Origin: Catellatospora sp. IY07-71
GTDB lineage: Bacteria > Actinomycetota > Actinomycetes > Mycobacteriales > Micromonosporaceae
Reading direction: 5' to 3'
Length of the DNA: 64,000 bases
Assembly: GCF_018326265.1 (NCBI RefSeq)
Contig: NZ_AP023360.1
Location: forward strand, 3,153,501-3,217,500
Part shown: piece by piece, positions 1 to 64,000 of the stretch
How positions within the stretch are numbered: the stretch's first letter is position 1
Layout of the letters: each line of letters starts with the position of its first letter
Program-made: the position numbers and the translations under genes
The notes under the pieces: generated by a model
Told to the model about the DNA's origin: nothing
What the model saw: only the letters and a program-made list of their open reading frames with translations
Databases searched by the model: none

Positions 1-1
1 G

Positions 2-310
2 CTGCACTGGTACGCCGCGCTGCGGGCCGAGGCCGCCGTGCTCGCCGGGCGTCCGGACGCCGCCGCGCGGCTGGCCGCGGCGCGCAAGGCCGTCGACGGG
101 AACCCGGTCGCGGGCGCCATCGTCGAGCGGGCCCAGGCGCTGCTGGACGGGGACGCCGGGGGGCTGCTCGCCGCGGCGGCCGCGTTCGAGGCGGCGGGCT
201 GCCGCTACCAGTGGGCGCGGACCCTGGTGCTCGCGGGCGGCGAGCACGCCGGACGCGCCGCCGCCGCACTGTCCGAACTGGGCCTCGCCCCGATGGCGCC
301 GCGCCGCTGA
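2..310 (+). CDS. C-terminal fragment of a helical-repeat regulator-like protein
   Basis: Only the last about 102 residues are inside the window; the frame is open from base 2 and stops at 310. The visible part is Ala-rich and helical, with motifs such as LRAEAAVLAGR and AAAFEAAGCRYQWARTLVLAGG. Such tails close the C-terminal helical-repeat region of large ATPase/LuxR-type regulators in actinomycetes, so a regulator is the best guess. No catalytic or DNA-binding motif is visible in this fragment. The upstream portion is needed to name the protein. Confidence 0.6.
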   Translation: MHWYAALRAEAAVLAGRPDAAARLAAARKAVDGNPVAGAIVERAQALLDGDAGGLLAAAAAFEAAGCRYQWARTLVLAGGEHAGRAAAALSELGLAPMAPRR

Positions 311-353
311 CCTGCGTGTGCCATCCGCCGCGGAGGGCCTTGCGCGATAACTC

Positions 354-367
354 TATCTAGGTAGATA
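354..367 (+). promoter_or_regulatory. Inverted repeat, probable PadR operator
   Basis: TATCTA-GG-TAGATA is a perfect 6-bp inverted repeat ending 8 bp before the ATG of the PadR gene, in an AT-rich island within GC-rich DNA. PadR genes are commonly autoregulated from palindromes overlapping their own promoter. Binding is inferred from position and symmetry. Confidence 0.6.
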
Positions 368-375
368 TTAGTTGC

Positions 376-702
376 ATGGTACGCGTACGACAGCCCTCAC
401 CGCAGACCGCGGCCGTGCTCGCCGCCCTCGCCGCAGCGGGCGACGGCTGGAGCCACGGCTACGACCTGTGCCGTGCCCTCGGCCTGAAAGCGGGCACCGT
501 CTACCCGATCCTCATCCGCCTCGCCGAACGCGGGCACGTGGACACCTCCTGGGAGACCGATCCGCCGCGCGGCCGCCCGCCCCGCCACCTCTACCGGCTC
601 AGCACCGCGGGCGCCGAGCTCGCCCGCTCCCTCGCCGCCTCGGCCCAGGCCGCCGACAGCGCCACCCCAGGCACCGCCCGGCTCGCGCCGCGCACGGCCT
701 GA
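376..702 (+). CDS. PadR-family transcriptional regulator
   Basis: A 108-residue winged-helix protein. Residues 10-80 hold the PadR core: SHGYDLCRALGLKAGTVYPI, where the recognition helix precedes the conserved YP.L..L motif, then LAERGHVDTSW and a basic wing ending in GRPPRHLYRLSTAG. The C-terminal dimerisation helix is short, as in the minimal PadR subfamily. The ATG lies 8 bp behind a palindrome (354-367) with little room for a ribosome site, so the mRNA may be leaderless or nearly so. A membrane-protein gene follows after 42 bp and is probably co-transcribed and controlled by this regulator. The inducing ligand cannot be read from sequence. Confidence 0.85.
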   Translation: MVRVRQPSPQTAAVLAALAAAGDGWSHGYDLCRALGLKAGTVYPILIRLAERGHVDTSWETDPPRGRPPRHLYRLSTAGAELARSLAASAQAADSATPGTARLAPRTA

Positions 703-744
703 CCTTCGACCGCCCGCCCCACCCCTGCCGTTCGGAGGCTCCCG

Positions 745-1986
745 ATGCTCGAATTCCTGCTCTTCCTGGTGGTGTTCATCCCGGCGCCGCTGCTCGCGGT
801 CATCCTGCTCGCCGTGCGGCTGCGCGGTGCCGTACGCGACGGCGGCTTCGGCGGTCTCGGCCCCCGCACCGTGGCCGCACTGCGCGCCGGCACCCGGTGT
901 CCCGTCTGGCGAGCGCTGGCCACGGTCACCGTCGCGGCCGCGGTCCTCACCGCCGCGCTGGAACAGGCCTATCTCGCCTCGGTCGCGAGCGGACCGGGCT
1001 GGGGCACCGACGTGGCACTGCTCGCCGTGGTGCTCGGGCTGCTGGCCTCGCTCGCCTGCGGCGCACTCGCCGCGCTGGCCGGGGCCACCGTGGCGCGCGC
1101 TCGCGGCTTCGGCGCCGGGACCGTCGCCGGGCTGCTCGCTCTCGCCGCCGTCGCCATCGGCGCCACGGCCGCGCACCTGCCGCTGTACGCGGTGTACCGC
1201 GCCGACCCGGCGAGCTTCCCTACCGTGGCCAACCTCGCGGAAGGCGACCTGCTCATCCCGTTCCAGGTGTTCCTCGCCTCGCTGATCTGGTCACTGCCCT
1301 GGCCGGTGCTCGGCGCGGCCTACGGCGCCCGCAGGGTGCCCACCGGCGACCGGCCCGCCACCCGCGACCTCTGGCAGGTGCTGCTCGACCTGGCCACCAC
1401 TGATCTGCCCGAGAGCCGGGCGGCTTGGGGTGCGGCACTGCGCGCCGAACTCGCCGCGATCGAGCCGCCTGCCGAGCGCCGCAGATTCGCCCTCGGTGGC
1501 GTGTGGACGGCGCTGCGGACCGGGCGGGCGCGGGGTGCCTGGGTGCCCGCCCTCGGCGTGGCCGTCGTCGCGGCCGCGAGCATGTTCGCCGCGTCCCGCT
1601 GGTCACTGGCGTATAACCGCGGCGGCATCCTGAGCTACTGGATCGGTGTGCCGACCACCCTGCTGTTCGTGGTCACCATCGCCACGGCCTGGCGGCACCG
1701 GTCCTTCGGCGTGGCGCTGCGCACCGGTGCCCTGGCCGGGCTCGCGGCCATGCCGGCGGTGCTCGCCGTCAGCATCCCCGAGTCCGTGGTCTGGTTCCAC
1801 CGGCGGGCCGGTTACCTGAGCACCGGCGACGCGGTGCCACCGACCTGGCAGGACGCCGTCAACGACGTGCTGCGGCCGGAATTCCTCCTCGCCATGGTCG
1901 TCTTCTGGGTGATCGGGGCGGTCAGCGGCGCGGGTCTCGGCGCCGCGCTGGCCCGCCTGCGTACCCCCGGTGTGGTCGGCAGCTGA
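745..1986 (+). CDS. Polytopic membrane protein paired with PadR
   Basis: 413 residues with about eight hydrophobic helices in two groups (roughly 1-210 and 265-405), separated by a soluble loop. The loop contains a WGAALRAELAAIEPPAERRRFALG-type stretch near residue 230; I associate this kind of segment with actinobacterial membrane proteins encoded beside PadR regulators. A good ribosome site (GGAGG, about 735) precedes the ATG. No ABC ATPase lies next to it, so a transporter role is not shown. Function is unknown; it is plausibly an envelope-stress or drug-response protein controlled by the upstream PadR. Confidence 0.75.
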   Translation: MLEFLLFLVVFIPAPLLAVILLAVRLRGAVRDGGFGGLGPRTVAALRAGTRCPVWRALATVTVAAAVLTAALEQAYLASVASGPGWGTDVALLAVVLGLLASLACGALAALAGATVARARGFGAGTVAGLLALAAVAIGATAAHLPLYAVYRADPASFPTVANLAEGDLLIPFQVFLASLIWSLPWPVLGAAYGARRVPTGDRPATRDLWQVLLDLATTDLPESRAAWGAALRAELAAIEPPAERRRFALGGVWTALRTGRARGAWVPALGVAVVAAASMFAASRWSLAYNRGGILSYWIGVPTTLLFVVTIATAWRHRSFGVALRTGALAGLAAMPAVLAVSIPESVVWFHRRAGYLSTGDAVPPTWQDAVNDVLRPEFLLAMVVFWVIGAVSGAGLGAALARLRTPGVVGS

Positions 1987-2002
1987 CCGCACCACGGCGG
2001 CC

Positions 2003-2024
2003 GCCGCACCGACGCCGGTGCGGC
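2003..2024. terminator. Hairpin between convergent genes
   Basis: GCCGCACCG and CGGTGCGGC form a perfect 9-bp stem with a 4-nt loop between the convergent stops at 1986 and 2043. No U-tract is obvious, which is usual for actinomycete terminators. Confidence 0.55.
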
Positions 2025-2042
2025 AACCGCCGGACTCGCCGG

Positions 2043-3344
2043 TCAGAGGTCGGGTGCGGTGAGCGCGATGCGATCGGTGGCCGAGGGCCAGTTCGGCACC
2101 ACGTACTGGAACGTGCCGCCCCCGGCGCGGGACTGGACGGTCACGGTGATGCTGCCGCTCGCGTCGGCGCTGGCCGGGACGTACACGTCGGCGGCCGAGA
2201 TGAACGTCTCGTCGAAGTCGGGCAGCGCCGTCGTCAGGTCGGTGCGCCGGTCCAGGTGCTGGTCGTGGGCGAACATGCCGATCACACGCTTGCTGCGCGG
2301 CGCGGTGACGCCGTTGAGGATGTTCGTGCCGTTCACGGCCAGCGCGTCGCTGCCCGTGCCCTGGTCACCCCACCACTCCTTGTAGCGGGTGACGGTCAGC
2401 GCGCTGTGTCCGGGACCGACCGGCACCCGGGCGCTGATGCCCTCGCCAGGCCGGTTGGTCAGCAGCCGGATCAGCCGGTCGGTGCGCCGGAACGGCGGCA
2501 GGTACTGGTGCTGCACCTGCCCGCCCGCATGGTTGACGGCGAACTCGTAGCGGGCGGCCGGGTCGGCGGTGAACGGACCGAACGCGGCGTCCGCGCCGAT
2601 GGTGAACTGCGCCAGGGGAGTGGCGGTCAGGCGGCGGCCGGTGGTGGCGCTGACCTCGTACACGTCGACCCGCACCCCGGTCGCGGCGGCATTCGAGGGG
2701 AACAGCACCGCCTTGCCCGACAGCGTCACCGGCCCCGTCTCGGCCGTGACAGCGGTCGTGGCCGGGCTCGCCCCGGTGAAGAAGCGGAACATCTGTGTGA
2801 AGCTCTGCGTCGAGGTGACGGTCTGCGTGTGGGACTGGTCGCTCTGGTACACGTTCGTGGCGCCCCAGATGCGCCGCAGCGTCGAGCCCTCACCCCAGAT
2901 CGCGAGCGTGGGCACGCCGCCCGGACGGCTGAACGCGGTGGCCCCGTCGAGGTTCACGTAGTGCGCCACCTTCGCCGCCCGCGAGCGCGTGTCCAGGAAG
3001 CTGTGGCTGAGGAAGGTGCCCAGCGAGTGGGCCACCAGGTCGACCTGCGCCGCCCCGGTCTGCTGGCGCAGCTGGTCGATGCGCTGCTCCAGCCGGTTGA
3101 GCACCTGGGCGCTGCTCTCGGCGGTGAAGCTGTAGTCGTAGTCGATCGCGTCCACGAAGCCGACGGGATAGCCGTTGCTCGCGAAGCGTTTGGCCTGCGT
3201 CTCGAACTGCGCCGCGGAGCCGGCGGCGCCGTGGAGGAAGATGACCGGCCGTGGCGCCGCGGCGGCGGCCGGTCCGGCGTTCACCGCCACGGCCACGCCG
3301 GACAGCAGCGTGGCGGCCGCCAGCGCGCTGAGGACCTTTCGCAT
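2043..3344 (-). CDS. Secreted alpha/beta-hydrolase, lipase-like
   Basis: 433 residues. A signal peptide ends in an AGPAAAAA run near residue 30. The hydrolase fold follows: oxyanion-hole strand VIFLHGAAGS (34-43), nucleophile elbow VAHSLGT with Ser107, and a likely catalytic His in the DQSHTQT segment near residue 180. From about residue 205 there is a beta-rich region of 230 residues with no second active site, probably a substrate- or surface-binding extension as in some bacterial lipases. I chose the internal Met at 3344 because GAGAGGTGG sits 5 nt before it; a Met five codons upstream lacks this. The substrate (lipid or polyester) is not determined by sequence. Confidence 0.8.
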   Translation of the reverse strand: MRKVLSALAAATLLSGVAVAVNAGPAAAAAPRPVIFLHGAAGSAAQFETQAKRFASNGYPVGFVDAIDYDYSFTAESSAQVLNRLEQRIDQLRQQTGAAQVDLVAHSLGTFLSHSFLDTRSRAAKVAHYVNLDGATAFSRPGGVPTLAIWGEGSTLRRIWGATNVYQSDQSHTQTVTSTQSFTQMFRFFTGASPATTAVTAETGPVTLSGKAVLFPSNAAATGVRVDVYEVSATTGRRLTATPLAQFTIGADAAFGPFTADPAARYEFAVNHAGGQVQHQYLPPFRRTDRLIRLLTNRPGEGISARVPVGPGHSALTVTRYKEWWGDQGTGSDALAVNGTNILNGVTAPRSKRVIGMFAHDQHLDRRTDLTTALPDFDETFISAADVYVPASADASGSITVTVQSRAGGGTFQYVVPNWPSATDRIALTAPDL

Positions 3345-3452
3345 GGATCCACCTCTCATTCACCAATGTGGATGATTCGAGGCGATGCTATGGCCGGGGG
3401 TGTTGCCGTCGGGTCGGCGAAATCACCTGCCTTGTGCCGAAGGCGATGAAGA

Positions 3453-3482
3453 GGGCGGCTCCCCGGCCGGGGAGCCGCCCTG
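3453..3482 (-). terminator. Strong palindromic terminator
   Basis: A perfect 15-bp inverted repeat (AGGGCGGCTCCCCGG and its complement) starts 21 bp beyond the stop of the leftward lipoprotein gene, between it and the hydrolase promoter. Confidence 0.8.
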
Positions 3483-3503
3483 CGAGAGGCGTTCGGAGAG
3501 CGG

Positions 3504-4994
3504 TTACTGGTACGAGACGAACACCGGCGACGGCTCGACCGCGAAGGTCTGCTTCGGGGAGAACGTCGGCTTGTCCTCGTCGTAGAAGTTCTTCCAGCCC
3601 CACCAGACCTGGGCCGGCGCACCTGCGCGCACGTTGTCCCAGGTCGCCATCTTCTCGCCGGCCGAGCCGAAACCGTCCGCGTGGATCACCACGCTCAGCT
3701 CGTCGGCGCTGGTGTCGATGGCCGACCGCCCGGTGATCATGTCGGTGCGGAACTGGTGCAGCATCAGGATCTTCTGCGGCAGCCGGTTGGCGCGGGTCAG
3801 CTCGGCCAGCCAGGCGGCCGTCTTGTTGATCTCGTTGCCGCTGACCGAGCCGATCTGCACCATGTGGATCTGGTGCGGCGCCAGCCGCCACTCCGGGTCG
3901 AGTGCGAGCCCCACGTGCGGCTGCTTGAGCAGCTCGGCGTACCGCTTGGCCTGGGTGAGGAAGTCGGTCCGGCCGGGCTGCAGGTCGAGCAGGACGTAGA
4001 TGCCGGCCCGGCCCGCCGCGTCCACCCACGGCCGCAGGTGCTCCACCGTCGACTCGTTGGAGTAGTCGCCGTCCGGCCCGGGGTCGCTCGACGCCACCGT
4101 CGTGATGATCTCGAACGCGGGCACCACCGGCTCCTTGACCAGGGCGCTGTACTGCGCGGCGACCTTGCGGGCGCGGGTCACCGCCTTGTCGACCGGCTGC
4201 TCGCCGAGCGAGCCGAGACCGGCGTCGCCCGGGTGCCCGTACAGGGCGATCATGCGCCGGTTCGGGAACACCACCTGGCGGCCGCCGGGCAGCAGGATGC
4301 CGGTCGCGGCGGTGTCGATCCGGTTGCGCAGCCGGTCGGCGGGGCCGAACGCGCTGCCCAGGCCCAGCACGTGCGTGCTCTGCCGGGCCGCGATCGTCTT
4401 GATCACCTCATCGTCGGCCCGCGGGTCGGGATCCTTGATCACGAGGACCTGGGCGCGGCTCGCCTTCGCGGTGGCGGTGGCCGCCGCGGCCTCCGGCCGG
4501 TCGAGGGCCAGCACGAGCAGCTTGTCCAGCGGCGCCGCGGCGCCGAGCCGGGGCAGCTTGCCCGCCTGGTACGCCTGCACCTCGGCCCCCTCGACGGGAT
4601 GCTCCTTCGCCCAGCCGGCCGCGGCGTCGCCGACCGGGATCAGCGTCTCCGGCGCCAGCCGGGCGAGTTCCTCGCGCAGCGCGGCCGCCGTGGCGTCCTC
4701 GGCCGTGGTGAGCAGGACGGGCACCCCCAGCTCGACCGCGGCCGCGCCCGCGTTCGCCATGCTCGCCTGATCCTGGTCTCCCACCAGGACCACGGCCGGA
4801 GCATGGCTGAACAGCGCACGGCTGGCCTGCAGGGCGAGTTCGGCGCCGGTGGCGCCGGCCGCGACGGTGGTCACGTCGGCGGGCAGGACGGTCCGGGACG
4901 TGGCCCGGGAGTCGGAGTCGAAGGCCGCCACGGTGCATCCGCCGGTCAGCAGGACACAGGCGAGCAGGGCAGGACGAAGCCTGGACAGAGCCAT
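3504..4994 (-). CDS. Lipoprotein with CWB2-like N-terminal half and barrel-like C-terminal half
   Basis: 496 residues. The signal peptide ends in the lipobox LTGGC, so Cys20 would be lipidated. Residues 40-300 alternate strands and helices with segments such as APAVVLVGDQDQASMANAG and VPVLLTTAED, resembling cell-wall-binding repeat 2 type domains. The C-terminal 190 residues (ITTVASSDPGPDGDYS, YVLLDLQPG, VGLALDPEWR, VVIHADGFG) read like a glycosidase-type barrel with acidic residues at strand ends, but I cannot assign a family. The start at 4994 fits the signal peptide and a GTGAGG five bases upstream; an earlier Met at 5090 would put 32 polar residues before it. Probably a membrane-anchored envelope protein of unknown function. 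Confidence 0.75.
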   Translation of the reverse strand: MALSRLRPALLACVLLTGGCTVAAFDSDSRATSRTVLPADVTTVAAGATGAELALQASRALFSHAPAVVLVGDQDQASMANAGAAAVELGVPVLLTTAEDATAAALREELARLAPETLIPVGDAAAGWAKEHPVEGAEVQAYQAGKLPRLGAAAPLDKLLVLALDRPEAAAATATAKASRAQVLVIKDPDPRADDEVIKTIAARQSTHVLGLGSAFGPADRLRNRIDTAATGILLPGGRQVVFPNRRMIALYGHPGDAGLGSLGEQPVDKAVTRARKVAAQYSALVKEPVVPAFEIITTVASSDPGPDGDYSNESTVEHLRPWVDAAGRAGIYVLLDLQPGRTDFLTQAKRYAELLKQPHVGLALDPEWRLAPHQIHMVQIGSVSGNEINKTAAWLAELTRANRLPQKILMLHQFRTDMITGRSAIDTSADELSVVIHADGFGSAGEKMATWDNVRAGAPAQVWWGWKNFYDEDKPTFSPKQTFAVEPSPVFVSYQ

Positions 4995-5108
4995 GGTGCG
5001 CCTCACAGGGTTCAGCAACCACGAAGTGGACATTCTGCTCAAAAGGTAACGTCCTGATCGCACCCTGTCCGGCGATTCGCCAATCGCCACGAACCTGCCG
5101 GTCGCGCC

Positions 5109-5831
5109 TCAGCCGGGCCTGGCCGGACCCCGCTGCGCCGGGACGTGGACCGTCGCCATGGAGATCTCGCGCCGCAGCCGGAAACCGAGCCGCGCGTAGA
5201 GCGCGATCGCCGCGACGTTGTCGTCGTGCACGTGGAGGAAGGCCGTGTCGCCGCGCTCGCGTACCGCCGCGATCACCGCCCGGGTCAGCCGCAGCGCCAG
5301 ACCCTGCCGCCGGTGGGCCGGGTCGGTGCACACGGCGCTCAGCTCGCTCCAGCCCACTGGGCGCAGCCGCTCGCCGGCCATCGCCACCAGCGCGCCCCCG
5401 CGCCGGATGCCCAGGTACACACCCAGCTCCAGGGTGCGCGGCAGGAAGCGGCGGCCGTGGCGATGGCGGGCGACGAACGCCGTGATCTCCGGCAGGTCGG
5501 CGGGGCCGAGCCGCACCGCCTCGGCGTCGGGGCATACCGCCATCTCGCCGCTGTCGACGAGCTGCAGCCCCAGGCCGATGTTGGTGAGCGCCCAGCCCTC
5601 GGGTGGCGCCACCACGACCCCCGCCCCCGGCCCCGCGTCCCCGGCGGTCAGTGCGGCGACGTCGGCCCAGTCCGCCGGGCCGGGCGGATCCGGGATCGCG
5701 ATGAACCGCAGCATGTCCGGCGGGTAGCGCAGGATGCGCCCGCGCCGCTGGGCCAGGTGGGCGTGCGGCCCGGACAGCGCCGACCGCACCGGGTCGTCGA
5801 GTGGATGCGTCACCGTCTCATGTTCGTCCAT
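5109..5831 (-). CDS. GNAT-family N-acetyltransferase
   Basis: 240 residues. The C-terminal half is a GNAT fold: SELSAVCTDPAHRRQGLALRL contains the acetyl-CoA pyrophosphate-binding motif (R/Q-x-x-G-x-A) on strand beta4, followed by AFLHVHDDNVAAIALYARLGF, the usual motif B with the N-x-A-A-x-x-L-Y-x-x-L-G-F signature, close to the FR47 subgroup. Residues 1-120 are a poorly conserved N-terminal GNAT-like half. The acceptor (amine, peptide or antibiotic) cannot be inferred. It lies 114 bp upstream of the lipoprotein gene on the same strand but probably has its own promoter in the 479-bp divergent region. Confidence 0.85.
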   Translation of the reverse strand: MDEHETVTHPLDDPVRSALSGPHAHLAQRRGRILRYPPDMLRFIAIPDPPGPADWADVAALTAGDAGPGAGVVVAPPEGWALTNIGLGLQLVDSGEMAVCPDAEAVRLGPADLPEITAFVARHRHGRRFLPRTLELGVYLGIRRGGALVAMAGERLRPVGWSELSAVCTDPAHRRQGLALRLTRAVIAAVRERGDTAFLHVHDDNVAAIALYARLGFRLRREISMATVHVPAQRGPARPG

Positions 5832-6310
5832 GGGCGACGGTCCGCGGGATGTCCGCCGGATCGATCAGCGTTCCGTCTCTCGCGGACCTCCGTCGCCGTG
5901 CGGTGACCGTCCGATGACCTCTGGTGCTGCAACAATCCTGCAAACGGTGATCCATTGACTTCGAACCGCCCGCGGCGCACCGTGTTAACGGGAATGCGCT
6001 TTCCCGAAACACCGGCGGGGCGGGCGACCTGCCGGGCGTGACCGGGGTGTGCGGGCATCGGCCGCCCACCGTTGCCCGATCGGACACCTCCGGCTCACTA
6101 GGGAAGACCCACGGTTCCCCCGGTTCGGCGCAGGTGCAGGCGCCGGCGGGCCCGAGCATCCGGGCCGCGGCAGACCGCCGACCACTTCGACATGACCACC
6201 CGCATCCGGGTCGACGAACGACCTGCCCGGCGAGGGCGGCGGCCGCGAGGACCGCCTGCTCGGCCCGGAGGCAGCGGCGACGCCCGATTTCGAAGACGAA
6301 GGTGAGACAG
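5832..6310. other. 479-bp divergent intergenic region
   Basis: Lies between the leftward acetyltransferase and rightward pectate lyase. No protein-coding signal is convincing here. A TTGACT (5955-5960) faces the lyase but lacks a well-spaced -10 box, and a GTTAAC palindrome lies at about 5984-5989. I could not define the promoters or an operator. Confidence 0.5.
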
Positions 6311-7906
6311 ATGAAGCGCTCAGTCGTAGTACGGCTGCTGGCGGCGGGGGCCACCGCGGCCACCGCCGCCGCGATCGGCCTGACCCTCCAGGTCCCCCAG
6401 GCGGCGGCCGCCGTCGGCGGCGTGACCGGCTACGCCACCCAGAACGGCGGGACCACCGGCGGCGCCGGCGGCCAGACCGTGCAGGCGTCCACCGGCACCG
6501 CGATCCACGCCGCCCTGTGCAACCGGGCCAGCAGCAGCACCCCGATCATCATCCAGGTCTCGGGCACGATCAACCACGGCAACACCGCCAAGGTGTCCGG
6601 CAGCAGCTGCAACACCGCTGACGGCGTGATCGAGCTCAAGGAGATCAGCAACGTCACGATCATCGGCGTCGGCAGCGGCGCGATCTTCGACCAGCTGGGC
6701 ATCCACATCCGGGACTCCAGCAACATCATCATCCAGAACGTGACCATCCGGAACGTCAAGAAGTCCGGCTCACCCACCTCCAACGGCGGCGACGCCATCG
6801 GCATGGAGAGCACCGTCCGCCGGGTCTGGGTCGACCACGTCACCCTGGAGGCGTCGGGCGGCGAGTCCGAGGGCTACGACGGCCTGTTCGACATGAAGAA
6901 CGACGTGGAGTACGTGACGCTGTCCTACAGCATCCTGCGCAACTCCGGCCGCGGCGGCCTCATCGGCTCCAGCGAGACCGACACCGGCAGCGGGTACATC
7001 ACGTTCCACCACAACCTGTACACGAACATCGACTCGCGTACGCCCCTGCTGCGCGGCGGCATCGCGCACATCTACAACAACCACTACGTCAGCCTCAACG
7101 AGTCCGGCATCAACTCCCGGGCCGGGGCGCGCGCCAAGGTGGAGAACAACTACTTCAAGAACTCCAAGGACGTGCTCGGCACGTTCTACACCGACGCGGC
7201 CGGCTACTGGCAGGCCAGCGGCAACATCCTCGACAACGTGACCTGGTCGTCCCCCAGCTCGGACACCAACCCGGCCGGGCCGAGCATGCCGTCGAACACC
7301 ACCGTCAGCATTCCCTACTCCTACAGCCTCGACGCGGCCAGCTGCGTGCCGTCCGTGGTCGCCGCGACCGCCGGCGCCAACAAGGGCCTGCAGGTGTCCA
7401 ACGGCAGCTGCACCCCGGTCTCGCCGACCGCCGGCCCGTCGGCCAGCCCCACCCGGACCGCGGGCCCGTCGCCGTCGGTCAGCCCGACCCGCTCGCCCAG
7501 CACCTCGCCGACGGCGTCGCCGAACCCGCCGAGCGGGACCAACCTCAGCCTCGCCTCCGGCGCGGGCGCGGACGGCTCCAGCAAGGCCGACGGCACCAGC
7601 TACGGCAACGTCCGCGACGGCAGCCTGAGCACCTACTGGTCGCCGACCGGCGCGACCGGTGACATCTCGGTCAAGTGGGGCTCGAACGTCACCGTGGGCC
7701 GGGCCGTCATCCGGGAGCCCTCCGGCACCTCGGGCAGCATCGGCTCGTGGCAGCTGATCAACTACAACACCGGCGCCGTGCTGGCGTCGGGCAGCGGGGC
7801 GGGCACCATCACCTTCACCGCCACCTCGCTCAGCAAGATCACTTTCCGGATCAACAGCTCGTCCGGTGCCCCGAAGGTCGCCGAGTTCGAGACGTACGCG
7901 TCGTAG
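6311..7906 (+). CDS. Secreted pectate lyase (PL1) with C-terminal discoidin-like domain
   Basis: 531 residues; would cleave polygalacturonate by Ca2+-dependent beta-elimination outside the cell. Signal peptide 1-36 (ends QAAAAVGG). Residues 37-360 form a parallel beta-helix ladder (IIIQVSGTI, VTIIGVGSGAIF, IIIQNVTIRNV) with the PL1 hallmarks VWVDHVTLE (W-x-D-H) and SRTPLLRGG, the latter carrying the catalytic-type Arg. A Pro/Ser/Thr linker (about 370-415) leads to a beta-sandwich (NLSLASGAGADGSS, YWSPTGATGDISVKWG) similar to coagulation-factor 5/8 type carbohydrate-binding modules. The start follows GAAGGTGAGACAG; an upstream in-frame Met gives a non-signal, Arg-rich leader and was rejected. 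Confidence 0.92.
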   Translation: MKRSVVVRLLAAGATAATAAAIGLTLQVPQAAAAVGGVTGYATQNGGTTGGAGGQTVQASTGTAIHAALCNRASSSTPIIIQVSGTINHGNTAKVSGSSCNTADGVIELKEISNVTIIGVGSGAIFDQLGIHIRDSSNIIIQNVTIRNVKKSGSPTSNGGDAIGMESTVRRVWVDHVTLEASGGESEGYDGLFDMKNDVEYVTLSYSILRNSGRGGLIGSSETDTGSGYITFHHNLYTNIDSRTPLLRGGIAHIYNNHYVSLNESGINSRAGARAKVENNYFKNSKDVLGTFYTDAAGYWQASGNILDNVTWSSPSSDTNPAGPSMPSNTTVSIPYSYSLDAASCVPSVVAATAGANKGLQVSNGSCTPVSPTAGPSASPTRTAGPSPSVSPTRSPSTSPTASPNPPSGTNLSLASGAGADGSSKADGTSYGNVRDGSLSTYWSPTGATGDISVKWGSNVTVGRAVIREPSGTSGSIGSWQLINYNTGAVLASGSGAGTITFTATSLSKITFRINSSSGAPKVAEFETYAS

Positions 7907-7930
7907 CGGACATCCGCTCGCGCAGGTCAA

Positions 7931-7958
7931 CGGGGGCCGTCGGCAGCGACGGCCCCCG
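7931..7958 (+). terminator. Terminator after pectate lyase
   Basis: A perfect 12-bp stem (CGGGGGCCGTCG and complement) with a 4-nt loop, 25 bp after the lyase stop. Confidence 0.75.
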
Positions 7959-8028
7959 GTTCCGTCTGCGTGGGGCGGCGGACCTTGCCCTGTTTCGCGA
8001 TGATGGTTCGAGCCAAGGAGGAGACATC

Positions 8029-8292
8029 ATGACGCCGCCGCCCGCCGAACCCGCCGAGCCCTCACCGTCGGCGGCATCAGCGCCGCACCACCCTGCGGAC
8101 TCGCGCGAGTTCCTGGCGTGGGCCCTCGTGTCGGGTGTCCTGGGGCTCCTCATCGCGGTGGGCGCGCAGGCGGCTCCGTGGACGGTCGTCAGCATCTTCT
8201 TGCTCGGGCTGTCGCTGGTCTGCGCCGGTGGACACATCGCGGCGGTGATCGCCAAGCAGCATGCGCTGTGGCGCGAGGGCCGGGGACGATGA
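8029..8292 (+). CDS. Small two-helix membrane protein
   Basis: 87 residues: a Pro/Ala-rich 30-residue N-terminus, then two hydrophobic helices (FLAWALVSGVLGLLIAVGAQ and VVSIFLLGLSLVCAGGHIAAVI) and a short basic tail. An excellent ribosome site, AAGGAGG, sits 7 nt before the ATG, in contrast to the two following genes, which have none. No family is recognised. It is followed at 74 bp by two paralogous membrane-protein genes. Confidence 0.75.
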   Translation: MTPPPAEPAEPSPSAASAPHHPADSREFLAWALVSGVLGLLIAVGAQAAPWTVVSIFLLGLSLVCAGGHIAAVIAKQHALWREGRGR

Positions 8293-8353
8293 GCGGGCAC
8301 CCCTGATCCGTCCGGCAGGCCGCTCCGGGACGCCGGGCCGGGTGCGGGATGCG

Positions 8354-8359
8354 TACCCT
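8354..8359 (+). promoter_or_regulatory. -10 box for a leaderless start
   Basis: TACCCT lies exactly 6 nt before the GTG at 8366, and no Shine-Dalgarno sequence is present. This spacing places the transcription start at the start codon. Confidence 0.55.
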
Positions 8360-8365
8360 GGCGGC

Positions 8366-8854
8366 GTGTTCTGGCTGTGGTGCGTACGGCTCTGCGTCCT
8401 CGGACTGGGCTGGCACGCGGGTCTGCTGATCTACGGCTTCATCCCGCCCGCCGGGCCGATGCCGGAATGGCTCGTGCTCTGCTCGGTGGTCGCCGTCCTC
8501 TGCGCGGTCGTCCCGTGGCGGAACATCGTCTTCGACCAGCAGGCGCGCAAGCTGTGGCGGGCCCGGCCGCGCTGGTGGCCGTGGAGCGTGCTGGGCGCCG
8601 TGCTGCCCGCACTGGTCGCCGTGGCCGCGTCGGCCACCCGCCTCGTGCCCGCCGACACCGGCGGCGAGCGTGGCATCGCGGCGGTGTCGATCCTCGTGTT
8701 TGGCCTGTCACTGCCGGTCTATGCGGCCTGCCACCGGGCCGCGCACGGCGACCGGCAGACTGGGCCGGTGCCGGTGCCGGTGCCCAGGTCGGTGCGCCGC
8801 GCCCGCGAACGGGCGGCGCGACGTGGAGGCACCTCAGGAGCGGCCCGGCGCTGA
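8366..8854 (+). CDS. Small membrane protein, paralogue 1
   Basis: 162 residues starting with GTG. Four hydrophobic helices: FWLWCVRLCVLGLGWHAGLL, EWLVLCSVVAVLCAVVP, VLGAVLPALVAVAASA and IAAVSILVFGLSLPVYAACH, then an Arg-rich cytoplasmic tail. Between helices 2 and 3 lies a strongly basic, Trp-rich loop (LWRARPRWWPWS). The next gene shares the N-terminal YWLWCVRL-type start, the same loop and the FGLSLPVY end, so these are tandem duplicates. Choosing the GTG at 8366 aligns both paralogues at their first residue and fits the leaderless spacing. Function unknown. Confidence 0.7.
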   Translation: MFWLWCVRLCVLGLGWHAGLLIYGFIPPAGPMPEWLVLCSVVAVLCAVVPWRNIVFDQQARKLWRARPRWWPWSVLGAVLPALVAVAASATRLVPADTGGERGIAAVSILVFGLSLPVYAACHRAAHGDRQTGPVPVPVPRSVRRARERAARRGGTSGAARR

Positions 8855-8887
8855 CGGCTTCGGGGCGCGCGGCGAGCGTCTGCTTCG

Positions 8888-8893
8888 TACCCT
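8888..8893 (+). promoter_or_regulatory. -10 box for a leaderless start
   Basis: TACCCT, again exactly 6 nt before the GTG at 8900. The flanking bases match those of the upstream paralogue, so the promoter was duplicated with the gene. Confidence 0.55.
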
Positions 8894-8899
8894 GTCGGC

Positions 8900-9331
8900 G
8901 TGTACTGGCTCTGGTGCGTGCGGCTCAGCCTGCTCATCCTCGCGTGGGACGCGGGTCTGCTGATCCACGGCTTGACGCCCGCGTCCCGGCCGCTCCCGCC
9001 CCAGCTCACGACCGCCACCGCGTTCAGCGTCATCGGGGCGGTCGGCATGTACGCGGCGATCGTCGGCTACTACAAGGTGCGGGTGCTGTGGCGCGCGCGC
9101 CCGCGATGGTGGCCGTGGAGCCCGGCGGCCGTCGTACTGCTGAGCCTGGTAACGATGGTCATGGCGGGCTCGGGGCACCCCGACCTGAACGACACCGCCG
9201 GAGAGCCCGGTGCGGCGATGCTGTCCATCATCGGGTTCGGCCTGTCCCTGCCGGTCTACCTGGCGTGTTCCCGCGTCGACCGGCGCATCCGGCCGCCAGC
9301 CCGGGTCGCCCGGACGAAGAAGGTGCACTGA
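8900..9331 (+). CDS. Small membrane protein, paralogue 2
   Basis: 143 residues, GTG start, four hydrophobic helices in the same arrangement as the preceding gene and the same basic loop (LWRARPRWWPWSP). The C-terminal tail is basic but shorter. The last 76 bp overlap the 3' end of a leftward small gene. The helix sequences have drifted more than the loop and both ends, suggesting the conserved parts matter. Function unknown. Confidence 0.7.
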   Translation: MYWLWCVRLSLLILAWDAGLLIHGLTPASRPLPPQLTTATAFSVIGAVGMYAAIVGYYKVRVLWRARPRWWPWSPAAVVLLSLVTMVMAGSGHPDLNDTAGEPGAAMLSIIGFGLSLPVYLACSRVDRRIRPPARVARTKKVH

Positions 9332-9489
9332 TCACTTTCAGCACCGGCCGGTGGGTCGATCTGGGACACACCTCGCTGGCAGAAATTGACGCTCCACGTC
9401 GGGAACTGCTGTTGCACGTCCTTGACAAGCAAGCTCGCCACCTGGTCCGGGATGGCATCGCGCTGGTTCTGGTCGAGTAGCGTGGTCAT
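9256..9489 (-). CDS. Small hypothetical protein beside the XRE locus
   Basis: 77 residues (MTTLLDQNQRDAIPDQVASLL at the start, rich in Gln, Asn and Asp) from a stretch of lower GC than its surroundings. A strong GGAGGT lies 4-5 nt before the ATG. The first 50 residues look like a real soluble domain (VQQQFPTWSVNFC, CTFFVRATRA); the last 25 are Arg-rich and overlap the convergent membrane-protein gene, so the true C-terminus may have been lost or replaced. No family recognised. Confidence 0.55.
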   Translation of the reverse strand: MTTLLDQNQRDAIPDQVASLLVKDVQQQFPTWSVNFCQRGVSQIDPPAGAESDQCTFFVRATRAGGRMRRSTREHAR

Positions 9490-9564
9490 CTGACCTCCAC
9501 TGGTAGTGAGTGGTGGGCGGAGGGCGGCCGACGTTGCGAGCGGCAGCCTGTCCTCCGCGACTGT

Positions 9565-9786
9565 CTATGTGGTTGATCGATGGTGCCGAGGTCGCCGAGG
9601 CAGCGCGCCCAGACGCCAGAAGGCGGCGTGGGCGAGGATCCTGGACGGGCAAGGCGTGATCTCGCCGCAGTTGGCGCACACGCCCGTGAACGGGACATTG
9701 TCGAGATGCTGCTCAATGAGTGCCTGGGCGGCGGCCGTGGTCTCCGGCAGCCGAACGACACCACGGGCGAGGACGCTTATGGTCAC
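9565..9786 (-). CDS. Small Cys-motif (zinc-ribbon-like) protein
   Basis: 73 residues from a GTG preceded by GGAGAC. An N-terminal helix (TAAAQALIEQHLDN) leads to FTGVCANCGEITPCPSRILAHAAFWRLG: the CxxC plus downstream Cys resembles a small metal-binding ribbon. Such tiny proteins often sit beside XRE regulators in Streptomyces and Micromonosporaceae (from general knowledge). The start overlaps the stop of the gene before it (GTGA), so the two are translationally coupled. An earlier in-frame Met at 9888 lies inside that gene and was rejected. Confidence 0.65.
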   Translation of the reverse strand: MTISVLARGVVRLPETTAAAQALIEQHLDNVPFTGVCANCGEITPCPSRILAHAAFWRLGALPRRPRHHRSTT

Positions 9787-9968
9787 GGAGTCTCCGCTTC
9801 TGCAGATGTCAGTACTCGTTCGGCCCAGAGCCGGGTGGTACAGGGATGCGGAACGCAAATCCCGAACTGGGCGCAACCCGAGCACCATCCCTCTTCGGTC
9901 GATGTGTGGGATCCGGCCGCGGTCTGGGCGGCTGGAACCAGCGCAATGAGATCGTCGGTGCGGGTCAT
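9783..9968 (-). CDS. Tiny Cys-rich protein, coupled to next gene
   Basis: 61 residues: MTRTDDLIALVPAAQTA, then WCSGCAQFGICVPHPCTTRLWAERVL. The Cys pattern (CxxC, C, C) mirrors that of the following 73-residue protein, so the pair may be diverged paralogues or subunits. Its stop overlaps the next start by 4 bp. It is transcribed away from the XRE regulator across a 170-bp gap. Function unknown. Confidence 0.6.
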   Translation of the reverse strand: MTRTDDLIALVPAAQTAAGSHTSTEEGWCSGCAQFGICVPHPCTTRLWAERVLTSAEAETP

Positions 9969-9986
9969 GCCGACTCCTCGCGATCG

Positions 9987-10015
9987 TTGATCTGGCTCAA
10001 TGTCACGCCTAGGCT
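9987..10015 (+). promoter_or_regulatory. Promoter of the XRE/TPR regulator
   Basis: TTGATC (9987-9992) and TAGGCT (10010-10015) are separated by 17 bp, a good vegetative promoter facing the regulator and giving a leader of about 115 nt. Confidence 0.65.
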
Positions 10016-10109
10016 TTTCTGGACACGAACGGGAGGGATCGGCATCACCTCCCGCCCGTGCCGTGTGAACAGCGTCGCCCGAATCTCGGGCGGGCTGAAG
10101 GTGGGCGGC

Positions 10110-10131
10110 GTTAGCCGCTGCGTTTGCTAAC
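10110..10131 (+). promoter_or_regulatory. Inverted repeat before the XRE gene
   Basis: GTTAGC and GCTAAC are separated by 10 bp and end 7 bp before the ATG at 10139. It may be an operator for autoregulation or may control translation; no Shine-Dalgarno sequence is visible here. Confidence 0.4.
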
Positions 10132-10138
10132 AGATCGG

Positions 10139-11188
10139 ATGCCGCCGATGAGTAGCGCAGGTCGGGAGCTGCAACGCTGGCGCAAGAGACGTCGGCTGTC
10201 CCTGCGAGCCCTTGCCGAGAAGGTCAACTACAGCTACGTCTATCTGTGGGAGATCGAGAGAGGCGGCAAGCCGGCACTGGCCATGGTGATGGCAGCATGT
10301 GATCGTGCATTGGAAGCAGGCGGGGAGTTGGCCCGCCTTGCTGAAAAGGGCGGGGATGTGAAGCGACGGGAGTTCCTCCAGAGCACGGTTGCCGCACCGC
10401 TGATGCTCCGTGGTGCCCTGAGCGGGCTCAATGATCAGCTCTGGAAGGTCTACGTCGCGGCCTCGGACAAGAGTTCACTGCTTCCGCTGGCCAATGCCCA
10501 GCTCGTGATCACTGACGACGACCTGATGCGTGCTGATGTATTGCAGCTCATCGGGGAGATCTACTTCGACGGCAACCGCTACTCGGACGCGGTGCGCTGC
10601 TACACGGAAGCCGCGACAGCCGCCAGCGGCACGAACGCTGATCACGACCTCTGGGCTTGCGCGCTCATCCGCCACGCCTTCGTCGGCGTCTACGAACGCC
10701 GGTTCGCGGACGCACTGCGCCTGCTGGAACTGGCCGAGGGTGTGGCAGCTCGCGGGGACAGTCAGCTCACGACCTCGCCATGGGTGCAGGTCGTAAAGGC
10801 GCAAGCGCTGGCCGGCCTGGGCGATGCCAGCGGGTGCAGGCGGTCGCTGGACCTGTCCCACGCTCTTGACGGCCGTACGAACAACGGTGGCTGGCTGCGG
10901 TTCGACGGTTCTCGCATTGCCGAGGAGGCCGGGGCCTGTTTCATCCAGCTCGGTCGCCCAGACCAGGCCGAGATCCAGCTTGAACAGGCGCTCGCCGGTC
11001 TCGCTACGTCGTCGAGGCGGCGTGGCGTCGTCTTGGCGGACCTGGCCATGGTCGGCGTCATGCGCAAAGATCGCGAATACGCGCTCCACTACGCCAGCGG
11101 GGCGCTGTCGATCGCGCGAGAGACCGGCTCCGGCCTGCTCACGCGCAAGCTCATGAACATTCAAGCCGAGATGCTGGGGGCATGGTGA
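10139..11188 (+). CDS. XRE-family regulator with TPR-like sensor domain
   Basis: 349 residues. Residues 6-70 are a helix-turn-helix of XRE type (ELQRWRKRRRLSLRALAEKVNYSYVYLWEIERGGK: helix 2 LRALAEKV, recognition helix YSYVYLWEIE). Residues 75-349 are helical repeats of TPR style (ADVLQLIGEIYFDGNRYSDAVRCYTEAAT, AGACFIQLGRPDQAEIQLEQAL), the layout of many actinomycete regulators that sense a peptide or small molecule. Two ATGs (10139 and 10148) are possible; both keep the whole HTH. The next gene starts inside its last codons (ATGGTGA overlap), so they form an operon. Divergent tiny genes complete the locus. Confidence 0.85.
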   Translation: MPPMSSAGRELQRWRKRRRLSLRALAEKVNYSYVYLWEIERGGKPALAMVMAACDRALEAGGELARLAEKGGDVKRREFLQSTVAAPLMLRGALSGLNDQLWKVYVAASDKSSLLPLANAQLVITDDDLMRADVLQLIGEIYFDGNRYSDAVRCYTEAATAASGTNADHDLWACALIRHAFVGVYERRFADALRLLELAEGVAARGDSQLTTSPWVQVVKAQALAGLGDASGCRRSLDLSHALDGRTNNGGWLRFDGSRIAEEAGACFIQLGRPDQAEIQLEQALAGLATSSRRRGVVLADLAMVGVMRKDREYALHYASGALSIARETGSGLLTRKLMNIQAEMLGAW

Positions 11189-11535
11189 CCGGTGGTGAGA
11201 TCTTCCGTGAGGCGTGGATCGCCGGGGTGCGCAAGCACTTCCCGGGCGAGCCGAAAGCGTCCTACATCGTGCCGTGGGAGGGCACGCCCCACTGGGAGCG
11301 CGCCAGCGCCGGGGCCGTATACGAGCAGGTCGCGCTCCTCATCCGGCAGGGCGGCACCGACAAGCTGACGCGAGAGCAGAAAGGGCGCTTCGTCGCCCTC
11401 TGCTGGATCGCCCAGATCTACCACCACATCCCCGACCCGAAGCCCGCCTACGTCGCGAACTGGGAGCAGTTGCCGGACTGGCAGCAGGAGACCGACGCCG
11501 ACATCTTCGAACACATCGCCGCGACCATGGACTGA
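11182..11535 (+). CDS. Two-repeat small protein coupled to the XRE regulator
   Basis: 117 residues. Two copies of one unit are visible: HFPGEPKASYIVPWEGTPHW followed by a VYEQV helix, and HIPDPKPAYVANWEQLPDWQ followed by an IFEHI helix. They are joined by a helix containing REQKGRFVALCWIAQIY. The shared pattern is P-x-P-K-x-x-Y-x-x-x-W-x-x-x-x-x-W. I know similar proteins beside XRE regulators in other actinomycetes but no assigned function. The 7-bp overlap with the regulator gene implies coupled translation and a joint role. Confidence 0.8.
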   Translation: MVTGGEIFREAWIAGVRKHFPGEPKASYIVPWEGTPHWERASAGAVYEQVALLIRQGGTDKLTREQKGRFVALCWIAQIYHHIPDPKPAYVANWEQLPDWQQETDADIFEHIAATMD

Positions 11536-11607
11536 AGCACCGCGCCCGGCACAAGCCGCCTGCTCGTTCGGCGTACCAGTGACACTGCGGGCCGGACACG
11601 CCGATGA

Positions 11608-11628
11608 CGCGGCGCTCGGGGCGCCGCG
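11608..11628. terminator. Hairpin between convergent operons
   Basis: CGCGGCGC and GCGCCGCG form an 8-bp stem with a 5-nt loop, 24 bp before the stop of the leftward membrane-protein gene. Confidence 0.5.
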
Positions 11629-11651
11629 CCATCGGGCTGTCGGGGGCTGCC

Positions 11652-13022
11652 TCAAGCGAAGTCGAACAGCGGCGGGAACACCAGCACGACCGTCCAGGCC
11701 CAGACCGCGTACACGGCCAGGTACCGCGTCTGCCACTGCTCCAGCTTGCCGAACGGCATCCGCCCGCGGATGAAGCCGAGGAACAGCCACGCCGACCAGG
11801 CCAGGTTGGCCAGCAGGATGAGGTTCTCACCCAGGGCCGCGGTCTTGTTGGCGGTGAAGCCGAACCCGGTGATCCGGCCGGTGATCGCGATCAGCACCAG
11901 CACGTCGATGACCAGCGCACTGACCACGAGCGCCAGCTGCAGCTTGTCGAACAGGCCGGGCCTGGCCGCGGGGTTGCGCGCCGACAGGGCGTACAGCAGC
12001 AGCCCCAGCACCACCACGAGCAGCAGGTCGAACACGATGAGCACTTCGCGCTCGACGTCGATGACGCTGGTGGTGAAGGCGACGGCGCCGAGGAACGCCA
12101 GCAGCGTCGCGGTGAACAGCGGCGTGAACACCTTGGTCAGCACGGGCGCCATGTTCTCCACGACGCTCTGCTTGGCCTCGACCAGCCACGCGGCGACCAC
12201 GACCGCGGCGGCCGCGCCGCAGGGCAGCAGCCACTGCGAGATGAACGTCTCCGGGTCGATGCCGATGGCGTTGAACGTCCCGGCGGTGAACGCGGTGAGC
12301 ACCCCGCCGCCGAGCGCGAGCAGCGCGTAGTAGATCAGGAATTCACCGGTGAACCTGATGAAGTCCATCCGGCGCTGCCCGGAGCGCCACTCGCCGCCGA
12401 CGTAGGCGACGCCGACCACCAGCCAGAGCGCGATCGGCAGGTGGATCGCGGCGAGCACCAGCGTGTGCGAATCGCCCGCCATCGGGTACGTGTTGACGGC
12501 GGTCGCGCCGAGCGCGAAGAACGCCGCGAGCAGCCCGATGACCCCGGCGCCGAGCCGGCGCTGCCACGCGAAGTACGCGGCCAGCGGCACCAGCGCGAAC
12601 AGGCTGGCGTTGCGAAGGAAGAAGGAGGCGGCGTCGTCGCTGTCCATGTCGAGGCCGAGCCAGCCGGGCACCTTGATCGCCAGGGCGGCCGCGGCCGCGC
12701 AGGCCACCATGACCGGCAGCTCCCGGCGGCTGCGGGCAGGTGCCTCGGGGTCGTCGCCGGTCAGCACCAGCTGCTTCCACAGCCGGTCGGAGTGCTCCCG
12801 GGCGAACTCGCGGGAAAGCTCGTCGAGGCTGCCCATGCGCTTGACGGCGATGAGGAAGGCCTCGTCGGGGTGCAGGCCGGCCTCGGTGAGGTCGGCGATG
12901 CGGCCGCGCAGGTGGTCCTCGAGTTCCTCGGCGTCGGCCTGGTGCATCGAGTGGCGGCGGCGCACGTACGCGCGCCACTCGGCGATCTGGGTCTCCAGGT
13001 CGTTGTTGCTGTCGACGGTCAT
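11652..13022 (-). CDS. Permease-prefix-domain membrane protein
   Basis: 456 residues. The N-terminal 85 residues (LETQIAEWRAYVRRRH, EELEDHLRGRIADLTEAGLHPDEAFLIAVKRMGSL) match the cytoplasmic domain called permease prefix domain 1, typical of proteins encoded next to PadR regulators. The rest holds about ten hydrophobic helices with short loops. There is no ABC ATPase nearby. The ATG at 13022 lies 5 bp after the PadR stop; a longer frame reaching into the PadR gene is Arg/Pro-rich and rejected. It is likely controlled by, and co-transcribed with, that PadR; substrate unknown. Confidence 0.8.
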   Translation of the reverse strand: MTVDSNNDLETQIAEWRAYVRRRHSMHQADAEELEDHLRGRIADLTEAGLHPDEAFLIAVKRMGSLDELSREFAREHSDRLWKQLVLTGDDPEAPARSRRELPVMVACAAAAALAIKVPGWLGLDMDSDDAASFFLRNASLFALVPLAAYFAWQRRLGAGVIGLLAAFFALGATAVNTYPMAGDSHTLVLAAIHLPIALWLVVGVAYVGGEWRSGQRRMDFIRFTGEFLIYYALLALGGGVLTAFTAGTFNAIGIDPETFISQWLLPCGAAAAVVVAAWLVEAKQSVVENMAPVLTKVFTPLFTATLLAFLGAVAFTTSVIDVEREVLIVFDLLLVVVLGLLLYALSARNPAARPGLFDKLQLALVVSALVIDVLVLIAITGRITGFGFTANKTAALGENLILLANLAWSAWLFLGFIRGRMPFGKLEQWQTRYLAVYAVWAWTVVLVFPPLFDFA

Positions 13023-13027
13023 GCCGA

Positions 13028-13393
13028 TCACGCCCCGGCCGGTGCGATGAGCGGCAGCGGCATGGGCGCGGCGTTCCACACCCCGCGCAGGGTGTCGACG
13101 ACCGCGGCCCACTGGCGGCGCTGCTCGGTCAGCTCGGCGCGGCCCAGGTCGGTGATGCGGTAGTACTTGCGGCGGCGCTCGCCGGCCGGGCTCTGCCAGT
13201 GGGACTCGACGTAGCCGAGCCGCTCCAGCCGGTGCAGCAGGGGGTAGAGCAGGCCGTCGGTCCATTCGAGATGGCCGCCGGACAGGTCGTTGACCTGTTT
13301 GAGGATCGCGTAGCCGTAGCTCTCGCCCTCGGCGAGGATGCCGAGGACGAGGGGGGTCGCCGAGGCCGCGACGAGATCTTTCGTGATGTGCAC
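13028..13393 (-). CDS. PadR-family transcriptional regulator
   Basis: 121 residues from a GTG. The complete PadR winged helix is visible: TPLVLGILAEGESYGYAI, then LEWTDGLLYPLLHRLERLGYV with the YP.LHRLE signature, then ESHWQSPAGERRRKYYRITDLGR as the wing, and a C-terminal dimerisation helix (RQQWAAVVDTLRGVWN-like). It heads a two-gene operon with the membrane protein 5 bp downstream. A long palindrome 17 bp upstream (13410-13441) is the obvious operator. It is the same gene pairing as the PadR locus at 376-1986, but the proteins are not close copies. Confidence 0.9.
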   Translation of the reverse strand: MHITKDLVAASATPLVLGILAEGESYGYAILKQVNDLSGGHLEWTDGLLYPLLHRLERLGYVESHWQSPAGERRRKYYRITDLGRAELTEQRRQWAAVVDTLRGVWNAAPMPLPLIAPAGA

Positions 13394-13409
13394 GAGGGAT
13401 ACCGCCTAT

Positions 13410-13441
13410 ACCTAGAACTGCTATGTATGGTAGTTCTAGGT
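13410..13441 (-). promoter_or_regulatory. PadR operator palindrome
   Basis: ACCTAGAACT and AGTTCTAGGT are perfect 10-bp arms separated by 12 bp, in a locally AT-rich stretch 17 bp before the PadR start. The symmetric CTAG-containing arms recall the TATCTA/TAGATA repeat before the other PadR gene. Confidence 0.7.
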
Positions 13442-13512
13442 GTCAGCCGAGCGCAACGCCCTGACCTGTGAAGATCTGGTGGAGGGGCGGCCGCTGTCGG
13501 AAACTGTTCGGG

Positions 13513-13531
13513 CAAGATCGACGTGATCTTG
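13513..13531. repeat. CAAGATC/GATCTTG extragenic palindrome
   Basis: CAAGATC-GACGT-GATCTTG is a perfect 7-bp inverted repeat between the PadR operator and the TPR gene. I associate similar palindromes with multi-copy extragenic elements in Micromonosporaceae; only one copy was noticed in this window. Confidence 0.4.
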
Positions 13532-13562
13532 GCGGGGTGGCGCGGGGTGCGGGTGCGGGATC

Positions 13563-14702
13563 ATGGTGTGCGAGGCTGGGGGCGTGGGGCAGGATCCGTT
13601 AAGCCAGGCGCAGCAGCTCGCGGCCGCCGGTGACCATGAGGGTGCGCTCGGGCTCGCGCGTGAGCTGGAAGCGCAGTACGCCGCGCAGGGCGACGACGGA
13701 GCGAACCTGCTGCTCTGGGTGCGGCTGAGCATGGCGCGGTGGCTGGCGGTGCAGGAGCGGCCGGACCGGCAGGCGGCGCTGGCCGTGCTCGACGCGGCCG
13801 AGCAGACCTGGCGATCGGCGGCCGTGCAGGGCTCGGAGATGGTGCACCTGCTCGGCGCCGAGCTGATGTCGCTGCGCAGCTTCGTGCTGCGCCAGCTCGG
13901 GTACGCCGCCGAGAGCCTCGCCGCGGGGGAGCAGGCCCTCGCCTTCTTCACCGAGCTGGAGCAGGACGCGCCCGAGATGCTGTCCGCGGTGGGGCGGGTG
14001 CCGCTGCTGCTCAACCGGGGCGCGGCGCTGGCCGACCTGGGCCGCACCACCGAGTCGCTGGCCCCGCTGGCCCAGGCCCTGGCGGCGCTGCGCGAGGCCG
14101 GGGGCGCCGCCGTGCACCGCGATGTCGAGATCGAACTGCTCGTGCTCCAGGGCACCTCGCTGACGCTGCTGGGCCGCTTCGCCGAGGCCGGCGCGGCCGA
14201 GACCGAGGCGATCGCGCTCGCCCGCAAGGAGTCCGGCCGGTCCGCCCGGCACCTGCTGTCCACCGCGCTGACCAACCACGCCACCACGCTGACCCGCACG
14301 CGGCGGTACGACGAGGCCCTCGGCGCGGTCCGCGAGGCGATGGCGGTGCTGCGCGAGACCGACGGCGAGCCGGTGACCGCCGTGCAGCGGCGCCGCTGGG
14401 GCCTGCCGCTGTCCACCGAGGCCGAGGTCCTGCTCGCGCTGGGCCGCCGCGAGGAGGCCGCCCGCGCCGCCCGCCGGGCCGAACCGGTGCTGCGTGAGTA
14501 CGCCGCCGAGGTGCCGCTGCTGGTCGCAGGTTCGCTGGCCAACGTGTGCCTGCTCATCGGCGAGGCCGAGGACGACAGGGCCTACGCCGACGAGGCGCTG
14601 ACCCGGCTGACCGAGCTGAGCGAACGCTTCCCCGGCCGGTACGAATACTGGTGGCGGCGCGCCCGTGACCTGGTCGGACGGCTGCACGACAAAGCCGGGT
14701 GA
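13563..14702 (+). CDS. Tetratricopeptide-repeat protein
   Basis: 379 residues, entirely helical with Ala/Leu-rich TPR hairpins. Examples are AQQLAAAGDHEGALGLARELEAQYA, VPLLLNRGAALADLGRTTESLAPLAQALAAL, LTNHATTLTRTRRYDEALGAVREAMAVL and EAEVLLALGRREEAARAARRAEPVL. There is no enzymatic domain, signal peptide or DNA-binding motif. It is not closely similar to the three TPR proteins at 31-38 kb, which carry the tight NNIG repeat. The ATG at 13563 and a GTG at 13584 are both possible starts; no strong ribosome site decides. Probably a protein-interaction scaffold; function unknown. Confidence 0.75.
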   Translation: MVCEAGGVGQDPLSQAQQLAAAGDHEGALGLARELEAQYAAQGDDGANLLLWVRLSMARWLAVQERPDRQAALAVLDAAEQTWRSAAVQGSEMVHLLGAELMSLRSFVLRQLGYAAESLAAGEQALAFFTELEQDAPEMLSAVGRVPLLLNRGAALADLGRTTESLAPLAQALAALREAGGAAVHRDVEIELLVLQGTSLTLLGRFAEAGAAETEAIALARKESGRSARHLLSTALTNHATTLTRTRRYDEALGAVREAMAVLRETDGEPVTAVQRRRWGLPLSTEAEVLLALGRREEAARAARRAEPVLREYAAEVPLLVAGSLANVCLLIGEAEDDRAYADEALTRLTELSERFPGRYEYWWRRARDLVGRLHDKAG

Positions 14703-14770
14703 CGGCGAACCTCTCCTCGCTCCGTCTTCCCGGCCGTATTCATTGTATCGGTCGCGCAAGTCGTACAGAT

Positions 14771-14813
14771 CGCCCCGAATGATGATTTTCGGGCGCTGAG
14801 CTGCGTTTAGCCT
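14771..14813 (+). promoter_or_regulatory. Promoter region of the HelD gene
   Basis: A -10-like TAGCCT lies at 14808-14813. Upstream, CGCCCCGAA (14771-14779) and TTCGGGCG (14788-14795) form an inverted repeat with one extra C, a possible operator. I looked for the rifamycin-associated element known before some actinomycete HelR genes and did not see it. Confidence 0.4.
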
Positions 14814-14850
14814 CGTCAAGCCACCCAATCCCACGTCACCGGGGAGCACT

Positions 14851-17139
14851 GTGCCTGACGCCAGAACGCAGGAGATCGCCATTGAACAGCAGGCCGTCGA
14901 TCAGGTCTACGAGCGCGTCGAGGTGATGCGGGCACAGGCCCGCGAGCTGGCCCGGGAGGGCCACCAGCGCGCCACCACCGGGCTGACCACCGGTCTCGTC
15001 GAACGCGACGCGATGGTCATCCGGGCGGACCGGCGCCTGCGCACCCTGGACGCCGAGGCCGAGGGTCTCGTGTTCGGCCGGCTCGACTACGACGACGGCG
15101 AGGTCTACCGCATCGGCCGCCTCGGGCTGCGCGACGAGCAGTCCGAACCGCTGCTGGTCGACTGGCGCGCCCCGGCCGCGGCAGCGTTCTACCGGGCCAC
15201 GTCCGGCGAGCCGCTCGGCGTCGTGCGCCGCCGCATCATCATCAGCCGGGGCCCCGAGGTCATCGACCTCGACGACGACCTGCTCGACCCGGACGGCGCC
15301 GGTGAGCTGCGCGTGCTCGGCGAAGGCGCGCTGCTCGCGGCGCTGCGGCGCTCGCGCGGCCCGCTCATGCGCGACATCGTCACCACCATCCAGCGCGAGC
15401 AGGACGAGGCCATCCGCTCGCCCGCCCGGGGCGTGACCGTCGTCACCGGCGGTCCGGGCACCGGCAAGACCCAGGTCGCGCTGCACCGCGCGGCATACCT
15501 GCTCTACACCGACCGGGGGCGCTTCGCCGACGGGCGGGTCCTGGTCGTCGGTCCGTCCACCGTGTTCACCAACTACATCAGCCGGGTGCTGCCCGCGCTC
15601 GGCGAGGACAGCGTGCACCTGCGCGCCATCGGCGAGCTGTACGACGGGGTGACCGCCACGCGCCGCGATCCCGCGGCCGTCGCCGAGATCAAGGGCGCGG
15701 ACAGCATGCCGCGGCTGCTGACCGAGCTGATGTGGCAGACCCCGCCGGGCGCGCCCGAGCGGCTGCGGCTGGTGTACGCGGGCCAGGTGCTCACCCTCGA
15801 CGCGGCCGCTCTGGCCCAGGCGCGGGTACGCGCCCGCGAGCGCGCCGACCGGCTCGGCACCGCCCCCAACGCCGCCCGGGGCCTGGCCGCCGCCGCCCTG
15901 CTGGAGGCGCTGTGGACGCGCGTCGACGGCGAGCACCTGGAACGCGGCGCGTTCGTCGAGGACCTCGCGGACCGGGGCGAGTTCCTGAGCTTCCTGCGCG
16001 ACTGGTGGCCCCACCTGACCCCGCCGGACGTGCTGTCCTGGCTGGACGACCCGGCCCGTTCCGCGCCCCTGCTCGGCGCTGCGGCCGCCGAGGCGCTCGC
16101 CGCGACCTACCGCGACCGTGACGGCTGGGCCGTGGACGACGTGCCGCTGCTCGACGAGCTGACCGGCCTGCTCGGCGAGGCGCCCCCGCCGCGCCGCCCG
16201 GCCCAGGCCGAGGCCGGCTGGCAGCTGCGCGAACTCACCACCGGCACGCAGCGCGTCGACACGTTCGTGCTCAGCCTCGGCCTGCACGACGGCTGGAGCC
16301 TGTACGCGCCCGGCCACCCGACGCCGATCGCGCTGGCCGGGCCGCGGATCGACAACGACGCGACGCACGCCGCGCAGCGCTGGGCCGAGGCCGTCATCCT
16401 GCGCGAGGGCCACCGGGTGTTGAGCTGGACCGACGGCTTCGACCCGCACGGCGAGGACGGGTACGTGCCGGTGCTCGCCGAGCCGCTGCCGCCGCCGGAG
16501 CCCGAGCCGGAGGACATCGGCGGGGACGACTACGCCCACGTCATCCTCGACGAGGCGCAGGACCTGTCCCCGATGGAGGCCCGGATGATCGCCCGCCGGG
16601 CCGCGTACGCGTCGATGACGATCGTCGGCGACCTCGGCCAGGCGACCCACCCGCTGGCCGCCGCGTCCTGGCCGGAGCTGCTCACCCGGCTCGGCCGCCG
16701 CGAGGCGCGCACCCTGGAACTGCGCACCGGCTACCGGGTGCCGCAGGCGCTGGCCGACTACGCCGCCCGGCTGCTGCCGCCCGGCATCGCCCCGACCCGC
16801 TCCTACCGGCCCGGCGGCGAGCTGACCGTACGCCGGGTCGACGACCTGCACGCCGCGGTCCGCGAGGCGGTACGCGACGCGCCCCGGGATGCGACGACCG
16901 CCGTCATCGCCGCCGACCACACCGCCGCCGCGCTGGCGCCGCTGGTCGAGGGCGCGACGGTGGTGCCCGCCGGCGTCGTCAAGGGCCTGGAGTACGACCA
17001 CGTGATCGTGGTCGAGCCCGCCGAGATCCTCGCCGCCGAACCCCGCGGTGCCAGCCGCCTCTACGTCGTCCTCACCCGCGCCGTGGCCAGTCTCGCCGTC
17101 CTCCACCACGCCCCCCTGCCCCCGGCCCTCCACCCCTGA
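14851..17139 (+). CDS. helD: HelD-type superfamily-1 ATPase, RNA polymerase recycling factor
   Basis: 762 residues. HelD proteins bind RNA polymerase, pull nucleic acid from stalled complexes and recycle the enzyme; actinomycete members can also protect against rifampicin. Visible parts are an N-terminal helical arm (EQQAVDQVYERVEVMRAQARELARE), the 1A domain with Walker A GGPGTGKTQVALHRAAYLL near residue 205, a large central insertion (about 280-540), and Walker B VILDEAQDLSPMEARM with VGDLGQATHP (about 565-600). A C-terminal 2A domain follows with GYRVPQ, VVKGLEYDHVIV and YVVLTRA. GTG start with GGGGAG 4 nt upstream. Monocistronic, closed by a strong hairpin. It could be confused with UvrD/PcrA, but the arm and insertion fit HelD. 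Confidence 0.88.
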   Translation: MPDARTQEIAIEQQAVDQVYERVEVMRAQARELAREGHQRATTGLTTGLVERDAMVIRADRRLRTLDAEAEGLVFGRLDYDDGEVYRIGRLGLRDEQSEPLLVDWRAPAAAAFYRATSGEPLGVVRRRIIISRGPEVIDLDDDLLDPDGAGELRVLGEGALLAALRRSRGPLMRDIVTTIQREQDEAIRSPARGVTVVTGGPGTGKTQVALHRAAYLLYTDRGRFADGRVLVVGPSTVFTNYISRVLPALGEDSVHLRAIGELYDGVTATRRDPAAVAEIKGADSMPRLLTELMWQTPPGAPERLRLVYAGQVLTLDAAALAQARVRARERADRLGTAPNAARGLAAAALLEALWTRVDGEHLERGAFVEDLADRGEFLSFLRDWWPHLTPPDVLSWLDDPARSAPLLGAAAAEALAATYRDRDGWAVDDVPLLDELTGLLGEAPPPRRPAQAEAGWQLRELTTGTQRVDTFVLSLGLHDGWSLYAPGHPTPIALAGPRIDNDATHAAQRWAEAVILREGHRVLSWTDGFDPHGEDGYVPVLAEPLPPPEPEPEDIGGDDYAHVILDEAQDLSPMEARMIARRAAYASMTIVGDLGQATHPLAAASWPELLTRLGRREARTLELRTGYRVPQALADYAARLLPPGIAPTRSYRPGGELTVRRVDDLHAAVREAVRDAPRDATTAVIAADHTAAALAPLVEGATVVPAGVVKGLEYDHVIVVEPAEILAAEPRGASRLYVVLTRAVASLAVLHHAPLPPALHP

Positions 17140-17157
17140 CCCCGGCCCGATGTTCAA

Positions 17158-17196
17158 ACACTCGCGGCCTCGGTGGTGAACCGAGGCCGCGAGTGT
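17158..17196. terminator. Bidirectional terminator, 17-bp perfect stem
   Basis: ACACTCGCGGCCTCGGT pairs perfectly with its complement across a 5-nt loop, between the convergent stops at 17139 and 17227. Confidence 0.85.
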
Positions 17197-17226
17197 GCAG
17201 AGTCGACAGACAAGGGTGCCGGGGTG

Positions 17227-18906
17227 TCAGGCCGTGCTGTCCTTGGGGCTCTCGTGGTCCCCGGCCGAGGCGGCGATCGGGGGTTCGGCTGCCGGGGCGG
17301 CGGGCTGGGCGGGGGCCGCCGGGTACGGGTCGGTGGCCTGTGCGGGAACGGCCGGGAACGGCTCGGCCGCCGGGGCGTCGTCGCGGCCGGTGCGCAGGGC
17401 GAGCCGGTCCAGGGACAGGAGCTGCACCGCGGCGATCGCGGCGGCGATGACGAGCAGCAGCGGCAGCGGGTAGAGCCAGCCGGTCACGCCGCCGCCGCCG
17501 TCCAGGCCGCGGTAGCTGTACTCCGTCATGGTCTGCAGCACGACGACCTGCATCGGCGCGGAGTCCGGCCGCATGCCGGCGATCAGCGGCCACAGGGTGT
17601 CCTGCGCCGCGACGACCCAGACCATCAGCCCGGCCAGGCCGACCACGGGCAGGGCCCGGGTCAGCCGCACGCCCCGGAACAGCAGCGCGCTGCCGAACAG
17701 CACCGGGATGCTCAGCGACGCGGGCGGGACCAGGAACAGGAACTCGCTGCCGTCCTCGATCCGGTGCCGGAACGCGTCCGGGATCAGCGCGGGCAGCCCG
17801 GTGAACAGCCACGGCGCGAACGGCAGCAGCAGCAGCTCGCTGCGCCGGCCGAGTGGGCGCAGCGCGCCGATGCCGTATCCGGCGAGCACGGCCGCGGTCA
17901 CCCCGAGCAGTGTGGACAGCAGCGGCGGGATCCAGGTGGAGACCAGGTGCGGCAGCACCCCGGACTCCCGGGCCGGGGCCGAGAACGACAGCGAGCTGGT
18001 CAGCCACGGCACCAGCGAGCCGAGCGCGATCAGCGCCGCCACCGCGGTGACCACCAGCGAGACGACGGTCCACGGCGAACTGCCCGCGGCCTGGTCGGGC
18101 GCGGCCTCGGCGGCGGCCTCGACCACCCGGGCGCGGGCGGCGATCAGCCATACGGTGACGCCCAGGCCGAGCACGGCGAGCACCGCCAGCAGCAGCACGG
18201 CACCGGCCGAGGCCACGCCCAGGTCGGCGAAGCGGAACCCGACGTCGAAGATCAGCATGGCGGGCGATCCGAAGCGCGGGCCGTCCGGCCCCCGCAGCAG
18301 GTACGGGAAGGTGAACGACTGCAGGGCGTACGCCAGGGAGGTGGCGGTGATGACCCCGCTCACCAGCAGCAGGCCGGGCCAGGCGTCGCCGAGTCGGGTG
18401 GACCGGCGCAGGACCAGCAGGAACGCGGTCGCGCCCAGGCCCACGGCGAGCGCGGCGAACGCGCCGTACTGCGTGAGGAAGGGGTTGAGGTCGCGCGGCG
18501 ACTCGAAGGACAGCAGCCAGGCGACGGCGGCCATGGTGGCGCCCACGGCGGCCATGGGCAGTGCGAACGCGGCGCGCACGGCCCACCGCCCGCGCCGTCC
18601 GGCCAGCGCGGCGAGCCAGGCCAGCAGCAGGCCGCCGATCAGTGCGGTGAAGGTCAGCGCCAGGGCCAGCAGCAGCGGCCCGACCAGCGACTCGGCGAAT
18701 TCGTCGATGATGGCGCTGTAGTTGTCGCCGCCCACCGACTCGGCCGGCTTGTCGAGCAGGGAGGCGTCGGTGAAGCTCGCCAGCAGCGTCCGGACGGACG
18801 GGACCAGGTAGCCGGTGAACAGGAGCACGGTCGCTGGGATCAGTGCGAGCAGGCCGAGCAGCACACTCGTGCCGTTGCGAGGTGTCTTGGCGGGGGTGTC
18901 CAACAT
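17227..18906 (-). CDS. Fused permease-like membrane protein with Pro/Ala tail
   Basis: 559 residues with about 12-13 hydrophobic helices in two similar halves. The first half begins like a MalF-type sugar permease (PATVLLFTGYLVPSVRTLLASFTDA, then DNYSAIIDEF); the second (residue about 275 on) resembles a MalG-type permease with WIPPLLSTLLGVTAAVLAGYG. The cytoplasmic EAA loop that contacts the ATPase is not recognisable, so transport by an ABC mechanism is unproven. Residues 515-559 are a Pro/Ala-rich soluble tail. The ATG is preceded 7 nt upstream by TAGCAT and no ribosome site, suggesting a leaderless mRNA. No binding protein or ATPase gene is adjacent. Function uncertain. Confidence 0.6.
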   Translation of the reverse strand: MLDTPAKTPRNGTSVLLGLLALIPATVLLFTGYLVPSVRTLLASFTDASLLDKPAESVGGDNYSAIIDEFAESLVGPLLLALALTFTALIGGLLLAWLAALAGRRGRWAVRAAFALPMAAVGATMAAVAWLLSFESPRDLNPFLTQYGAFAALAVGLGATAFLLVLRRSTRLGDAWPGLLLVSGVITATSLAYALQSFTFPYLLRGPDGPRFGSPAMLIFDVGFRFADLGVASAGAVLLLAVLAVLGLGVTVWLIAARARVVEAAAEAAPDQAAGSSPWTVVSLVVTAVAALIALGSLVPWLTSSLSFSAPARESGVLPHLVSTWIPPLLSTLLGVTAAVLAGYGIGALRPLGRRSELLLLPFAPWLFTGLPALIPDAFRHRIEDGSEFLFLVPPASLSIPVLFGSALLFRGVRLTRALPVVGLAGLMVWVVAAQDTLWPLIAGMRPDSAPMQVVVLQTMTEYSYRGLDGGGGVTGWLYPLPLLLVIAAAIAAVQLLSLDRLALRTGRDDAPAAEPFPAVPAQATDPYPAAPAQPAAPAAEPPIAASAGDHESPKDSTA

Positions 18907-18913
18907 GTACCGG

Positions 18914-18919
18914 ATGCTA
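18914..18919 (-). promoter_or_regulatory. -10 box for a leaderless start
   Basis: TAGCAT on the minus strand ends 7 nt before the ATG at 18906; no Shine-Dalgarno sequence is present. Confidence 0.5.
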
Positions 18920-19014
18920 ACGTCCCGGGCCGACGCGGACAGCTTCGCCGAGGGGTCGCGCCGCGACCGCGACCGACGATAAAGTCATCTGGTGATGACA
19001 TGTCGCGCATAAAC

Positions 19015-21740
<2,726 letters not shown>

Positions 21741-21754
21741 TCCGCACCACCCCT

Positions 21755-21790
21755 CAGGAAGCCCGCCGCCCCCCGTCGGCGGGCTTCCTG
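21755..21790 (+). terminator. katG terminator
   Basis: CAGGAAGCCCGCCG and its exact complement form a 14-bp stem with an 8-nt loop, 15 bp after the katG stop. Confidence 0.85.
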
Positions 21791-21795
21791 ACGAA

Positions 21796-21843
21796 AGGAA
21801 GGGCACCTTCTTATCGCCTTCCGATGTAGAAGGTGCCCTTCCT
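21796..21843. repeat. AGGAAGGGCACCTTCT palindromic element
   Basis: Two exact 16-bp complementary arms (21796-21811 and 21828-21843) flank a 16-nt loop. It lies directly after the katG terminator and 7 bp before the stop of the leftward surface-protein gene. I recognise this motif as resembling an interspersed repeat common in Micromonosporaceae; it could also act as the terminator for the leftward gene. Confidence 0.6.
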
Positions 21844-21850
21844 AACCTCG

Positions 21851-23176
21851 TCAGGCTTCGGACGTCGGGCTGCGGCGTCTGCGAACGGTGGCCACGACGC
21901 CGGTCGCCAGCAGTGCGACGACGGCGGCCAGGACGAACGTCGCGGCGCGCGGGTGCGGGGCGCTGTCGGATTGCGACGCGGCGGCCGGGGCGAGCGCCGG
22001 GGCGGTCGCGGCGGGGGACGGGGACGGCGAAGCGGTGACCACGGTGGCCTTCGGGTGGCCCGCGCCGGTGGCCGCGGCCTGCGGCGCGGGGCCGGTCGCG
22101 GGCCATGACCGCGCCGAGGTGGCCGTGACGGCCAGGTGGCCGAGCGAGGTGTCCAGGATGACCGCCTTTCCGAGTAGCAGCTGCACGCGCACGGTGGCGG
22201 CCTCGGCGGACACCGCGGAGTCGGTGAAGGTGCGGCCCAGCTCGCCGATGGAGACCCGTACGGACAGCAGCGAGCGGGTCGGCGTGCGGCCGCGCAGCGA
22301 CGCGTTGACGTACACGTCGGTGGAGATCTTCTCGGCGGACAGCTGCGCCACCGGGCGCCCTGCCGCGGTGACCTCCAGCACCGCGGGCCGGTAGTCGACC
22401 AGCGACCGGGCACGGCTGCCCCCGGCCACGGCGAGCAGTTTCGGCTGGCTGACCACCTTCACGGACACCTCGGCGGCCGTACCGTCGAACAGCGACACCT
22501 CGGCCAGGGAACTGCCCGCCCCGGCGGCGACGCCGACCCGGTGGCCGGGCAGGCGTACCAGCTCGGTGAACGCCTGCGACGCGCCCACCGACCGGACCCG
22601 CAGCAGGCTCGTCCCGGCGTCGGCGCCGTCGGCGCCCCCGGCGGAGACCGCACCGCCGCCCGCGGGCAGCAGCGTCAGCGAGCCGATGCCGGTCGCGGCG
22701 CGGGTCAGCGGACCCGTCTGCCCGCACCGGTAGTCCCGTCGCCAGGACGCGTCGGAGGTCAGCCTGCCCGCCTCCGCATCGAGCAGGCCCGGCGCGTTCA
22801 GGGCCAGCAGCCGCGTCTCCTGCGGCCCCGGTGATCCGGCCGCGGTGGCGATGCTGCGGGAGACGGCCGGCTCGCCGGGGTCGATGCCGAGCACGGCAAG
22901 CTCGCTCAGGTGTGCGGCCGCGACGGCCGGCTGGGCGGACGCGCTGTCCACGGCGCCGGTCGCGGAGGCCAGCCGCAGGTCGACCGCCAGCCGGTCACCC
23001 AGGATCGGCAGGTCCAGGGCCCGCAGCCGCAGCATGTCGGCCTGCGCCGAGGCGGTGAACCGGGCGGTGCAGTCGGGCGCGGCCTGGGCGGCGCCGGCCG
23101 GGAGCAGAACCGCGCAAGCTCCGGCGGTGAGCCCGACCGCGGCCGCGGCGGCACCGGTACGTCGTAGCCATGTCAT
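21851..23176 (-). CDS. Exported, membrane-anchored surface protein of unknown function
   Basis: 441 residues. Signal peptide 1-32 (ends GAAQAAP). The exported domain (33-365) is beta-rich and repetitive in style (LRLRALDLPILGDRLAVDLRL, GIGSLTLLPAG, LLSVRVSIGELGRTF), with only two Cys (CTARF and YRCGQ) that might form a disulfide. A Pro/Ala/Ser-rich stretch (375-405) leads to a C-terminal helix (AATFVLAAVVALLATGVVATV) and RRRR stop-transfer signal, so it stays in the membrane; no LPxTG-type sorting motif is seen. Family not recognised. It is divergent from a secreted lipase gene. Confidence 0.75.
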   Translation of the reverse strand: MTWLRRTGAAAAAVGLTAGACAVLLPAGAAQAAPDCTARFTASAQADMLRLRALDLPILGDRLAVDLRLASATGAVDSASAQPAVAAAHLSELAVLGIDPGEPAVSRSIATAAGSPGPQETRLLALNAPGLLDAEAGRLTSDASWRRDYRCGQTGPLTRAATGIGSLTLLPAGGGAVSAGGADGADAGTSLLRVRSVGASQAFTELVRLPGHRVGVAAGAGSSLAEVSLFDGTAAEVSVKVVSQPKLLAVAGGSRARSLVDYRPAVLEVTAAGRPVAQLSAEKISTDVYVNASLRGRTPTRSLLSVRVSIGELGRTFTDSAVSAEAATVRVQLLLGKAVILDTSLGHLAVTATSARSWPATGPAPQAAATGAGHPKATVVTASPSPSPAATAPALAPAAASQSDSAPHPRAATFVLAAVVALLATGVVATVRRRRSPTSEA

Positions 23177-23367
23177 GAGAACCCGTCCTTCTCGTCAGGG
23201 GCAGCGACATCCGCACAACGAGGACCGGCCACAACGGACGTTCGGCGTTATCGATTCGTTACCGAATCCGATCCGGCGCGCACCGCCGGTCCGGCAGGCC
23301 ATGGACCTGTTGCGCCGTATCGGGAAGAATGCGCAGCGCACGCCCCCGCACACGGAATAAGGTACAA

Positions 23368-24219
23368 ATGCGACGCACTGCTGCAGTCCTCGTCTCCCTC
23401 CTGCTCGCCGCGGGCGTCACGCTCGCCGCGCAGACTCCCGCACACGCTGCCCCGGCGCGGGCCAACGGCCAGGCGAACACCGTCGTCTTCATCCACGGCT
23501 GGAGCCCCGACGGCGACGCGAACTGCGACGCCTACTGGTCCGCCGTCACGAACCAGTTCACGAACGCGGGCTGGACGGGCGATCTGGTGACGTTCGGCTA
23601 CTACTCGGGCAACACCAACTGCGACATCCTGTTCCCCGGCGACACCATGAACACGTCCATCAAGGCGGTCGGCAAGGCGCTGGCCAACGAGCTGTACAGC
23701 CGCTACTCGGCCAACGGCGTCAAGGTCGACGTGGTCGGGCACTCGATGGGCGGCCTCGTGATCCGCTCCGCGCTGACCGAGACGGCCAAGGGCACGGCCG
23801 GGTATCCGCCCTACCTCTACGTCGAGGACGTGGTGACGCTGGGCACCCCGCACGCGGGCGCCACGTTCGCGGGCTGGTGCAGCCTCACGCTGTGGCTGCA
23901 GTGCAAGGAGATGGCGGCGGGCAGCTCGTTCCTGAACGGGCTGGCGGCCCGCCCGGAGTCCGCGATGGGCACCGACTGGACCGTGATCTCGTCGTTCGAC
24001 GACGGCGACGTGGACGAGTCGTCCGGCGTCGCGATGAACGCCCAGCACAAGATCCAGTACGACGCCGACCTGGACCACACCGAGCTGCGTACGGCCACCG
24101 GCAGCTTCAACGCCCGCTACTGGCACACCGCCACCGCCACCACCTGGAGCGCCTGGGGCACCCGCGTCGGCCCGCTCCAGTGGGCCAAGAACGCCTGCTA
24201 CTACCACACCTCGACCTGA
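23368..24219 (+). CDS. Secreted triacylglycerol-lipase-like alpha/beta-hydrolase
   Basis: 283 residues. Signal peptide about 1-28 (HAAPA). The oxyanion-hole segment is VVFIHGWSPD (39-48), and Ser126 lies in the nucleophile elbow VVGHSMGGLVIRSAL. Asp residues in FDDGDVDE and the His in DADLDHTELR are candidate triad partners. LGTPHAGATFAGWC after the elbow is characteristic of secreted actinomycete lipases of the PGAP1/LipA type. Several Cys pairs suggest disulfides outside the cell. I took the internal ATG because AATAAGG precedes it and the signal peptide then starts properly. Substrate likely an acylglycerol or ester. Confidence 0.88.
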   Translation: MRRTAAVLVSLLLAAGVTLAAQTPAHAAPARANGQANTVVFIHGWSPDGDANCDAYWSAVTNQFTNAGWTGDLVTFGYYSGNTNCDILFPGDTMNTSIKAVGKALANELYSRYSANGVKVDVVGHSMGGLVIRSALTETAKGTAGYPPYLYVEDVVTLGTPHAGATFAGWCSLTLWLQCKEMAAGSSFLNGLAARPESAMGTDWTVISSFDDGDVDESSGVAMNAQHKIQYDADLDHTELRTATGSFNARYWHTATATTWSAWGTRVGPLQWAKNACYYHTST

Positions 24220-24364
24220 CCGGACGGATTGAGACAGGGAGATTTGCCTCTGGTGCGAGGGGTCGCGGTCGTGCAACGATCCCTTCGCATCGCGGTGTGG
24301 CGGCGTCCTGATCGGACCGGTGGCGGTTCTCGCCCGCCATCCGCCAGTCAGGAGGGACACCCCC

Positions 24365-27346
24365 GTGAGACTCAACCGACGGGCCGGTCGACGACCGGCC
24401 TCGATGGTGCTCGCCGTCGCCGCCACCGCCGCGCTCGCGGCCTCGGCGACCGCGGGCGCCCAGGCCGCCCCGCCCGGCTCGGAGGCCACCGCGCTGTACC
24501 TGGTGCAGACGGTCAGCGACCCGGTCGCCACGTACGCCGGCGGCGTCAGCGGCTACGCCCGGACCCGCCCCGCCGCCGGTGAGCGGGTGGACGCGCACTC
24601 CTCCGCCGCCCAGCGCTGGCGTGACCGGCTGCGCGGCGAGCACGACGCCGCCCTGCGCGGCGCCCGCGTCGACAGCCGCCGCAAGGCCTACGACTACGGC
24701 GTCACCTTCAACGGCTTCAGCGCCCGCCTTACCGCCGCCGAGGCGGCCCGGCTGCGCGCCGACGGCGGCGTGCTGCGCGTCTGGAAGAGCGAGCAGCTGA
24801 CCGCCGACACGATCACCACCCGTGACTTCCTGGGCCTGACCGGCTCCGGGGGCGTGTGGAACAAGCAGTTCTCCGGCGACGCGCACGCCGGTGAAGGCGT
24901 CATCGTCGGCATCATCGACTCGGGCATCTGGGTGGAGAACCCGTCGTTCGCCGCGCTGCCCACCCCGCGCCCGGACCAGCGCACCATCGACAAGAAGTGG
25001 AAGGGCACCTGCGACGTCGGCACCGAGCAGCCGGTGTCCTGCAACAACAAGGTGATCGGCGCCCGCTACTTCCACGACGACGCCAACGTGAACGAGGCCG
25101 AGTTCCTGTCCCCGCGTGACTACAACGGGCACGGCTCGCACACCGCCTCGACCACGGCCGGCAACTTCGGCGTGGCCGCCTCGATCAACGGCGGTTCGGT
25201 CGGCACCGTGTCCGGTGTCGCCCCGGCGGCGCGCATCGCGGCGTACAAGGTGCTGTGGCACAACCCGGCGGCGGGCAACTCCTCCGGCGGCACCGCCGAC
25301 ATCGTGGCCGCGATCGACGCGGCCGTCGCCGACGGCGTCGACGTGATCAACTACTCGATCTCGGGCTCGCGGCAGTACGTCGTCGACCCGGCGGAGATCG
25401 CGTTCCTCAACGCCGCCGCCGCGGGCGTGTTCGTCGCCGCGTCGGCGGGCAACTCCGGCGACGCGCTCGGCGCGGGCAGCGTCGCGCACAACTCGCCGTG
25501 GCTGACCACGGTCGCGGCCAGCACGCACGACCGCGGCAACACCAAGACGCTGACCCTGGGCGACGGCTCGACCTACACCGGCGTCGGCGTGGGCCCGGCG
25601 GTCGGCCCGGCCACCCTGATCGACTCCACCGTCGCGGGTCTGGCCGGCGCGGACCAGGCGCTGGTCAACCTGTGCTACCTCGGGACGCTCGACCCGGCCA
25701 AGGTGGCCGGCAAGATCGTGCTATGCGACCGGGGCGGCAACGCCCGCGTCGACAAGAGCAAGGCGGTCGCCGACGCCGGCGGCATCGGCATGATCCAGGC
25801 GAACACCAGCAGCGCCCAGTCGCTCAACGCCGACTTCCACTCGGTGCCCAGCGTGCACCTGGACGCCACGGCGGGCGCCGCGGTCACCGCGTACGCCGCC
25901 ACGGCGAACCCGACCGCGACCATCTCCGCGGTCAGCACCGACCCGGTGCGCGCCCCGGTCATGGCCGGCTTCTCGTCCTACGGCCCGGCCCTGGCCGGCA
26001 ACGGCGACCTGCTCAAGCCGGACATCACCGGCCCCGGCGTGGACGTGATCGCCGCCGTCGCGCCGCCGAACGCGGGCGGCAACAACTTCAACTCGCTCTC
26101 GGGCACCTCGATGTCCTCGCCGCACATCGCCGGCCTGGCCGCCCTGCTCAAGAGCAAGAACCCGAAGTGGTCGCCGATGTGGATCAAGTCGGCGCTGATG
26201 ACCACCGCCACCACCAAGGACAACACCGGCCAGCCGATCCAGTGGTCGCAGGGTGACGCCACCCCGCTCAACTACGGCTCCGGCCACGTCGTGCCCGGCA
26301 GCGCCTTCGACCCGGGCCTGGTCTACGACTCCACGCCGGAGCAGTGGCTGCAGTACGCGTGCGGCATCGGCCAGCTCCAGCTGATCACCGAGGAGTCGTT
26401 CTGCCAGTCGGTCGGCTCGATCGACCCGAGCGACCTGAACTACCCGTCGATCGCCGTCGGCGACCTGCCGGGCGTGCAGACCGTGACCCGCCGGGTCACC
26501 AACATCAGCAAGAACTCCTCGGTGTACGCCGCACAGGTCACCGCCCCCGCCGGGTTCAAGGTCACCGTGTCGCCGAAGACGCTGACGGTGCCGCCGGGCG
26601 CGACGAAGTCGTTCAAGGTGACCATCACCCGCACCACGGCCACCGCGGGCACCTGGGCGTTCGGCTCGCTGAGCTGGTCGGACCTGCGCGGCCACAAGGT
26701 GACCAGCCCGATCGCGGTGCGCTACGCCGCGCTGGCCGCCCCGGTCGAGGCCACCGGCTCGGGCGTCAGCGGCAGCGTCGCGCTGCCGGTCCGGACCGGC
26801 TACGCGGGCACGCTGACCACGGCGGTGTCCGGCCTGGCCGCCGCCGATGTGAGCAGCCTCGCCTTCGACGGCCCGAGCGCGAGCTTCACCCCGGTGGTGT
26901 CGGGTTCGACCAAGAAGGTCACGGTGACGGTCCCGGCCGGCACCGCGCTGGCCCGCTTCGCGACGTTCGACGCCGACGTCCCCATGGGCACCGACGTCGA
27001 CCTGCACGTCTTCCCGGCGGGCATGACCACCGGCGAGGTGGCCACCAGTGACGGCGGCACCGCGCAGGAGTCGGTGACGCTGGGCGAGGGCAGCTACGAC
27101 GTGTACGTGCACCTGTTCGCGTCGTCCGGCGCGCTGACCGTGCCCGGCCACGCCTGGGTCGTGCCGTCCGCCGCGGCCGGCAACCTCACGGCCACCCCGG
27201 CCACCCAGCCCGCCTCCGTCAACGGTGCCGCCACGGTGACCGCGACCTGGTCCGGGCTCACCGCGGGCGTGCGCTACCTCGGCGTGCTCACCTTCGGGGA
27301 CGGCACCTCGGCCGTCGGCCGCTCGGTGTTCGCGATCACGGGCTGA
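24365..27346 (+). CDS. Large secreted subtilisin-like protease (S8)
   Basis: 993 residues. Signal peptide to about 35; I9-type propeptide (about 45-140, YGVTFNGFSARLTAAEAARL). The catalytic domain carries Asp185 (IVGIIDSGIW), His256 (YNGHGSHTA) and Ser582 (LSGTSMSSPHIAG). Between His and Ser sits a PA domain (about 405-520, KIVLCDRGG, GGIGMIQAN), the insertion typical of plant-like subtilases. The C-terminal region has fibronectin-III-like sandwiches (VTRRVTNISKNSSVYAAQVTAP) and a pre-peptidase-type module (DVDLHVFPAG). GTG start, GGAGGG 8 nt upstream. It follows the lipase gene by 145 bp on the same strand, probably separately regulated. Confidence 0.93.
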   Translation: MRLNRRAGRRPASMVLAVAATAALAASATAGAQAAPPGSEATALYLVQTVSDPVATYAGGVSGYARTRPAAGERVDAHSSAAQRWRDRLRGEHDAALRGARVDSRRKAYDYGVTFNGFSARLTAAEAARLRADGGVLRVWKSEQLTADTITTRDFLGLTGSGGVWNKQFSGDAHAGEGVIVGIIDSGIWVENPSFAALPTPRPDQRTIDKKWKGTCDVGTEQPVSCNNKVIGARYFHDDANVNEAEFLSPRDYNGHGSHTASTTAGNFGVAASINGGSVGTVSGVAPAARIAAYKVLWHNPAAGNSSGGTADIVAAIDAAVADGVDVINYSISGSRQYVVDPAEIAFLNAAAAGVFVAASAGNSGDALGAGSVAHNSPWLTTVAASTHDRGNTKTLTLGDGSTYTGVGVGPAVGPATLIDSTVAGLAGADQALVNLCYLGTLDPAKVAGKIVLCDRGGNARVDKSKAVADAGGIGMIQANTSSAQSLNADFHSVPSVHLDATAGAAVTAYAATANPTATISAVSTDPVRAPVMAGFSSYGPALAGNGDLLKPDITGPGVDVIAAVAPPNAGGNNFNSLSGTSMSSPHIAGLAALLKSKNPKWSPMWIKSALMTTATTKDNTGQPIQWSQGDATPLNYGSGHVVPGSAFDPGLVYDSTPEQWLQYACGIGQLQLITEESFCQSVGSIDPSDLNYPSIAVGDLPGVQTVTRRVTNISKNSSVYAAQVTAPAGFKVTVSPKTLTVPPGATKSFKVTITRTTATAGTWAFGSLSWSDLRGHKVTSPIAVRYAALAAPVEATGSGVSGSVALPVRTGYAGTLTTAVSGLAAADVSSLAFDGPSASFTPVVSGSTKKVTVTVPAGTALARFATFDADVPMGTDVDLHVFPAGMTTGEVATSDGGTAQESVTLGEGSYDVYVHLFASSGALTVPGHAWVVPSAAAGNLTATPATQPASVNGAATVTATWSGLTAGVRYLGVLTFGDGTSAVGRSVFAITG

Positions 27347-27360
27347 ATCCCGTGACGAAG

Positions 27361-27396
27361 AAAGGGGCGTCCTCCCGGCCGGGAGGACGCCCCTTT
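27361..27396. terminator. Bidirectional terminator, perfect 36-bp palindrome
   Basis: AAAGGGGCGTCCTCCCGG is followed directly by its exact complement. It lies between the convergent protease and LppU-like genes; the AAA/TTT ends give a U-tract in both directions. Confidence 0.88.
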
Positions 27397-27406
27397 CGCA
27401 CGCGGG

Positions 27407-28102
27407 TCAGTACTGCATGACGCAGTACACCACCGTCGGATGGGTGAACCGGTACCACCGGTTCCACTTGTAGTCCTTGGTGCACTTGTTGCCGTTCGAG
27501 GCGCCCGGCACGATGTCGATCACGTGCACTGTTCCCTTCGCCTTGCACTTGGCCGCAGCGGTGACGAAGCCGCTGCCCGTGGCGAACTTGTAGCAGTAGG
27601 TGCGCACCAGGTGCAGCTGCAGGCAGAGCCGGTAGCCGTCCACCGTGATGTACGGCCCCGCCGGGTCCGAGCAGCTGTTCTGCTTGTAGTCCACCGACAG
27701 CACCCGGTACGTGCCCTGGGAGCCGTTGCAGTTGCCCACCCCGAGGAACGTGCCGCTCACGTCGACGGAGATGCAGTCGCCGATCGAGACCGGCGCGGGC
27801 GGCGGCGCGGCCTCCGTGGTCGGCGGCGGCGGGGGAGGGGAGTACGTGTACTCCGACTGCGCCGCCGCGGGCGTGCGCGGCGAAGGCGCTTCACTCTTGT
27901 TCGCGTTGTACAGCACGAACCCGCCCACGCAGAGCCCCGCCAGGCACAGCACCAGCACGCCGGCGATCACGCCGATGATCAGGCCGGTGTTGTTCTTCTG
28001 CGGCGGCGGCAGCGGCGGGAACGGCGGCGGAGGCGGCGGGAACGCGCCCGGCGGCATCGGATCTGGGGGGCCCGGCGGGCCCGGCGGAGGTGGCAGCGTC
28101 AC
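27407..28102 (-). CDS. LppU/SCO3897-like single-pass membrane protein
   Basis: 231 residues. The N-terminal 40 residues are Pro/Gly-rich and cytoplasmic, followed by one helix (GLIIGVIAGVLVLCLAGLCVGGFVL), a Pro/Thr-rich stalk, and an extracellular domain. That domain has paired Cys (IGDCISVD, VGNCNGSQGTYRVL, CSDPAG, LCLQLH, YCYKF, KCKAKG), as in the LppU/SCO3897 family. The family is common in actinomycete envelopes and has no firm function. The GTG start at 28102 is chosen because upstream sequence loses the Pro-rich coding pattern; it lacks a clear ribosome site, so this start is uncertain. Confidence 0.7.
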   Translation of the reverse strand: MTLPPPPGPPGPPDPMPPGAFPPPPPPFPPLPPPQKNNTGLIIGVIAGVLVLCLAGLCVGGFVLYNANKSEAPSPRTPAAAQSEYTYSPPPPPPTTEAAPPPAPVSIGDCISVDVSGTFLGVGNCNGSQGTYRVLSVDYKQNSCSDPAGPYITVDGYRLCLQLHLVRTYCYKFATGSGFVTAAAKCKAKGTVHVIDIVPGASNGNKCTKDYKWNRWYRFTHPTVVYCVMQY

Positions 28103-28167
28103 CCGTGGAGTCTCACACGGATCATCAAGCGCCGCCGAAACGGAGGTCCACAACAGACGGACTCCTC

Positions 28168-28198
28168 CGCGCGGGTGAGCCGCCCGCTCACCCGCGCG
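28168..28198 (+). promoter_or_regulatory. Leader hairpin upstream of a membrane-protein gene
   Basis: CGCGCGGGTGAGC and its exact complement form a 13-bp stem with a 5-nt loop in the divergent region, 62 bp before the ATG at 28261. It is not at the end of any gene, so an attenuator or regulatory role is possible. Confidence 0.4.
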
Positions 28199-28260
28199 AG
28201 CGATCACTTCGCCCAGCTCAGCGCGCAGGATCAAGGCGCCACGAGAGCAAGGGAGAGAAG

Positions 28261-28890
28261 ATGACCATCGCACGTGCCTTCGTCGCCGCGCCGCTGCTGC
28301 TGCTGGCGTACGGCGTCATCCGCATCATCGACGGACTGGACGGCGTACGCGGACCCGGCGTCGCCTGGACCACCGGCCACCTCGCGTTCGTGCTCGCGCT
28401 GGCGCTGTTCGTACCCGTCATGTGGACGATGCGGCGCCTGGCCGGAGCCGGGCGGGCCGCCACGGCCGCGGCCGCCGTCGGGTTCGCCGGGATCGCCGCG
28501 CTCACCGTGCAGTTCGGCATCGACCTGGTGCTCGGTTTCCTCGCCGCCGACAAGGCCGAGATGAGCGCCATGGCCCGCTCGATCATGGAGCTGCCGGGCG
28601 TGACGCCGGTGGTCTACACGTTCGGCCCGATGCTGTTCTACGTCGCGCAGGTGTGGCTGGTCGTCCAGCTCGCCATGCGCGGCCGGGTCAAGTGGTGGAC
28701 GCCGGTGCTGGTGCTGACCGACATGATCCTGCCCTTCGTGAACAAGGACCTCATCCCGATCGGCGCTGTCTGCCTGCTGATCTCCTTCGCGCCGCTGATC
28801 CGCGCCGTGCGGGTGAGCGCCGCCGCCAGACCCGGCAACGCGGATCCAGCGGACCACACGGGCATCGCACAGCCGGCTCCGGTGGCCTGA
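28261..28890 (+). CDS. Six-helix membrane protein of unknown function
   Basis: 209 residues with about six hydrophobic helices (ARAFVAAPLLLLAYGVIRII, GHLAFVLALALFVPVMWTM, AAAAVGFAGIAALTVQFGIDLVLGF, VVYTFGPMLFYVAQVWLVVQLAM, WTPVLVLTDMILPF, IPIGAVCLLISFAPLI) and a polar 25-residue tail. GGGAGAG lies before the ATG. It is followed after 86 bp by a histidine kinase gene with its own -10 box, so the two need not be one operon. No family is recognised. Confidence 0.7.
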   Translation: MTIARAFVAAPLLLLAYGVIRIIDGLDGVRGPGVAWTTGHLAFVLALALFVPVMWTMRRLAGAGRAATAAAAVGFAGIAALTVQFGIDLVLGFLAADKAEMSAMARSIMELPGVTPVVYTFGPMLFYVAQVWLVVQLAMRGRVKWWTPVLVLTDMILPFVNKDLIPIGAVCLLISFAPLIRAVRVSAAARPGNADPADHTGIAQPAPVA

Positions 28891-28976
28891 GCGTGCACGA
28901 CGAGCACGCCCGGCGGGTGGCTGCCGTCCGCCGGGCCGGCTGCTCTGGCCGGGCCGGTTGGCTAGGCTGGGCGACC

Positions 28977-30038
28977 ATGCGGCACGACTGGTGGCGGGAC
29001 CTGGGCTTGGCCGCGCTGGTGCTGCTCGCGCAGTCGGCGCCGTTCCTCGTGACGCACCCGGCTGCGGGCGGCGACTGGCCCCTGGTGTCCTGGCTGCCGG
29101 TGGTGCTGTCCGCGCTGCCGGTCGCCGTGCGGCGGCGGTGGCCCGCGAGCTGCCTGCTGCTGTCGGCGATCGGCGTCGGCCTCTACGGCCTCGCCGAGAC
29201 CGCTCCCGCCCAGCCCATCTGGTACGGCCCGCTCATCTGCATGTACGCGGTGGCGTACCAGTCCACCCGGGTGATCCGGATCGCCTCGCTCGCGGTCACC
29301 GCGCTGGGCATGCTGCTCACCATCGGCTCCCTGAACACGGCGGTACGCGAGCTGTCCACCTGGTCGGCCGCGTACGCCCTGGGCGCTCTCACCCGGGCCC
29401 GCCGGGAGACCGCGCGGGCCGCCGAGCGCCAGGCCGCGGAGCTGGCCGCCGAGCGCGAACGCGCCCGCATCGCCCAGGACCTGCACGACATCCTCGGCCA
29501 CGCGTTCAGCCTGATGGTGGTGCAGGCCGAGGCGGGCGCGGCGGTCGCCCGCACCGACCCGGACCGCGCCGAACGCGCCTTCGACGCGATCGCCACGGCC
29601 GGCCGCGACGCGATGACCCAGCTGCGCACCACGGTCGGCGCGCTGCACGACGCCGGGCGGGCGCCGCAGCCGACCCTGGCCGACCTGCCCGAGCTGCTGC
29701 GGCAGGTCGAGGACGCCGGGCTTGCCGCCCGCCTGGCCGAGCACGGACCACGACGGCCGGTGCCCGCCCAGGTGCAGCTCGCGGCATACCGCATGATCCA
29801 GGAGGCGATCACGAACGTGGTGAAGCACGCGGGCGCGACCTCGGTCGAGGTCGCACTCGACTGGCGGCCCGGGGAGCTGGCCGTCACGGTGACCGACGAC
29901 GGGCGCGGGCCTGACGCCCGGGGGACCGGCGGGCACGGGCTGACCGGCATCGCCGAGCGGGTGGCCGCCGCCGGCGGCCGGGTGGCGTACGGGCCCGCGC
30001 CGGCGGGCGGATTCCGGGTGGAGGCGGTGTTCGGATGA
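28977..30038 (+). CDS. NarL/DesK-type sensor histidine kinase
   Basis: 353 residues. Four or five N-terminal membrane helices (residues 10-120) form the sensor. A short coiled coil (RARRETARAAERQAAELAAE) leads to the HisKA_3 dimerisation helix with phospho-acceptor His170 in RIAQDLHDILGHAFSLM. The GHKL ATPase core has the N-box YRMIQEAITNVVKHAGAT, the G1 box VTDDGRGPD and GHGLTGIAERVAAAGG. It overlaps the response regulator start by 4 bp (ATGA), so the pair is coupled. TAGGCT lies 8 nt before the ATG with no ribosome site, suggesting a leaderless message. The signal is unknown. Confidence 0.92.
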   Translation: MRHDWWRDLGLAALVLLAQSAPFLVTHPAAGGDWPLVSWLPVVLSALPVAVRRRWPASCLLLSAIGVGLYGLAETAPAQPIWYGPLICMYAVAYQSTRVIRIASLAVTALGMLLTIGSLNTAVRELSTWSAAYALGALTRARRETARAAERQAAELAAERERARIAQDLHDILGHAFSLMVVQAEAGAAVARTDPDRAERAFDAIATAGRDAMTQLRTTVGALHDAGRAPQPTLADLPELLRQVEDAGLAARLAEHGPRRPVPAQVQLAAYRMIQEAITNVVKHAGATSVEVALDWRPGELAVTVTDDGRGPDARGTGGHGLTGIAERVAAAGGRVAYGPAPAGGFRVEAVFG

Positions 30039-30700
30039 TCAGAGTGGTGGTCGCCGACGACCAGGAGCTGGTCCGGGCGGGGTTCGCGACGATCCTGTCG
30101 GTGCAGCCGGACGTCGAGGTGGTCGCCGAGGCGGGCACCGGCCGTGAGGCCGTCGCCGCGGTCGAGCGGCACCGGCCCGACGTCGCGCTGCTCGACATCC
30201 GCATGCCCGACCTCGACGGCATCGAGGCCGCCCGGCTGATCTGCGCGGACACGGACACCCGCGTGATCATGCTGACCACGTTCGACTCCGACGAGTACGT
30301 CTTCGCCGCGCTGCACGCCGGGGCCAGCGGCTTCCTGCTCAAGGACGTTCGCCGCGACGACCTGCTGCACGCCGTGCGGGTCGTGCACGACGGGCAGTCG
30401 CTGCTCGCGCCCGGCGTCACCCGGCGGCTGATCGACGACGTGCTCGCGGTGCACCGCCGTGAGGGCCGCGCGCACGTGCGCCAGGTGCCGGGGCTGGAGC
30501 AGCTCACCGACCGCGAGCGGGAGACGCTGGTGCTGCTCGGCCGGGGACTGTCCAACGCCGAGCTGGCCAAGGCCCTGTTCGTCACCGAGAACACGGTGAA
30601 GACCCACGTCAGCAACGTGCTGAGCAAGCTCGGTCTGCGCGACCGGGTGCAGGCGGTGATCTGCGCGTACGAGTCGGGCCTGATCGCGCCGGGCGGCTGA
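30035..30700 (+). CDS. NarL-family response regulator
   Basis: 221 residues. The receiver domain (1-120) has the acidic pair VVADDQ, phospho-acceptor Asp54 in VALLDIRMPDLDG, Thr in VIMLTTF and Lys in FLLKDVRRDDL. The C-terminal LuxR/GerE helix-turn-helix is LTDRERETLVLLGRGLSNAELAKAL ... VKTHVSNVLSKLGLRDRVQAV. It is the partner of the overlapping histidine kinase. Its targets are not evident; the following membrane-protein gene has its own ribosome site and could be co-transcribed. Confidence 0.94.
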   Translation: MIRVVVADDQELVRAGFATILSVQPDVEVVAEAGTGREAVAAVERHRPDVALLDIRMPDLDGIEAARLICADTDTRVIMLTTFDSDEYVFAALHAGASGFLLKDVRRDDLLHAVRVVHDGQSLLAPGVTRRLIDDVLAVHRREGRAHVRQVPGLEQLTDRERETLVLLGRGLSNAELAKALFVTENTVKTHVSNVLSKLGLRDRVQAVICAYESGLIAPGG

Positions 30701-30792
30701 CCGCTTCCTGCCATGAGTGATCTCCAGCGGCTCTTGGCTGGACGGCGATCGGCGTGGATGATTCCGGCGGAGTCTCAGCGGAGGGAGCACCG

Positions 30793-31482
30793 GTGAAGGC
30801 GATCGTCGGGAGTCCGGCCTCGTGGTGGCGGGTCGCACTGGTCACGGTGGGCGTGCTGGGGCTGCTGTCGGGCACCCACCGGCTGACCTTCTACACCAGC
30901 CAGACCACGGTCGTCGCGCTCGGCTACTTCGGCGGCGTCCTGTACTGGTCGGTGCGCCGCGGCACGAGCGACCCGGCCGCGCCCCGGCTGCGCGGCGCGG
31001 TCACCCTCTGGATCATGATCACCATGCTGGTGTCGCACTTCGTGAACAACCACGGGGAGAACCCGCTGCCCGGCCTCGTCGACCCCGATCCGGCGACGGC
31101 GCTGGTGAACCGGTCCACGTTCCTGCTGCACTACGTGCTGCCCCTGATGGTGCTGGCGGACTGGCTGGCCTTCGGGCCGCGCCGGGTCACGCGCTGGAGC
31201 GACCTGCCGCTGTGGCTGATCTGGCCGACGGCGTACGTGGTGCTGTCGGTGTTCCGCGCGTTCGCCTTCCCTACGGCGGAGAACCGGTACCCGTACGGCT
31301 TCCTGGACCCGACCGAGGGCGGTTACGGCTCGGTCGTCGTCGGAGTGCTGCGCCTCGCCGTCGGCATCTCGCTGCTCGGCGCCGCGTTGATCGGGGTGGA
31401 CCGCCTGCTCGGCCGCCGTTCCGCGCCTGCCGGCAGCACCGGCCCCGCGCCCGATCAGGCGGCCACGTCGCCGGCCGCCTGA
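30793..31482 (+). CDS. Pr6Pr-type six-helix membrane protein
   Basis: 229 residues with six hydrophobic helices. The pattern LTFYTSQTTVVALGYFGGVLYW early on, then LLHYVLPLMVLADWLAFGP and the aromatic WPTAYVVLSVFRAF with a Pro/Tyr motif (NRYPYGFLD), fits the Pr6Pr family. The family is of unknown function, possibly a distant relative of membrane androgen-inducible (AIG1/FAR-17a) proteins. GTG start with GGAGGG upstream. It lies 93 bp after the response regulator and ends 5 bp before the convergent TPR gene, with almost no room for a terminator. Confidence 0.75.
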   Translation: MKAIVGSPASWWRVALVTVGVLGLLSGTHRLTFYTSQTTVVALGYFGGVLYWSVRRGTSDPAAPRLRGAVTLWIMITMLVSHFVNNHGENPLPGLVDPDPATALVNRSTFLLHYVLPLMVLADWLAFGPRRVTRWSDLPLWLIWPTAYVVLSVFRAFAFPTAENRYPYGFLDPTEGGYGSVVVGVLRLAVGISLLGAALIGVDRLLGRRSAPAGSTGPAPDQAATSPAA

Positions 31483-31487
31483 CGGGG

Positions 31488-32678
31488 TCAGATCCCGCCG
31501 CCGGGCTGTGCTCGTGCGAGGCGCAGCTGCTCGAGCACAGCCGTGTCGGCGGCGAGTCCCGGGAGGCCGACCTCCCGGTCGAGTGCCACGACGAGTTCGA
31601 GTTCGCCGATCGCGCGGTCGAGATCGCCGTTGTCCCGATGGATCATCGCGATGTTGTAGCGGGTGACCCCCTCGCCCGCCCGGTCGCCGACCTCCTGCCG
31701 GATGAGCAGGCTCTGCTCGTAGCAGGCCAGGGCCTGCCTGCGGTCGCCCAGGCCGTGGTACGCGCTGCCGATGTTGTTGAGAGTGATCGCTTCCTCGGCC
31801 CGGCTGTCGGTCTCGCGCACGAGGCTCAGGGCCTGTTCGTAGCAGGCCAGGGCCTGCCGCCGGTCGCCCAGCCCGCTGTACACGCTGCCGATGTTGCTGA
31901 GCGTGGCGGCCTCGCCCGCCCGGTCGCCGACCTCCCGGCGGATGGGCAGGGCCTGCGCATAGCAGGCCAGGGCCCGTTGCCAGTCGCCCAGCGCGTTGTG
32001 CGCGAGACCCATGTTGTTGAGCGCCGCCGCTTCGTGGGCGCGGCTGCCGATCTCCTGCAGGATGGGCAGGGCTTGCTGGTGGTACGCCAGGGCCCGCCGG
32101 TCGTCGCGCAGAGCGTGGTAGGTGCTGCCGATGCTGTTGAGGGTGATCGCCTCGCCGGCCCGGTCGCCGATCTCCCGCATCAGGCGCAAGGCCCGCTCCA
32201 GGTAGGTCAGCGCACGCGGCTGGTCACCCATCGCGTGGTGGACGCTGCCCATGTTGCTGAGCGCGACCCCTTCGCCGACGCGGTCACCGACCTGCCGTAG
32301 CAGAGACAACGCCTGCTCGAAGTAGTCCAGGGACCGCCGGCGGTCGCCCAGCCTGGTGTACACGTTGCCGATGTTGCTGAGCGTGGCCGCCTCGCCGGCG
32401 CGGTCACCGGCTTCCCGCATGATGGCCAGCGCTTGCTCGTAGTGGGCCAGTGCCGGTCGAGGCTGTCCGGTGGCGGTCTCCGCCCAGCCCAGGAAGTAGA
32501 GGGCGGCCGCGTCCGGGCCGAGGGTCAGCGTCGCCTGCGACAGCGACGCCACGTCGGCGAACCGTGACCGGCTCAGCCACAGCACAGCGAGGCCGCTCCC
32601 GGCCTCCCGGGCGATCACCGGCTCGCGGCCCGCCACCGCCAGCCGGTGCACCTCCGCCCAACGCGCGACCGACGTCAC
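31488..32678 (-). CDS. TPR sensor protein C of the CHAT/EACC1 system
   Basis: 396 residues. An N-terminal module (ARWAEVHRLAVAGREPVIARE, RSRFADVASLSQATLTLGPDAAALYFLGWAETATGQPRPALAHYEQAL) is shared with the two TPR proteins upstream in the operon. Seven 40-residue TPRs follow, each with an (L)(S/N)NIG turn. There is no catalytic domain, so it is probably a sensor or scaffold. The GTG start overlaps the stop of the CHAT gene (GTGA), which fixes this start and implies fixed stoichiometry. Upstream sequence in the same frame belongs to no protein. It is the last gene of the operon, convergent with the Pr6Pr gene. Confidence 0.85.
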   Translation of the reverse strand: MTSVARWAEVHRLAVAGREPVIAREAGSGLAVLWLSRSRFADVASLSQATLTLGPDAAALYFLGWAETATGQPRPALAHYEQALAIMREAGDRAGEAATLSNIGNVYTRLGDRRRSLDYFEQALSLLRQVGDRVGEGVALSNMGSVHHAMGDQPRALTYLERALRLMREIGDRAGEAITLNSIGSTYHALRDDRRALAYHQQALPILQEIGSRAHEAAALNNMGLAHNALGDWQRALACYAQALPIRREVGDRAGEAATLSNIGSVYSGLGDRRQALACYEQALSLVRETDSRAEEAITLNNIGSAYHGLGDRRQALACYEQSLLIRQEVGDRAGEGVTRYNIAMIHRDNGDLDRAIGELELVVALDREVGLPGLAADTAVLEQLRLARAQPGGGI

Positions 32679-34933
32679 GACGTAGGCCCGGATTCCGCCG
32701 GTTCCATGACCCAGAGCTTGTGCAGGGACCGGGCGGCGGCGGCGCAGGCTTCGACGTACTCCTCTTCGGTGAGCAGGGGACGGATGAGCGGACGCAGCAC
32801 GTTGGACACGAAGTAGCGGGGCTGGCGGGTCTCGGGGTCGGTGCCTTCCTCGATCAGGCCGAGTTCGGCGGCCCGCTTGACATGCTGGGCCGCGTCGGGG
32901 TGCTCGTGGATGGCGTACACCGTCTCGGCGGGGATGGGCAGTTCGACGACGTTGACCTTCGCGAGCATCTTCTGCAACTCGGCAGGCTGTGCGCCGAGGA
33001 GGTTCTTGGCGAGGATGGTCTCCCGCCGGAACTTGTCCGCCACGTTCTCGATGGCGGTGAGCAGGCCGTCGACGTCGAGGGTGGCATCCGCGACGATCCG
33101 GTCGAGCCAGTCGAGCAGGCGGGGGTTGCCGGCCGCCGCCTCGATGGCGCGCTGCCGGATGGAGAGATCGAGGCGAGACCCGGGCCGCAGGTTCGGCAGG
33201 TTCGTGATCTTCTTGATCTGCTCGACGGTGGTCAGGGTCTCCAGGGACTCCACGACCACGGTGGTCGCGGCCGGCGCCGGGAATCGGTAGCGGCTGGTGA
33301 TGATGACCCGGCTGGGGCTGCCGGTGTCCCTGATCGCCTTGAGCAGCGCCGGGAGGATGTCGGCCAGCTCGCTGGAGAGCACGTGGCCACCGGCGCGCTC
33401 GTCGAGGTTGCCGTCCTCGAAGTCGTCGAAGACGAACAGGCAGGGGGTCTTGCCGAGGGGCCCGTCGACGTCGAGCAGATGCCGTAGCCGTACGGCGAGG
33501 GGGGCCTGCTCGTTGTCGAGCAGCTTGGCCGCCTCGATCTGCTGCTCCAAGGTGGGGAAGGTGACCTTGGTGGTGAGTTCCCGGAACTTCGTCAGGTCCA
33601 CCTTGCCGTACCAGACGGCGCGCTGGTGGGTCGGCATCCGCTCCAGCAGCCGGGAGGCGAGGCTGCTCTTGCCGAGGCCGCCCATGCCGTGCAGGACCAG
33701 CGCCTCGGCGGCGCCCGCGGTCCCCGAAGACTGCTTGAGGGTACGCAGGCAGCGCTGGATGATGCGGCGCCGCCCGACGAAGGCGGTGCGCGAGGCGACC
33801 CGGGACCGTTGCGTCTGCGGGTCCAGGAACTCCTGGTCGGCGCCTCGGATCGGGATCCGGGCACGTCCCCGGGTGTTCAGGGGAGTGACCATGGTCGTGA
33901 AGGGCGACCTGTCGGCGTACACGCGCAGCAGGTGCCAGTTGCTGCTCTCGGCGGCGTACAGCTGCCGGCGGGCTTCGATGACGGCCCGGTCGAGCGGCTC
34001 CCCGCCGGCCAGCGCCTGGTAGAGGTGGGCGGCGAACACGGTCGCCGAGACGTCGCCGACCGGCAGCGCCCAGCCGAGGACGGTCGGCGCTCCCGCGCGC
34101 ACCAGGCTCTCGCTCATCGAGGGGAACGTGCCGCCGTCGGGGGCGTTGCCGGTCAGGCAGCCGGAGAGGAAGACCAGCCGCGGCCAGTGCCCGGACATGG
34201 CGTCGGCGATCTGGTCGGCGGTGACCGTGCTGAGCTGGCCGAGCTCGTCCTCGGCCAGGAAGGTGGGCTGCCCGTCGGCGCTGATGGTGGCGTGCCCGCT
34301 GAGGTGCAGCACGTCGAAGTACCCCGCGCCGTGGTCGCGGCTGAGGAAGCGCAGGCCCTCCAGGGTGCCGCTCTCCTCGACGACCAGCTCGGTGCCGGTG
34401 CGCGAGGTCGCGTCGAGGATGGCCGCCTCCTCCGCCTCGTAACTGAGCACGGGCTCGACCCCCTCCGGGGAGGTGGCCATGAACAGCACCCGCAGCGGGC
34501 GGTTGGGGAGATCGACGGTGGCCGGGCGGGCGGTGTTGGCGCCGATCGCCCGGACCGGCAGCAGCGGCGAGCGGCCGGCGACGGTCAGATAGGAGCCGCC
34601 GTCGGCGAGCAGCTCCCAGGGCAGGTGCCGCAGCCGCTCGGCTGCCGTGATACGCAGGATGGCCCCCTGCGGGCTCTCCAGGGCCGGGTCCAGCCATCGC
34701 TCGTCGCCGTCGAGGAAGGTGAACAGCTTCGCCCCGAGTTCGCCCAGCTGCGGTGAGTCGAACGCAGGCTGAGCGATCGCGTGTTGGCCGTAGTCGTGCT
34801 CAACGGCCTCGATCAGGTGATCGACAGCGGTCTTGTCCAGGCCGCGGGTCTTCGACGTCCCGTCACCGGTGTACAGCCGAAGCTCGCAGTAGTCGGAGGT
34901 CTGCTCGAAGATCTCGAGATGGAAGGTGCTCAT
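32675..34933 (-). CDS. CHAT-domain protease fused to a STAND/NB-ARC-like NTPase
   Basis: 752 residues. Residues 145-345 form a CHAT (caspase-like) domain with the dyad His214 (VLHLSGHA) and Cys259 (VFLSGCLTG), both intact. Residues 385-620 are a STAND P-loop NTPase with Walker A GMGGLGKSS (416-424, Lys422), Walker B CLFVFDDFED (498-507), an Arg sensor VIITSRYR and a GxP-like GNPRLLDW. The C-terminal 130 residues are a winged-helix-like region. STAND proteins oligomerise on sensing a trigger, which here would activate the protease (inference). Start at 34933 behind AGGAGA. It lies between the EACC1-like gene (16 bp upstream) and TPR gene C (4-bp overlap). I expect an immune or self-killing effector. 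Confidence 0.88.
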   Translation of the reverse strand: MSTFHLEIFEQTSDYCELRLYTGDGTSKTRGLDKTAVDHLIEAVEHDYGQHAIAQPAFDSPQLGELGAKLFTFLDGDERWLDPALESPQGAILRITAAERLRHLPWELLADGGSYLTVAGRSPLLPVRAIGANTARPATVDLPNRPLRVLFMATSPEGVEPVLSYEAEEAAILDATSRTGTELVVEESGTLEGLRFLSRDHGAGYFDVLHLSGHATISADGQPTFLAEDELGQLSTVTADQIADAMSGHWPRLVFLSGCLTGNAPDGGTFPSMSESLVRAGAPTVLGWALPVGDVSATVFAAHLYQALAGGEPLDRAVIEARRQLYAAESSNWHLLRVYADRSPFTTMVTPLNTRGRARIPIRGADQEFLDPQTQRSRVASRTAFVGRRRIIQRCLRTLKQSSGTAGAAEALVLHGMGGLGKSSLASRLLERMPTHQRAVWYGKVDLTKFRELTTKVTFPTLEQQIEAAKLLDNEQAPLAVRLRHLLDVDGPLGKTPCLFVFDDFEDGNLDERAGGHVLSSELADILPALLKAIRDTGSPSRVIITSRYRFPAPAATTVVVESLETLTTVEQIKKITNLPNLRPGSRLDLSIRQRAIEAAAGNPRLLDWLDRIVADATLDVDGLLTAIENVADKFRRETILAKNLLGAQPAELQKMLAKVNVVELPIPAETVYAIHEHPDAAQHVKRAAELGLIEEGTDPETRQPRYFVSNVLRPLIRPLLTEEEYVEACAAAARSLHKLWVMEPAESGPTS

Positions 34934-34949
34934 GGGGATCGTCTCCTGC

Positions 34950-35276
34950 TCAGCGCCGCGAAACGGCGCGCTGGAAGACGATCTCCAGCTCCGCTTCGCT
35001 GACGACGGATACGTCGACCTGGGTGCCGTCGGAAACCAGGATCGTGACGGTGATGCCTTCCGGGCGGTGCGAGTGCCACCAGTCCCAGATCGTCTTGGCG
35101 GTCTGGGCGCCCGCGAACACGAGCCCGATGACCGCGACCACCAGCTCGGGGGAGCGCTGCAGCTCCACTGACGACACGTTGTCCCCCGGCCGGGCCTTCG
35201 ACACGAGAGTGGCCCGCAACTCCGCGGCCCATTGCGCCGCATCGACGCCGGACACCTCGACAGTGGCTGAGCCCAT
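34950..35276 (-). CDS. EACC1-like small membrane-associated component
   Basis: 108 residues: a polar N-terminal segment (ATVEVSGVDAAQWAAELRATL), one hydrophobic helix (PELVVAVIGLVFAGAQTAKTIWDWW) and a C-terminal beta hairpin (GITVTILVSDGTQVDVSVVSE). This layout and the position next to a CHAT effector match effector-associated constant component 1 (EACC1), described in actinobacterial NTP-dependent conflict systems. The match is by pattern and context, not a search. It starts 2 bp after TPR gene B, whose end supplies its ribosome site (GAGGGAG), so it is translated from the same mRNA. Confidence 0.75.
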   Translation of the reverse strand: MGSATVEVSGVDAAQWAAELRATLVSKARPGDNVSSVELQRSPELVVAVIGLVFAGAQTAKTIWDWWHSHRPEGITVTILVSDGTQVDVSVVSEAELEIVFQRAVSRR

Positions 35277-35278
35277 TT

Positions 35279-36655
35279 CTACTCCCTCGTGATCTGCTGC
35301 AACTGGAAGAGGAAGTCGCGCATCTCGTCCGAAGCCGGATGGCCGGTCTGCTCGGCCAGCGCGACAGCCTCCCGCTGGGACTCCAGCGCCTCATCGACCC
35401 GGGCCATGTGCATCAGCAGAGCGGCCAGGTTGAAACGCGCCACCGCCTCCGCTCCGCGATCCTCCACGAGGCGGAGAATCTCTGCCACCTCCCGGAAGCC
35501 GTTCTCCGCCCCCATGAGATCGCCTTTTTCGAAGCGCAATGTCGCGATGTTGCTGAGGATGACGGCTTCGGCGCCGCGGTCGCCCAGCTCGCGCAGGATT
35601 GGCAGGGCCTGCTGAAAGCTGGCCAGCGCCAGCGGGTCTCCCGCAGCGTCGAGCGCGCTGCCGATGCCCGCGAGGGTGTCTGCTTCACCGGCGCGGTCGC
35701 CGACCTCCCGCCGGATGGACAGTGCGTGCTGGTAGCAGGTCAGCGCCCGCTGCGGGTCGTTCAGCGCGTCGAAGACGGCGCCGATGTTGTGCAGGGTGAC
35801 GGCCTCGCCCGCGCGGTCGCCGACCTCCCGCCGGACGGACAGTGCCTGCTGGTAGCAGCTCAACGCCTGCTGCCAGTCGCCCAGCTCCTTGTGCGCGAGC
35901 CCGATGTTGTTCAGGACGACGGCTTCGCCTGCGCGGTCGCCGACGTCGCGCTGAATGGGCAGAGCCCGCCGGTAGTAGGTCAATGCCCGTTGCCGGTCGC
36001 CCAGCGCGTTGTGCGCGTGCCCGATGTTGTTGAGCACCCCCGCTTCGCCGGCGTGATCGCCGACCTCTCGCAAGATGGGCAGGGCCTGCTGGAAGTATTC
36101 CAGGGCCTGCTGCCGGTCACCGAGCCCGTCGTGCACGCTGCCGATGTTGTTCAGGGTGGCCGCTTCGCCCGCGCGGTTGCCGACCTCTCGCTGGATGGGC
36201 AGGGCCTGCTGGAAGTACTCCAGGGCCTGTTGCCGGTCGCCCAGCATGTAGTGCACGCTGCCGATGTTGTTCAGGGTGGCCGCTTCGCCCGCGCGGTCGC
36301 CCACCTCCCGCTGGATGGGCAGAGCCTGCTCGTAGTGGATCAGGGCCTTCCGGGGCCGCCCGGTGGAGGACAGGGCCCAGCCTAAGAAGTAGAGGGCGCT
36401 GGCGTCCGGGCCCAGGGTCAGCGTCGCGCGTGCCAAGGCCGCCATGTCGGCGAACCGTGACGTGCCCACCCATACCCGGGCTACCTCGTCTCCGACCTCA
36501 GCGGCGATGCTCTGCTCCCGGCCCGCGACCGCGAGCCGGTGCACCTCCACCCATTGTGCGACCGTCGCAGCGGACTCGGTGCGAGCCGGATGTTCCCACT
36601 CCGCAGCCATCCCCCGGGCAGCCGCTGAGCCTGAACCGTCCGTCAACTTCGGCAC
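35279..36655 (-). CDS. TPR sensor protein B of the CHAT/EACC1 system
   Basis: 458 residues, GTG start with GGGAGG immediately before it and GAGG further up. The shared N-terminal module spans about 30-95 (VEVHRLAVAGREQSIAAEV, TSRFADMAALARATLTLGPDA, LYFLGWALSSTGRPRKALIHYEQAL). Seven 40-residue TPRs follow with NNIG turns, then a capping helix region (DLMGAENGFREVAEIL) and a C-terminal helix AVALAEQTGHPA that also occurs in protein A. Several repeats are nearly identical in DNA. It is followed 2 bp later by the EACC1-like gene. Probably a recognition subunit; no ligand can be inferred. Confidence 0.85.
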   Translation of the reverse strand: MPKLTDGSGSAAARGMAAEWEHPARTESAATVAQWVEVHRLAVAGREQSIAAEVGDEVARVWVGTSRFADMAALARATLTLGPDASALYFLGWALSSTGRPRKALIHYEQALPIQREVGDRAGEAATLNNIGSVHYMLGDRQQALEYFQQALPIQREVGNRAGEAATLNNIGSVHDGLGDRQQALEYFQQALPILREVGDHAGEAGVLNNIGHAHNALGDRQRALTYYRRALPIQRDVGDRAGEAVVLNNIGLAHKELGDWQQALSCYQQALSVRREVGDRAGEAVTLHNIGAVFDALNDPQRALTCYQHALSIRREVGDRAGEADTLAGIGSALDAAGDPLALASFQQALPILRELGDRGAEAVILSNIATLRFEKGDLMGAENGFREVAEILRLVEDRGAEAVARFNLAALLMHMARVDEALESQREAVALAEQTGHPASDEMRDFLFQLQQITRE

Positions 36656-36672
36656 CCTCCCGCCTCGGCTCC

Positions 36673-36696
36673 CCGAGGCCCGGTGCCGGGCCTCGG
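36673..36696 (-). promoter_or_regulatory. Leader hairpin before TPR gene B
   Basis: CCGAGGCCCGG and its exact complement with a 2-nt loop lie 17 bp upstream of the start. The equivalent position before TPR gene A also carries a hairpin, within a wider block of upstream similarity, so the leader was duplicated with the gene. Confidence 0.55.
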
Positions 36697-36820
36697 CGTC
36701 GTATCACCGTCATCTGACGGACAGCCCGGCTCGTCCGCCGACCTGGTTCTGCGGCAGGCGGGTGGCGCGGATCCACGGTCCAGCACGGCGACACTCCCGG
36801 CACCTCGACCGTGCCGGCGC

Positions 36821-38206
36821 TCATCCCTCATCCCTCGTCATGCGCCGCAACTGGGCGAGGGCCACTCGCATGTCGAGCAGGTCGGGGTGCCCGGTCTGCT
36901 CGGCCAAGGCGATCGCCCGGCGCTGGGCCTCGACCGCCTCATCGAGTCTCGCCATGCGGATCAGCAGGATGGCAAGGTTGAACTCCGCGGAGGCCGCCGA
37001 CGCTCGATCACCGACGAGGTGGAAGATCTTCAGCACGGCGCTCAGGGCGTCCTTCGCGCGGGCGAGATTGCCGTATCCAAAGTGGATCGCACCGATGTTG
37101 TTCAGGCTGATCGCTTCCCCGGCGCGGTCGCCCACCTGCCGCTGTATCCGCAATGCCTGTTTAAAGCAGGTCAATGCCTGCTGCCGCTCGCCCAGCCTGT
37201 TGTGCACGCTGCCGATGTTGTTGAGGGTGATCGCTTCCCCGGCGCGGTCGCCGACCTCGCGCCGCATGAGCAACGCCTGCTGGTAGTGATCCAGGGCCCG
37301 CTTCTGGTCGCCTAGCTCCTCGTGCACGTATCCGATGTTGCTGACGGTCGCCGCCTCGGCGGCGCGATCGCCGACCTCCCGCTGGAGGGGCAACGCCTGC
37401 CGGTAATGGTCGAGGGCCTGCTGCCAGCCGCCGAGCCTGGCGTGCACGCCGCCGATGTTGTTGAGGGTGATCGCTTCCCCGGCGCGGTTGCCGACCTCGC
37501 GCAGGATGGGCAGTGCCTGCTGGTAGTAGCTCAGGGCCTGGTGCCGGTCGCCCAGCCCGTTGTACGCGAGTCCGACGTTGCCGAGGGTGGCCGCTTCCCG
37601 GGCGGGGTCGCCGAGCTCGCGCAGGATGGGCAGTGCCTGCTGGTAGTAGCTCAGGGCCTGCTGCGGATCGCCCAGCCCGTGGTGCACGAGTCCGATGTTG
37701 TTGAGCGCGCCCGCTATGCCGCGGCGGTCGCCGAGCTCGCGCAGGATCGCCAGCGCCTGCCGGTAGTGGGTCAGGGCCTGCTGCCGGTCGCCGAGCCCGT
37801 CGTATACGAGGCCGATGTTGTTGAGGACGGCTGCCCGGGTGCCGCGGTCTCCGTCCTTCCCGAGAAGATCCAGCGCACACTCGTAGTTGGTCAGGGCTGG
37901 CCGGGGCTGTCCGGTGGCGAACAATGCCCAGCCCAGGTAGTACAGAGTCACGGCATCCGGGCCCAGGTCCAGCGTCGCTCGGGCCAGGGCCGCCACGTCG
38001 GCGAACCGTGACGTGCCCAGCCACAGCCGAGCGAGCCGATCCCCGACGTCGCGGGCGATCGCCTGCTCCCGCCCCGCCACTGCCAACCGGTGTACCTCAG
38101 CCCAGTGTGCCACCGTAGCGGTGGACTCGATACGAGCCGGATGTTCTCCTAACTCAGCGAGCGCGCTTGCGGCCATCGGGGCTGGGTCGCCCGTCAACTG
38201 TGGCAT
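36821..38206 (-). CDS. TPR sensor protein A of the CHAT/EACC1 system
   Basis: 461 residues, ATG start with GGAAGG directly in front. The N-terminal module (HWAEVHRLAVAGREQAIARDVGDRLARLWLG, TSRFADVAALARATLDLGPDA, LYYLGWALFATGQPRPALTNYECAL) is shared with proteins B and C. Seven TPRs with NNIG turns follow, then a C-terminal segment AIALAEQTGHPDLLDMRVALAQLRRM. Adjacent repeats are so alike that stretches of about 45 bp are identical at a 120-bp offset (for example from 37498 and 37618). It is the first gene of the five-gene cluster, 165 bp from gene B, and both have similar leaders. Inferred sensor. Confidence 0.85.
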   Translation of the reverse strand: MPQLTGDPAPMAASALAELGEHPARIESTATVAHWAEVHRLAVAGREQAIARDVGDRLARLWLGTSRFADVAALARATLDLGPDAVTLYYLGWALFATGQPRPALTNYECALDLLGKDGDRGTRAAVLNNIGLVYDGLGDRQQALTHYRQALAILRELGDRRGIAGALNNIGLVHHGLGDPQQALSYYQQALPILRELGDPAREAATLGNVGLAYNGLGDRHQALSYYQQALPILREVGNRAGEAITLNNIGGVHARLGGWQQALDHYRQALPLQREVGDRAAEAATVSNIGYVHEELGDQKRALDHYQQALLMRREVGDRAGEAITLNNIGSVHNRLGERQQALTCFKQALRIQRQVGDRAGEAISLNNIGAIHFGYGNLARAKDALSAVLKIFHLVGDRASAASAEFNLAILLIRMARLDEAVEAQRRAIALAEQTGHPDLLDMRVALAQLRRMTRDEG

Positions 38207-38228
38207 CCTTCCGCCTCGGCTCGGTCAC

Positions 38229-38242
38229 GCCCGGCGCCGGGC
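38229..38242 (-). promoter_or_regulatory. Leader palindrome before TPR gene A
   Basis: GCCCGGCGCCGGGC, a perfect palindrome 22 bp upstream of the start. It occupies the position of the longer hairpin before TPR gene B. Confidence 0.45.
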
Positions 38243-38384
38243 GGTCTCCGCGGTGTCACGGTTGACTGACGGACGGCGCGGCTCGCTCTTTTCTCCAGGC
38301 GATGCGGTTCGCCATGTGACGCGAAAAGCATCGCAGACAGTGCCCCATAGCAGCATGCGCCAGCGAGATCGTCACTCGCACGGG

Positions 38385-39245
38385 TCAGCGGATGCGCTCG
38401 AACTCCAGGAAGCGGTATTCGACCAGGTCGTGCAGCAGCACCCACTGCAGCGCGTCGCCGCCGACCAGCGACTGCCAGTACTCCCCGGACAGCCGCAGCG
38501 GCCGCCCCGCCGCGACCAGGGCGCTGATCCACCGGTCCCGCGTCCGCCGCAGCTCCAGGTACGGCGTCAGGTCGATGTCGCGCACCAGCGTCAGCCCGTG
38601 CCCGGCGGCCAGCGTACGCACCTGGTTGACCGTGATCAGCGACGACGCGTGCCACCCGGCCCGGAACTCCTCCAGCCGCCGCGCCGCACGGGCCGAGGCC
38701 GGCGGCGACTTGGAGGCCAGGAAGTCGTCGCAGATCGCCAGCCGCCCGCCGGGCCGCAGCGAGCGCGCCGCCTCCCGGAAGTACCCGTCGGCGTCCGGGC
38801 TGTGCAGGAACGCCTCGATGGAGAACGTGAGATCCGCCTGTCCCGCCAGTTCGTCGGGCAGCGCGAGGTAGTCGCCTTCGCGGACGCGTACCCGATCGGC
38901 GGCTCCCGCCCTGGCGATCAACTCGGCGGCCCGCGCGGCCTGCACCGGGCTGAGGGTGATGCCGTCACCGCTGAGGTCGGCCCGCTCGGCGAGGTAGAGG
39001 AGGCTGGCCCCGAGCCCGCACCCGAGGTCCACGACGTCGGCCCGCCGGTCCACGTTGGACAGGATGTCCAGCAGGAGTTCGTCGACGTGATGGAACGCCG
39101 CCTCGCGTGTCTCCACTCCCGGGCCCCAGACGGCGCGGTGGATGGACGCGCCGCCCTGTCCCAGCCGCTCGAAGGCGGCCGCGTTGCGATCGTAGTAGCG
39201 CCGCACCCGGTCCCTGCGCGTCGCCGTGTCGGGCTGAGAGGTCAT
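38385..39245 (-). CDS. SAM-dependent methyltransferase
   Basis: 286 residues. A class I Rossmann methyltransferase: motif I ADVVDLGCGLGASLLYLAE (SAM-binding, about residues 68-86), motif II region GITLSPVQAARAAEL, motif III VREGDYLALP, and the post-motif RSLRPGGRLAICDDF. The overall pattern (the GCGxG, then SPVQ, then EAFLHSPD) is close to sterol- and small-molecule C/O-methyltransferases of the UbiE/CcbJ type. The substrate is not evident, and no biosynthetic partner genes lie beside it. TAAAGT sits 8 nt before the ATG and there is no ribosome site, so the message is probably leaderless. It is upstream of, and co-oriented with, the TPR cluster. Confidence 0.85.
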   Translation of the reverse strand: MTSQPDTATRRDRVRRYYDRNAAAFERLGQGGASIHRAVWGPGVETREAAFHHVDELLLDILSNVDRRADVVDLGCGLGASLLYLAERADLSGDGITLSPVQAARAAELIARAGAADRVRVREGDYLALPDELAGQADLTFSIEAFLHSPDADGYFREAARSLRPGGRLAICDDFLASKSPPASARAARRLEEFRAGWHASSLITVNQVRTLAAGHGLTLVRDIDLTPYLELRRTRDRWISALVAAGRPLRLSGEYWQSLVGGDALQWVLLHDLVEYRFLEFERIR

Positions 39246-39253
39246 GGCCGGGT

Positions 39254-39259
39254 ACTTTA
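39254..39259 (-). promoter_or_regulatory. -10 box for a leaderless start
   Basis: TAAAGT on the minus strand, 8 nt before the methyltransferase ATG. Confidence 0.4.
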
Positions 39260-39322
39260 GACCAGTTCCGCCACCCGCGCCCGGCGAGCGCATCGACGCT
39301 GGTCAACGGCCAGAGATGCGAA

Positions 39323-39366
39323 CCGGTCCTGGTGCCCGCGCCGAGGAGCGGGGCCACCAGGACCGG
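39323..39366 (-). terminator. Terminator of the MMPL exporter gene
   Basis: CCGGTCCTGGTG and its exact complement form a 12-bp stem with a 20-nt loop, 17 bp beyond the MMPL stop. Confidence 0.7.
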
Positions 39367-39383
39367 GGTTTCAGGGAGGAAGG

Positions 39384-41579
39384 TCAGCCGGCGACGGCCA
39401 CCGGTTCGCGGGCCTCCTCGGCCTGGCGCAGCTTCTCGCCCTCCACGTCCACATCGGGCAGTACGCGGTCCAGCCAGCGCGGCAGCCACCACGCCCCACG
39501 GCCGAGCAGCGACATCAGCGCCGGCACGATGGTCATCCGGACCACGAACGCGTCCACCAGCACGCCGAACGCCAGCGCGAAGCCGATCGACTGGATCAGC
39601 GTCTCACCCGAGAACACGAACCCGCCGAACACGCTGATCATGATGATGGCCGCGGCGGTGACCACCCGGGCGCCGTGCCGGAAGCCGGTGACGACCGCCT
39701 CTTTGGCCGGTGCGCCGTGCACATAGTCCTCGCGCATCCGGGTCACCAGGAACACCTGGTAGTCCATGGCCAGGCCGAACAGGATGCCGATGAGCAGCAC
39801 CGGCAGCATGCTCATGATCGGCCCGGTCTGCTGTACGCCGAACAGGTCGCCGAGCCAGCCCCACTGGAACACGGCCACCACCGCGCCGAACGTCGCCGCG
39901 ACGCTGAGCAGGAAGCCGAGCGTGGCCTTGAGCGGCACCAGGATCGACCGGAACACGAGCAGCAGCAGCAGGAACGCGAGCCCGACCACGATCGCCAGGT
40001 ACGGCACGAGCGCGTCGTCGAGGGTGGTGGACACGTCGATGGCCAGCGCGGTGACGCCGGTGACCGCGATGGCGGCGCCGGTGCCCTCCGTGATGCCGGC
40101 GGCGCGGTCGCGGATGGTGTGCACCAGGTCGGCGGTGGCCGGGTCGTTCGGGCCGGTCTTCGGGATGACGGCGAGCAGCGCGGTCCGGCCGTCGGGGCTG
40201 ACCCCGTTCGGCGCCGCGTAGAGCACGTTGTCCACGCCGGACAGGCGCATGGCCAGCGCACCGGGCACCTGCTGCGGGTCGGCCCCGGCGGGCAGGTCGG
40301 CGACGACCACCAGGGTGCCGTTGAAGCCCGGCCCGAAGCCGGTGGTCATCAGGTCGTACGCCTTGTGCTGGGTGGTGTCGGCGCCCTGCATGCCGTCGTC
40401 GGGCAGGCCCAGGCGCAGGTCGGCGGCCGGGATGGCGAGCACGCCGAGCGCGGCGACCGACAGCAGCAGCGCCGGGACGCGGAACCGGACCACGAGCCGC
40501 GCCCAGCGCTCGCCCAGCGGCACCGGGCCGCTGTCGGACTCGGGGTCGGGCGTGGTGCGGCCGAACAGGCGGCCCTTGATCAGCCGGTCGCCGGTGAAGC
40601 CGAGCAGCGCGGGCAGCAGGGTGATCGCGACCAGCACCGCCACCGCGACGGTGCCCGCGGCGGCCAGGCCGAGGCCGCGCAGCAGCGGGATGCCGACCAC
40701 GGACAGCGCGGCCAGGGCGATGATCACGGTGAGGCCGGCGAAGACCACGGCCGAGCCGGCGGTGCCGACGGAGCGTCCCGCGGCCTCGGGGCCGTCCTTG
40801 CGGACCAGCAGCTCGTGGCGGTAGCGCGAGACGATGAACAGCGCGTAGTCGATGCCGACGGCCAGGCCGAGCATCAGCGCCAGGATCAGGCTGTTGGAGT
40901 TGAGGTCGGCCCAGCGGGCCGAGATGGCGACCCCGGCCAGGCCGACGGCGATGCCGGCCAGCGCGGTGAGCAGCGGCAGGCCCGCCGCGACGAGCGAGCC
41001 GAGGGTGATCACCAGGACCACGGCGGCGATCGCGATGCCGATGACCTCGACGATGCCGGTCTTCGGGTTGGCCCGCAGCGCGTCGCCGCCGACCTCGACG
41101 GCGAGCCCGGCGTCACGCGCGGTGGCGGCCGCGTCGAGCAGCGCGTCGCGGTCGGCGTCGGTCAGCTCCATGCCCTGCACGCGGTAGCTGACCTGCGCGA
41201 AGGCGTAGCGCCCGTCGGGGGAGATGGACTTCGCGGTGTACGGGTCGAGGACCCGGGCGACCTGCGGCTCGTCGCTCAGCTCGGACACCACGCGGCCGAT
41301 GGCGGCCTGCACGTCCGGGTCGGCGACGGTCTTGCCCTCGGGCGTCTGGAAGACCACGCGCGCGCTCGCGCCGCCGACGTGCGCCTCGGGGAAGCGCTCG
41401 GCGAGGCGGTCGATCGCCTGCTGCGCCTCGGTGCCGGGGATGCTGAAATCGTTGCTCATCTTGCCGGAGAGCGTCGCCGCGCCGGCGCCGGCGAGGGCGA
41501 GCAGCAGCACCCAGACACCTAGCACCAGCCAGCGCCGGCGGTATGAGAACCGGCCGATCCGGTAGAGGAAGGTCGCCAC
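39384..41579 (-). CDS. MMPL/RND-type exporter
   Basis: 731 residues with the RND-like layout of MMPL transporters: one N-terminal helix, a periplasmic-type loop (about 35-190), five helices, a second loop (about 390-520) and a final six-helix block. Typical motifs are LALMLGLAVGIDYALFIVSRYRHE and LLIGILFGLAMDYQVFLVTRMRE, carrying the Asp-Tyr pairs thought to relay protons. Such exporters move lipids or drugs. I chose the GTG at 41579 (ATFLYRIGRFSYRRRWLVL follows) because MMPL proteins usually begin this way and GGAG precedes it; an ATG 39 bp upstream is an alternative. The gene is divergent from tetR across an operator array. Confidence 0.92.
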   Translation of the reverse strand: MATFLYRIGRFSYRRRWLVLGVWVLLLALAGAGAATLSGKMSNDFSIPGTEAQQAIDRLAERFPEAHVGGASARVVFQTPEGKTVADPDVQAAIGRVVSELSDEPQVARVLDPYTAKSISPDGRYAFAQVSYRVQGMELTDADRDALLDAAATARDAGLAVEVGGDALRANPKTGIVEVIGIAIAAVVLVITLGSLVAAGLPLLTALAGIAVGLAGVAISARWADLNSNSLILALMLGLAVGIDYALFIVSRYRHELLVRKDGPEAAGRSVGTAGSAVVFAGLTVIIALAALSVVGIPLLRGLGLAAAGTVAVAVLVAITLLPALLGFTGDRLIKGRLFGRTTPDPESDSGPVPLGERWARLVVRFRVPALLLSVAALGVLAIPAADLRLGLPDDGMQGADTTQHKAYDLMTTGFGPGFNGTLVVVADLPAGADPQQVPGALAMRLSGVDNVLYAAPNGVSPDGRTALLAVIPKTGPNDPATADLVHTIRDRAAGITEGTGAAIAVTGVTALAIDVSTTLDDALVPYLAIVVGLAFLLLLLVFRSILVPLKATLGFLLSVAATFGAVVAVFQWGWLGDLFGVQQTGPIMSMLPVLLIGILFGLAMDYQVFLVTRMREDYVHGAPAKEAVVTGFRHGARVVTAAAIIMISVFGGFVFSGETLIQSIGFALAFGVLVDAFVVRMTIVPALMSLLGRGAWWLPRWLDRVLPDVDVEGEKLRQAEEAREPVAVAG

Positions 41580-41671
41580 GTCGAGGACTCCAAACGGGGA
41601 AAGGGTGACTGTCATCACGGCGAAACGCGCTGTTCACACGCGCGGGGGAGTCGCCGTATCCGGCTCGGACA

Positions 41672-41809
41672 CTAGCCGTTCGTCAAGGAGTGAGCAAGCC
41701 GATCGGCAAGGAGTGAGCAAGACGATCGGCAAGTTTTCAGCTTGACGTTCGGCTAGTCTTCAGCTTGACGTGCGGCTGGGCGGCGGCTTGCCGATCGGCT
41801 AGCTTTGAC
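41672..41809. promoter_or_regulatory. Array of six tandem palindromic operators
   Basis: Six units repeat with a strict 23-bp period, starting at 41672, 41695, 41718, 41741, 41764 and 41787. Each opens with a 16-bp imperfect palindrome of consensus CTWGMCGWTCGGCWAG (for example CAAGCCGATCGGCAAG at 41695 and CTTGCCGATCGGCTAG at 41787), followed by a 7-bp spacer. The array fills the space between the divergent exporter and TetR genes. It is most simply a multi-site operator for that TetR; the fifth unit is the most degenerate. Confidence 0.8.
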
Positions 41810-41858
41810 GCGGACGAGGGACTGGCCTTACAGTCTTTGATCTGGTAAGGAGTACGCC

Positions 41859-42422
41859 GTGACCGCTGTGGCACAGGAGCGCACGCGGCAGCGCCTGCTC
41901 GACGAGGCCTGCCGGCTGTTCGCCATGCACAGCTTCGCGGGCACCTCGCTGCAGATGATCGCGGACACCCTCGGTGTGACGAAGGCCGCCATCTATCACC
42001 ACTTCAAGACCCGCGACGAGATCCTCACCGCGGTGATCCAGCCCGCCATCGAGGAGCTGCGCACCGCGATCGCCGTCGCCGAGGTGCAGCGCACCCCCGC
42101 CGCCCGGGCCGACGCCATGCTGAGCGGCATGGTCGACCTGACCGTCAAGCACCGGGCCCTGATCGGCATGATCGGCATGGACGCCGGGGTGACCAGCGCC
42201 CTGCAGAGCCATCCCGACATCGTCGAGCTGATTCAGCGTCCCGCCGAGCTGATGCGCCTCGACGGCAGCCCCGGCGCGGAGATCAACGCCACCATCGCGC
42301 TGGCCGGCATCGCCACCGCCGCCTCGTCGCCCGTGCTGCAGCACCACGACCAGGCCGAACTCCGCGAGCACATGCTCGCCGCCGGCCGCCGCGTCCTCGG
42401 CCTGCGCACCCGCCGCTCCTGA
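41859..42422 (+). CDS. TetR-family repressor, likely regulator of the MMPL exporter
   Basis: 187 residues. The N-terminal helix-turn-helix is complete (RLLDEACRLFAMHSFAGTSLQMIADTLGVTKAAIYHHFKTRDEIL), with the YHHF helix typical of TetR proteins. The C-terminal ligand/dimer domain is helical and ordinary in length. GTG start behind AAGGAG. It is divergent from the MMPL exporter, the classic arrangement in which the repressor controls the pump and itself and is released by a pump substrate. The six palindromes between the genes are the expected binding sites. Confidence 0.92.
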   Translation: MTAVAQERTRQRLLDEACRLFAMHSFAGTSLQMIADTLGVTKAAIYHHFKTRDEILTAVIQPAIEELRTAIAVAEVQRTPAARADAMLSGMVDLTVKHRALIGMIGMDAGVTSALQSHPDIVELIQRPAELMRLDGSPGAEINATIALAGIATAASSPVLQHHDQAELREHMLAAGRRVLGLRTRRS

Positions 42423-42462
42423 CCCGCCCTCGCCCCGCCGGCCGGGCCACGGCGCGGCAAAT

Positions 42463-42522
42463 GCAGTTTCGGGGAAACTGCACGCACTCGCGGGCGGGAA
42501 GCTGCAGTTTCCCCGAAACTGC
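42463..42522. repeat. GCAGTTTC extragenic palindrome, copy 1
   Basis: Arm 1 (42463-42481) reads GCAGTTTCGGGGAAACTGC, itself nearly palindromic. Arm 2 (42504-42522) is its exact reverse complement, with a 22-nt spacer. A second copy lies at 56717-56776. It resembles a REP-like extragenic element; it follows the tetR stop and may serve as its terminator. Confidence 0.75.
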
Positions 42523-42702
42523 GCAGCCCGGAGGTCCGCTCGAACGCGGGCTGGGCGAATGCTGTGCGGGAAGCAGGCAGATGGCGCCAGGGTGGGCGGG
42601 ATCGCCACGTCATTGCCAGGCAGGGTGCAGGTTGTCCGGGCGCGGCTTCGAGGTTCGCCGGTCAGCGTGGAGGCACACCGATCGCAAGGAGGCGAAACGA
42701 AC

Positions 42703-43143
42703 ATGGTGAAGCTCTCGAAGAAGACGCTGGTCACGGTGGGCGCGGCCGGGGTGCTGGCGCTCGGGATCGCCGTACCCACCGCGGCCATGGCGGCCGACAA
42801 GGACACCGGCACCAGCAGTTCGGCCCAGCAGGGCAGGCAGGAACATCAGCAGCAGCTCGCGGCGGCGCTGGCCAAGGAGCTCGGCGTCGACGAGGCCAAG
42901 GTCACCGCAGCCCTGGAGAAGGTGCGCAGCCAGCTGCACCCCGACGGGAAGAGCGGTGAGAAGAAGGACGACCGCACCGCCGACCGCGCGGCGCAGCTCA
43001 AGGAGCGGCTGGCGGCGGCGGTCAAGGAGGGCAAGCTGACCCAGGCCGAGGCCGACGCGATCACCAAGGCCGCCGAGGCGGGCGTGCTCGGCGGCCACGC
43101 CAGGGGGTCGGACCGGAACTCCTCCAACCGGTCCGGCGAGTGA
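42703..43143 (+). CDS. Small exported helical protein
   Basis: 146 residues. Signal peptide about 1-30 (KTLVTVGAAGVLALGIAVPTAAMAA). The mature part is charged and helical: QQQLAAALAKELGVDEAKVTAALEKVRSQL and LKERLAAAVKEGKLTQAEADAITKAAE. The GVDEAKV and KLTQAEADAI pattern recurs in small exported proteins of Gram-positive bacteria (DUF2680/YckD-like) whose function is unknown. AAGGAGG precedes the ATG by 10 nt. A terminator follows the stop directly. No Cys and no anchor, so it is probably released or wall-associated. Confidence 0.8.
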   Translation: MVKLSKKTLVTVGAAGVLALGIAVPTAAMAADKDTGTSSSAQQGRQEHQQQLAAALAKELGVDEAKVTAALEKVRSQLHPDGKSGEKKDDRTADRAAQLKERLAAAVKEGKLTQAEADAITKAAEAGVLGGHARGSDRNSSNRSGE

Positions 43144-43145
43144 GC

Positions 43146-43183
43146 GTGCGGCGGCGCCGGAAGAGGTGCCGGCGCCGCCGCAC
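43146..43183 (+). terminator. Terminator, 15-bp perfect stem
   Basis: GTGCGGCGGCGCCGG and its exact complement with an 8-nt loop, starting 3 bp after the stop of the small exported protein. Confidence 0.8.
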
Positions 43184-43463
43184 CCTCACGGGGGTCTGAG
43201 GTAGCGCGCGTAGACATGTGCCGTTCGCCGCCGCGCAGGCGCCGTTGGGCGCAAAGTCCGCCCGAACGCATCGATAGCCGCCGGTACGCCGAGGCGATGG
43301 CCCTAGGCTGCCGCGCGGGAGCCGTACGGACCGCACCGGGATCGCGGCCCGTCTGTCAGCTGCCGAGGGCGCCCCGCCGTGTGACGCGGGGACGGCAGGG
43401 CTCGTCCGCGCAGGCGCGGCAGATCCGCCCTGCCTGCGCACCCGTTTCGAGGAGCGCAAGCTC
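43184..43463 (+). promoter_or_regulatory. Upstream region of the CE1 esterase
   Basis: No coding signal. TAGGCT (43304-43309) could be a -10 box but has no good -35 partner. Unlike the other xylan genes, I see neither a GAAA-N-TTTC nor a TTCCGGAA operator here. Confidence 0.35.
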
Positions 43464-44783
43464 ATGAAGCTACGCAAGGCTCTCTACGCCGTGTGGGCGG
43501 CGCTGGCCGCCGTCATCGCGGCCACGGTGGTGATGGTGGCGTCGCCGGCCGCGCAGGCCGCCACGCTCACCGAGGTCACCAACTTCGGCGCCAACCCCGG
43601 CAACCTGCGCATGTACCTCTACGTGCCGAACAACGTGGCGCCCCGGCCGGGCCTGCTGGTGGCGGTGCACTACTGCACCGGCAGCGGCCCCGCGTTCTAC
43701 AGCGGCTCGGACTTCGCGCGCCTGGCCGACCAGTACGGCTTCATCGTCGTCTACCCGTCGGTGACCGCCAGCGACGGCTGCTTCGACGTGGCGTCCAGCG
43801 CGACGCTCACGCACAACGGCGGCGGCGACTCGCTGAGCATCGTGTCGATGACGAAGTACGTGCAGCAGAACTACAACGCCGACCCGAACCGCACCTACGC
43901 CACCGGTGTCTCGTCCGGCGCGATGATGACCAACGTGCTGCTCGGCGCGTACCCGGACGTCTTCAAGGCCGGCTCGGCGTTCGCGGGCGTGCCGTTCGCC
44001 TGCTTCGCCGGGTCGAGCAAGTGGAACAGCCAGTGCGCGCAGGGGCAGCTCATCCGCACCCCGCAGGCCTGGGGTGACCTGGTGCGCAACGCCTACCCCG
44101 GATACACCGGGGCGCGGCCGCGGATGCAGCTGTGGCACGGCACCAACGACGAGATCCTGCACTACAACAACTTCGGCGAGGAGATCAAGCAGTGGACCAA
44201 CGTCCACGGCCTGAGCCAGACGCCGACCACGACCGACACCCCGCAGTCGGGCTGGACCCGCACCCGCTACGCCAACGGCTCCGGCCAGGTGCAGGTGGAG
44301 GCGATCAGCATGGCGAACACCTCGCACAACCTGCCGGTGCAGTACGCCGCGGCGGTCGCGTTCTTCGGCCTGAACACGACCAGCCCGTCGCCGTCGGTGT
44401 CGGCGTCCCCGTCGCGCCCGCCGTCGCCGAGCCCCTCGGTGTCGCCGTCCACGCCGCCCTCGCCGAGCCCGTCCAGCCCGCCGCCGCCCGGCGGCTGCAC
44501 CGCCACCTTCACCGTGGCCAGCCAGTGGGGCGCGGGGTATGTGGCGGCGGTGCGGGTGACCGCGGGTTCGTCGGGGACCAACGGCTGGCGGGTCACCCTG
44601 CCGCTGCCGTCCGGCAACACCGTCGTGAACTCCTGGAACGGCCAGTTCAGCGGCACCACCGGCACGATCCAGGTGACGAACGTCAGCTACAACGGCCGCC
44701 TGAACGCGGGCGGCTACACCGAGTTCGGCTACCAGGCCAACGGCGCGGTCCCCAGCCCTGCCTTGACCTGCACCGCGCTCTGA
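43464..44783 (+). CDS. Secreted CE1/PHB-depolymerase-type esterase with CBM2
   Basis: 439 residues. Signal peptide 1-33 (PAAQAATL). The catalytic domain (35-310) is of the poly(3-hydroxybutyrate) depolymerase/acetylxylan esterase type: PGLLVAVHYCTGSG forms the oxyanion hole, Ser150 is the nucleophile in ATGVSSGAMM, Asp lies in LWHGTNDEILHY and His in ANTSHNLPVQ. A Pro/Ser linker (about 315-350) leads to a CBM2 module (GGCTATFTVASQWGAGYVAAVRV ... SWNGQFSGTTGTI ... NAGGYTEFGYQA) for binding cellulose or xylan. In this neighbourhood acetylxylan or feruloyl esterase activity is likelier than polyester cleavage (inference). GAGGAGCG precedes the ATG. Confidence 0.88.
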   Translation: MKLRKALYAVWAALAAVIAATVVMVASPAAQAATLTEVTNFGANPGNLRMYLYVPNNVAPRPGLLVAVHYCTGSGPAFYSGSDFARLADQYGFIVVYPSVTASDGCFDVASSATLTHNGGGDSLSIVSMTKYVQQNYNADPNRTYATGVSSGAMMTNVLLGAYPDVFKAGSAFAGVPFACFAGSSKWNSQCAQGQLIRTPQAWGDLVRNAYPGYTGARPRMQLWHGTNDEILHYNNFGEEIKQWTNVHGLSQTPTTTDTPQSGWTRTRYANGSGQVQVEAISMANTSHNLPVQYAAAVAFFGLNTTSPSPSVSASPSRPPSPSPSVSPSTPPSPSPSSPPPPGGCTATFTVASQWGAGYVAAVRVTAGSSGTNGWRVTLPLPSGNTVVNSWNGQFSGTTGTIQVTNVSYNGRLNAGGYTEFGYQANGAVPSPALTCTAL

Positions 44784-44800
44784 CCTGACGCGCCATGACG

Positions 44801-44840
44801 AGAGCGCCCTGCACGGGTTCACGACCGGGCAGGGCGCTCT
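44801..44840. terminator. Bidirectional terminator
   Basis: AGAGCGCCCTGC and its exact complement form a 12-bp stem with a 16-nt loop between the convergent esterase and deacetylase genes. Confidence 0.8.
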
Positions 44841-44854
44841 TGCCGCGCAGCGGC

Positions 44855-45559
44855 TCAGCAGCCTTCGGGGAGCGTGAAGCGGTAGCCCCGGGCCTTCAGG
44901 ACGGGGATGACCTGGTCGACGGCGTCGACGGTCTGGCTGCGGTCGCCGCCGCCGTCGTGCATGAGCACCACCGCGCCGGGCGTGATGCCGTCCAGCAGGC
45001 GGCGGGCGAGTTCGTCGGTGCCCGGCGGCTCCCAGTCGGTGATGGCCAGCCGCCAGCCCAGCGGGCGCATGCCCAGCGACGCGGCGACCTGGGGCGACTC
45101 GCCCCACGCGCCGAAGGGCGCCCGGAAGTAGGGGATGCGCGCGTGCGGCACGGCGCGGCGGATGGCGGCGCTGGCCTGCTCCAGATCGGCCCGGATCTGC
45201 TCGGGCGTCAGGGCGCTCAGGTCGTCGTGGTGCATGCTGTGGTTGCACAGGGTGTGCCCGGCGGCGGCGATCCGGCGTACCACGTCGGGGTGCTGCTCGA
45301 CGTGGTCGCCCCAGAGGCAGAAGACCGCCTTGACGCGGTGCTCGCGCAGCACGTCGAGCAGGCGCAGGGTGTCGGCCGGGTTGGGGCCGTCGTCGAAGGT
45401 GAAGCTGACCACGTCGCCGTGGCCGCCAGCGGTGTCGACGATGTCGGCGCTGACGGCCGGCTTCGCCTGGGCGCTGCCGGCGGCGCCGAGGGCGGGACCG
45501 ACCGCGCTGAGCGCTGCGGCCAGCCGCGGGACGCGGCGGGTGAGGGCGTACGAGGACAT
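44855..45559 (-). CDS. Secreted NodB-type polysaccharide deacetylase (CE4)
   Basis: 234 residues. An N-terminal signal sequence (about 1-32) precedes a NodB domain with all five CE4 motifs: TFDDGP (motif 1, Asp56-Asp57), CNHSMHH (motif 2, metal ligands His107 and His111), RAPFGAWG (motif 3), GWRLAITDWEPPG (motif 4) and AVVLMHDGGGDRSQTV (motif 5). Members deacetylate chitin, peptidoglycan or acetylxylan. Operators of the xylan type upstream and the xylanases next door favour acetylxylan esterase activity (inference). The ATG at 45559 follows GGAAAGG; an earlier Met at 45586 adds a non-signal leader. Confidence 0.88.
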   Translation of the reverse strand: MSSYALTRRVPRLAAALSAVGPALGAAGSAQAKPAVSADIVDTAGGHGDVVSFTFDDGPNPADTLRLLDVLREHRVKAVFCLWGDHVEQHPDVVRRIAAAGHTLCNHSMHHDDLSALTPEQIRADLEQASAAIRRAVPHARIPYFRAPFGAWGESPQVAASLGMRPLGWRLAITDWEPPGTDELARRLLDGITPGAVVLMHDGGGDRSQTVDAVDQVIPVLKARGYRFTLPEGC

Positions 45560-45629
45560 GTGGTGGCCTTTCCGGACGGTGTCCATTCGTCCCGGTCATT
45601 CTTTGCGCGGCGTTTCCGCAACGTCAACG

Positions 45630-45646
45630 ACTTCCGGAAACTTTCG
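45630..45646 (-). promoter_or_regulatory. Xylan-type operator before the deacetylase
   Basis: ACTTCCGGAAACTTTCG combines a TTCCGGAA palindrome (45632-45639) with a GAAACTTTC palindrome (45637-45645), about 70 bp upstream of the deacetylase start. Confidence 0.6.
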
Positions 45647-45730
45647 TGTACAAGATCGACCGAAGCTGGGTGGCGGCGAGCCGGCGCCTGCCTGATGACG
45701 CACCATCCTGAAGGATTCTTGGGCAGATCG

Positions 45731-45744
45731 TTTACCGAAAGTTT
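45731..45744 (-). promoter_or_regulatory. Second operator-like site upstream of the deacetylase
   Basis: TTTACCGAAAGTTT, with CGAAAGTTTGCG flanking, is close to the CGAAA-N-TTTCG palindrome before the sugar-binding-protein gene. Confidence 0.5.
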
Positions 45745-45918
45745 GCGATAATCATTGACGGCCTCGGATGAGAAGGGCAATACTGCGGACGCGTCCGGGC
45801 CGTCCGAGGGGCCCGGCGACGGCGGCGTTGCGACCCGGTGTGGTCGGCGGAGTAGGGCCTTCCGGCCGCATCCGCAGCGTTCGGCGTCACGCCTCATCCG
45901 GGGGCGGAGCAGAAAGAA

Positions 45919-45950
45919 GGGGCCGGCCCACCTCACGGCGGACCGGCCCC
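45919..45950 (-). terminator. Terminator of the GH10 xylanase gene
   Basis: GGGGCCGG and CCGGCCCC form an 8-bp stem with a 16-nt loop, 18 bp beyond the stop. The rest of the 45560-45967 gap holds the deacetylase promoter and operators and no gene. Confidence 0.6.
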
Positions 45951-45967
45951 GATCGCTGCAAAGCCGG

Positions 45968-47155
45968 TTACCGGCGCGGCCGCTGCGGGATGCGCGGCAG
46001 CACGTACGGCGCGCCGCTGAAGATGAGGTCGCCCTTCATCAGGTTGTACGCCCGCTTCGGCTGGTAGTTCTCGTCGTAGATGTTGGCCAGGCCCTCGTTG
46101 CCGAACCAGTTGGGCACCCAGGAGTACTTGTCGGTGAAGCCCCACACCGTGAACGACAGGCAGTGCCGGTCGGCCAGGCAGGCCTGCAGCAGCACGCTGT
46201 AGTTGGCGGCCGACGCCTGCAGCCGCGGGTTGATCTCGTTGGAGTCCCCGTTCTCCATCGCCTCGGTGATCTGGCTGCGCACGTCCACCTCGGTGAACGC
46301 GGTGGCCAGACCGAGCCCGGCGAACTTCTTCAGCGCCGCGGCGACCTGCAGCGTGTCGTAGTTGCCGTACTGCGTGCCCAGGTGGCCCTGGCTGCCCACG
46401 CCGTCGATCGGCACGCCGGCCGCGAGCAGCTGCTTGGCCATGTCGTACACGAACTGGGTCTTGTCGTTGGCCGGGTCGCCGGAGCCGAAGGCCTCGATGT
46501 TGTAGTCGTTGTAGAACAGCAGCGCCTTCGGGTCGGCCGCGCGGGCCCAGCGGAACGCGTCGGCGACGTAGTCCGGGCCCAGGTGCTGCGCCCAGAAACC
46601 CTTGTAGTGCAGGGTGGACGGGGTGTCCCACGGGTCGCTGACGGCCTCGTTGACCACGTCCCACTGCCAGATCTTGCCCTTGAAGTGGGTGACCACGTTG
46701 GTGATGTGGTTCTTGAGGATGTCGCGCAGCTCGGCGGTGCTGATCGAGCCGTCGGCCACGCCGGAGGTGAGCCAGCCGGGCAGCTGGTTGTGCCATACCA
46801 GCACGTGGCCGCGTACCCGCTGGTTGTTCTGCTTGGCGAAGGCGATCAGCTCGTCGGCCGGGCCCCAGTTGTAGACGCCGCGGGTGGGCTCCAGGCTCTC
46901 CCACTTCATCACGTTCTCCGCGGTGACCGAGGAGAACTGCGATGCGGCGAGCTGCCGGTACTGCGGGTCGGCGGGGTCGTTGAGCGCGGCCATGTCGACC
47001 GCGGTGCCGATGTAGAGGTCGTGGCGCATGCCGAGGGTCCGCAGGCTCTGGTCGGCCGGGTTGCCCTGGTGGCCGGCCGTGGCGGGCAGGCTGTTGAGCG
47101 CGCCGACGGTCGCGACCGCGGCCACGCCGGTGGCGATCCACCGTCTGAGCTTCAT
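45968..47155 (-). CDS. Secreted GH10 endo-1,4-beta-xylanase (catalytic domain only)
   Basis: 395 residues. Signal peptide about 1-27 (LPATAGHQ). The rest is a GH10 barrel: VTAENVMKWESLEPTRG, RVRGHVLVWHNQLPGW, acid/base Glu170 in WQWDVVNEA, nucleophile Glu288 in AFTEVDVR, and the family-typical ending FTVWGFTDKYSWVPNWF with IYDENYQPKRAYN. It cuts internal xylan bonds with retention of configuration. No binding module is attached, unlike the second GH10 enzyme in this region. GGAAGGAA precedes the ATG. TTCCGGAA-type operators lie 130-210 bp upstream. Confidence 0.95.
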   Translation of the reverse strand: MKLRRWIATGVAAVATVGALNSLPATAGHQGNPADQSLRTLGMRHDLYIGTAVDMAALNDPADPQYRQLAASQFSSVTAENVMKWESLEPTRGVYNWGPADELIAFAKQNNQRVRGHVLVWHNQLPGWLTSGVADGSISTAELRDILKNHITNVVTHFKGKIWQWDVVNEAVSDPWDTPSTLHYKGFWAQHLGPDYVADAFRWARAADPKALLFYNDYNIEAFGSGDPANDKTQFVYDMAKQLLAAGVPIDGVGSQGHLGTQYGNYDTLQVAAALKKFAGLGLATAFTEVDVRSQITEAMENGDSNEINPRLQASAANYSVLLQACLADRHCLSFTVWGFTDKYSWVPNWFGNEGLANIYDENYQPKRAYNLMKGDLIFSGAPYVLPRIPQRPRR

Positions 47156-47285
47156 GTGCGTTCCTTCCGTGAGGACGGTCGACGGGGTGTCGACGGAGGT
47201 GCACGGGGGATTGCGTGGTGCGTGAGCGTCGCGGACCGCGCGGGCTCGAAAAGGGCGGTGCGGTCCGATCGGGAGCGACGCCGAG

Positions 47286-47310
47286 AGTTCCGGAATCTGT
47301 TCCGTAACTT
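47286..47310 (-). promoter_or_regulatory. Double operator upstream of GH10
   Basis: AGTTCCGGAATCT (47286-47298) and GTTCCGTAACTT (47299-47310) lie end to end, 13 bp apart centre to centre, about 140 bp before the xylanase start. Confidence 0.55.
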
Positions 47311-47353
47311 GGCCGGAACGTTACGGCCGCCGGTGCGGGTCGTCAACCGGAAG

Positions 47354-47366
47354 AACTTCCGGAAAT
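47354..47366. promoter_or_regulatory. TTCCGGAA operator between GH43 and GH10
   Basis: AACTTCCGGAAAT has the TTCCGGAA core at 47357-47364. It lies just past the GH43 terminator and upstream of GH10. Confidence 0.5.
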
Positions 47367-47372
47367 AGCAGT

Positions 47373-47406
47373 CCGGTGCCGTGACGCGCCCACGTCACGG
47401 CACCGG
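47373..47406 (-). terminator. Terminator of the GH43 gene
   Basis: CCGGTGCCGTGACG and its exact complement form a 14-bp stem with a 6-nt loop, 5 bp beyond the GH43 stop. It separates the GH43 and GH10 transcripts. Confidence 0.85.
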
Positions 47407-47411
47407 AAGTT

Positions 47412-49037
47412 TCAGTGTTCCAGGTAGGTGGCGTGGTCGAAGTCGGCGTACACGCCGTCGTTGCCGAGGTCCTGCACCCACAGGCCGAGGAACGCGCCGG
47501 TGAAGCCCCACGCGGCCGGCTCGCCGTCGATGATCAGCGCCGCGTGCTCGTCGGACAGGATCGTCGCGTCCAGCTCGACCGGCAGCTCCCGCCAGCCTTC
47601 GCCCAGGTCGTAGGCGAAGCGCACCACCGGCCCGTCGTACACCGCGCGCAGCCCGACCCGCCCGGCCGTGCTCGCGTCCACGGTGAGCTCCGGGTACACC
47701 GTGCGCCGGCCGCTGTCGGAGCTGAGCAGCTCCAGCACCGCCCGGCCGTCGTCGGCTCGGGTCAGGTAAAGGTAGTACCAGTTCAGGGTGTTGTAGTACG
47801 CGGTGATCCCGGCCAGGTGGCGGTGGTCGCGCGGATCGAACTCCACGGCCGTCTCCAGCGAGCACCGCTCGGCGCCTACCCGCCGCGCGACCAGGCTCGG
47901 GGTCTGCTTGCCGACCGGCGACTGCCCGCCGCGCACCCGCAGGTGCGAGGGGCGCGAGCGCAGGTCGATCCAGTCCGGTGTGGCGGGACGGCGCAGGGTG
48001 GACCAGCAGACGGACAGGTCCGGGCCGTCGAAGTGGTCGGTGGCGGGCTCGTCGGGCCACGGGTGGGCGGGCAGGTCGGGCGCCTGGTACTCGTCGGCGG
48101 GAATGCCGCCGGGGATGCTCGGCCAGCCGCCGTCGGGCCAGTCCACGCGCTGGATCGCGGTCTCCCGGCCCAGCACGCAGTTGCCACGGGGGCTGTACGG
48201 GCGGGCGACCAGGTGCGCCAGGTACCACTCGCCGCCCTGGGTCTGCACCAGGCTGCCGTGCCCGGCCTTCTGCAACCGCAGGTCGGGACGGTCCACCGAG
48301 GTCAGCAGCGGCCCGGCCGGGTCCACCTCGTACGGCCCCAGCAGGTTGCGCGACCGCGCCACCGTGACCTGGTGCTCCCAGCTGGTGCCGCCCTCGGCGG
48401 TGACCAGCCAGTACCAGCCGTCGCGCCGGTACAGGTGCGGGCCCTCGGTCAAACCCGCCGCGGTCCCCCGGAAGATGATCTGCGCGTTGCCGACGAGCTG
48501 CCGCTTCTCCCGGTCGTAGCGCTGGATCTCGATGCCGCCGAAGCGGTCCCGTCCCGGCCGCCAGTCCGCGCTCATCGACAGCAGCCAGGTGGTGCCGTCC
48601 TCGTCGTGGAACAGGGCGGCGTCGAAGCCGTGCGAGTGCAGCGGCACCGGGTCCGACCAGGGTCCGCTGATGTCCGGCGCCGTGGTGAGGAAGTTCTGGG
48701 GGTCCCAGTAGCCGCTGGCGAAGCTGGCGACGTCGCTGTAGACGAGGTGGAACAGGCCGTCGTGCCAGGTGAGGTCGGGGGCCCAGACGCCGTTGGAGTC
48801 GCCGCAGCCGCGCAGGTCGAGCAGGCGGCGTTCGGTGACGATGCCGCCGAGGGGCTGCCAGTGGACGAGGTCGCGGGAGTGGTGGACGCGTACGCCGGGG
48901 TACCACTCGAAGGTCGAGGTGGCCAGGTAGTAGTCGTCGCCGACGCGCAGGATCGAGGGGTCCGGGTGGAACCCGGGCAGGACCGGGTTGCGGATCGACC
49001 GGGCGGCCGTGGCCACGTGAGCGGTCTCGGTCGACAT
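47412..49037 (-). CDS. GH43 beta-xylosidase/alpha-arabinofuranosidase, cytoplasmic
   Basis: 541 residues with no signal peptide. The five-bladed GH43 propeller occupies 15-320: general base Asp26 in NPVLPGFHPDPSI, pKa-tuning Asp in GFDAALFHDEDG, and acid Glu in GLTEGPHLYRR. WAPDLTWHDGLFHL and GHGSLVQTQGGEWYL are family-typical. Residues 335-541 form the C-terminal beta-sandwich found in xylosidases of this family (WIDLRSRPSHLRVRGG ... AGITAYYNTLNWYYLY). It would hydrolyse imported xylo-oligosaccharides or remove arabinose; sequence alone does not decide. It is divergent from the sugar importer, with shared operators between. Confidence 0.92.
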   Translation of the reverse strand: MSTETAHVATAARSIRNPVLPGFHPDPSILRVGDDYYLATSTFEWYPGVRVHHSRDLVHWQPLGGIVTERRLLDLRGCGDSNGVWAPDLTWHDGLFHLVYSDVASFASGYWDPQNFLTTAPDISGPWSDPVPLHSHGFDAALFHDEDGTTWLLSMSADWRPGRDRFGGIEIQRYDREKRQLVGNAQIIFRGTAAGLTEGPHLYRRDGWYWLVTAEGGTSWEHQVTVARSRNLLGPYEVDPAGPLLTSVDRPDLRLQKAGHGSLVQTQGGEWYLAHLVARPYSPRGNCVLGRETAIQRVDWPDGGWPSIPGGIPADEYQAPDLPAHPWPDEPATDHFDGPDLSVCWSTLRRPATPDWIDLRSRPSHLRVRGGQSPVGKQTPSLVARRVGAERCSLETAVEFDPRDHRHLAGITAYYNTLNWYYLYLTRADDGRAVLELLSSDSGRRTVYPELTVDASTAGRVGLRAVYDGPVVRFAYDLGEGWRELPVELDATILSDEHAALIIDGEPAAWGFTGAFLGLWVQDLGNDGVYADFDHATYLEH

Positions 49038-49066
49038 GGGGGCTCCTTCTGGTCTGTTTTCCGGCG

Positions 49067-49102
49067 AAGTTCCGGAAGCCTTCGGCCGGAACTTTCAGAA
49101 AT
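49067..49102 (-). promoter_or_regulatory. Operators before GH43
   Basis: AAGTTCCGGAAGC (49067-49079, core TTCCGGAA) and CCGGAACTTTCAGAAAT (49086-49102, GAACTTTC half) lie 30-65 bp upstream of the GH43 start, overlapping the expected promoter. Confidence 0.6.
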
Positions 49103-49202
49103 CCCGCTCACCGTAACGGTTCAAGTCGAGATGCGACAGCCCCTTGACCGTGCAGTAGCCCACGTCGTAACGTGCCCGCCATCACTTGAAAATACCGGCA
49201 CC

Positions 49203-49219
49203 GTTCCGAAAGTTTCGGA
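49203..49219 (+). promoter_or_regulatory. CGAAA-G-TTTCG operator before the sugar importer
   Basis: TCCGAAA-G-TTTCGGA (49205-49219) is a perfect 7-bp inverted repeat with one central base, 72 bp before the binding-protein start. From memory, Streptomyces BxlR-type LacI regulators recognise CGAA-N-TTCG-like palindromes. Confidence 0.7.
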
Positions 49220-49290
49220 GCCGTATTTCCGCACCTCCCGCCGACCCGATCGGCATCCGAGTACCTGGTAAGTCCTCGAAGGGATGGCAC

Positions 49291-50583
49291 ATGACAGCGT
49301 TTCTCTCCCGCCGTACGCTGCTCGGCCTGGCCGGGGCCGGCGCGGGCGCGTACCTGCTGAGCGCCTGCGGCAGCGACGAGCCGGCCGACCCGAACGCGCC
49401 GCAGACGATCAACTGGTGGCACATCCAGAACACCGAGCCGATGCTGCCGGTCTGGGCGGCGATCGCCAAGGAGTACGAGTCGGCGCACACGAACGTGAAG
49501 GTCGTGATCCAGCCGCTGGAGAACGAGGCGTTCAAGGCGAAGCTGACCACGGCGACGCAGGCGGGCTCGCCGCCGGACCTGTTCCAGTCGTGGGGCGGTG
49601 GCGTGCTCAAGCAGCAGGTCGACGCGGGTCTGGTCAAGGACATCACGGCTGACGTGCAGCCGTGGATCGGTTCGCTGCTGCCGGCGTCGGTGCAGCCGTT
49701 CACGATCGACGGGAAGATCTACGGTGTTCCGTTCGACGTGGGCATGGTCGGGTTCTGGTACAACAAGGACCTGTTCGCCAAGGCCGGGATCACCGCGCCG
49801 CCCACCACCTGGGCTGAGCTGCTGACCACGGTAAGCAAGATCAAGGCCGCGGGCATCGTGCCGATCGCGCTGGCCGGCAAGGACAAGTGGCCGGGCCACT
49901 TCTACTGGGCCTACCTCGCCATGCGCATCGGTGGCCTCGGCGCGCTGCAGCAGGCCGCGGAGACCAAGAACTTCGACACCCCGGACTTCGTCGCGGCCGG
50001 TCAGCGGCTCAAGGAGCTGGTGGATCTGCAGCCGTTCCAGAAGGGCTTCCTCGGCGCGGAGTACGGCTCGCCGGACGGGCAGGCCGCGACCATGGGCAAC
50101 GGCGGCGCGGCGATGGAGCTGATGGGCCAGTGGGCCCCGTCGGTCCAGGCCTCCTCCTCCACCAGCAAGAAGGGCCTGGGCGACAAGCTCGCGTTCTTCC
50201 CGTTCCCGTCGGTCGACGGCGGCAAGGGCACGGTGGCGGAGGCGTTCGGCGGCGGCAACGGGTTCGTGGTGGGCAAGAACGCGCCCGCCGCGACGACGGA
50301 CTTCCTGAAGACGCTGCTGGACGTGGCCAACCAGCGCAAGTCGGCGGAGACGGGTGCGGTGCTGCCGACGGTGAAGGACGCCGCGGACGCGATCAAGGAC
50401 CCGAACAGCAAGACGGTGGCGTCGAGCCTGGCCGCGGCGACGGGCTTCCAGCTGTACCTGGACCAGGCGTACCCGCCGGCGGTGGGTCAGCAGGTCAACG
50501 ACAGCGTGGCCGAGCTGATCGCCGGGTCGAAGAAGGCCGAGGACATCGTCAAGGACATCACCACGGTGGCGAAGAGCCAGTAG
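49291..50583 (+). CDS. Sugar-binding lipoprotein of the xylo-oligosaccharide importer
   Basis: 430 residues. The N-terminus has a Tat-like SRRTLLGLAG and lipobox LSAC with Cys26 as lipidation site. The mature protein is a family-1 solute-binding protein (INWWHIQNTEPMLPVWAAIAKEYE, KAKLTTATQAGSPPDLFQSWGGG, YGVPFDVGMVGFWYNKDLFAKAG, GNGGAAMELMGQWAP), the type used for oligosaccharides. Neighbouring xylanases and GH43 point to xylobiose or xylotriose as ligand (inference). AAGGGATG precedes the ATG. It is followed by two permease genes after 58 bp. It resembles BxlE of Streptomyces in context. Confidence 0.9.
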   Translation: MTAFLSRRTLLGLAGAGAGAYLLSACGSDEPADPNAPQTINWWHIQNTEPMLPVWAAIAKEYESAHTNVKVVIQPLENEAFKAKLTTATQAGSPPDLFQSWGGGVLKQQVDAGLVKDITADVQPWIGSLLPASVQPFTIDGKIYGVPFDVGMVGFWYNKDLFAKAGITAPPTTWAELLTTVSKIKAAGIVPIALAGKDKWPGHFYWAYLAMRIGGLGALQQAAETKNFDTPDFVAAGQRLKELVDLQPFQKGFLGAEYGSPDGQAATMGNGGAAMELMGQWAPSVQASSSTSKKGLGDKLAFFPFPSVDGGKGTVAEAFGGGNGFVVGKNAPAATTDFLKTLLDVANQRKSAETGAVLPTVKDAADAIKDPNSKTVASSLAAATGFQLYLDQAYPPAVGQQVNDSVAELIAGSKKAEDIVKDITTVAKSQ

Positions 50584-50641
50584 CCATGCGTCCTGACCAA
50601 GAACCCGCAGCCGTGGACGAGCACCGAGTGGAGCAGGCCCG

Positions 50642-51643
50642 ATGAGCCCATCGACGACGACCGACCTGCGACGCGACGACGCGGCGACCGAGCTCTTGGC
50701 GGCAGCCCCGGCGGCCACGCACCCGCGTGGCCGCCGGGCCCGGCCCCGCTCCGGCCGCCTGGGCACCATCGTGGTCTTCCTGGCCCCGGCGCTGGTGCTG
50801 TTCCTGCTGCTGGTGATCGCGCCGATCCTGGTCGCGGGCTACGCCAGCACGTTCAAGTGGAACGGCTTCGGCCTGCCCGAGAACTACGTGGGGCTGGACA
50901 ACTTCACCCGCGCCTTCCAGGACCCGACCTTCCTCGGCGACCTGTGGCGGTCCCTCGTGCTCATCACCCTGTCGCTGGTGATCCAGCTGCCGGTGTCGCT
51001 GGGCCTGGCGATGCTGCTCAACCAGCCGCTCAAGGGCCGCAGCGTGTACCGGCTGATCTTCTTCGCCCCGTACGTGCTCTCCGAGGTCACCACCGCGGTC
51101 CTGTTCACCCTGGTGCTCTCGCCCAACCGGGGCCTGGGCGACACGCTGTCGAAGTGGCTGGGCGCCGACGCCGGAGCCGTCTTCGCCGATCCGGACACCG
51201 TTCTGATCGCCCTGTTCCTGGTGATCTCGTGGAAGTACTTCGGCTTCCACATGATCCTCTACCTGGCGGGGCGGCAGGGCATTCCGCGTGAGCTGACCGA
51301 GGCGGCCACGACCGACGGGGCGAGTGCGTGGCAGGTGTTCCGGCACGTCACGCTGCCGCTGCTCGGGCCCACGATCCGGATCAGCGTGTTCCTGTCGGTC
51401 ATCGGCAGCATCCAGCTGTTCGACATGGTCTGGGTGCTCACCGGCGGCGGCCCGATCCACGCCTCGGAGACCATGGCCGTGACCATGTACCAGTTCGGCT
51501 TCCGCCGCTTCGAGGTCGGCTACGCCAGCGCCATCAGCATCATCATGTTCCTGCTCAGCCTGATCTTCGCGCTGTTCTACCAGCGATACGTGCTGCGCCG
51601 CGACACCGAGGGCGCGATCACCACGAGGGGAGTCCAGCGATGA
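50642..51643 (+). CDS. Sugar ABC permease, MalF type
   Basis: 333 residues. After a 40-residue polar N-terminus there are six helices. The cytoplasmic EAA loop ELTEAATTDGASAWQVFRHVTLPLLGPT (EAA---G---------LPLL), which docks the ATPase, is intact. The N-terminal start FLAPALVLFLLLVIAPILV and VGLDNFTRAFQDP are typical of MalF-like permeases. Its stop overlaps the next permease start by 4 bp (ATGA), so the two are translationally coupled and would form the heterodimeric channel. Confidence 0.92.
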   Translation: MSPSTTTDLRRDDAATELLAAAPAATHPRGRRARPRSGRLGTIVVFLAPALVLFLLLVIAPILVAGYASTFKWNGFGLPENYVGLDNFTRAFQDPTFLGDLWRSLVLITLSLVIQLPVSLGLAMLLNQPLKGRSVYRLIFFAPYVLSEVTTAVLFTLVLSPNRGLGDTLSKWLGADAGAVFADPDTVLIALFLVISWKYFGFHMILYLAGRQGIPRELTEAATTDGASAWQVFRHVTLPLLGPTIRISVFLSVIGSIQLFDMVWVLTGGGPIHASETMAVTMYQFGFRRFEVGYASAISIIMFLLSLIFALFYQRYVLRRDTEGAITTRGVQR

Positions 51644-52482
51644 CCGTCAACCGCGAGAACCCGGTGGTGCGGGTGCGCCGTACCGTGCTGCACCTGGTGT
51701 CGATCGCGATCGGCGCGCTGATCGTGGTGCCCGTCGGGTTCGGGGTGCTGGGCGGGTTCAAGGACAACGGCCAGCTGTCCACCAACCCGCTCGGCTGGCC
51801 CGACCCGTGGGTGCCGGAGAACTACACCGGCATCGTCACCTCGGAGGTGTTCTGGCGGCAGCTCGGCAACAGCACCCTGATCGCGCTGGCGACGGTGCTG
51901 GTGGTGGTCGGGGCGTCGGCGATGGCGTCGTTCATCTTCGCGCGGTTCGCGTTCCGGGGGCGGGAGGCGCTGTTCACGCTGTTCGCGGTCGGGCTGATGT
52001 TCCCGTTCGCGGTGGCGATCCTGCCGCTGTTCATCCTGCTGCGCGGCATGGGCCTGCTGGACAACCCGCTCGGCGTCATCCTGCCGCAGGCCGCGTTCGG
52101 GCTGCCCACGACGATCATCATCCTGCGGCAGTTCTTCCGGACCATCCCGGCCGAGGTCGAGGAGGCGGCGACACTCGACGGGTGCACGCCGTTCGGGTTC
52201 TTCTGGCGCATCCTGCTGCCCATGGCCAAGCCCGCGCTGGCGACCGTGTCGGTGCTGGCGATCGTGGCCAGCTGGAACAACTTCATGCTCCCGCTGGTCG
52301 TGTTCACCGACCAGAGCTGGTGGACCCTGCCCGTCGGGGTCCAGGCCTTCCAGGGCCAGTACGCCGACGACACCGCCCGCGTACTGGCCTACGTCGTACT
52401 GTCCATGATCCCCGCGCTCGGCTTCTACGCCATAGCCGAACGGCAGCTCGTCGGCGGTCTCGCCGGCAGCGTCAAAGGCTGA
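51640..52482 (+). CDS. Sugar ABC permease, MalG type
   Basis: 280 residues with six helices and an intact EAA loop EVEEAATLDGCTPFGFFWRILLPMAKP. VPVGFGVLGGFKDNGQLSTNPLGWP and the ending AERQLVGGLAGSVKG (R/Q-x-x-V-x-G-x-x-x-G-x-V-K-G) are characteristic of MalG-type permeases. It is the last gene of the transporter operon. No ATPase gene follows; in actinomycetes such importers generally share the multi-sugar ATPase MsiK encoded elsewhere (known for Streptomyces). A terminator lies 26 bp after the stop. Confidence 0.93.
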   Translation: MTVNRENPVVRVRRTVLHLVSIAIGALIVVPVGFGVLGGFKDNGQLSTNPLGWPDPWVPENYTGIVTSEVFWRQLGNSTLIALATVLVVVGASAMASFIFARFAFRGREALFTLFAVGLMFPFAVAILPLFILLRGMGLLDNPLGVILPQAAFGLPTTIIILRQFFRTIPAEVEEAATLDGCTPFGFFWRILLPMAKPALATVSVLAIVASWNNFMLPLVVFTDQSWWTLPVGVQAFQGQYADDTARVLAYVVLSMIPALGFYAIAERQLVGGLAGSVKG

Positions 52483-52507
52483 ACTCCCGCCGGGGGGCGG
52501 GGGAGAA

Positions 52508-52544
52508 CCGGCACGGCAGCCCGCCGAACGGGCTGCTGTGCCGG
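52508..52544 (+). terminator. Terminator of the sugar importer operon
   Basis: A 16-bp stem with one G-U pair and a 5-nt loop (arms 52508-52523 and 52529-52544), between the permease stop and the first LacI gene. Confidence 0.75.
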
Positions 52545-52558
52545 GGATCCGCCCACCG

Positions 52559-52564
52559 TAGGCT
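52559..52564 (+). promoter_or_regulatory. -10 box for leaderless LacI gene
   Basis: TAGGCT followed by exactly 6 nt and the ATG at 52571; no ribosome site. Confidence 0.6.
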
Positions 52565-52570
52565 CGGGCG

Positions 52571-53613
52571 ATGACGAAAGGGCGAACCGTGGCCTCCGAG
52601 GACAACCGGAAAGTGACCATCGCGGCGATCGCGCGCCTGGCCGGGGTGTCGGTGCCCACCGTCTCGCGCGTCATCAACGGCCGCTCCGACGTGTCGCCGC
52701 AGACCCGCGAACGCGTCGAGGAGCTGCTCACCCGGCACGGCTACCGCCGCCGCCCGCCGAGCATGCGGGCCAGCTCCGGCCTGCTCGACCTCGTCTTCAA
52801 CGACCTGGACAGCCCGTGGGCCGTCGAGATCATCCGGGGCGTCGAGGACGTCGCGCACGCGGCCGGCATCGGCACCGTGGTCTCGGCCATCCACCGCCGC
52901 ACCTCGGCGGCCAAGCAGTGGCTGGACAACATGCGCAGCCGCTCTACCGAGGGCGTCATCTTCGTGACGTCCACCCTGGAGCCGCCGCTGCAGGCCGAGC
53001 TGCGCCGCCTCAACATCCCCGTCGTCATCGTGGACCCCGCCGGGGTGCCGCCGCAGGAGGCGCCCACCATCGGGGCGACAAACTGGGCGGGCAGCCTGCG
53101 GGCCACCGAGTACCTGATCGGCCTGGGTCACCGGCGGATCGGGTTCATCGCCGGGCCGCCGCAGCTGATGTGCAGCCGGGCCCGCGTCGACGGGTATCGG
53201 GCCGCGCTGGAGGCGGCCGGGATCGCCGTCGACGACAAGCTGATCTACCCGGGCAACTTCTACCACGAGGCCGGGTTCGCGGGGGCACCCAGCTGCTCCA
53301 GCTGCCCGAGCCGCCCACCGCGATCTTCGCGTCCAGTGATCAGATGGCGCTGGGCGTCTACGAGGCGGTGCGCCAGCGCGGCCTGCGCGTGCCGGACGAC
53401 GTCAGCGTGATGGGGTTCGACGACCTGCCCGAGGTGCGCTGGTGCTCGCCGCCGCTGACCACGGTCCGGCAGCCGCTGGCCGAGATGGGGCTGCTCGCCG
53501 CGCGTACCGTGCTGCGGCTGGCCCAGGGCGAGAGGATCGAGAGCCCGCGCGTCGAGCTGGCCACCGAGCTCATCGTCCGCGACAGCGCCGCGTCACCGCG
53601 GCGCGAGCCGTAA
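52571..53613 (+). pseudogene. LacI-family regulator 1, frameshifted
   Basis: The first frame gives a normal LacI protein: helix-turn-helix VTIAAIARLAGVSVPTVSRVINGRSDVS, hinge, then the ligand domain up to about residue 240. Near 53281-53286 the frame is lost. The downstream part (GGTQLLQLPEPPTAIFASSDQMALG to VRDSAASPRREP) continues in the next frame to 53613. Comparison with the intact paralogue shows one base missing where GCGGGCGGCACC is expected but GCGGGGGCACC is found. If real, the protein is truncated with a wrong tail and may bind DNA without sensing sugar; it could also be a sequencing error in a G-run. Repaired length would be about 347 residues. Confidence 0.8.
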
Positions 53614-53628
53614 CCCCTACCGGTAGGC

Positions 53629-53652
53629 GTACGAAACTTTCATCACTAGGCT
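53629..53652 (+). promoter_or_regulatory. Operator and -10 box of LacI gene 2
   Basis: GTACGAAACTTTCAT contains GAAA-C-TTTC (53633-53641), and TAGGCT (53647-53652) follows at once. The operator thus sits in the promoter spacer, consistent with autoregulation. Confidence 0.55.
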
Positions 53653-53706
53653 GTGGGTCAGGCCGCCGGAACACCCTCCGGCGGCTCGTCGCGCAAGGAG
53701 TCGCCT

Positions 53707-54726
53707 GTGGCCGAGAACAAGCCGCCCAAGGTCACCATCGCCGCGATCGCGGACCTCGCCGGGGTGTCCGTGCCGACCGTGTCCCGGGTCGTCAACGGAC
53801 GCTCCGATGTGGCTCTGTCCACCCGGGAGCGGGTGGAGGAGCTGCTCACGCGCCACGGCTACCGCCGCCGCGCCAGTGCCGGGCGGGCCGGGTCCGGCCT
53901 GCTGGACCTGGTCTTCAACGACCTGGACAGCCCGTGGGCCGTCGAGATCATCCGGGGCGTCGAGGACGTCGCGCACGCCGCCGGCATCGGCACCGTGGTC
54001 TCCGCGATCCACCGCCGCACCGCCTCGGCCAAGCAGTGGCTGGACGGCGTACGCTCCCGCGCCACCGAGGGCGTCATCTTCGTGACCTCCATGGTCGAGC
54101 CGCCGCTGCAGGCCGAGCTGCGCCGCCTCAACATCCCGGTCGTGCTGGTCGACGCCGACGGCATCCCGCAGCAGGACGCGCCCACCATCGGCGCCACCAA
54201 CTGGGCGGGCGGCCTGACCGCCACGGAGTACCTGATCCGCCTCGGCCACCGCCGCATCGGCCTGATCACCGGCCTGCCGCAGCTGATGTGCAGCCGGGCC
54301 CGGATGGACGGCTACCGGGCCGCGCTGGAGGCGGCCGGGCTGCCCGTCGACGACGCCCTCATCCACCAGGGCGACTTCTACCACGAGTCCGGGTATGCGG
54401 GCGGCACCCGGCTGCTGCGCCTGCCCGACCCGCCGACGGCGATCTTCGCCTCCTGCGACCAGATGGCACTCGGCGTCTACGAGGCGGTGCGCCAGGCGGG
54501 CCTGCGCGTGGGCGCGGACGTCAGCGTGGTCGGCTTCGACGACCTGCCCGAGGTGCGCTGGTCGTCCCCGCCGCTGACCACCGTCCGCCAGCCGCTGGCC
54601 GAGATGGGCATGCTCGCCGCGCGCACCGTGCTGCGGCTGGCCCGGGGCGAGCACGTGGAGAGCCTGCGCGTGGAGCTGGCCACCGAGCTGGTGGTGCGGG
54701 ACAGCGCGCAGCCGCCGCGGGCATAG
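53707..54726 (+). CDS. LacI-family regulator 2, xylan regulon
   Basis: 339 residues, intact. Helix-turn-helix VTIAAIADLAGVSVPTVSRVVNGRSDVALSTRERVEELL, hinge region, then a periplasmic-binding-protein-like sensor (LLDLVFNDLDSPWAVEIIRGVEDVAHAAGIG, DPPTAIFASCDQMALGVYEAV, VSVVGFDDLPEVRWSSPPLTTVRQP). The GTG at 53707 follows AAGGAG; an upstream GTG at 53653 falls at the -10 box. It is a close tandem duplicate of the frameshifted gene, with long nearly identical DNA stretches. By context it represses the importer, GH43, xylanase and deacetylase genes and is released by a xylo-oligosaccharide (inference, as for BxlR). Confidence 0.92.
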   Translation: MAENKPPKVTIAAIADLAGVSVPTVSRVVNGRSDVALSTRERVEELLTRHGYRRRASAGRAGSGLLDLVFNDLDSPWAVEIIRGVEDVAHAAGIGTVVSAIHRRTASAKQWLDGVRSRATEGVIFVTSMVEPPLQAELRRLNIPVVLVDADGIPQQDAPTIGATNWAGGLTATEYLIRLGHRRIGLITGLPQLMCSRARMDGYRAALEAAGLPVDDALIHQGDFYHESGYAGGTRLLRLPDPPTAIFASCDQMALGVYEAVRQAGLRVGADVSVVGFDDLPEVRWSSPPLTTVRQPLAEMGMLAARTVLRLARGEHVESLRVELATELVVRDSAQPPRA

Positions 54727-54740
54727 GAATACTCCGATAT

Positions 54741-54784
54741 TTTTCCGGAAGTTCTTGACTCCCACTCCGGTTCAGACCCAGGAT
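54741..54784 (+). promoter_or_regulatory. Promoter with TTCCGGAA operator, GH10-CBM2 gene
   Basis: TTTTCCGGAAGTT (core 54743-54750) abuts a -35 TTGACT (54755-54760); a -10-like CAGGAT lies at 54779-54784. A repressor at the operator would block polymerase. The leader is about 130 nt. Confidence 0.6.
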
Positions 54785-54923
54785 GGTGATCGCTTCCATC
54801 GATGTGTCGACGGCCGCCGGAGCGCCCGCCCGATGCGCGAGCCACCCTGCCCGGACGGCTGCGCAGCCATGCCCTCGGCGGGCGGTCCGGCGGCTCACCG
54901 CCACCCTCCGTAAAGGAGAGACC

Positions 54924-56624
54924 GTGACGCCTCCACGCGTCCGTATCCGTGATACCCGGCGCCGCCTGGCGTCGCTCGCCGCGCTGACGCTGGTGTCCGC
55001 GCTCGCCGTCCCGGCGCTGTCGGCCGCGCCCGCGGCCGCCGCCACCCCGCTGCGCACCCTGGCCGCAGCCAAGGGCAAGTTCATCGGCTTCGCCGCCGCC
55101 ACCAACCCGCTGGCCAACGAGGCCGCCTACCGGACCATCGCGCAGACCGAGTTCAACCAGGTCACCGCCGAGAACGCGATGAAGTGGGAGTCGACCGAGC
55201 CGTCGGACAACAGCTGGACCTTCAGCGGCGCCGACCAGATCGTCGACTTCGCGGTCGCGAACAGCCAGCAGGTGCACGGCCACACGCTGATCTGGCACCA
55301 GCAGACGCCCGGCTGGGTGCAGGGCCTGGGCGCCACGGCGATGCGCACCGCGATCCAGGACCACATCGCGACCCTGGTCGGCCGCTACGCCGACAACGCG
55401 GCGCTCGTGTCGTGGGACGTGGTCAACGAGGTGTTCAACGAGGACGGCACCTTCCGGACCAGTTTCTGGTACAACACTCTCGGCCAGAGCTACATCGCCG
55501 ACGCGTTCCGCTGGGCCCGCGCCGCCGACCCGAACGCGAAGCTCTGCATCAACGACTACAACGTCGAGGGCGTCAACGCGAAGAGCACCGCGATGTACAA
55601 CCTGGTCCAGTCGCTGCGCGCGCAGAACGTGCCGGTCGACTGCGTCGGCTTCCAGTCCCACCTGGCCACGCAGTACGGCTTCCCGAGCGACATGCGGCAG
55701 AACCTGGAGCGCTTCGCGGCGCTGGGGGTCGAGGTCCGCATCACCGAGCTGGACATCCGGATCCAGACGCCGCGCACCTCGGCCAAGGACGCCACCCAGG
55801 CGCAGTACTACACCAACGCGGTGAACGCCTGCCTCGCCGTCCCGGCGTGCTCGGGCATCACCATCTGGGGCTTCACCGACAAGTACTCGTGGGTGCCGGA
55901 CACCTTCCCCAGCGAGGGCGCCGCGCTCATCTACGACGAGAACTACCAGGCCAAGCCCGCGTACACGGCGGTGAACACCGCGTTCGGCGGCACGCCCACG
56001 ACCGACACCCAGGCCCCGACGACGCCGGGCACACCGGTCGCCTCCGGGATCACGTCCAGCAGCGTGAACCTGTCCTGGACCGCCTCGACCGACAACGTCG
56101 GCGTCACCGGATACGACATCCTGCGCGCCCCGGGCACCTCGGGCGGCACGTTCACGCAGGTCGGCACGTCGACGACGGCCTCGTTCAGCAACACCGGGCT
56201 GAGCGCGAACACGGCATACCGCTACCAGGTCCGGGCGCGTGACGCCGCGGGCAACGTGTCGGCGGTGTCCAGCGCGGTCACCGTCACCACCACGACCGGC
56301 GGCGGCACCGGGGGCGGCTGCGGGGCCACCGCGACCGTGCAGACGCAGTGGCAGACCGGCTACGTGATCGAGCCGGTGCGGGTCACCAACAGCGGCACCT
56401 CGGCGATCAGCGGCTGGACCGTCACCTTCACCCTCCCGGCCGGGCACACTGTCACCGGCAGCTGGAACGCGACGCTGACTACCAGCGGCCAGACCGTGAC
56501 CGCCCGCAACGCCGCGTACAACGGCAGCCTGGGCGCGGGCGCGAGCACCACGTTCGGCTTCCAGGTCAGCCGGCCCAACGGCGACACCGCCACGGCGAGC
56601 GGCTTCACCTGCGCCACGCCGTGA
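54924..56624 (+). CDS. Secreted GH10 xylanase with Fn3 and CBM2
   Basis: 566 residues. Signal peptide about 1-40 (SAAPAAAAT). The GH10 barrel (41-355) has acid/base Glu169 in SWDVVNEVFNED and nucleophile Glu275 in VRITELDIRI, plus NAMKWESTEP and HTLIWHQQTPGW. A short Thr/Pro linker leads to a fibronectin-III domain (about 370-450, TPGTPVASGITSSSVNLSWTAS). A Gly-rich link then joins a CBM2 (about 462-566, CGATATVQTQWQTGYVIEPVRV ... GSWNATLTTSG) for binding cellulose or xylan. GTG start with AAAGGAGAG upstream; the earlier in-frame Met at 54783 has no signal peptide. It complements the single-domain GH10 enzyme at 46 kb. Confidence 0.95.
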   Translation: MTPPRVRIRDTRRRLASLAALTLVSALAVPALSAAPAAAATPLRTLAAAKGKFIGFAAATNPLANEAAYRTIAQTEFNQVTAENAMKWESTEPSDNSWTFSGADQIVDFAVANSQQVHGHTLIWHQQTPGWVQGLGATAMRTAIQDHIATLVGRYADNAALVSWDVVNEVFNEDGTFRTSFWYNTLGQSYIADAFRWARAADPNAKLCINDYNVEGVNAKSTAMYNLVQSLRAQNVPVDCVGFQSHLATQYGFPSDMRQNLERFAALGVEVRITELDIRIQTPRTSAKDATQAQYYTNAVNACLAVPACSGITIWGFTDKYSWVPDTFPSEGAALIYDENYQAKPAYTAVNTAFGGTPTTDTQAPTTPGTPVASGITSSSVNLSWTASTDNVGVTGYDILRAPGTSGGTFTQVGTSTTASFSNTGLSANTAYRYQVRARDAAGNVSAVSSAVTVTTTTGGGTGGGCGATATVQTQWQTGYVIEPVRVTNSGTSAISGWTVTFTLPAGHTVTGSWNATLTTSGQTVTARNAAYNGSLGAGASTTFGFQVSRPNGDTATASGFTCATP

Positions 56625-56631
56625 CCTGACG

Positions 56632-56695
56632 CGTACGGTTCTCCCTTCACCGTACGACCAGGTGGGCCGCCGCCGCCCGGACGGCGGCCCACCTG
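56632..56695. terminator. Double hairpin between convergent genes
   Basis: Hairpin 1: CGTACGGT and ACCGTACG (56632-56656). Hairpin 2: CAGGTGGGCCGCCG and its exact complement (56659-56695). Both follow the xylanase stop. Confidence 0.7.
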
Positions 56696-56716
56696 CACGC
56701 CCGCGTGCCCCGGCTC

Positions 56717-56776
56717 GCAGTTTCGGGGAAACTGCACGTCCGGACGCCGGGATTCGTGCAGTTTCCCCGAAACAGC
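56717..56776. repeat. GCAGTTTC extragenic palindrome, copy 2
   Basis: Same element as at 42463-42522: arm 1 GCAGTTTCGGGGAAACTGC (56717-56735), arm 2 its reverse complement with one mismatch (56758-56776). The 22-nt spacer has the same length but a different sequence. Located between convergent genes. Confidence 0.75.
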
Positions 56777-56792
56777 AAGCGGGCCATGCCGG

Positions 56793-57380
56793 TCAGGCGA
56801 CCCGGGTCCAGCCCTCGACGATGAGCCAGGCGCCGAAGAGGAGGAAGAGGGCGGCGGCGCCGTAGCGGATGGCGCGTTCCGGCAGGCTCCGGCCGAGCCA
56901 GCGGCCGACCAGGATGGCCAGGGCGTCGGCGGCGACCATGCCGACCGTCGAACCGATCCAGGTGCCGAACCAGCCGTGCTGGGTGGCCAGGGTGATGGTG
57001 GCCAGCATCGTCTTGTCGCCCAGCTCGGCCAGGAAGAACGCGCCGCCGACGGCCCACAGCGCGGACCGGCCGCCCCGCTGGGCCTTGGACTTCTCGTCCT
57101 CGGTGAGGCTGTCGCCGCGCAGCGTCCAGGCCGCGAAACCGAGGAACGCCACCCCGGCGGCCAGGCTGATCCAGCCGGTGGGCAGCGCGGCGCCGAGGCC
57201 GACGCCGACCCCGACCGACACCAGGTGCACCAGTGCGGTGGCGATGGTGATGCCCGCGAGCACCGTGCCGGCACGGTAGCGGGTGGCGAACGTCATCGCC
57301 ATGAGCTGCGACTTGTCGCCCAGCTCGGCGACGAAGACGACGGCGAAACTGACCACCAGGGCGGCGGCGAAACCTTCCAC
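56793..57380 (-). CDS. TMEM165/GDT1-family manganese exporter
   Basis: 195 residues with six to seven helices. The family's two signature motifs E-x-G-D-(K/R)-(S/T) are present: AELGDKSQL (Glu19-Ser24) and AELGDKTML (from Glu119), one per half of the internal duplication. They line the cation path. Bacterial members export Mn2+ to prevent toxicity. The GTG start at 57380 is preceded by GGGAGG at 6-nt spacing. A yybP-ykoY-type manganese riboswitch lies in the leader, which supports both substrate and regulation. A longer in-frame reading starting at 57686 runs through the riboswitch and was rejected. Confidence 0.92.
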   Translation of the reverse strand: MEGFAAALVVSFAVVFVAELGDKSQLMAMTFATRYRAGTVLAGITIATALVHLVSVGVGVGLGAALPTGWISLAAGVAFLGFAAWTLRGDSLTEDEKSKAQRGGRSALWAVGGAFFLAELGDKTMLATITLATQHGWFGTWIGSTVGMVAADALAILVGRWLGRSLPERAIRYGAAALFLLFGAWLIVEGWTRVA

Positions 57381-57452
57381 GTGTGTCCTCCCGGGACTGT
57401 TCACCGGGCGGAAGGCGCATGCGACGACCTCGGCCCGGCATGACTGCCTGAG

Positions 57453-57550
57453 CCGAAGGTCTCGCTCACCCCGCAGAGCGGGGCCCGATGGCCGGGACCG
57501 CCGGAGCGGACCAGTATGTCGACCACCGAATTGGGAGCTACTCCCCTTCG
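57453..57550 (-). ncRNA. yybP-ykoY-type manganese riboswitch
   Basis: On the minus strand the 5' part reads CGAAGGGGAGTAGC (57550-57537) and the 3' part AGCGAGACCTTCGG (57467-57454). These match the two conserved loops of the yybP-ykoY aptamer (GGGGAGUAGC and AGCnAGACCU), which together form the Mn2+ site. GAAGG pairs with CCTTC to close helix P1. It lies 73 bp before the start of a TMEM165-family exporter, a standard target. Expected action: Mn2+ switches the exporter on. The rest of the 57381-57705 gap holds no gene. Confidence 0.85.
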
Positions 57551-57705
57551 CGTGGACGACCCTATCCCGGCACGGCCGTGCACCGCCGCCGCGAGTGGCG
57601 GCACTCACAGCCGGGGGACAGCGCCGCTCCGGGTGCGGGGCGACGCGGTGGTGCTCCTGTCGCCGGAGCCGGCAGGGTCCCGGCACGGTGCCGGCCGCAC
57701 CCGGG

Positions 57706-58794
57706 TCAGGCGATCTCCACCCCGGCGAGGGTGGCGTCGCGATATGCGGCGAGCCGTTCGGCCTGCTCTGCGACCTGCTCGCGGACGGCGGCGGACAGCT
57801 GCCCCCACGGCTCGACCGCGACCGTCAGCTTGCGGCCTGACTTGCGTGGACGCCAGACGCCGACCGGCTCGCCGTCGGCCAGCACCGCGCCGGGGCGGCC
57901 CAGCACCGGCCACAGCTGCTTGGCGCGGGCCGCGTCGGGCACCAGCGTGGTCCGGTCCTTGGCCTGGAGGAACAGGTCGAACGGGGCGAGCAGCCGGACA
58001 CCGGTCGCGGTGGCCGCCGACAGCGCGGGTTCGTCGGCGGCGAGCAGCCAGCGCTTCTCACCCTCGACCGTCACCTCGGCGGTGTCCTGCGGCCAGTGCG
58101 CCTGCACGTCCTTGACCGGCGCGTCGAGGTAGTCGGCGACATGCTTGGGCGTGGCCGGGCCGAGCAGCCGCAGGTACGCCCGGATCAGGTCGTGGCGCTC
58201 GCCGGGGGCGGCCGCCTTCCGGAAGCCGCCGCTGCGCCGCAGCACCGGGGGAGAGGTGCCGGGCGCCAGCTCCAGCCCGGCTCGCACGGCAGCCAGCCGG
58301 AACGGCATCTCGTACAGGTGCGTCGCGTTGCACGGACGGCAGAAGCGCAGGTACGGCTCCGGCAGCAGCTCGGCCAGGCGGCCGGACACCTCGCCCTTGA
58401 CCGTGGGCTCGCGCACGATCTCGCGCATGCGGGCGGCGACCTCGTCGAGCGCGTCCAGGATCGGGATGCCGGCCGCCTTGAGCGGCTTTGCCGCGTCGTA
58501 GATGCGCCGGCCCGCGTCGGCCTCGGAGTACGGCGTCACGGCGGCGGCCACCCGGCCCAGGTCGGCCCGGCGGTAGAGGTGCGGCGCGCCGCGTACGGTC
58601 CACAGCAGCACCAGGTCGTCGCCTTCCTGGGCGGCGGGGTCGAGACCGCGCACCGCCAACGCCCAGCCGGCGCCGTCGGGCCCGGTGTCCTGCACCCCCA
58701 GGTCGAGGATCGCGGTGTCGCCGAGGGTGCCCGCCGCGCGGTCGAGCTGCTGGGCGTGGACGCGGAAGCTCAGCACCTGACGCCGATCGATCAT
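57706..58794 (-). CDS. AlkZ/YcaQ-like winged-helix protein (HTH_42)
   Basis: 362 residues. The pattern VLSFRVHAQQLDR at the start, GAPHLYRRADL, then LPEPYLRFCRPCNATHLYE, LIRAYLRLLGPATPKHVADYLDAP and LLAPFDLFLQAKDRTTLVPD is that of the winged-helix DNA-binding-domain (HTH_42) proteins. These include the AlkZ/YcaQ DNA glycosylases that open crosslinks or remove bulky base adducts. I cannot confirm a catalytic QxQ/QxD motif, so glycosylase activity is not assured; antibiotic self-resistance members are also known. TAGGCT lies 6 nt before the ATG with no ribosome site. Confidence 0.75.
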   Translation of the reverse strand: MIDRRQVLSFRVHAQQLDRAAGTLGDTAILDLGVQDTGPDGAGWALAVRGLDPAAQEGDDLVLLWTVRGAPHLYRRADLGRVAAAVTPYSEADAGRRIYDAAKPLKAAGIPILDALDEVAARMREIVREPTVKGEVSGRLAELLPEPYLRFCRPCNATHLYEMPFRLAAVRAGLELAPGTSPPVLRRSGGFRKAAAPGERHDLIRAYLRLLGPATPKHVADYLDAPVKDVQAHWPQDTAEVTVEGEKRWLLAADEPALSAATATGVRLLAPFDLFLQAKDRTTLVPDAARAKQLWPVLGRPGAVLADGEPVGVWRPRKSGRKLTVAVEPWGQLSAAVREQVAEQAERLAAYRDATLAGVEIA

Positions 58795-58800
58795 GACTCC

Positions 58801-58806
58801 AGCCTA
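58801..58806 (-). promoter_or_regulatory. -10 box for a leaderless start
   Basis: TAGGCT on the minus strand, exactly 6 nt before the ATG at 58794. Confidence 0.55.
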
Positions 58807-58923
58807 GCCACGCCCGCCGACAGGCCGCCCGCTCGCGGTGCCGCCGTTTACCGCGCCGGGGGAGCGGGTATCTGCGGCCCGTTGACATCCATCGACCGCT
58901 GTCTGCGGGCAGGAGGCGAAACG

Positions 58924-59367
58924 ATGATTCTGGTGGGACTGCTGCTGGTGCTCGGCCTGTCAGGGCTCGCTCTGGCGGCTTTCATGAACAACGATGGGCT
59001 CTACACCGCTCCGGCGGGCACGGTGGAGCTGTTCGGATACAGCGTCGAGGCGACGGTGGGCCAGGTGTTCCTCACCGGGGCCGTGGCCGGGGCGTTCGTG
59101 CTGATCGGCCTGTCCATGATGTTCGGCGGGGCCGGCCGGCGGGCGCGGCGCCGCATGGCGGCCCGCCGCGAGCTTGCCGAGCAGCGCGCCGAGATGCGTG
59201 ACCTGCAGCGCAAGCACGACACCATGGAGTCCGAGCTGGCCGCCAAGCGGGCCCGGGAGACCGGCGCCGCCGACGCGCAGGCCGTGATGGACGCCAAGGC
59301 CGCCGCGAAGGCCCGCGAGGCCGAGCGCGCCCGCGAGGACGCCGACGCCGGGGCCGCCACGCGCTGA
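58924..59367 (+). CDS. Small membrane protein with C-terminal coiled coil
   Basis: 147 residues. Two hydrophobic helices (ILVGLLLVLGLSGLALAAF and GQVFLTGAVAGAFVLIGLSMMFG) flank a short loop. A basic, strongly helical tail of about 75 residues follows (RRARRRMAARRELAEQRAEMRDLQRKHDTMESELAAKRARE), which should form a cytoplasmic coiled coil. The layout resembles LapA-like small membrane proteins but no family motif is firm. GGAGG lies 9 nt before the ATG. It ends at a strong bidirectional terminator. Confidence 0.75.
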   Translation: MILVGLLLVLGLSGLALAAFMNNDGLYTAPAGTVELFGYSVEATVGQVFLTGAVAGAFVLIGLSMMFGGAGRRARRRMAARRELAEQRAEMRDLQRKHDTMESELAAKRARETGAADAQAVMDAKAAAKAREAERAREDADAGAATR

Positions 59368-59384
59368 CCCGCCGGCGACTCTTA

Positions 59385-59425
59385 AAAAGTCGCGCCCTCA
59401 GACAGGCTCTGAGGGCGCGACTTTT
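59385..59425. terminator. Bidirectional terminator, 18-bp perfect stem
   Basis: AAAAGTCGCGCCCTCAGA and its exact complement with a 5-nt loop. The A and T ends give U-tracts in both directions, serving the small membrane protein and the penicillin-binding protein. Confidence 0.9.
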
Positions 59426-59441
59426 CAGAGGTTGCGGCAGG

Positions 59442-61925
59442 TCACGGGAGGATCATGCCGCGGCGGGGCGGCGGCGGGATCGCCGGGCCGCCGGGGCCGC
59501 CCGGGCCGCCCGGGCCGCCCGGGCCGGGTGGGGTGGTGGGCTTGACCTTGCTGCCGTTGCTGACCTCGATGGTGACCATGCCGCCGCGGATGGTGCGGCC
59601 CTCGGGCGACGTCCCCGCCGCGGTGCCCTTCGGGCAGTCCGAGTCGATCGGCTTGGTGGCGACGTCCACCTCGAAGCCGCGGCTGCGCAGGATCGAGCGG
59701 GCCTCGGCCACCGGCTTGCACTTCACGACCGGGATGCTGATCAGGGACCCGGTGACCAGCTTGTTGCTGCTGGGTTTGCTGAACTGGAGGTTCGGCTTGC
59801 CCTTCATGGCGTCGCGCATCGCGTACTGCACCGCCGGGTTGACCACCCGGTGCGACATCTTGTGCGTGCTCACCTGGGCCCAGTCCGGGTCGGTCTGGAA
59901 GCCGGAGATGGCCAGCTGCTTGGTGGTGATGGTCAGCGTCACCGACTTCGAGTCGTCGGTGGTGCCGGTCTTGCCCGCGATGTGCTTCTTGATGATGTCC
60001 TTGGAGTCGCGGGCGGTGGTGCCGCTGCAGCGGCCGTAGAGCGAGCGGTCGCCGATCGGGCAGCGGGCCGCGTCGATCGCCGCGCGGGCCACGTCCACCT
60101 GGATGTTCTGCTTGCAGCGCTTGTCGCCGACGTCGAGCTTCTCGCCCTTGTTGTTCAGGATCTTCTCGATCGGGGTCGGCTCGCAGTAGAGGCCGTCGGC
60201 CGCCAGCGTCGCGAACGCGTTCGCGATCTGCAGCGGGGTGTGGTCGGAGGCGCCGAGCGTGAACGGGCCCCAGCCTTCGGCGTGCGCGGCGAAGTACGCG
60301 TCGTCGATCTTCTCCTTGGGGTTGTCGTAGAAGCTCAGGCCCAGCCGCTTGGCGGTGTCGATGACGCGCTCGCCGCCCACCATCTCGAACAGCGGCACGA
60401 AGAAGGTGTTCACCGAGTTGCCGAACCCGGTCCACATGTTCTGGGTGCCCCAGTTCTTGTTGCCCGAGTTGTTGGGGCACCAGTAGCCGCCGCAGTTCGG
60501 GTCGCCCGAGATCCGGATCTTCGAGACGTACGGCGCCTTGGTGGGGATCGGCGTGGCCAGCGGGTAGCCCTTCTCCAGGGCCGCGACCAGCGTGAAGATC
60601 TTCATGACCGAGCCGGCCTGGTAGCCGCCGATGTCGGGGCCGCCGCTCAGCAGCGGGTTGGTGGTGTTGGGGTAGCTGCCGCGGATGCCGCGCTTGGCCA
60701 GCGCCGGGTTGGAGTGCTTGCCGTTGGCCGGTGCGGTGCGGCTGTCCAGCTTGAAGTTGCGGTTGGTGGCCAGGCCGCGCACCTTGCCGGTGCCGGGCTC
60801 GACGCCGGCCAGCATGACCGCGTCGGACTTCCACTTCCACTTCTTGCCGGGCAGGTCCGGGTTGTTGGTCAGGGCCCGGGTGATGCTCTTGTCCATGGCG
60901 GCCTGGGTGGTGACGTCCAGCGAGGTGATGATGCGGAAGCCGCCGGACTTCAGGGCGCGCTCGCGGTCGAACACGGTCGCGCCGAACACCTCCTGCTGGT
61001 TCCACCAGCGCTGGAAGAAGTCGCAGAAGAAGCCCCAGCGGATGTTGGTGGTCTGCACGCAGCCGTTCGGGGTGACCTTGCCGACGACCTTGAGCGGTTC
61101 CGCCTTGTGCTTGTCCGCCTCGGCCTGGGTCAGCGCGCCGGTCTCCACCATCTCCTGCAGCACGTAGTCGCGCCGCTCGACGGCGCCCTTCTCGCCGTCG
61201 CCGCTGACGACGTCGTACTTGCCGGGGAACTTGACCAGCGCGGACAGGAACGCGGCCTCGGCGGCGGTGAGGTCCTTGGGCTCCTTGTCGAAGTACACCT
61301 TGGCGGCGGCGTAGATGCCGTAAGCACGGTTGCCGAAGTAGGCGGTGTTCAGGTAGCCCTCGAGGATCTGGTCCTTGCTCATGCGCTGCTCGATGGCCAT
61401 GGCGTAGCGCATCTCGCGCACCTTGCGCCTGGTGGTGTCCTCGGTGGCGTCCACGACCTCCTGCGCCGTGTCCGCCGAGTACGAGATCGACAGGCGCACG
61501 AACTGCATGGTCAGCGTCGAGGCGCCCTGCTCCACGGTGCCGGCCTGCTTGTTGGCGATGAAGGCGCGGGCGATGCCCAGCGCGTCGACGCCGTTGTGCT
61601 CGTAGAACTTCTGGTCCTCGGCGGCCAGCACGGCCTGCTTCACGACCTCCGGGATCTCCGACAGCGGCATGTCGCGGCGGTTCTCGTCGTACATCGTGGC
61701 GAGCGGCGTCTTGCCGTCGGACGCGTACAGGTAGCTGATCTGGGGGGAGCGCTTGACGGTCAGCTCGTCGGGGAGCTGGCCGAACGCCTCACCGCCGGCC
61801 TTGGCGGCCAGGCCGGACAGCGCCACGGCGGGGAAGGCGAACGCGGCGATCACCACGCCGGTGAGGAACCCGCAGGTCAGCAGGGACACCAAGTTCACGA
61901 ATATGTTGTGGTCCCGCTTGCGCAT
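59442..61925 (-). CDS. Class A penicillin-binding protein with PASTA domain
   Basis: 827 residues; polymerises glycan and cross-links peptidoglycan outside the membrane. One N-terminal helix (about 9-35). The GT51 glycosyltransferase domain (75-260) has catalytic Glu103 in LAAEDQKFYEHNG and QGASTLTMQ. The transpeptidase domain (about 335-660) has Ser439-x-x-Lys442 (QAGSVMK), Ser504-Val-Asn506 and Lys652-Thr-Gly654. A PASTA domain follows (about 715-785), then a Gly/Pro repeat tail. It resembles PonA-type enzymes of actinomycetes. The ATG at 61925 gives the normal short cytoplasmic N-terminus; a longer frame was rejected. Confidence 0.95.
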   Translation of the reverse strand: MRKRDHNIFVNLVSLLTCGFLTGVVIAAFAFPAVALSGLAAKAGGEAFGQLPDELTVKRSPQISYLYASDGKTPLATMYDENRRDMPLSEIPEVVKQAVLAAEDQKFYEHNGVDALGIARAFIANKQAGTVEQGASTLTMQFVRLSISYSADTAQEVVDATEDTTRRKVREMRYAMAIEQRMSKDQILEGYLNTAYFGNRAYGIYAAAKVYFDKEPKDLTAAEAAFLSALVKFPGKYDVVSGDGEKGAVERRDYVLQEMVETGALTQAEADKHKAEPLKVVGKVTPNGCVQTTNIRWGFFCDFFQRWWNQQEVFGATVFDRERALKSGGFRIITSLDVTTQAAMDKSITRALTNNPDLPGKKWKWKSDAVMLAGVEPGTGKVRGLATNRNFKLDSRTAPANGKHSNPALAKRGIRGSYPNTTNPLLSGGPDIGGYQAGSVMKIFTLVAALEKGYPLATPIPTKAPYVSKIRISGDPNCGGYWCPNNSGNKNWGTQNMWTGFGNSVNTFFVPLFEMVGGERVIDTAKRLGLSFYDNPKEKIDDAYFAAHAEGWGPFTLGASDHTPLQIANAFATLAADGLYCEPTPIEKILNNKGEKLDVGDKRCKQNIQVDVARAAIDAARCPIGDRSLYGRCSGTTARDSKDIIKKHIAGKTGTTDDSKSVTLTITTKQLAISGFQTDPDWAQVSTHKMSHRVVNPAVQYAMRDAMKGKPNLQFSKPSSNKLVTGSLISIPVVKCKPVAEARSILRSRGFEVDVATKPIDSDCPKGTAAGTSPEGRTIRGGMVTIEVSNGSKVKPTTPPGPGGPGGPGGPGGPAIPPPPRRGMILP

Positions 61926-62161
61926 CGGGTCACCGCCTCGTATCTGATGGGCAGGATCAGGCCTCGCATGGCGCACAGCCCAGGACACGGGCGGCGGGCG
62001 AGTGCACACGCGCGCGCCGCCAGCATTCCGGGCATCCGTTTGATGTGCAAGACGCACAACACACCACGGCTGGTTGCGCTAAGTGATCACGAGTTGCGGG
62101 CGGGTGTCACACGCACCCTCCGATCGGCCGGGTGCCCGCCATACCAATGGAGACCGAAGTG
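61926..62161. other. Divergent intergenic region, left part
   Basis: Part of a 538-bp gap between the penicillin-binding protein and the discoidin gene. No gene or clear hairpin is seen here; it should hold the leftward promoter, which I could not place. Confidence 0.4.
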
Positions 62162-62202
62162 TTGACGCACCGGTAGCACGTCGGTAACGTTGCTCCCAAC
62201 GT
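62162..62202 (+). promoter_or_regulatory. Promoter and operator-like repeat of the discoidin gene
   Basis: TTGACG (62162-62167), 17-bp spacer, TAACGT (62185-62190): a near-consensus vegetative promoter. ACGTTG and CAACGT (62187-62192 and 62197-62202) form an inverted repeat over the expected transcription start, a likely repressor site. The leader is about 265 nt and contains no gene. Confidence 0.65.
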
Positions 62203-62463
62203 AGTGCAAGATTTCGACAAAGCGATGTTTGGTTTTGTCTGCCGCTTGTGCAAGTTCCCCAGCAGGGCCGCTCACCTGCCGGTGCTCATCCCGGTGGCCG
62301 CCTGTGCCCTCGCGACCCCCGGTCGATCCGCCCCCGCACGTAGCACCACGTCGACCGCCCGGTTCCGCTCACCGTCCGCGGCACGCCCGGCCACCACGCC
62401 GGATGCACGCCACGCCGGTTGCACCCCCGCCCCGGCGCTCCGTCCCTGTGAAAAAGGACAGTG

Positions 62464-64000
62464 ATGAGACGAAAGAATCCGATCAGGACGGTGGCGATCG
62501 CGCTCGCCACCGCGATGATCGCCACCGCAGGATGGGCGGCGGTCGCGCAAGCGGCCGGCGGACCCAACCTCTCGCTCGGCAAGTCCGCCTCCGCGAGCTC
62601 CGTCAACGGCCCCTACGGCACCGGCAACCTCAACGACGGCAACAAGGGCAGCTACTGGGAGAGCTCAGGCTCCCTGCCGCAGTGGGCGCAGCTCGACCTC
62701 GGCGCCGCCACGGCGATCGACCAGGTCGTGCTGAAGCTGCCGGACGGCTGGGGCACCCGCACCCAGACCCTGGCCGTGCAGGGCAGCACCAACGGCAGCA
62801 CCTTCACCGACATCGTCGCCGCCCAGGGGTACAGCTTCAACCCGTCGGTGGCGAACAACTCGGTGACCATCAACTTCCCGGCCACCTCGCCGCGGTACGT
62901 CCGCGTCAGCATTTCCGCGAACACCGGCTGGGCCGCCGCGCAGCTCTCCGAGCTGGAGATCTACGGCACCGCGAGCTCGTCGACCAACCTCGCGCAGGGC
63001 CGCCCCACCACCGAGAGCGGCCACGCCGACGTCTACGACTCCGGCCGTGCCGTCGACGGCAACCAGGGCACCTACTGGGAGAGCGCCAACAACTCGTTCC
63101 CCGAGTGGCTGACCGTCGACCTCGGCGCCGCCGTCGCGGTCAACCGGGTCGTGCTCAAGCTGCCCACCTCCGGCTGGGGCACCCGCTCGCAGACCCTGTC
63201 CGTGCAGGGCAGCACGAACGGCTCGACGTTCAGCGACCTCGTCGCCTCGGCGTCGTACACCTTCAACCCGGCCGTGGCCGGCAACTCGGTGACGATCAAC
63301 TTCAGCCAGACCACCACCCGGTACGTGCGGATCGACATCACCGCCAACACCGCGTGGCCGGCCGGGCAGCTCTCCGAGGTCGAGGTGTACGGCCCCGGCA
63401 GCGGCACCGACACCACCGCGCCGAGCGTGCCGGGCAACCTGACCCTGAACGCGTCGGGCACCACCATCACGCTGAACTGGAACGCGTCCACCGACAACGC
63501 CGGCGGCAGCGGCCTGGCCGGCTACGACGTCTACCGCAACGGCACGCTGGCCGCGCAGGTCGGCGCCGTCACCAGCTGGCAGGACACCCAGCCGACCTCG
63601 GCGACCGTGTCCTACTACGTGCGCTCGCGGGACAACGCGGGCAACGTCTCGGCCAACAGCAACACGGTGACCCGCAACGGCACCACGCCGGACACCACCC
63701 CGCCGAGCGTGCCGGGCACGCTGAGCCACACCACGTCGGGCACGACGATCACCCTGAACTGGGGCGCGTCCACCGACAACACCGGCGGCAGCGGCATCAA
63801 GGGCTACGACGTGTTCCGCAACGGCACCTTCGTGCTGACCACGGGCAACGTCACCACCTGGAGCGACACCCAGGCCGCCTCGGCGACCGTGTCCTACTAC
63901 GTCCGGGCCCGGGACAACGCCGACAACGTCTCCGGCAACAGCAACACGGTCACCCGGACCGGCGGCGACGTCACCGCGCCGAGCACGCCCAGCAACCTCA
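62464..64000 (+). CDS. Secreted protein with two discoidin and several Fn3 domains, 5' part
   Basis: Open to the end of the window (512 residues visible). Signal peptide about 1-35 (VAQAAGG). Two discoidin/CBM32-like domains follow, about 38-175 and 178-315. Each opens NLxxGxPxxxS-style and contains YWESSG/YWESAN, W-x-x-x-DLGAA, QVVLKLP/RVVLKLP, TLAVQGSTNGSTF/TLSVQGSTNGSTF and YVR. From about 320 come fibronectin-III repeats of about 95 residues (TAPSVPGNLTLNASGTTITLNWNAS ... GYDVYRNGT ... YYVRSRDNAGNVS), two complete and a third beginning. Such arrays precede or follow a catalytic domain in secreted glycanases; that part lies outside the window. AAAAAGGA precedes the ATG. Confidence 0.85.
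   Translation, partial: MRRKNPIRTVAIALATAMIATAGWAAVAQAAGGPNLSLGKSASASSVNGPYGTGNLNDGNKGSYWESSGSLPQWAQLDLGAATAIDQVVLKLPDGWGTRTQTLAVQGSTNGSTFTDIVAAQGYSFNPSVANNSVTINFPATSPRYVRVSISANTGWAAAQLSELEIYGTASSSTNLAQGRPTTESGHADVYDSGRAVDGNQGTYWESANNSFPEWLTVDLGAAVAVNRVVLKLPTSGWGTRSQTLSVQGSTNGSTFSDLVASASYTFNPAVAGNSVTINFSQTTTRYVRIDITANTAWPAGQLSEVEVYGPGSGTDTTAPSVPGNLTLNASGTTITLNWNASTDNAGGSGLAGYDVYRNGTLAAQVGAVTSWQDTQPTSATVSYYVRSRDNAGNVSANSNTVTRNGTTPDTTPPSVPGTLSHTTSGTTITLNWGASTDNTGGSGIKGYDVFRNGTFVLTTGNVTTWSDTQAASATVSYYVRARDNADNVSGNSNTVTRTGGDVTAPSTPSNL

Follow-up and report, generated by a model that had tools for sequence, protein, structure and literature searches.

The window, by which we mean the whole 64,000-nucleotide stretch of the chromosome of the soil actinomycete Catellatospora sp. 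IY07-71 analysed here, carries a xylan operon whose order is GH43 xylosidase, ABC importer, gene A, gene B and GH10 xylanase (Table 1). The two repressor genes, A and B, adjoin the xylosidase gene and an ABC importer of predicted xylo-oligosaccharide specificity, for which the start of the solute-binding protein was set at the ATG at 49291 (the longest open reading frame begins at 49186). The helix-turn-helix (HTH) domain of the LacI family (PF00356) was recognized in A (57.7 bits), in B (47.9 bits) and in a third repressor, C (57.2 bits), an intact protein of 345 aa encoded in a duplicated operon elsewhere in the same chromosome. The ligand domain Peripla_BP_3 (PF13377) is complete in B (135 bits over profile positions 2-166) and in C (142 bits over 1-167), whereas in A only its beginning is matched (31 bits, profile positions 2-60 of 167). 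Judged from these domain matches, gene A is a member of the LacI/GalR family by descent, and its predicted present product is a broken member of it.

Table 1 Features of the xylan operon around gene A (positions within the window).
Feature	Position	Strand	Domains
GH43 beta-xylosidase-type gene, divergent from the importer operon	47412..49037	-	PF04616, PF17851
Predicted operator, exact BxlR match CGAAAGTTTCG, in the divergent promoter region	49207..49217	+	
Solute-binding protein, ABC sugar importer	49291..50583	+	PF01547
ABC importer permease 1	50642..51643	+	PF00528
ABC importer permease 2	51640..52482	+	PF00528
Gene A, LacI/BxlR-type, truncated open reading frame, 279 aa	52571..53410	+	
G-run with a one-base deletion relative to 38 other copies	53281..53285	+	
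Gene A 3' part in the shifted frame, coding conservation retained (13/16 changes at one codon position)	53286..53613	+	
BxlR-operator-like site CGAAACTTTCA with 1 mismatch, in the A-B spacer	53632..53642	+	
Gene B, LacI/BxlR-type, intact tandem paralogue, 339 aa	53707 (GTG)..54726	+	
GH10 xylanase with fn3 and CBM2	54783..56624	+	PF00331, PF00553

Gene A is interrupted by a single-base deletion. One base is missing from its G-run, which takes translation out of the native frame after codon 238, so that the open reading frame from the ATG comprises 238 native and 41 out-of-frame codons, while the remainder of the gene lies in the shifted frame and ends at a stop codon at 53611-53613. At 53279-53289 gene A reads GCGGGGGCACC where its paralogue B reads GCGGGCGGCACC, confirming the missing base that a sequence-only reading of this DNA had placed near 53281-53286. 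When the orthologue from the closest relative was compared with the window by tblastn, its residues 1-238 aligned in frame 1 (99%) and its residues 227-343 in frame 3. In the nucleotide comparison with the nearest relative, 14 of 15 substitutions before the gap and 13 of 16 after it share one codon position, the phase being shifted by a single base across the gap, and this bias on both sides of the gap argues that the break is not a product of chance. The ORF map, tblastn and substitution phase together bear out the description in the sequence-only reading of a frameshifted LacI gene at 52571-53613 followed by an intact tandem paralogue, and the codon-position bias agrees with its remark that both parts are otherwise well conserved.

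The same reading had called the paralogue a near-duplicate; B is indeed intact and adjoining, yet it shares only 84% DNA identity with A, and the closer paralogue is C (89%), whose HTH stretch (VTIAAIARLAGV...RRRP) is identical to that of A, B differing at a few places. Nearly the whole xylan operon is present twice in the chromosome (closed, 8.6 Mb): positions 47423-53600 of the window match a second place (L038 309-6514) over 6.2 kb at 88%, similarity is found again across the GH10 gene, and the second operon contains a GH43 gene, an importer, the single repressor C and a GH10-like gene. A fourth LacI paralogue in the genome (L039) is distant (67%). Of 11 genomes of the genus that were examined, the present one included, 8 have the A-B tandem (G000-G004, G006, G007 and G010, where G000 is this genome), and their B genes group in a single, fully supported clade. 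The nearest relative among the genomes compared, Catellatospora bangladeshensis (G002), has the A-B pair at 95% DNA identity for A and 97.5% for B. Elsewhere in the window, two minus-strand open reading frames within 35279-38206 (458 and 461 aa) adjoin each other, have similar starts and look like another tandem duplicate.

Within single genomes, the longest exact runs shared by the two xylan operons measure 357 bases in this genome, 370 in G003 and 1,041 in G008 (operon pairs compared: 47423-53600 with L038 309-6514 in this genome, L042 with L050, and L057 with L058). No exact runs of at least 100 bases were present in three between-species operon comparisons. These sequence comparisons suggest ongoing gene conversion between the two xylan operons as the simplest reason for their concerted evolution, and gene conversion may also lie behind several draft contigs that end just upstream of the repressor genes.

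Two reports (PMC4743123, PMC12772271) describe BxlR of Streptomyces thermoviolaceus as a xylobiose-responsive repressor of the LacI family that binds CGAAACTTTCG, and tie its homologues SLI7232 (S. lividans) and SACTE_0535 (Streptomyces sp. SirexAA-E) to xylan genes. Exact matches to this operator (CGAAASTTTCG) occur at six sites in the genome (genome coordinates 582104, 3202707, 3617822, 5299288, 6678756 and 7276856), whereas the reversed control pattern occurs at no site. All six adjoin xylan-type glycoside hydrolase genes (GH43 at two sites, GH3 at one and GH11 at three); at the second of the GH43-side sites the GH43 gene is followed by the LacI gene L039, and at the GH3-side site the GH3 gene is divergent from an ABC importer permease. 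The GAAACTTTC core of the site in the A-B spacer is kept in all eight tandem genomes. Because operator matches lie beside xylan genes and a further site lies in the A-B spacer, A, B and C are most likely repressors of the BxlR type whose predicted operators overlap, an assignment made from sequence and gene context, and the six exact sites are predicted to make up a compact BxlR regulon in Catellatospora. Beside one of the operator sites, a single open reading frame (L190 1098-3116) joins GH11 xylanase and polysaccharide deacetylase domains. Another one-mismatch operator-like site, GGAAACTTTCG, lies in the window at 45636-45646, just upstream of a minus-strand open reading frame at 44855-45586 (243 aa).

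The break in gene A is private to this sequence. Across the site, 38 of 39 copies from 19 genomes (this one included) run in a single frame, and gene A here is the sole exception; two of the 38 unbroken copies are cut at contig ends with the site still covered, and the count leaves out L039 (67%), hits shorter than 400 bases and further listed matches. A check of the same gene in close relatives, proposed by the sequence-only reading, thus found all 38 other copies unbroken and the deletion in none of them.

Its second proposal, a count of synonymous and non-synonymous differences after the break, was carried out by comparing this genome with G002 and assigning changes to branches with seven outgroup copies. 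On the branch leading to this genome, 14 synonymous and 0 non-synonymous codon changes precede the break and 9 and 0 follow it; one non-synonymous change on each side is unpolarised, and the remaining non-synonymous changes lie on the G002 branch, including three of the four after the break. Between the two species pN/pS rises from 0.027 before the break to 0.088 after it. The part after the break contains 231 non-synonymous and 87 synonymous sites, for which neutrality predicts about 24 non-synonymous changes per 9 synonymous ones. Relaxed selection of the kind that marks a pseudogene was therefore not seen after the break, with one change unpolarised, and the 9 synonymous against 0 non-synonymous changes indicate that gene A was under selection until essentially now. 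Since none of the roughly 24 expected non-synonymous changes is present, gene A can have been broken for at most about one-eighth of the branch (about one-fifth if the unpolarised change is counted). This substitution pattern fits a null mutation of very recent date as well as a base-calling error, and it argues against a truncated regulator that has been maintained. We caution that a very young pseudogene is indistinguishable from an intact gene by this selection test.

The quality of the assembly was examined by aligning 400 kb of this genome to a 366-kb contig of G002, which gave 221 kb of alignment at 94.5%, of which 185 kb lie in called genes. Seven of the 105 clusters of frame-changing indels were flagged, and only gene A shows a strong codon-position bias both before and after the gap; the remaining six show weak phase counts or are long clusters with several gaps. 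This phase survey replaced an initial tblastn survey, in which 12 and 11 genes were incompletely covered in the two directions and which was set aside because several of these cases were likely over-extended 5' ends or contig ends. No homopolymer-contraction bias was found in the 221 kb compared with G002: one-nucleotide gaps are balanced (82 short in this genome and 95 in G002), and the two genomes have coding G/C runs of six at similar frequency. Among the matches listed in a literature search on Catellatospora complete genomes, none dealt with this strain or with the way it was sequenced. Because gene A is the only strong coding frameshift among the 105 clusters, an error rate sufficient to produce one here is not demonstrated, and the lack of contraction bias means that a lone error in a G-run is neither proven nor excluded.

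G-runs are a usual spot for base-calling errors, and such an error is the reading that we favour slightly, at roughly even chances with a real null: the assembly would carry a consensus error in a GC-rich G-run, and gene A would be intact in the living strain, where it would act as an ordinary repressor that binds CGAAASTTTCG and lets go on xylobiose-like sugars. The privacy of the break, the absence of non-synonymous changes after it, the codon bias of both halves and the position in a G-run all speak for an error, but the assembly has no general error signature, and the same pattern is expected of a real mutation that is very recent. The simple alternative named in the sequence-only reading, a sequencing error in a G-run, is accordingly supported as far as it is testable, by the private break and the 9 synonymous against 0 non-synonymous changes, the contraction-bias test being negative. 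Somewhat short of an even chance is a real frameshift that abolished function very recently and left a young pseudogene, whose loss would be tolerated thanks to intact B and C with their nearly identical DNA-binding domains. Redundancy makes such a loss plausible (C has 89% DNA identity and an identical HTH, B is intact and the whole operon is duplicated), the assembly is free of homopolymer-error bias, and one coding frameshift per roughly 185 kb of coding sequence is, in our judgement, a plausible natural load; however, no second inactivating change is seen in gene A, and with 0 of 9 polarised changes after the break non-synonymous, the event would have to fall within the short age limit given above. 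If the deletion is real, gene A would be a fresh null allele, and loss of function with B and C covering is expected.

Neither of these readings gives the truncated protein a role of its own. The sequence-only reading had proposed that the fragment keeps its HTH and might act as an uninducible or dimer-poisoning regulator. The 279-aa product does have an intact HTH and an intact N-terminal portion of the core, but the fragment ends inside the C-terminal ligand subdomain, with about one-third of the protein missing. Folding and dimer contacts of LacI proteins depend on the C-terminal subdomain and the crossover strands, and classical LacI genetics indicates that dominant-negative action requires a DNA-binding domain that is dead and a dimerisation core that is intact. 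A dominant-negative action is unlikely because the fragment has the opposite arrangement, and with its HTH kept and its core cut, it is also unlikely to work as a dimer poison or as a stable, uninducible repressor. The proposed role thus fell, although the retained HTH stood: the core, which in LacI structures carries the dimer interface, is cut, the break is absent from the 38 other copies, selection still seems to act on the 3' part in its original frame and none is apparent on the truncated form, so that we hold a maintained truncated regulator to be very improbable. The dominant-negative fragment was rejected on the cut core and the lack of conservation. We would give equally little credence to a real recent frameshift whose HTH-bearing fragment alters control of the xylan regulon, with gene conversion between the operons able to restore or spread the allele. 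The least credible reading is recoding, in which ribosomal -1 frameshifting or transcriptional slippage on the G-run would yield some full-length protein; a run of five G permits re-pairing in the P site, but the A-site codon re-pairs poorly after a -1 shift, five G is short for polymerase slippage, and the arrangement occurs in no relative and hence gives no sign of selection for recoding. Programmed frameshifting and transcriptional slippage were rejected for want of conservation. We infer that the deletion is not an evolved feature.

The deletion is real as sequence and ordinary as biology, the base being missing either from the strain or from the assembly. The frameshift itself matters little beyond being a cue for annotators: gene A is most likely either a fresh null allele or a normal repressor gene whose consensus sequence contains a slip, and there is no hint of a new function for this copy. 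Of more use are the side results, namely a predicted six-site BxlR-type regulon, three near-identical repressors and the concerted evolution of the duplicated operons. The break resembles the young frameshifted paralogues and homopolymer consensus errors of finished bacterial genomes in being a single-base change in a G-run with conserved halves and unbroken copies in every relative examined, and it has nothing distinctive in comparison with them. Like BxlR, A, B and C belong to the LacI family and occur beside an ABC importer and a xylosidase gene, and the operator CGAAACTTTCG is matched exactly at 49207. Unlike BxlR, they comprise two tandem genes and a third in a duplicated operon, one of them is frameshifted, and the xylosidase is of family GH43.
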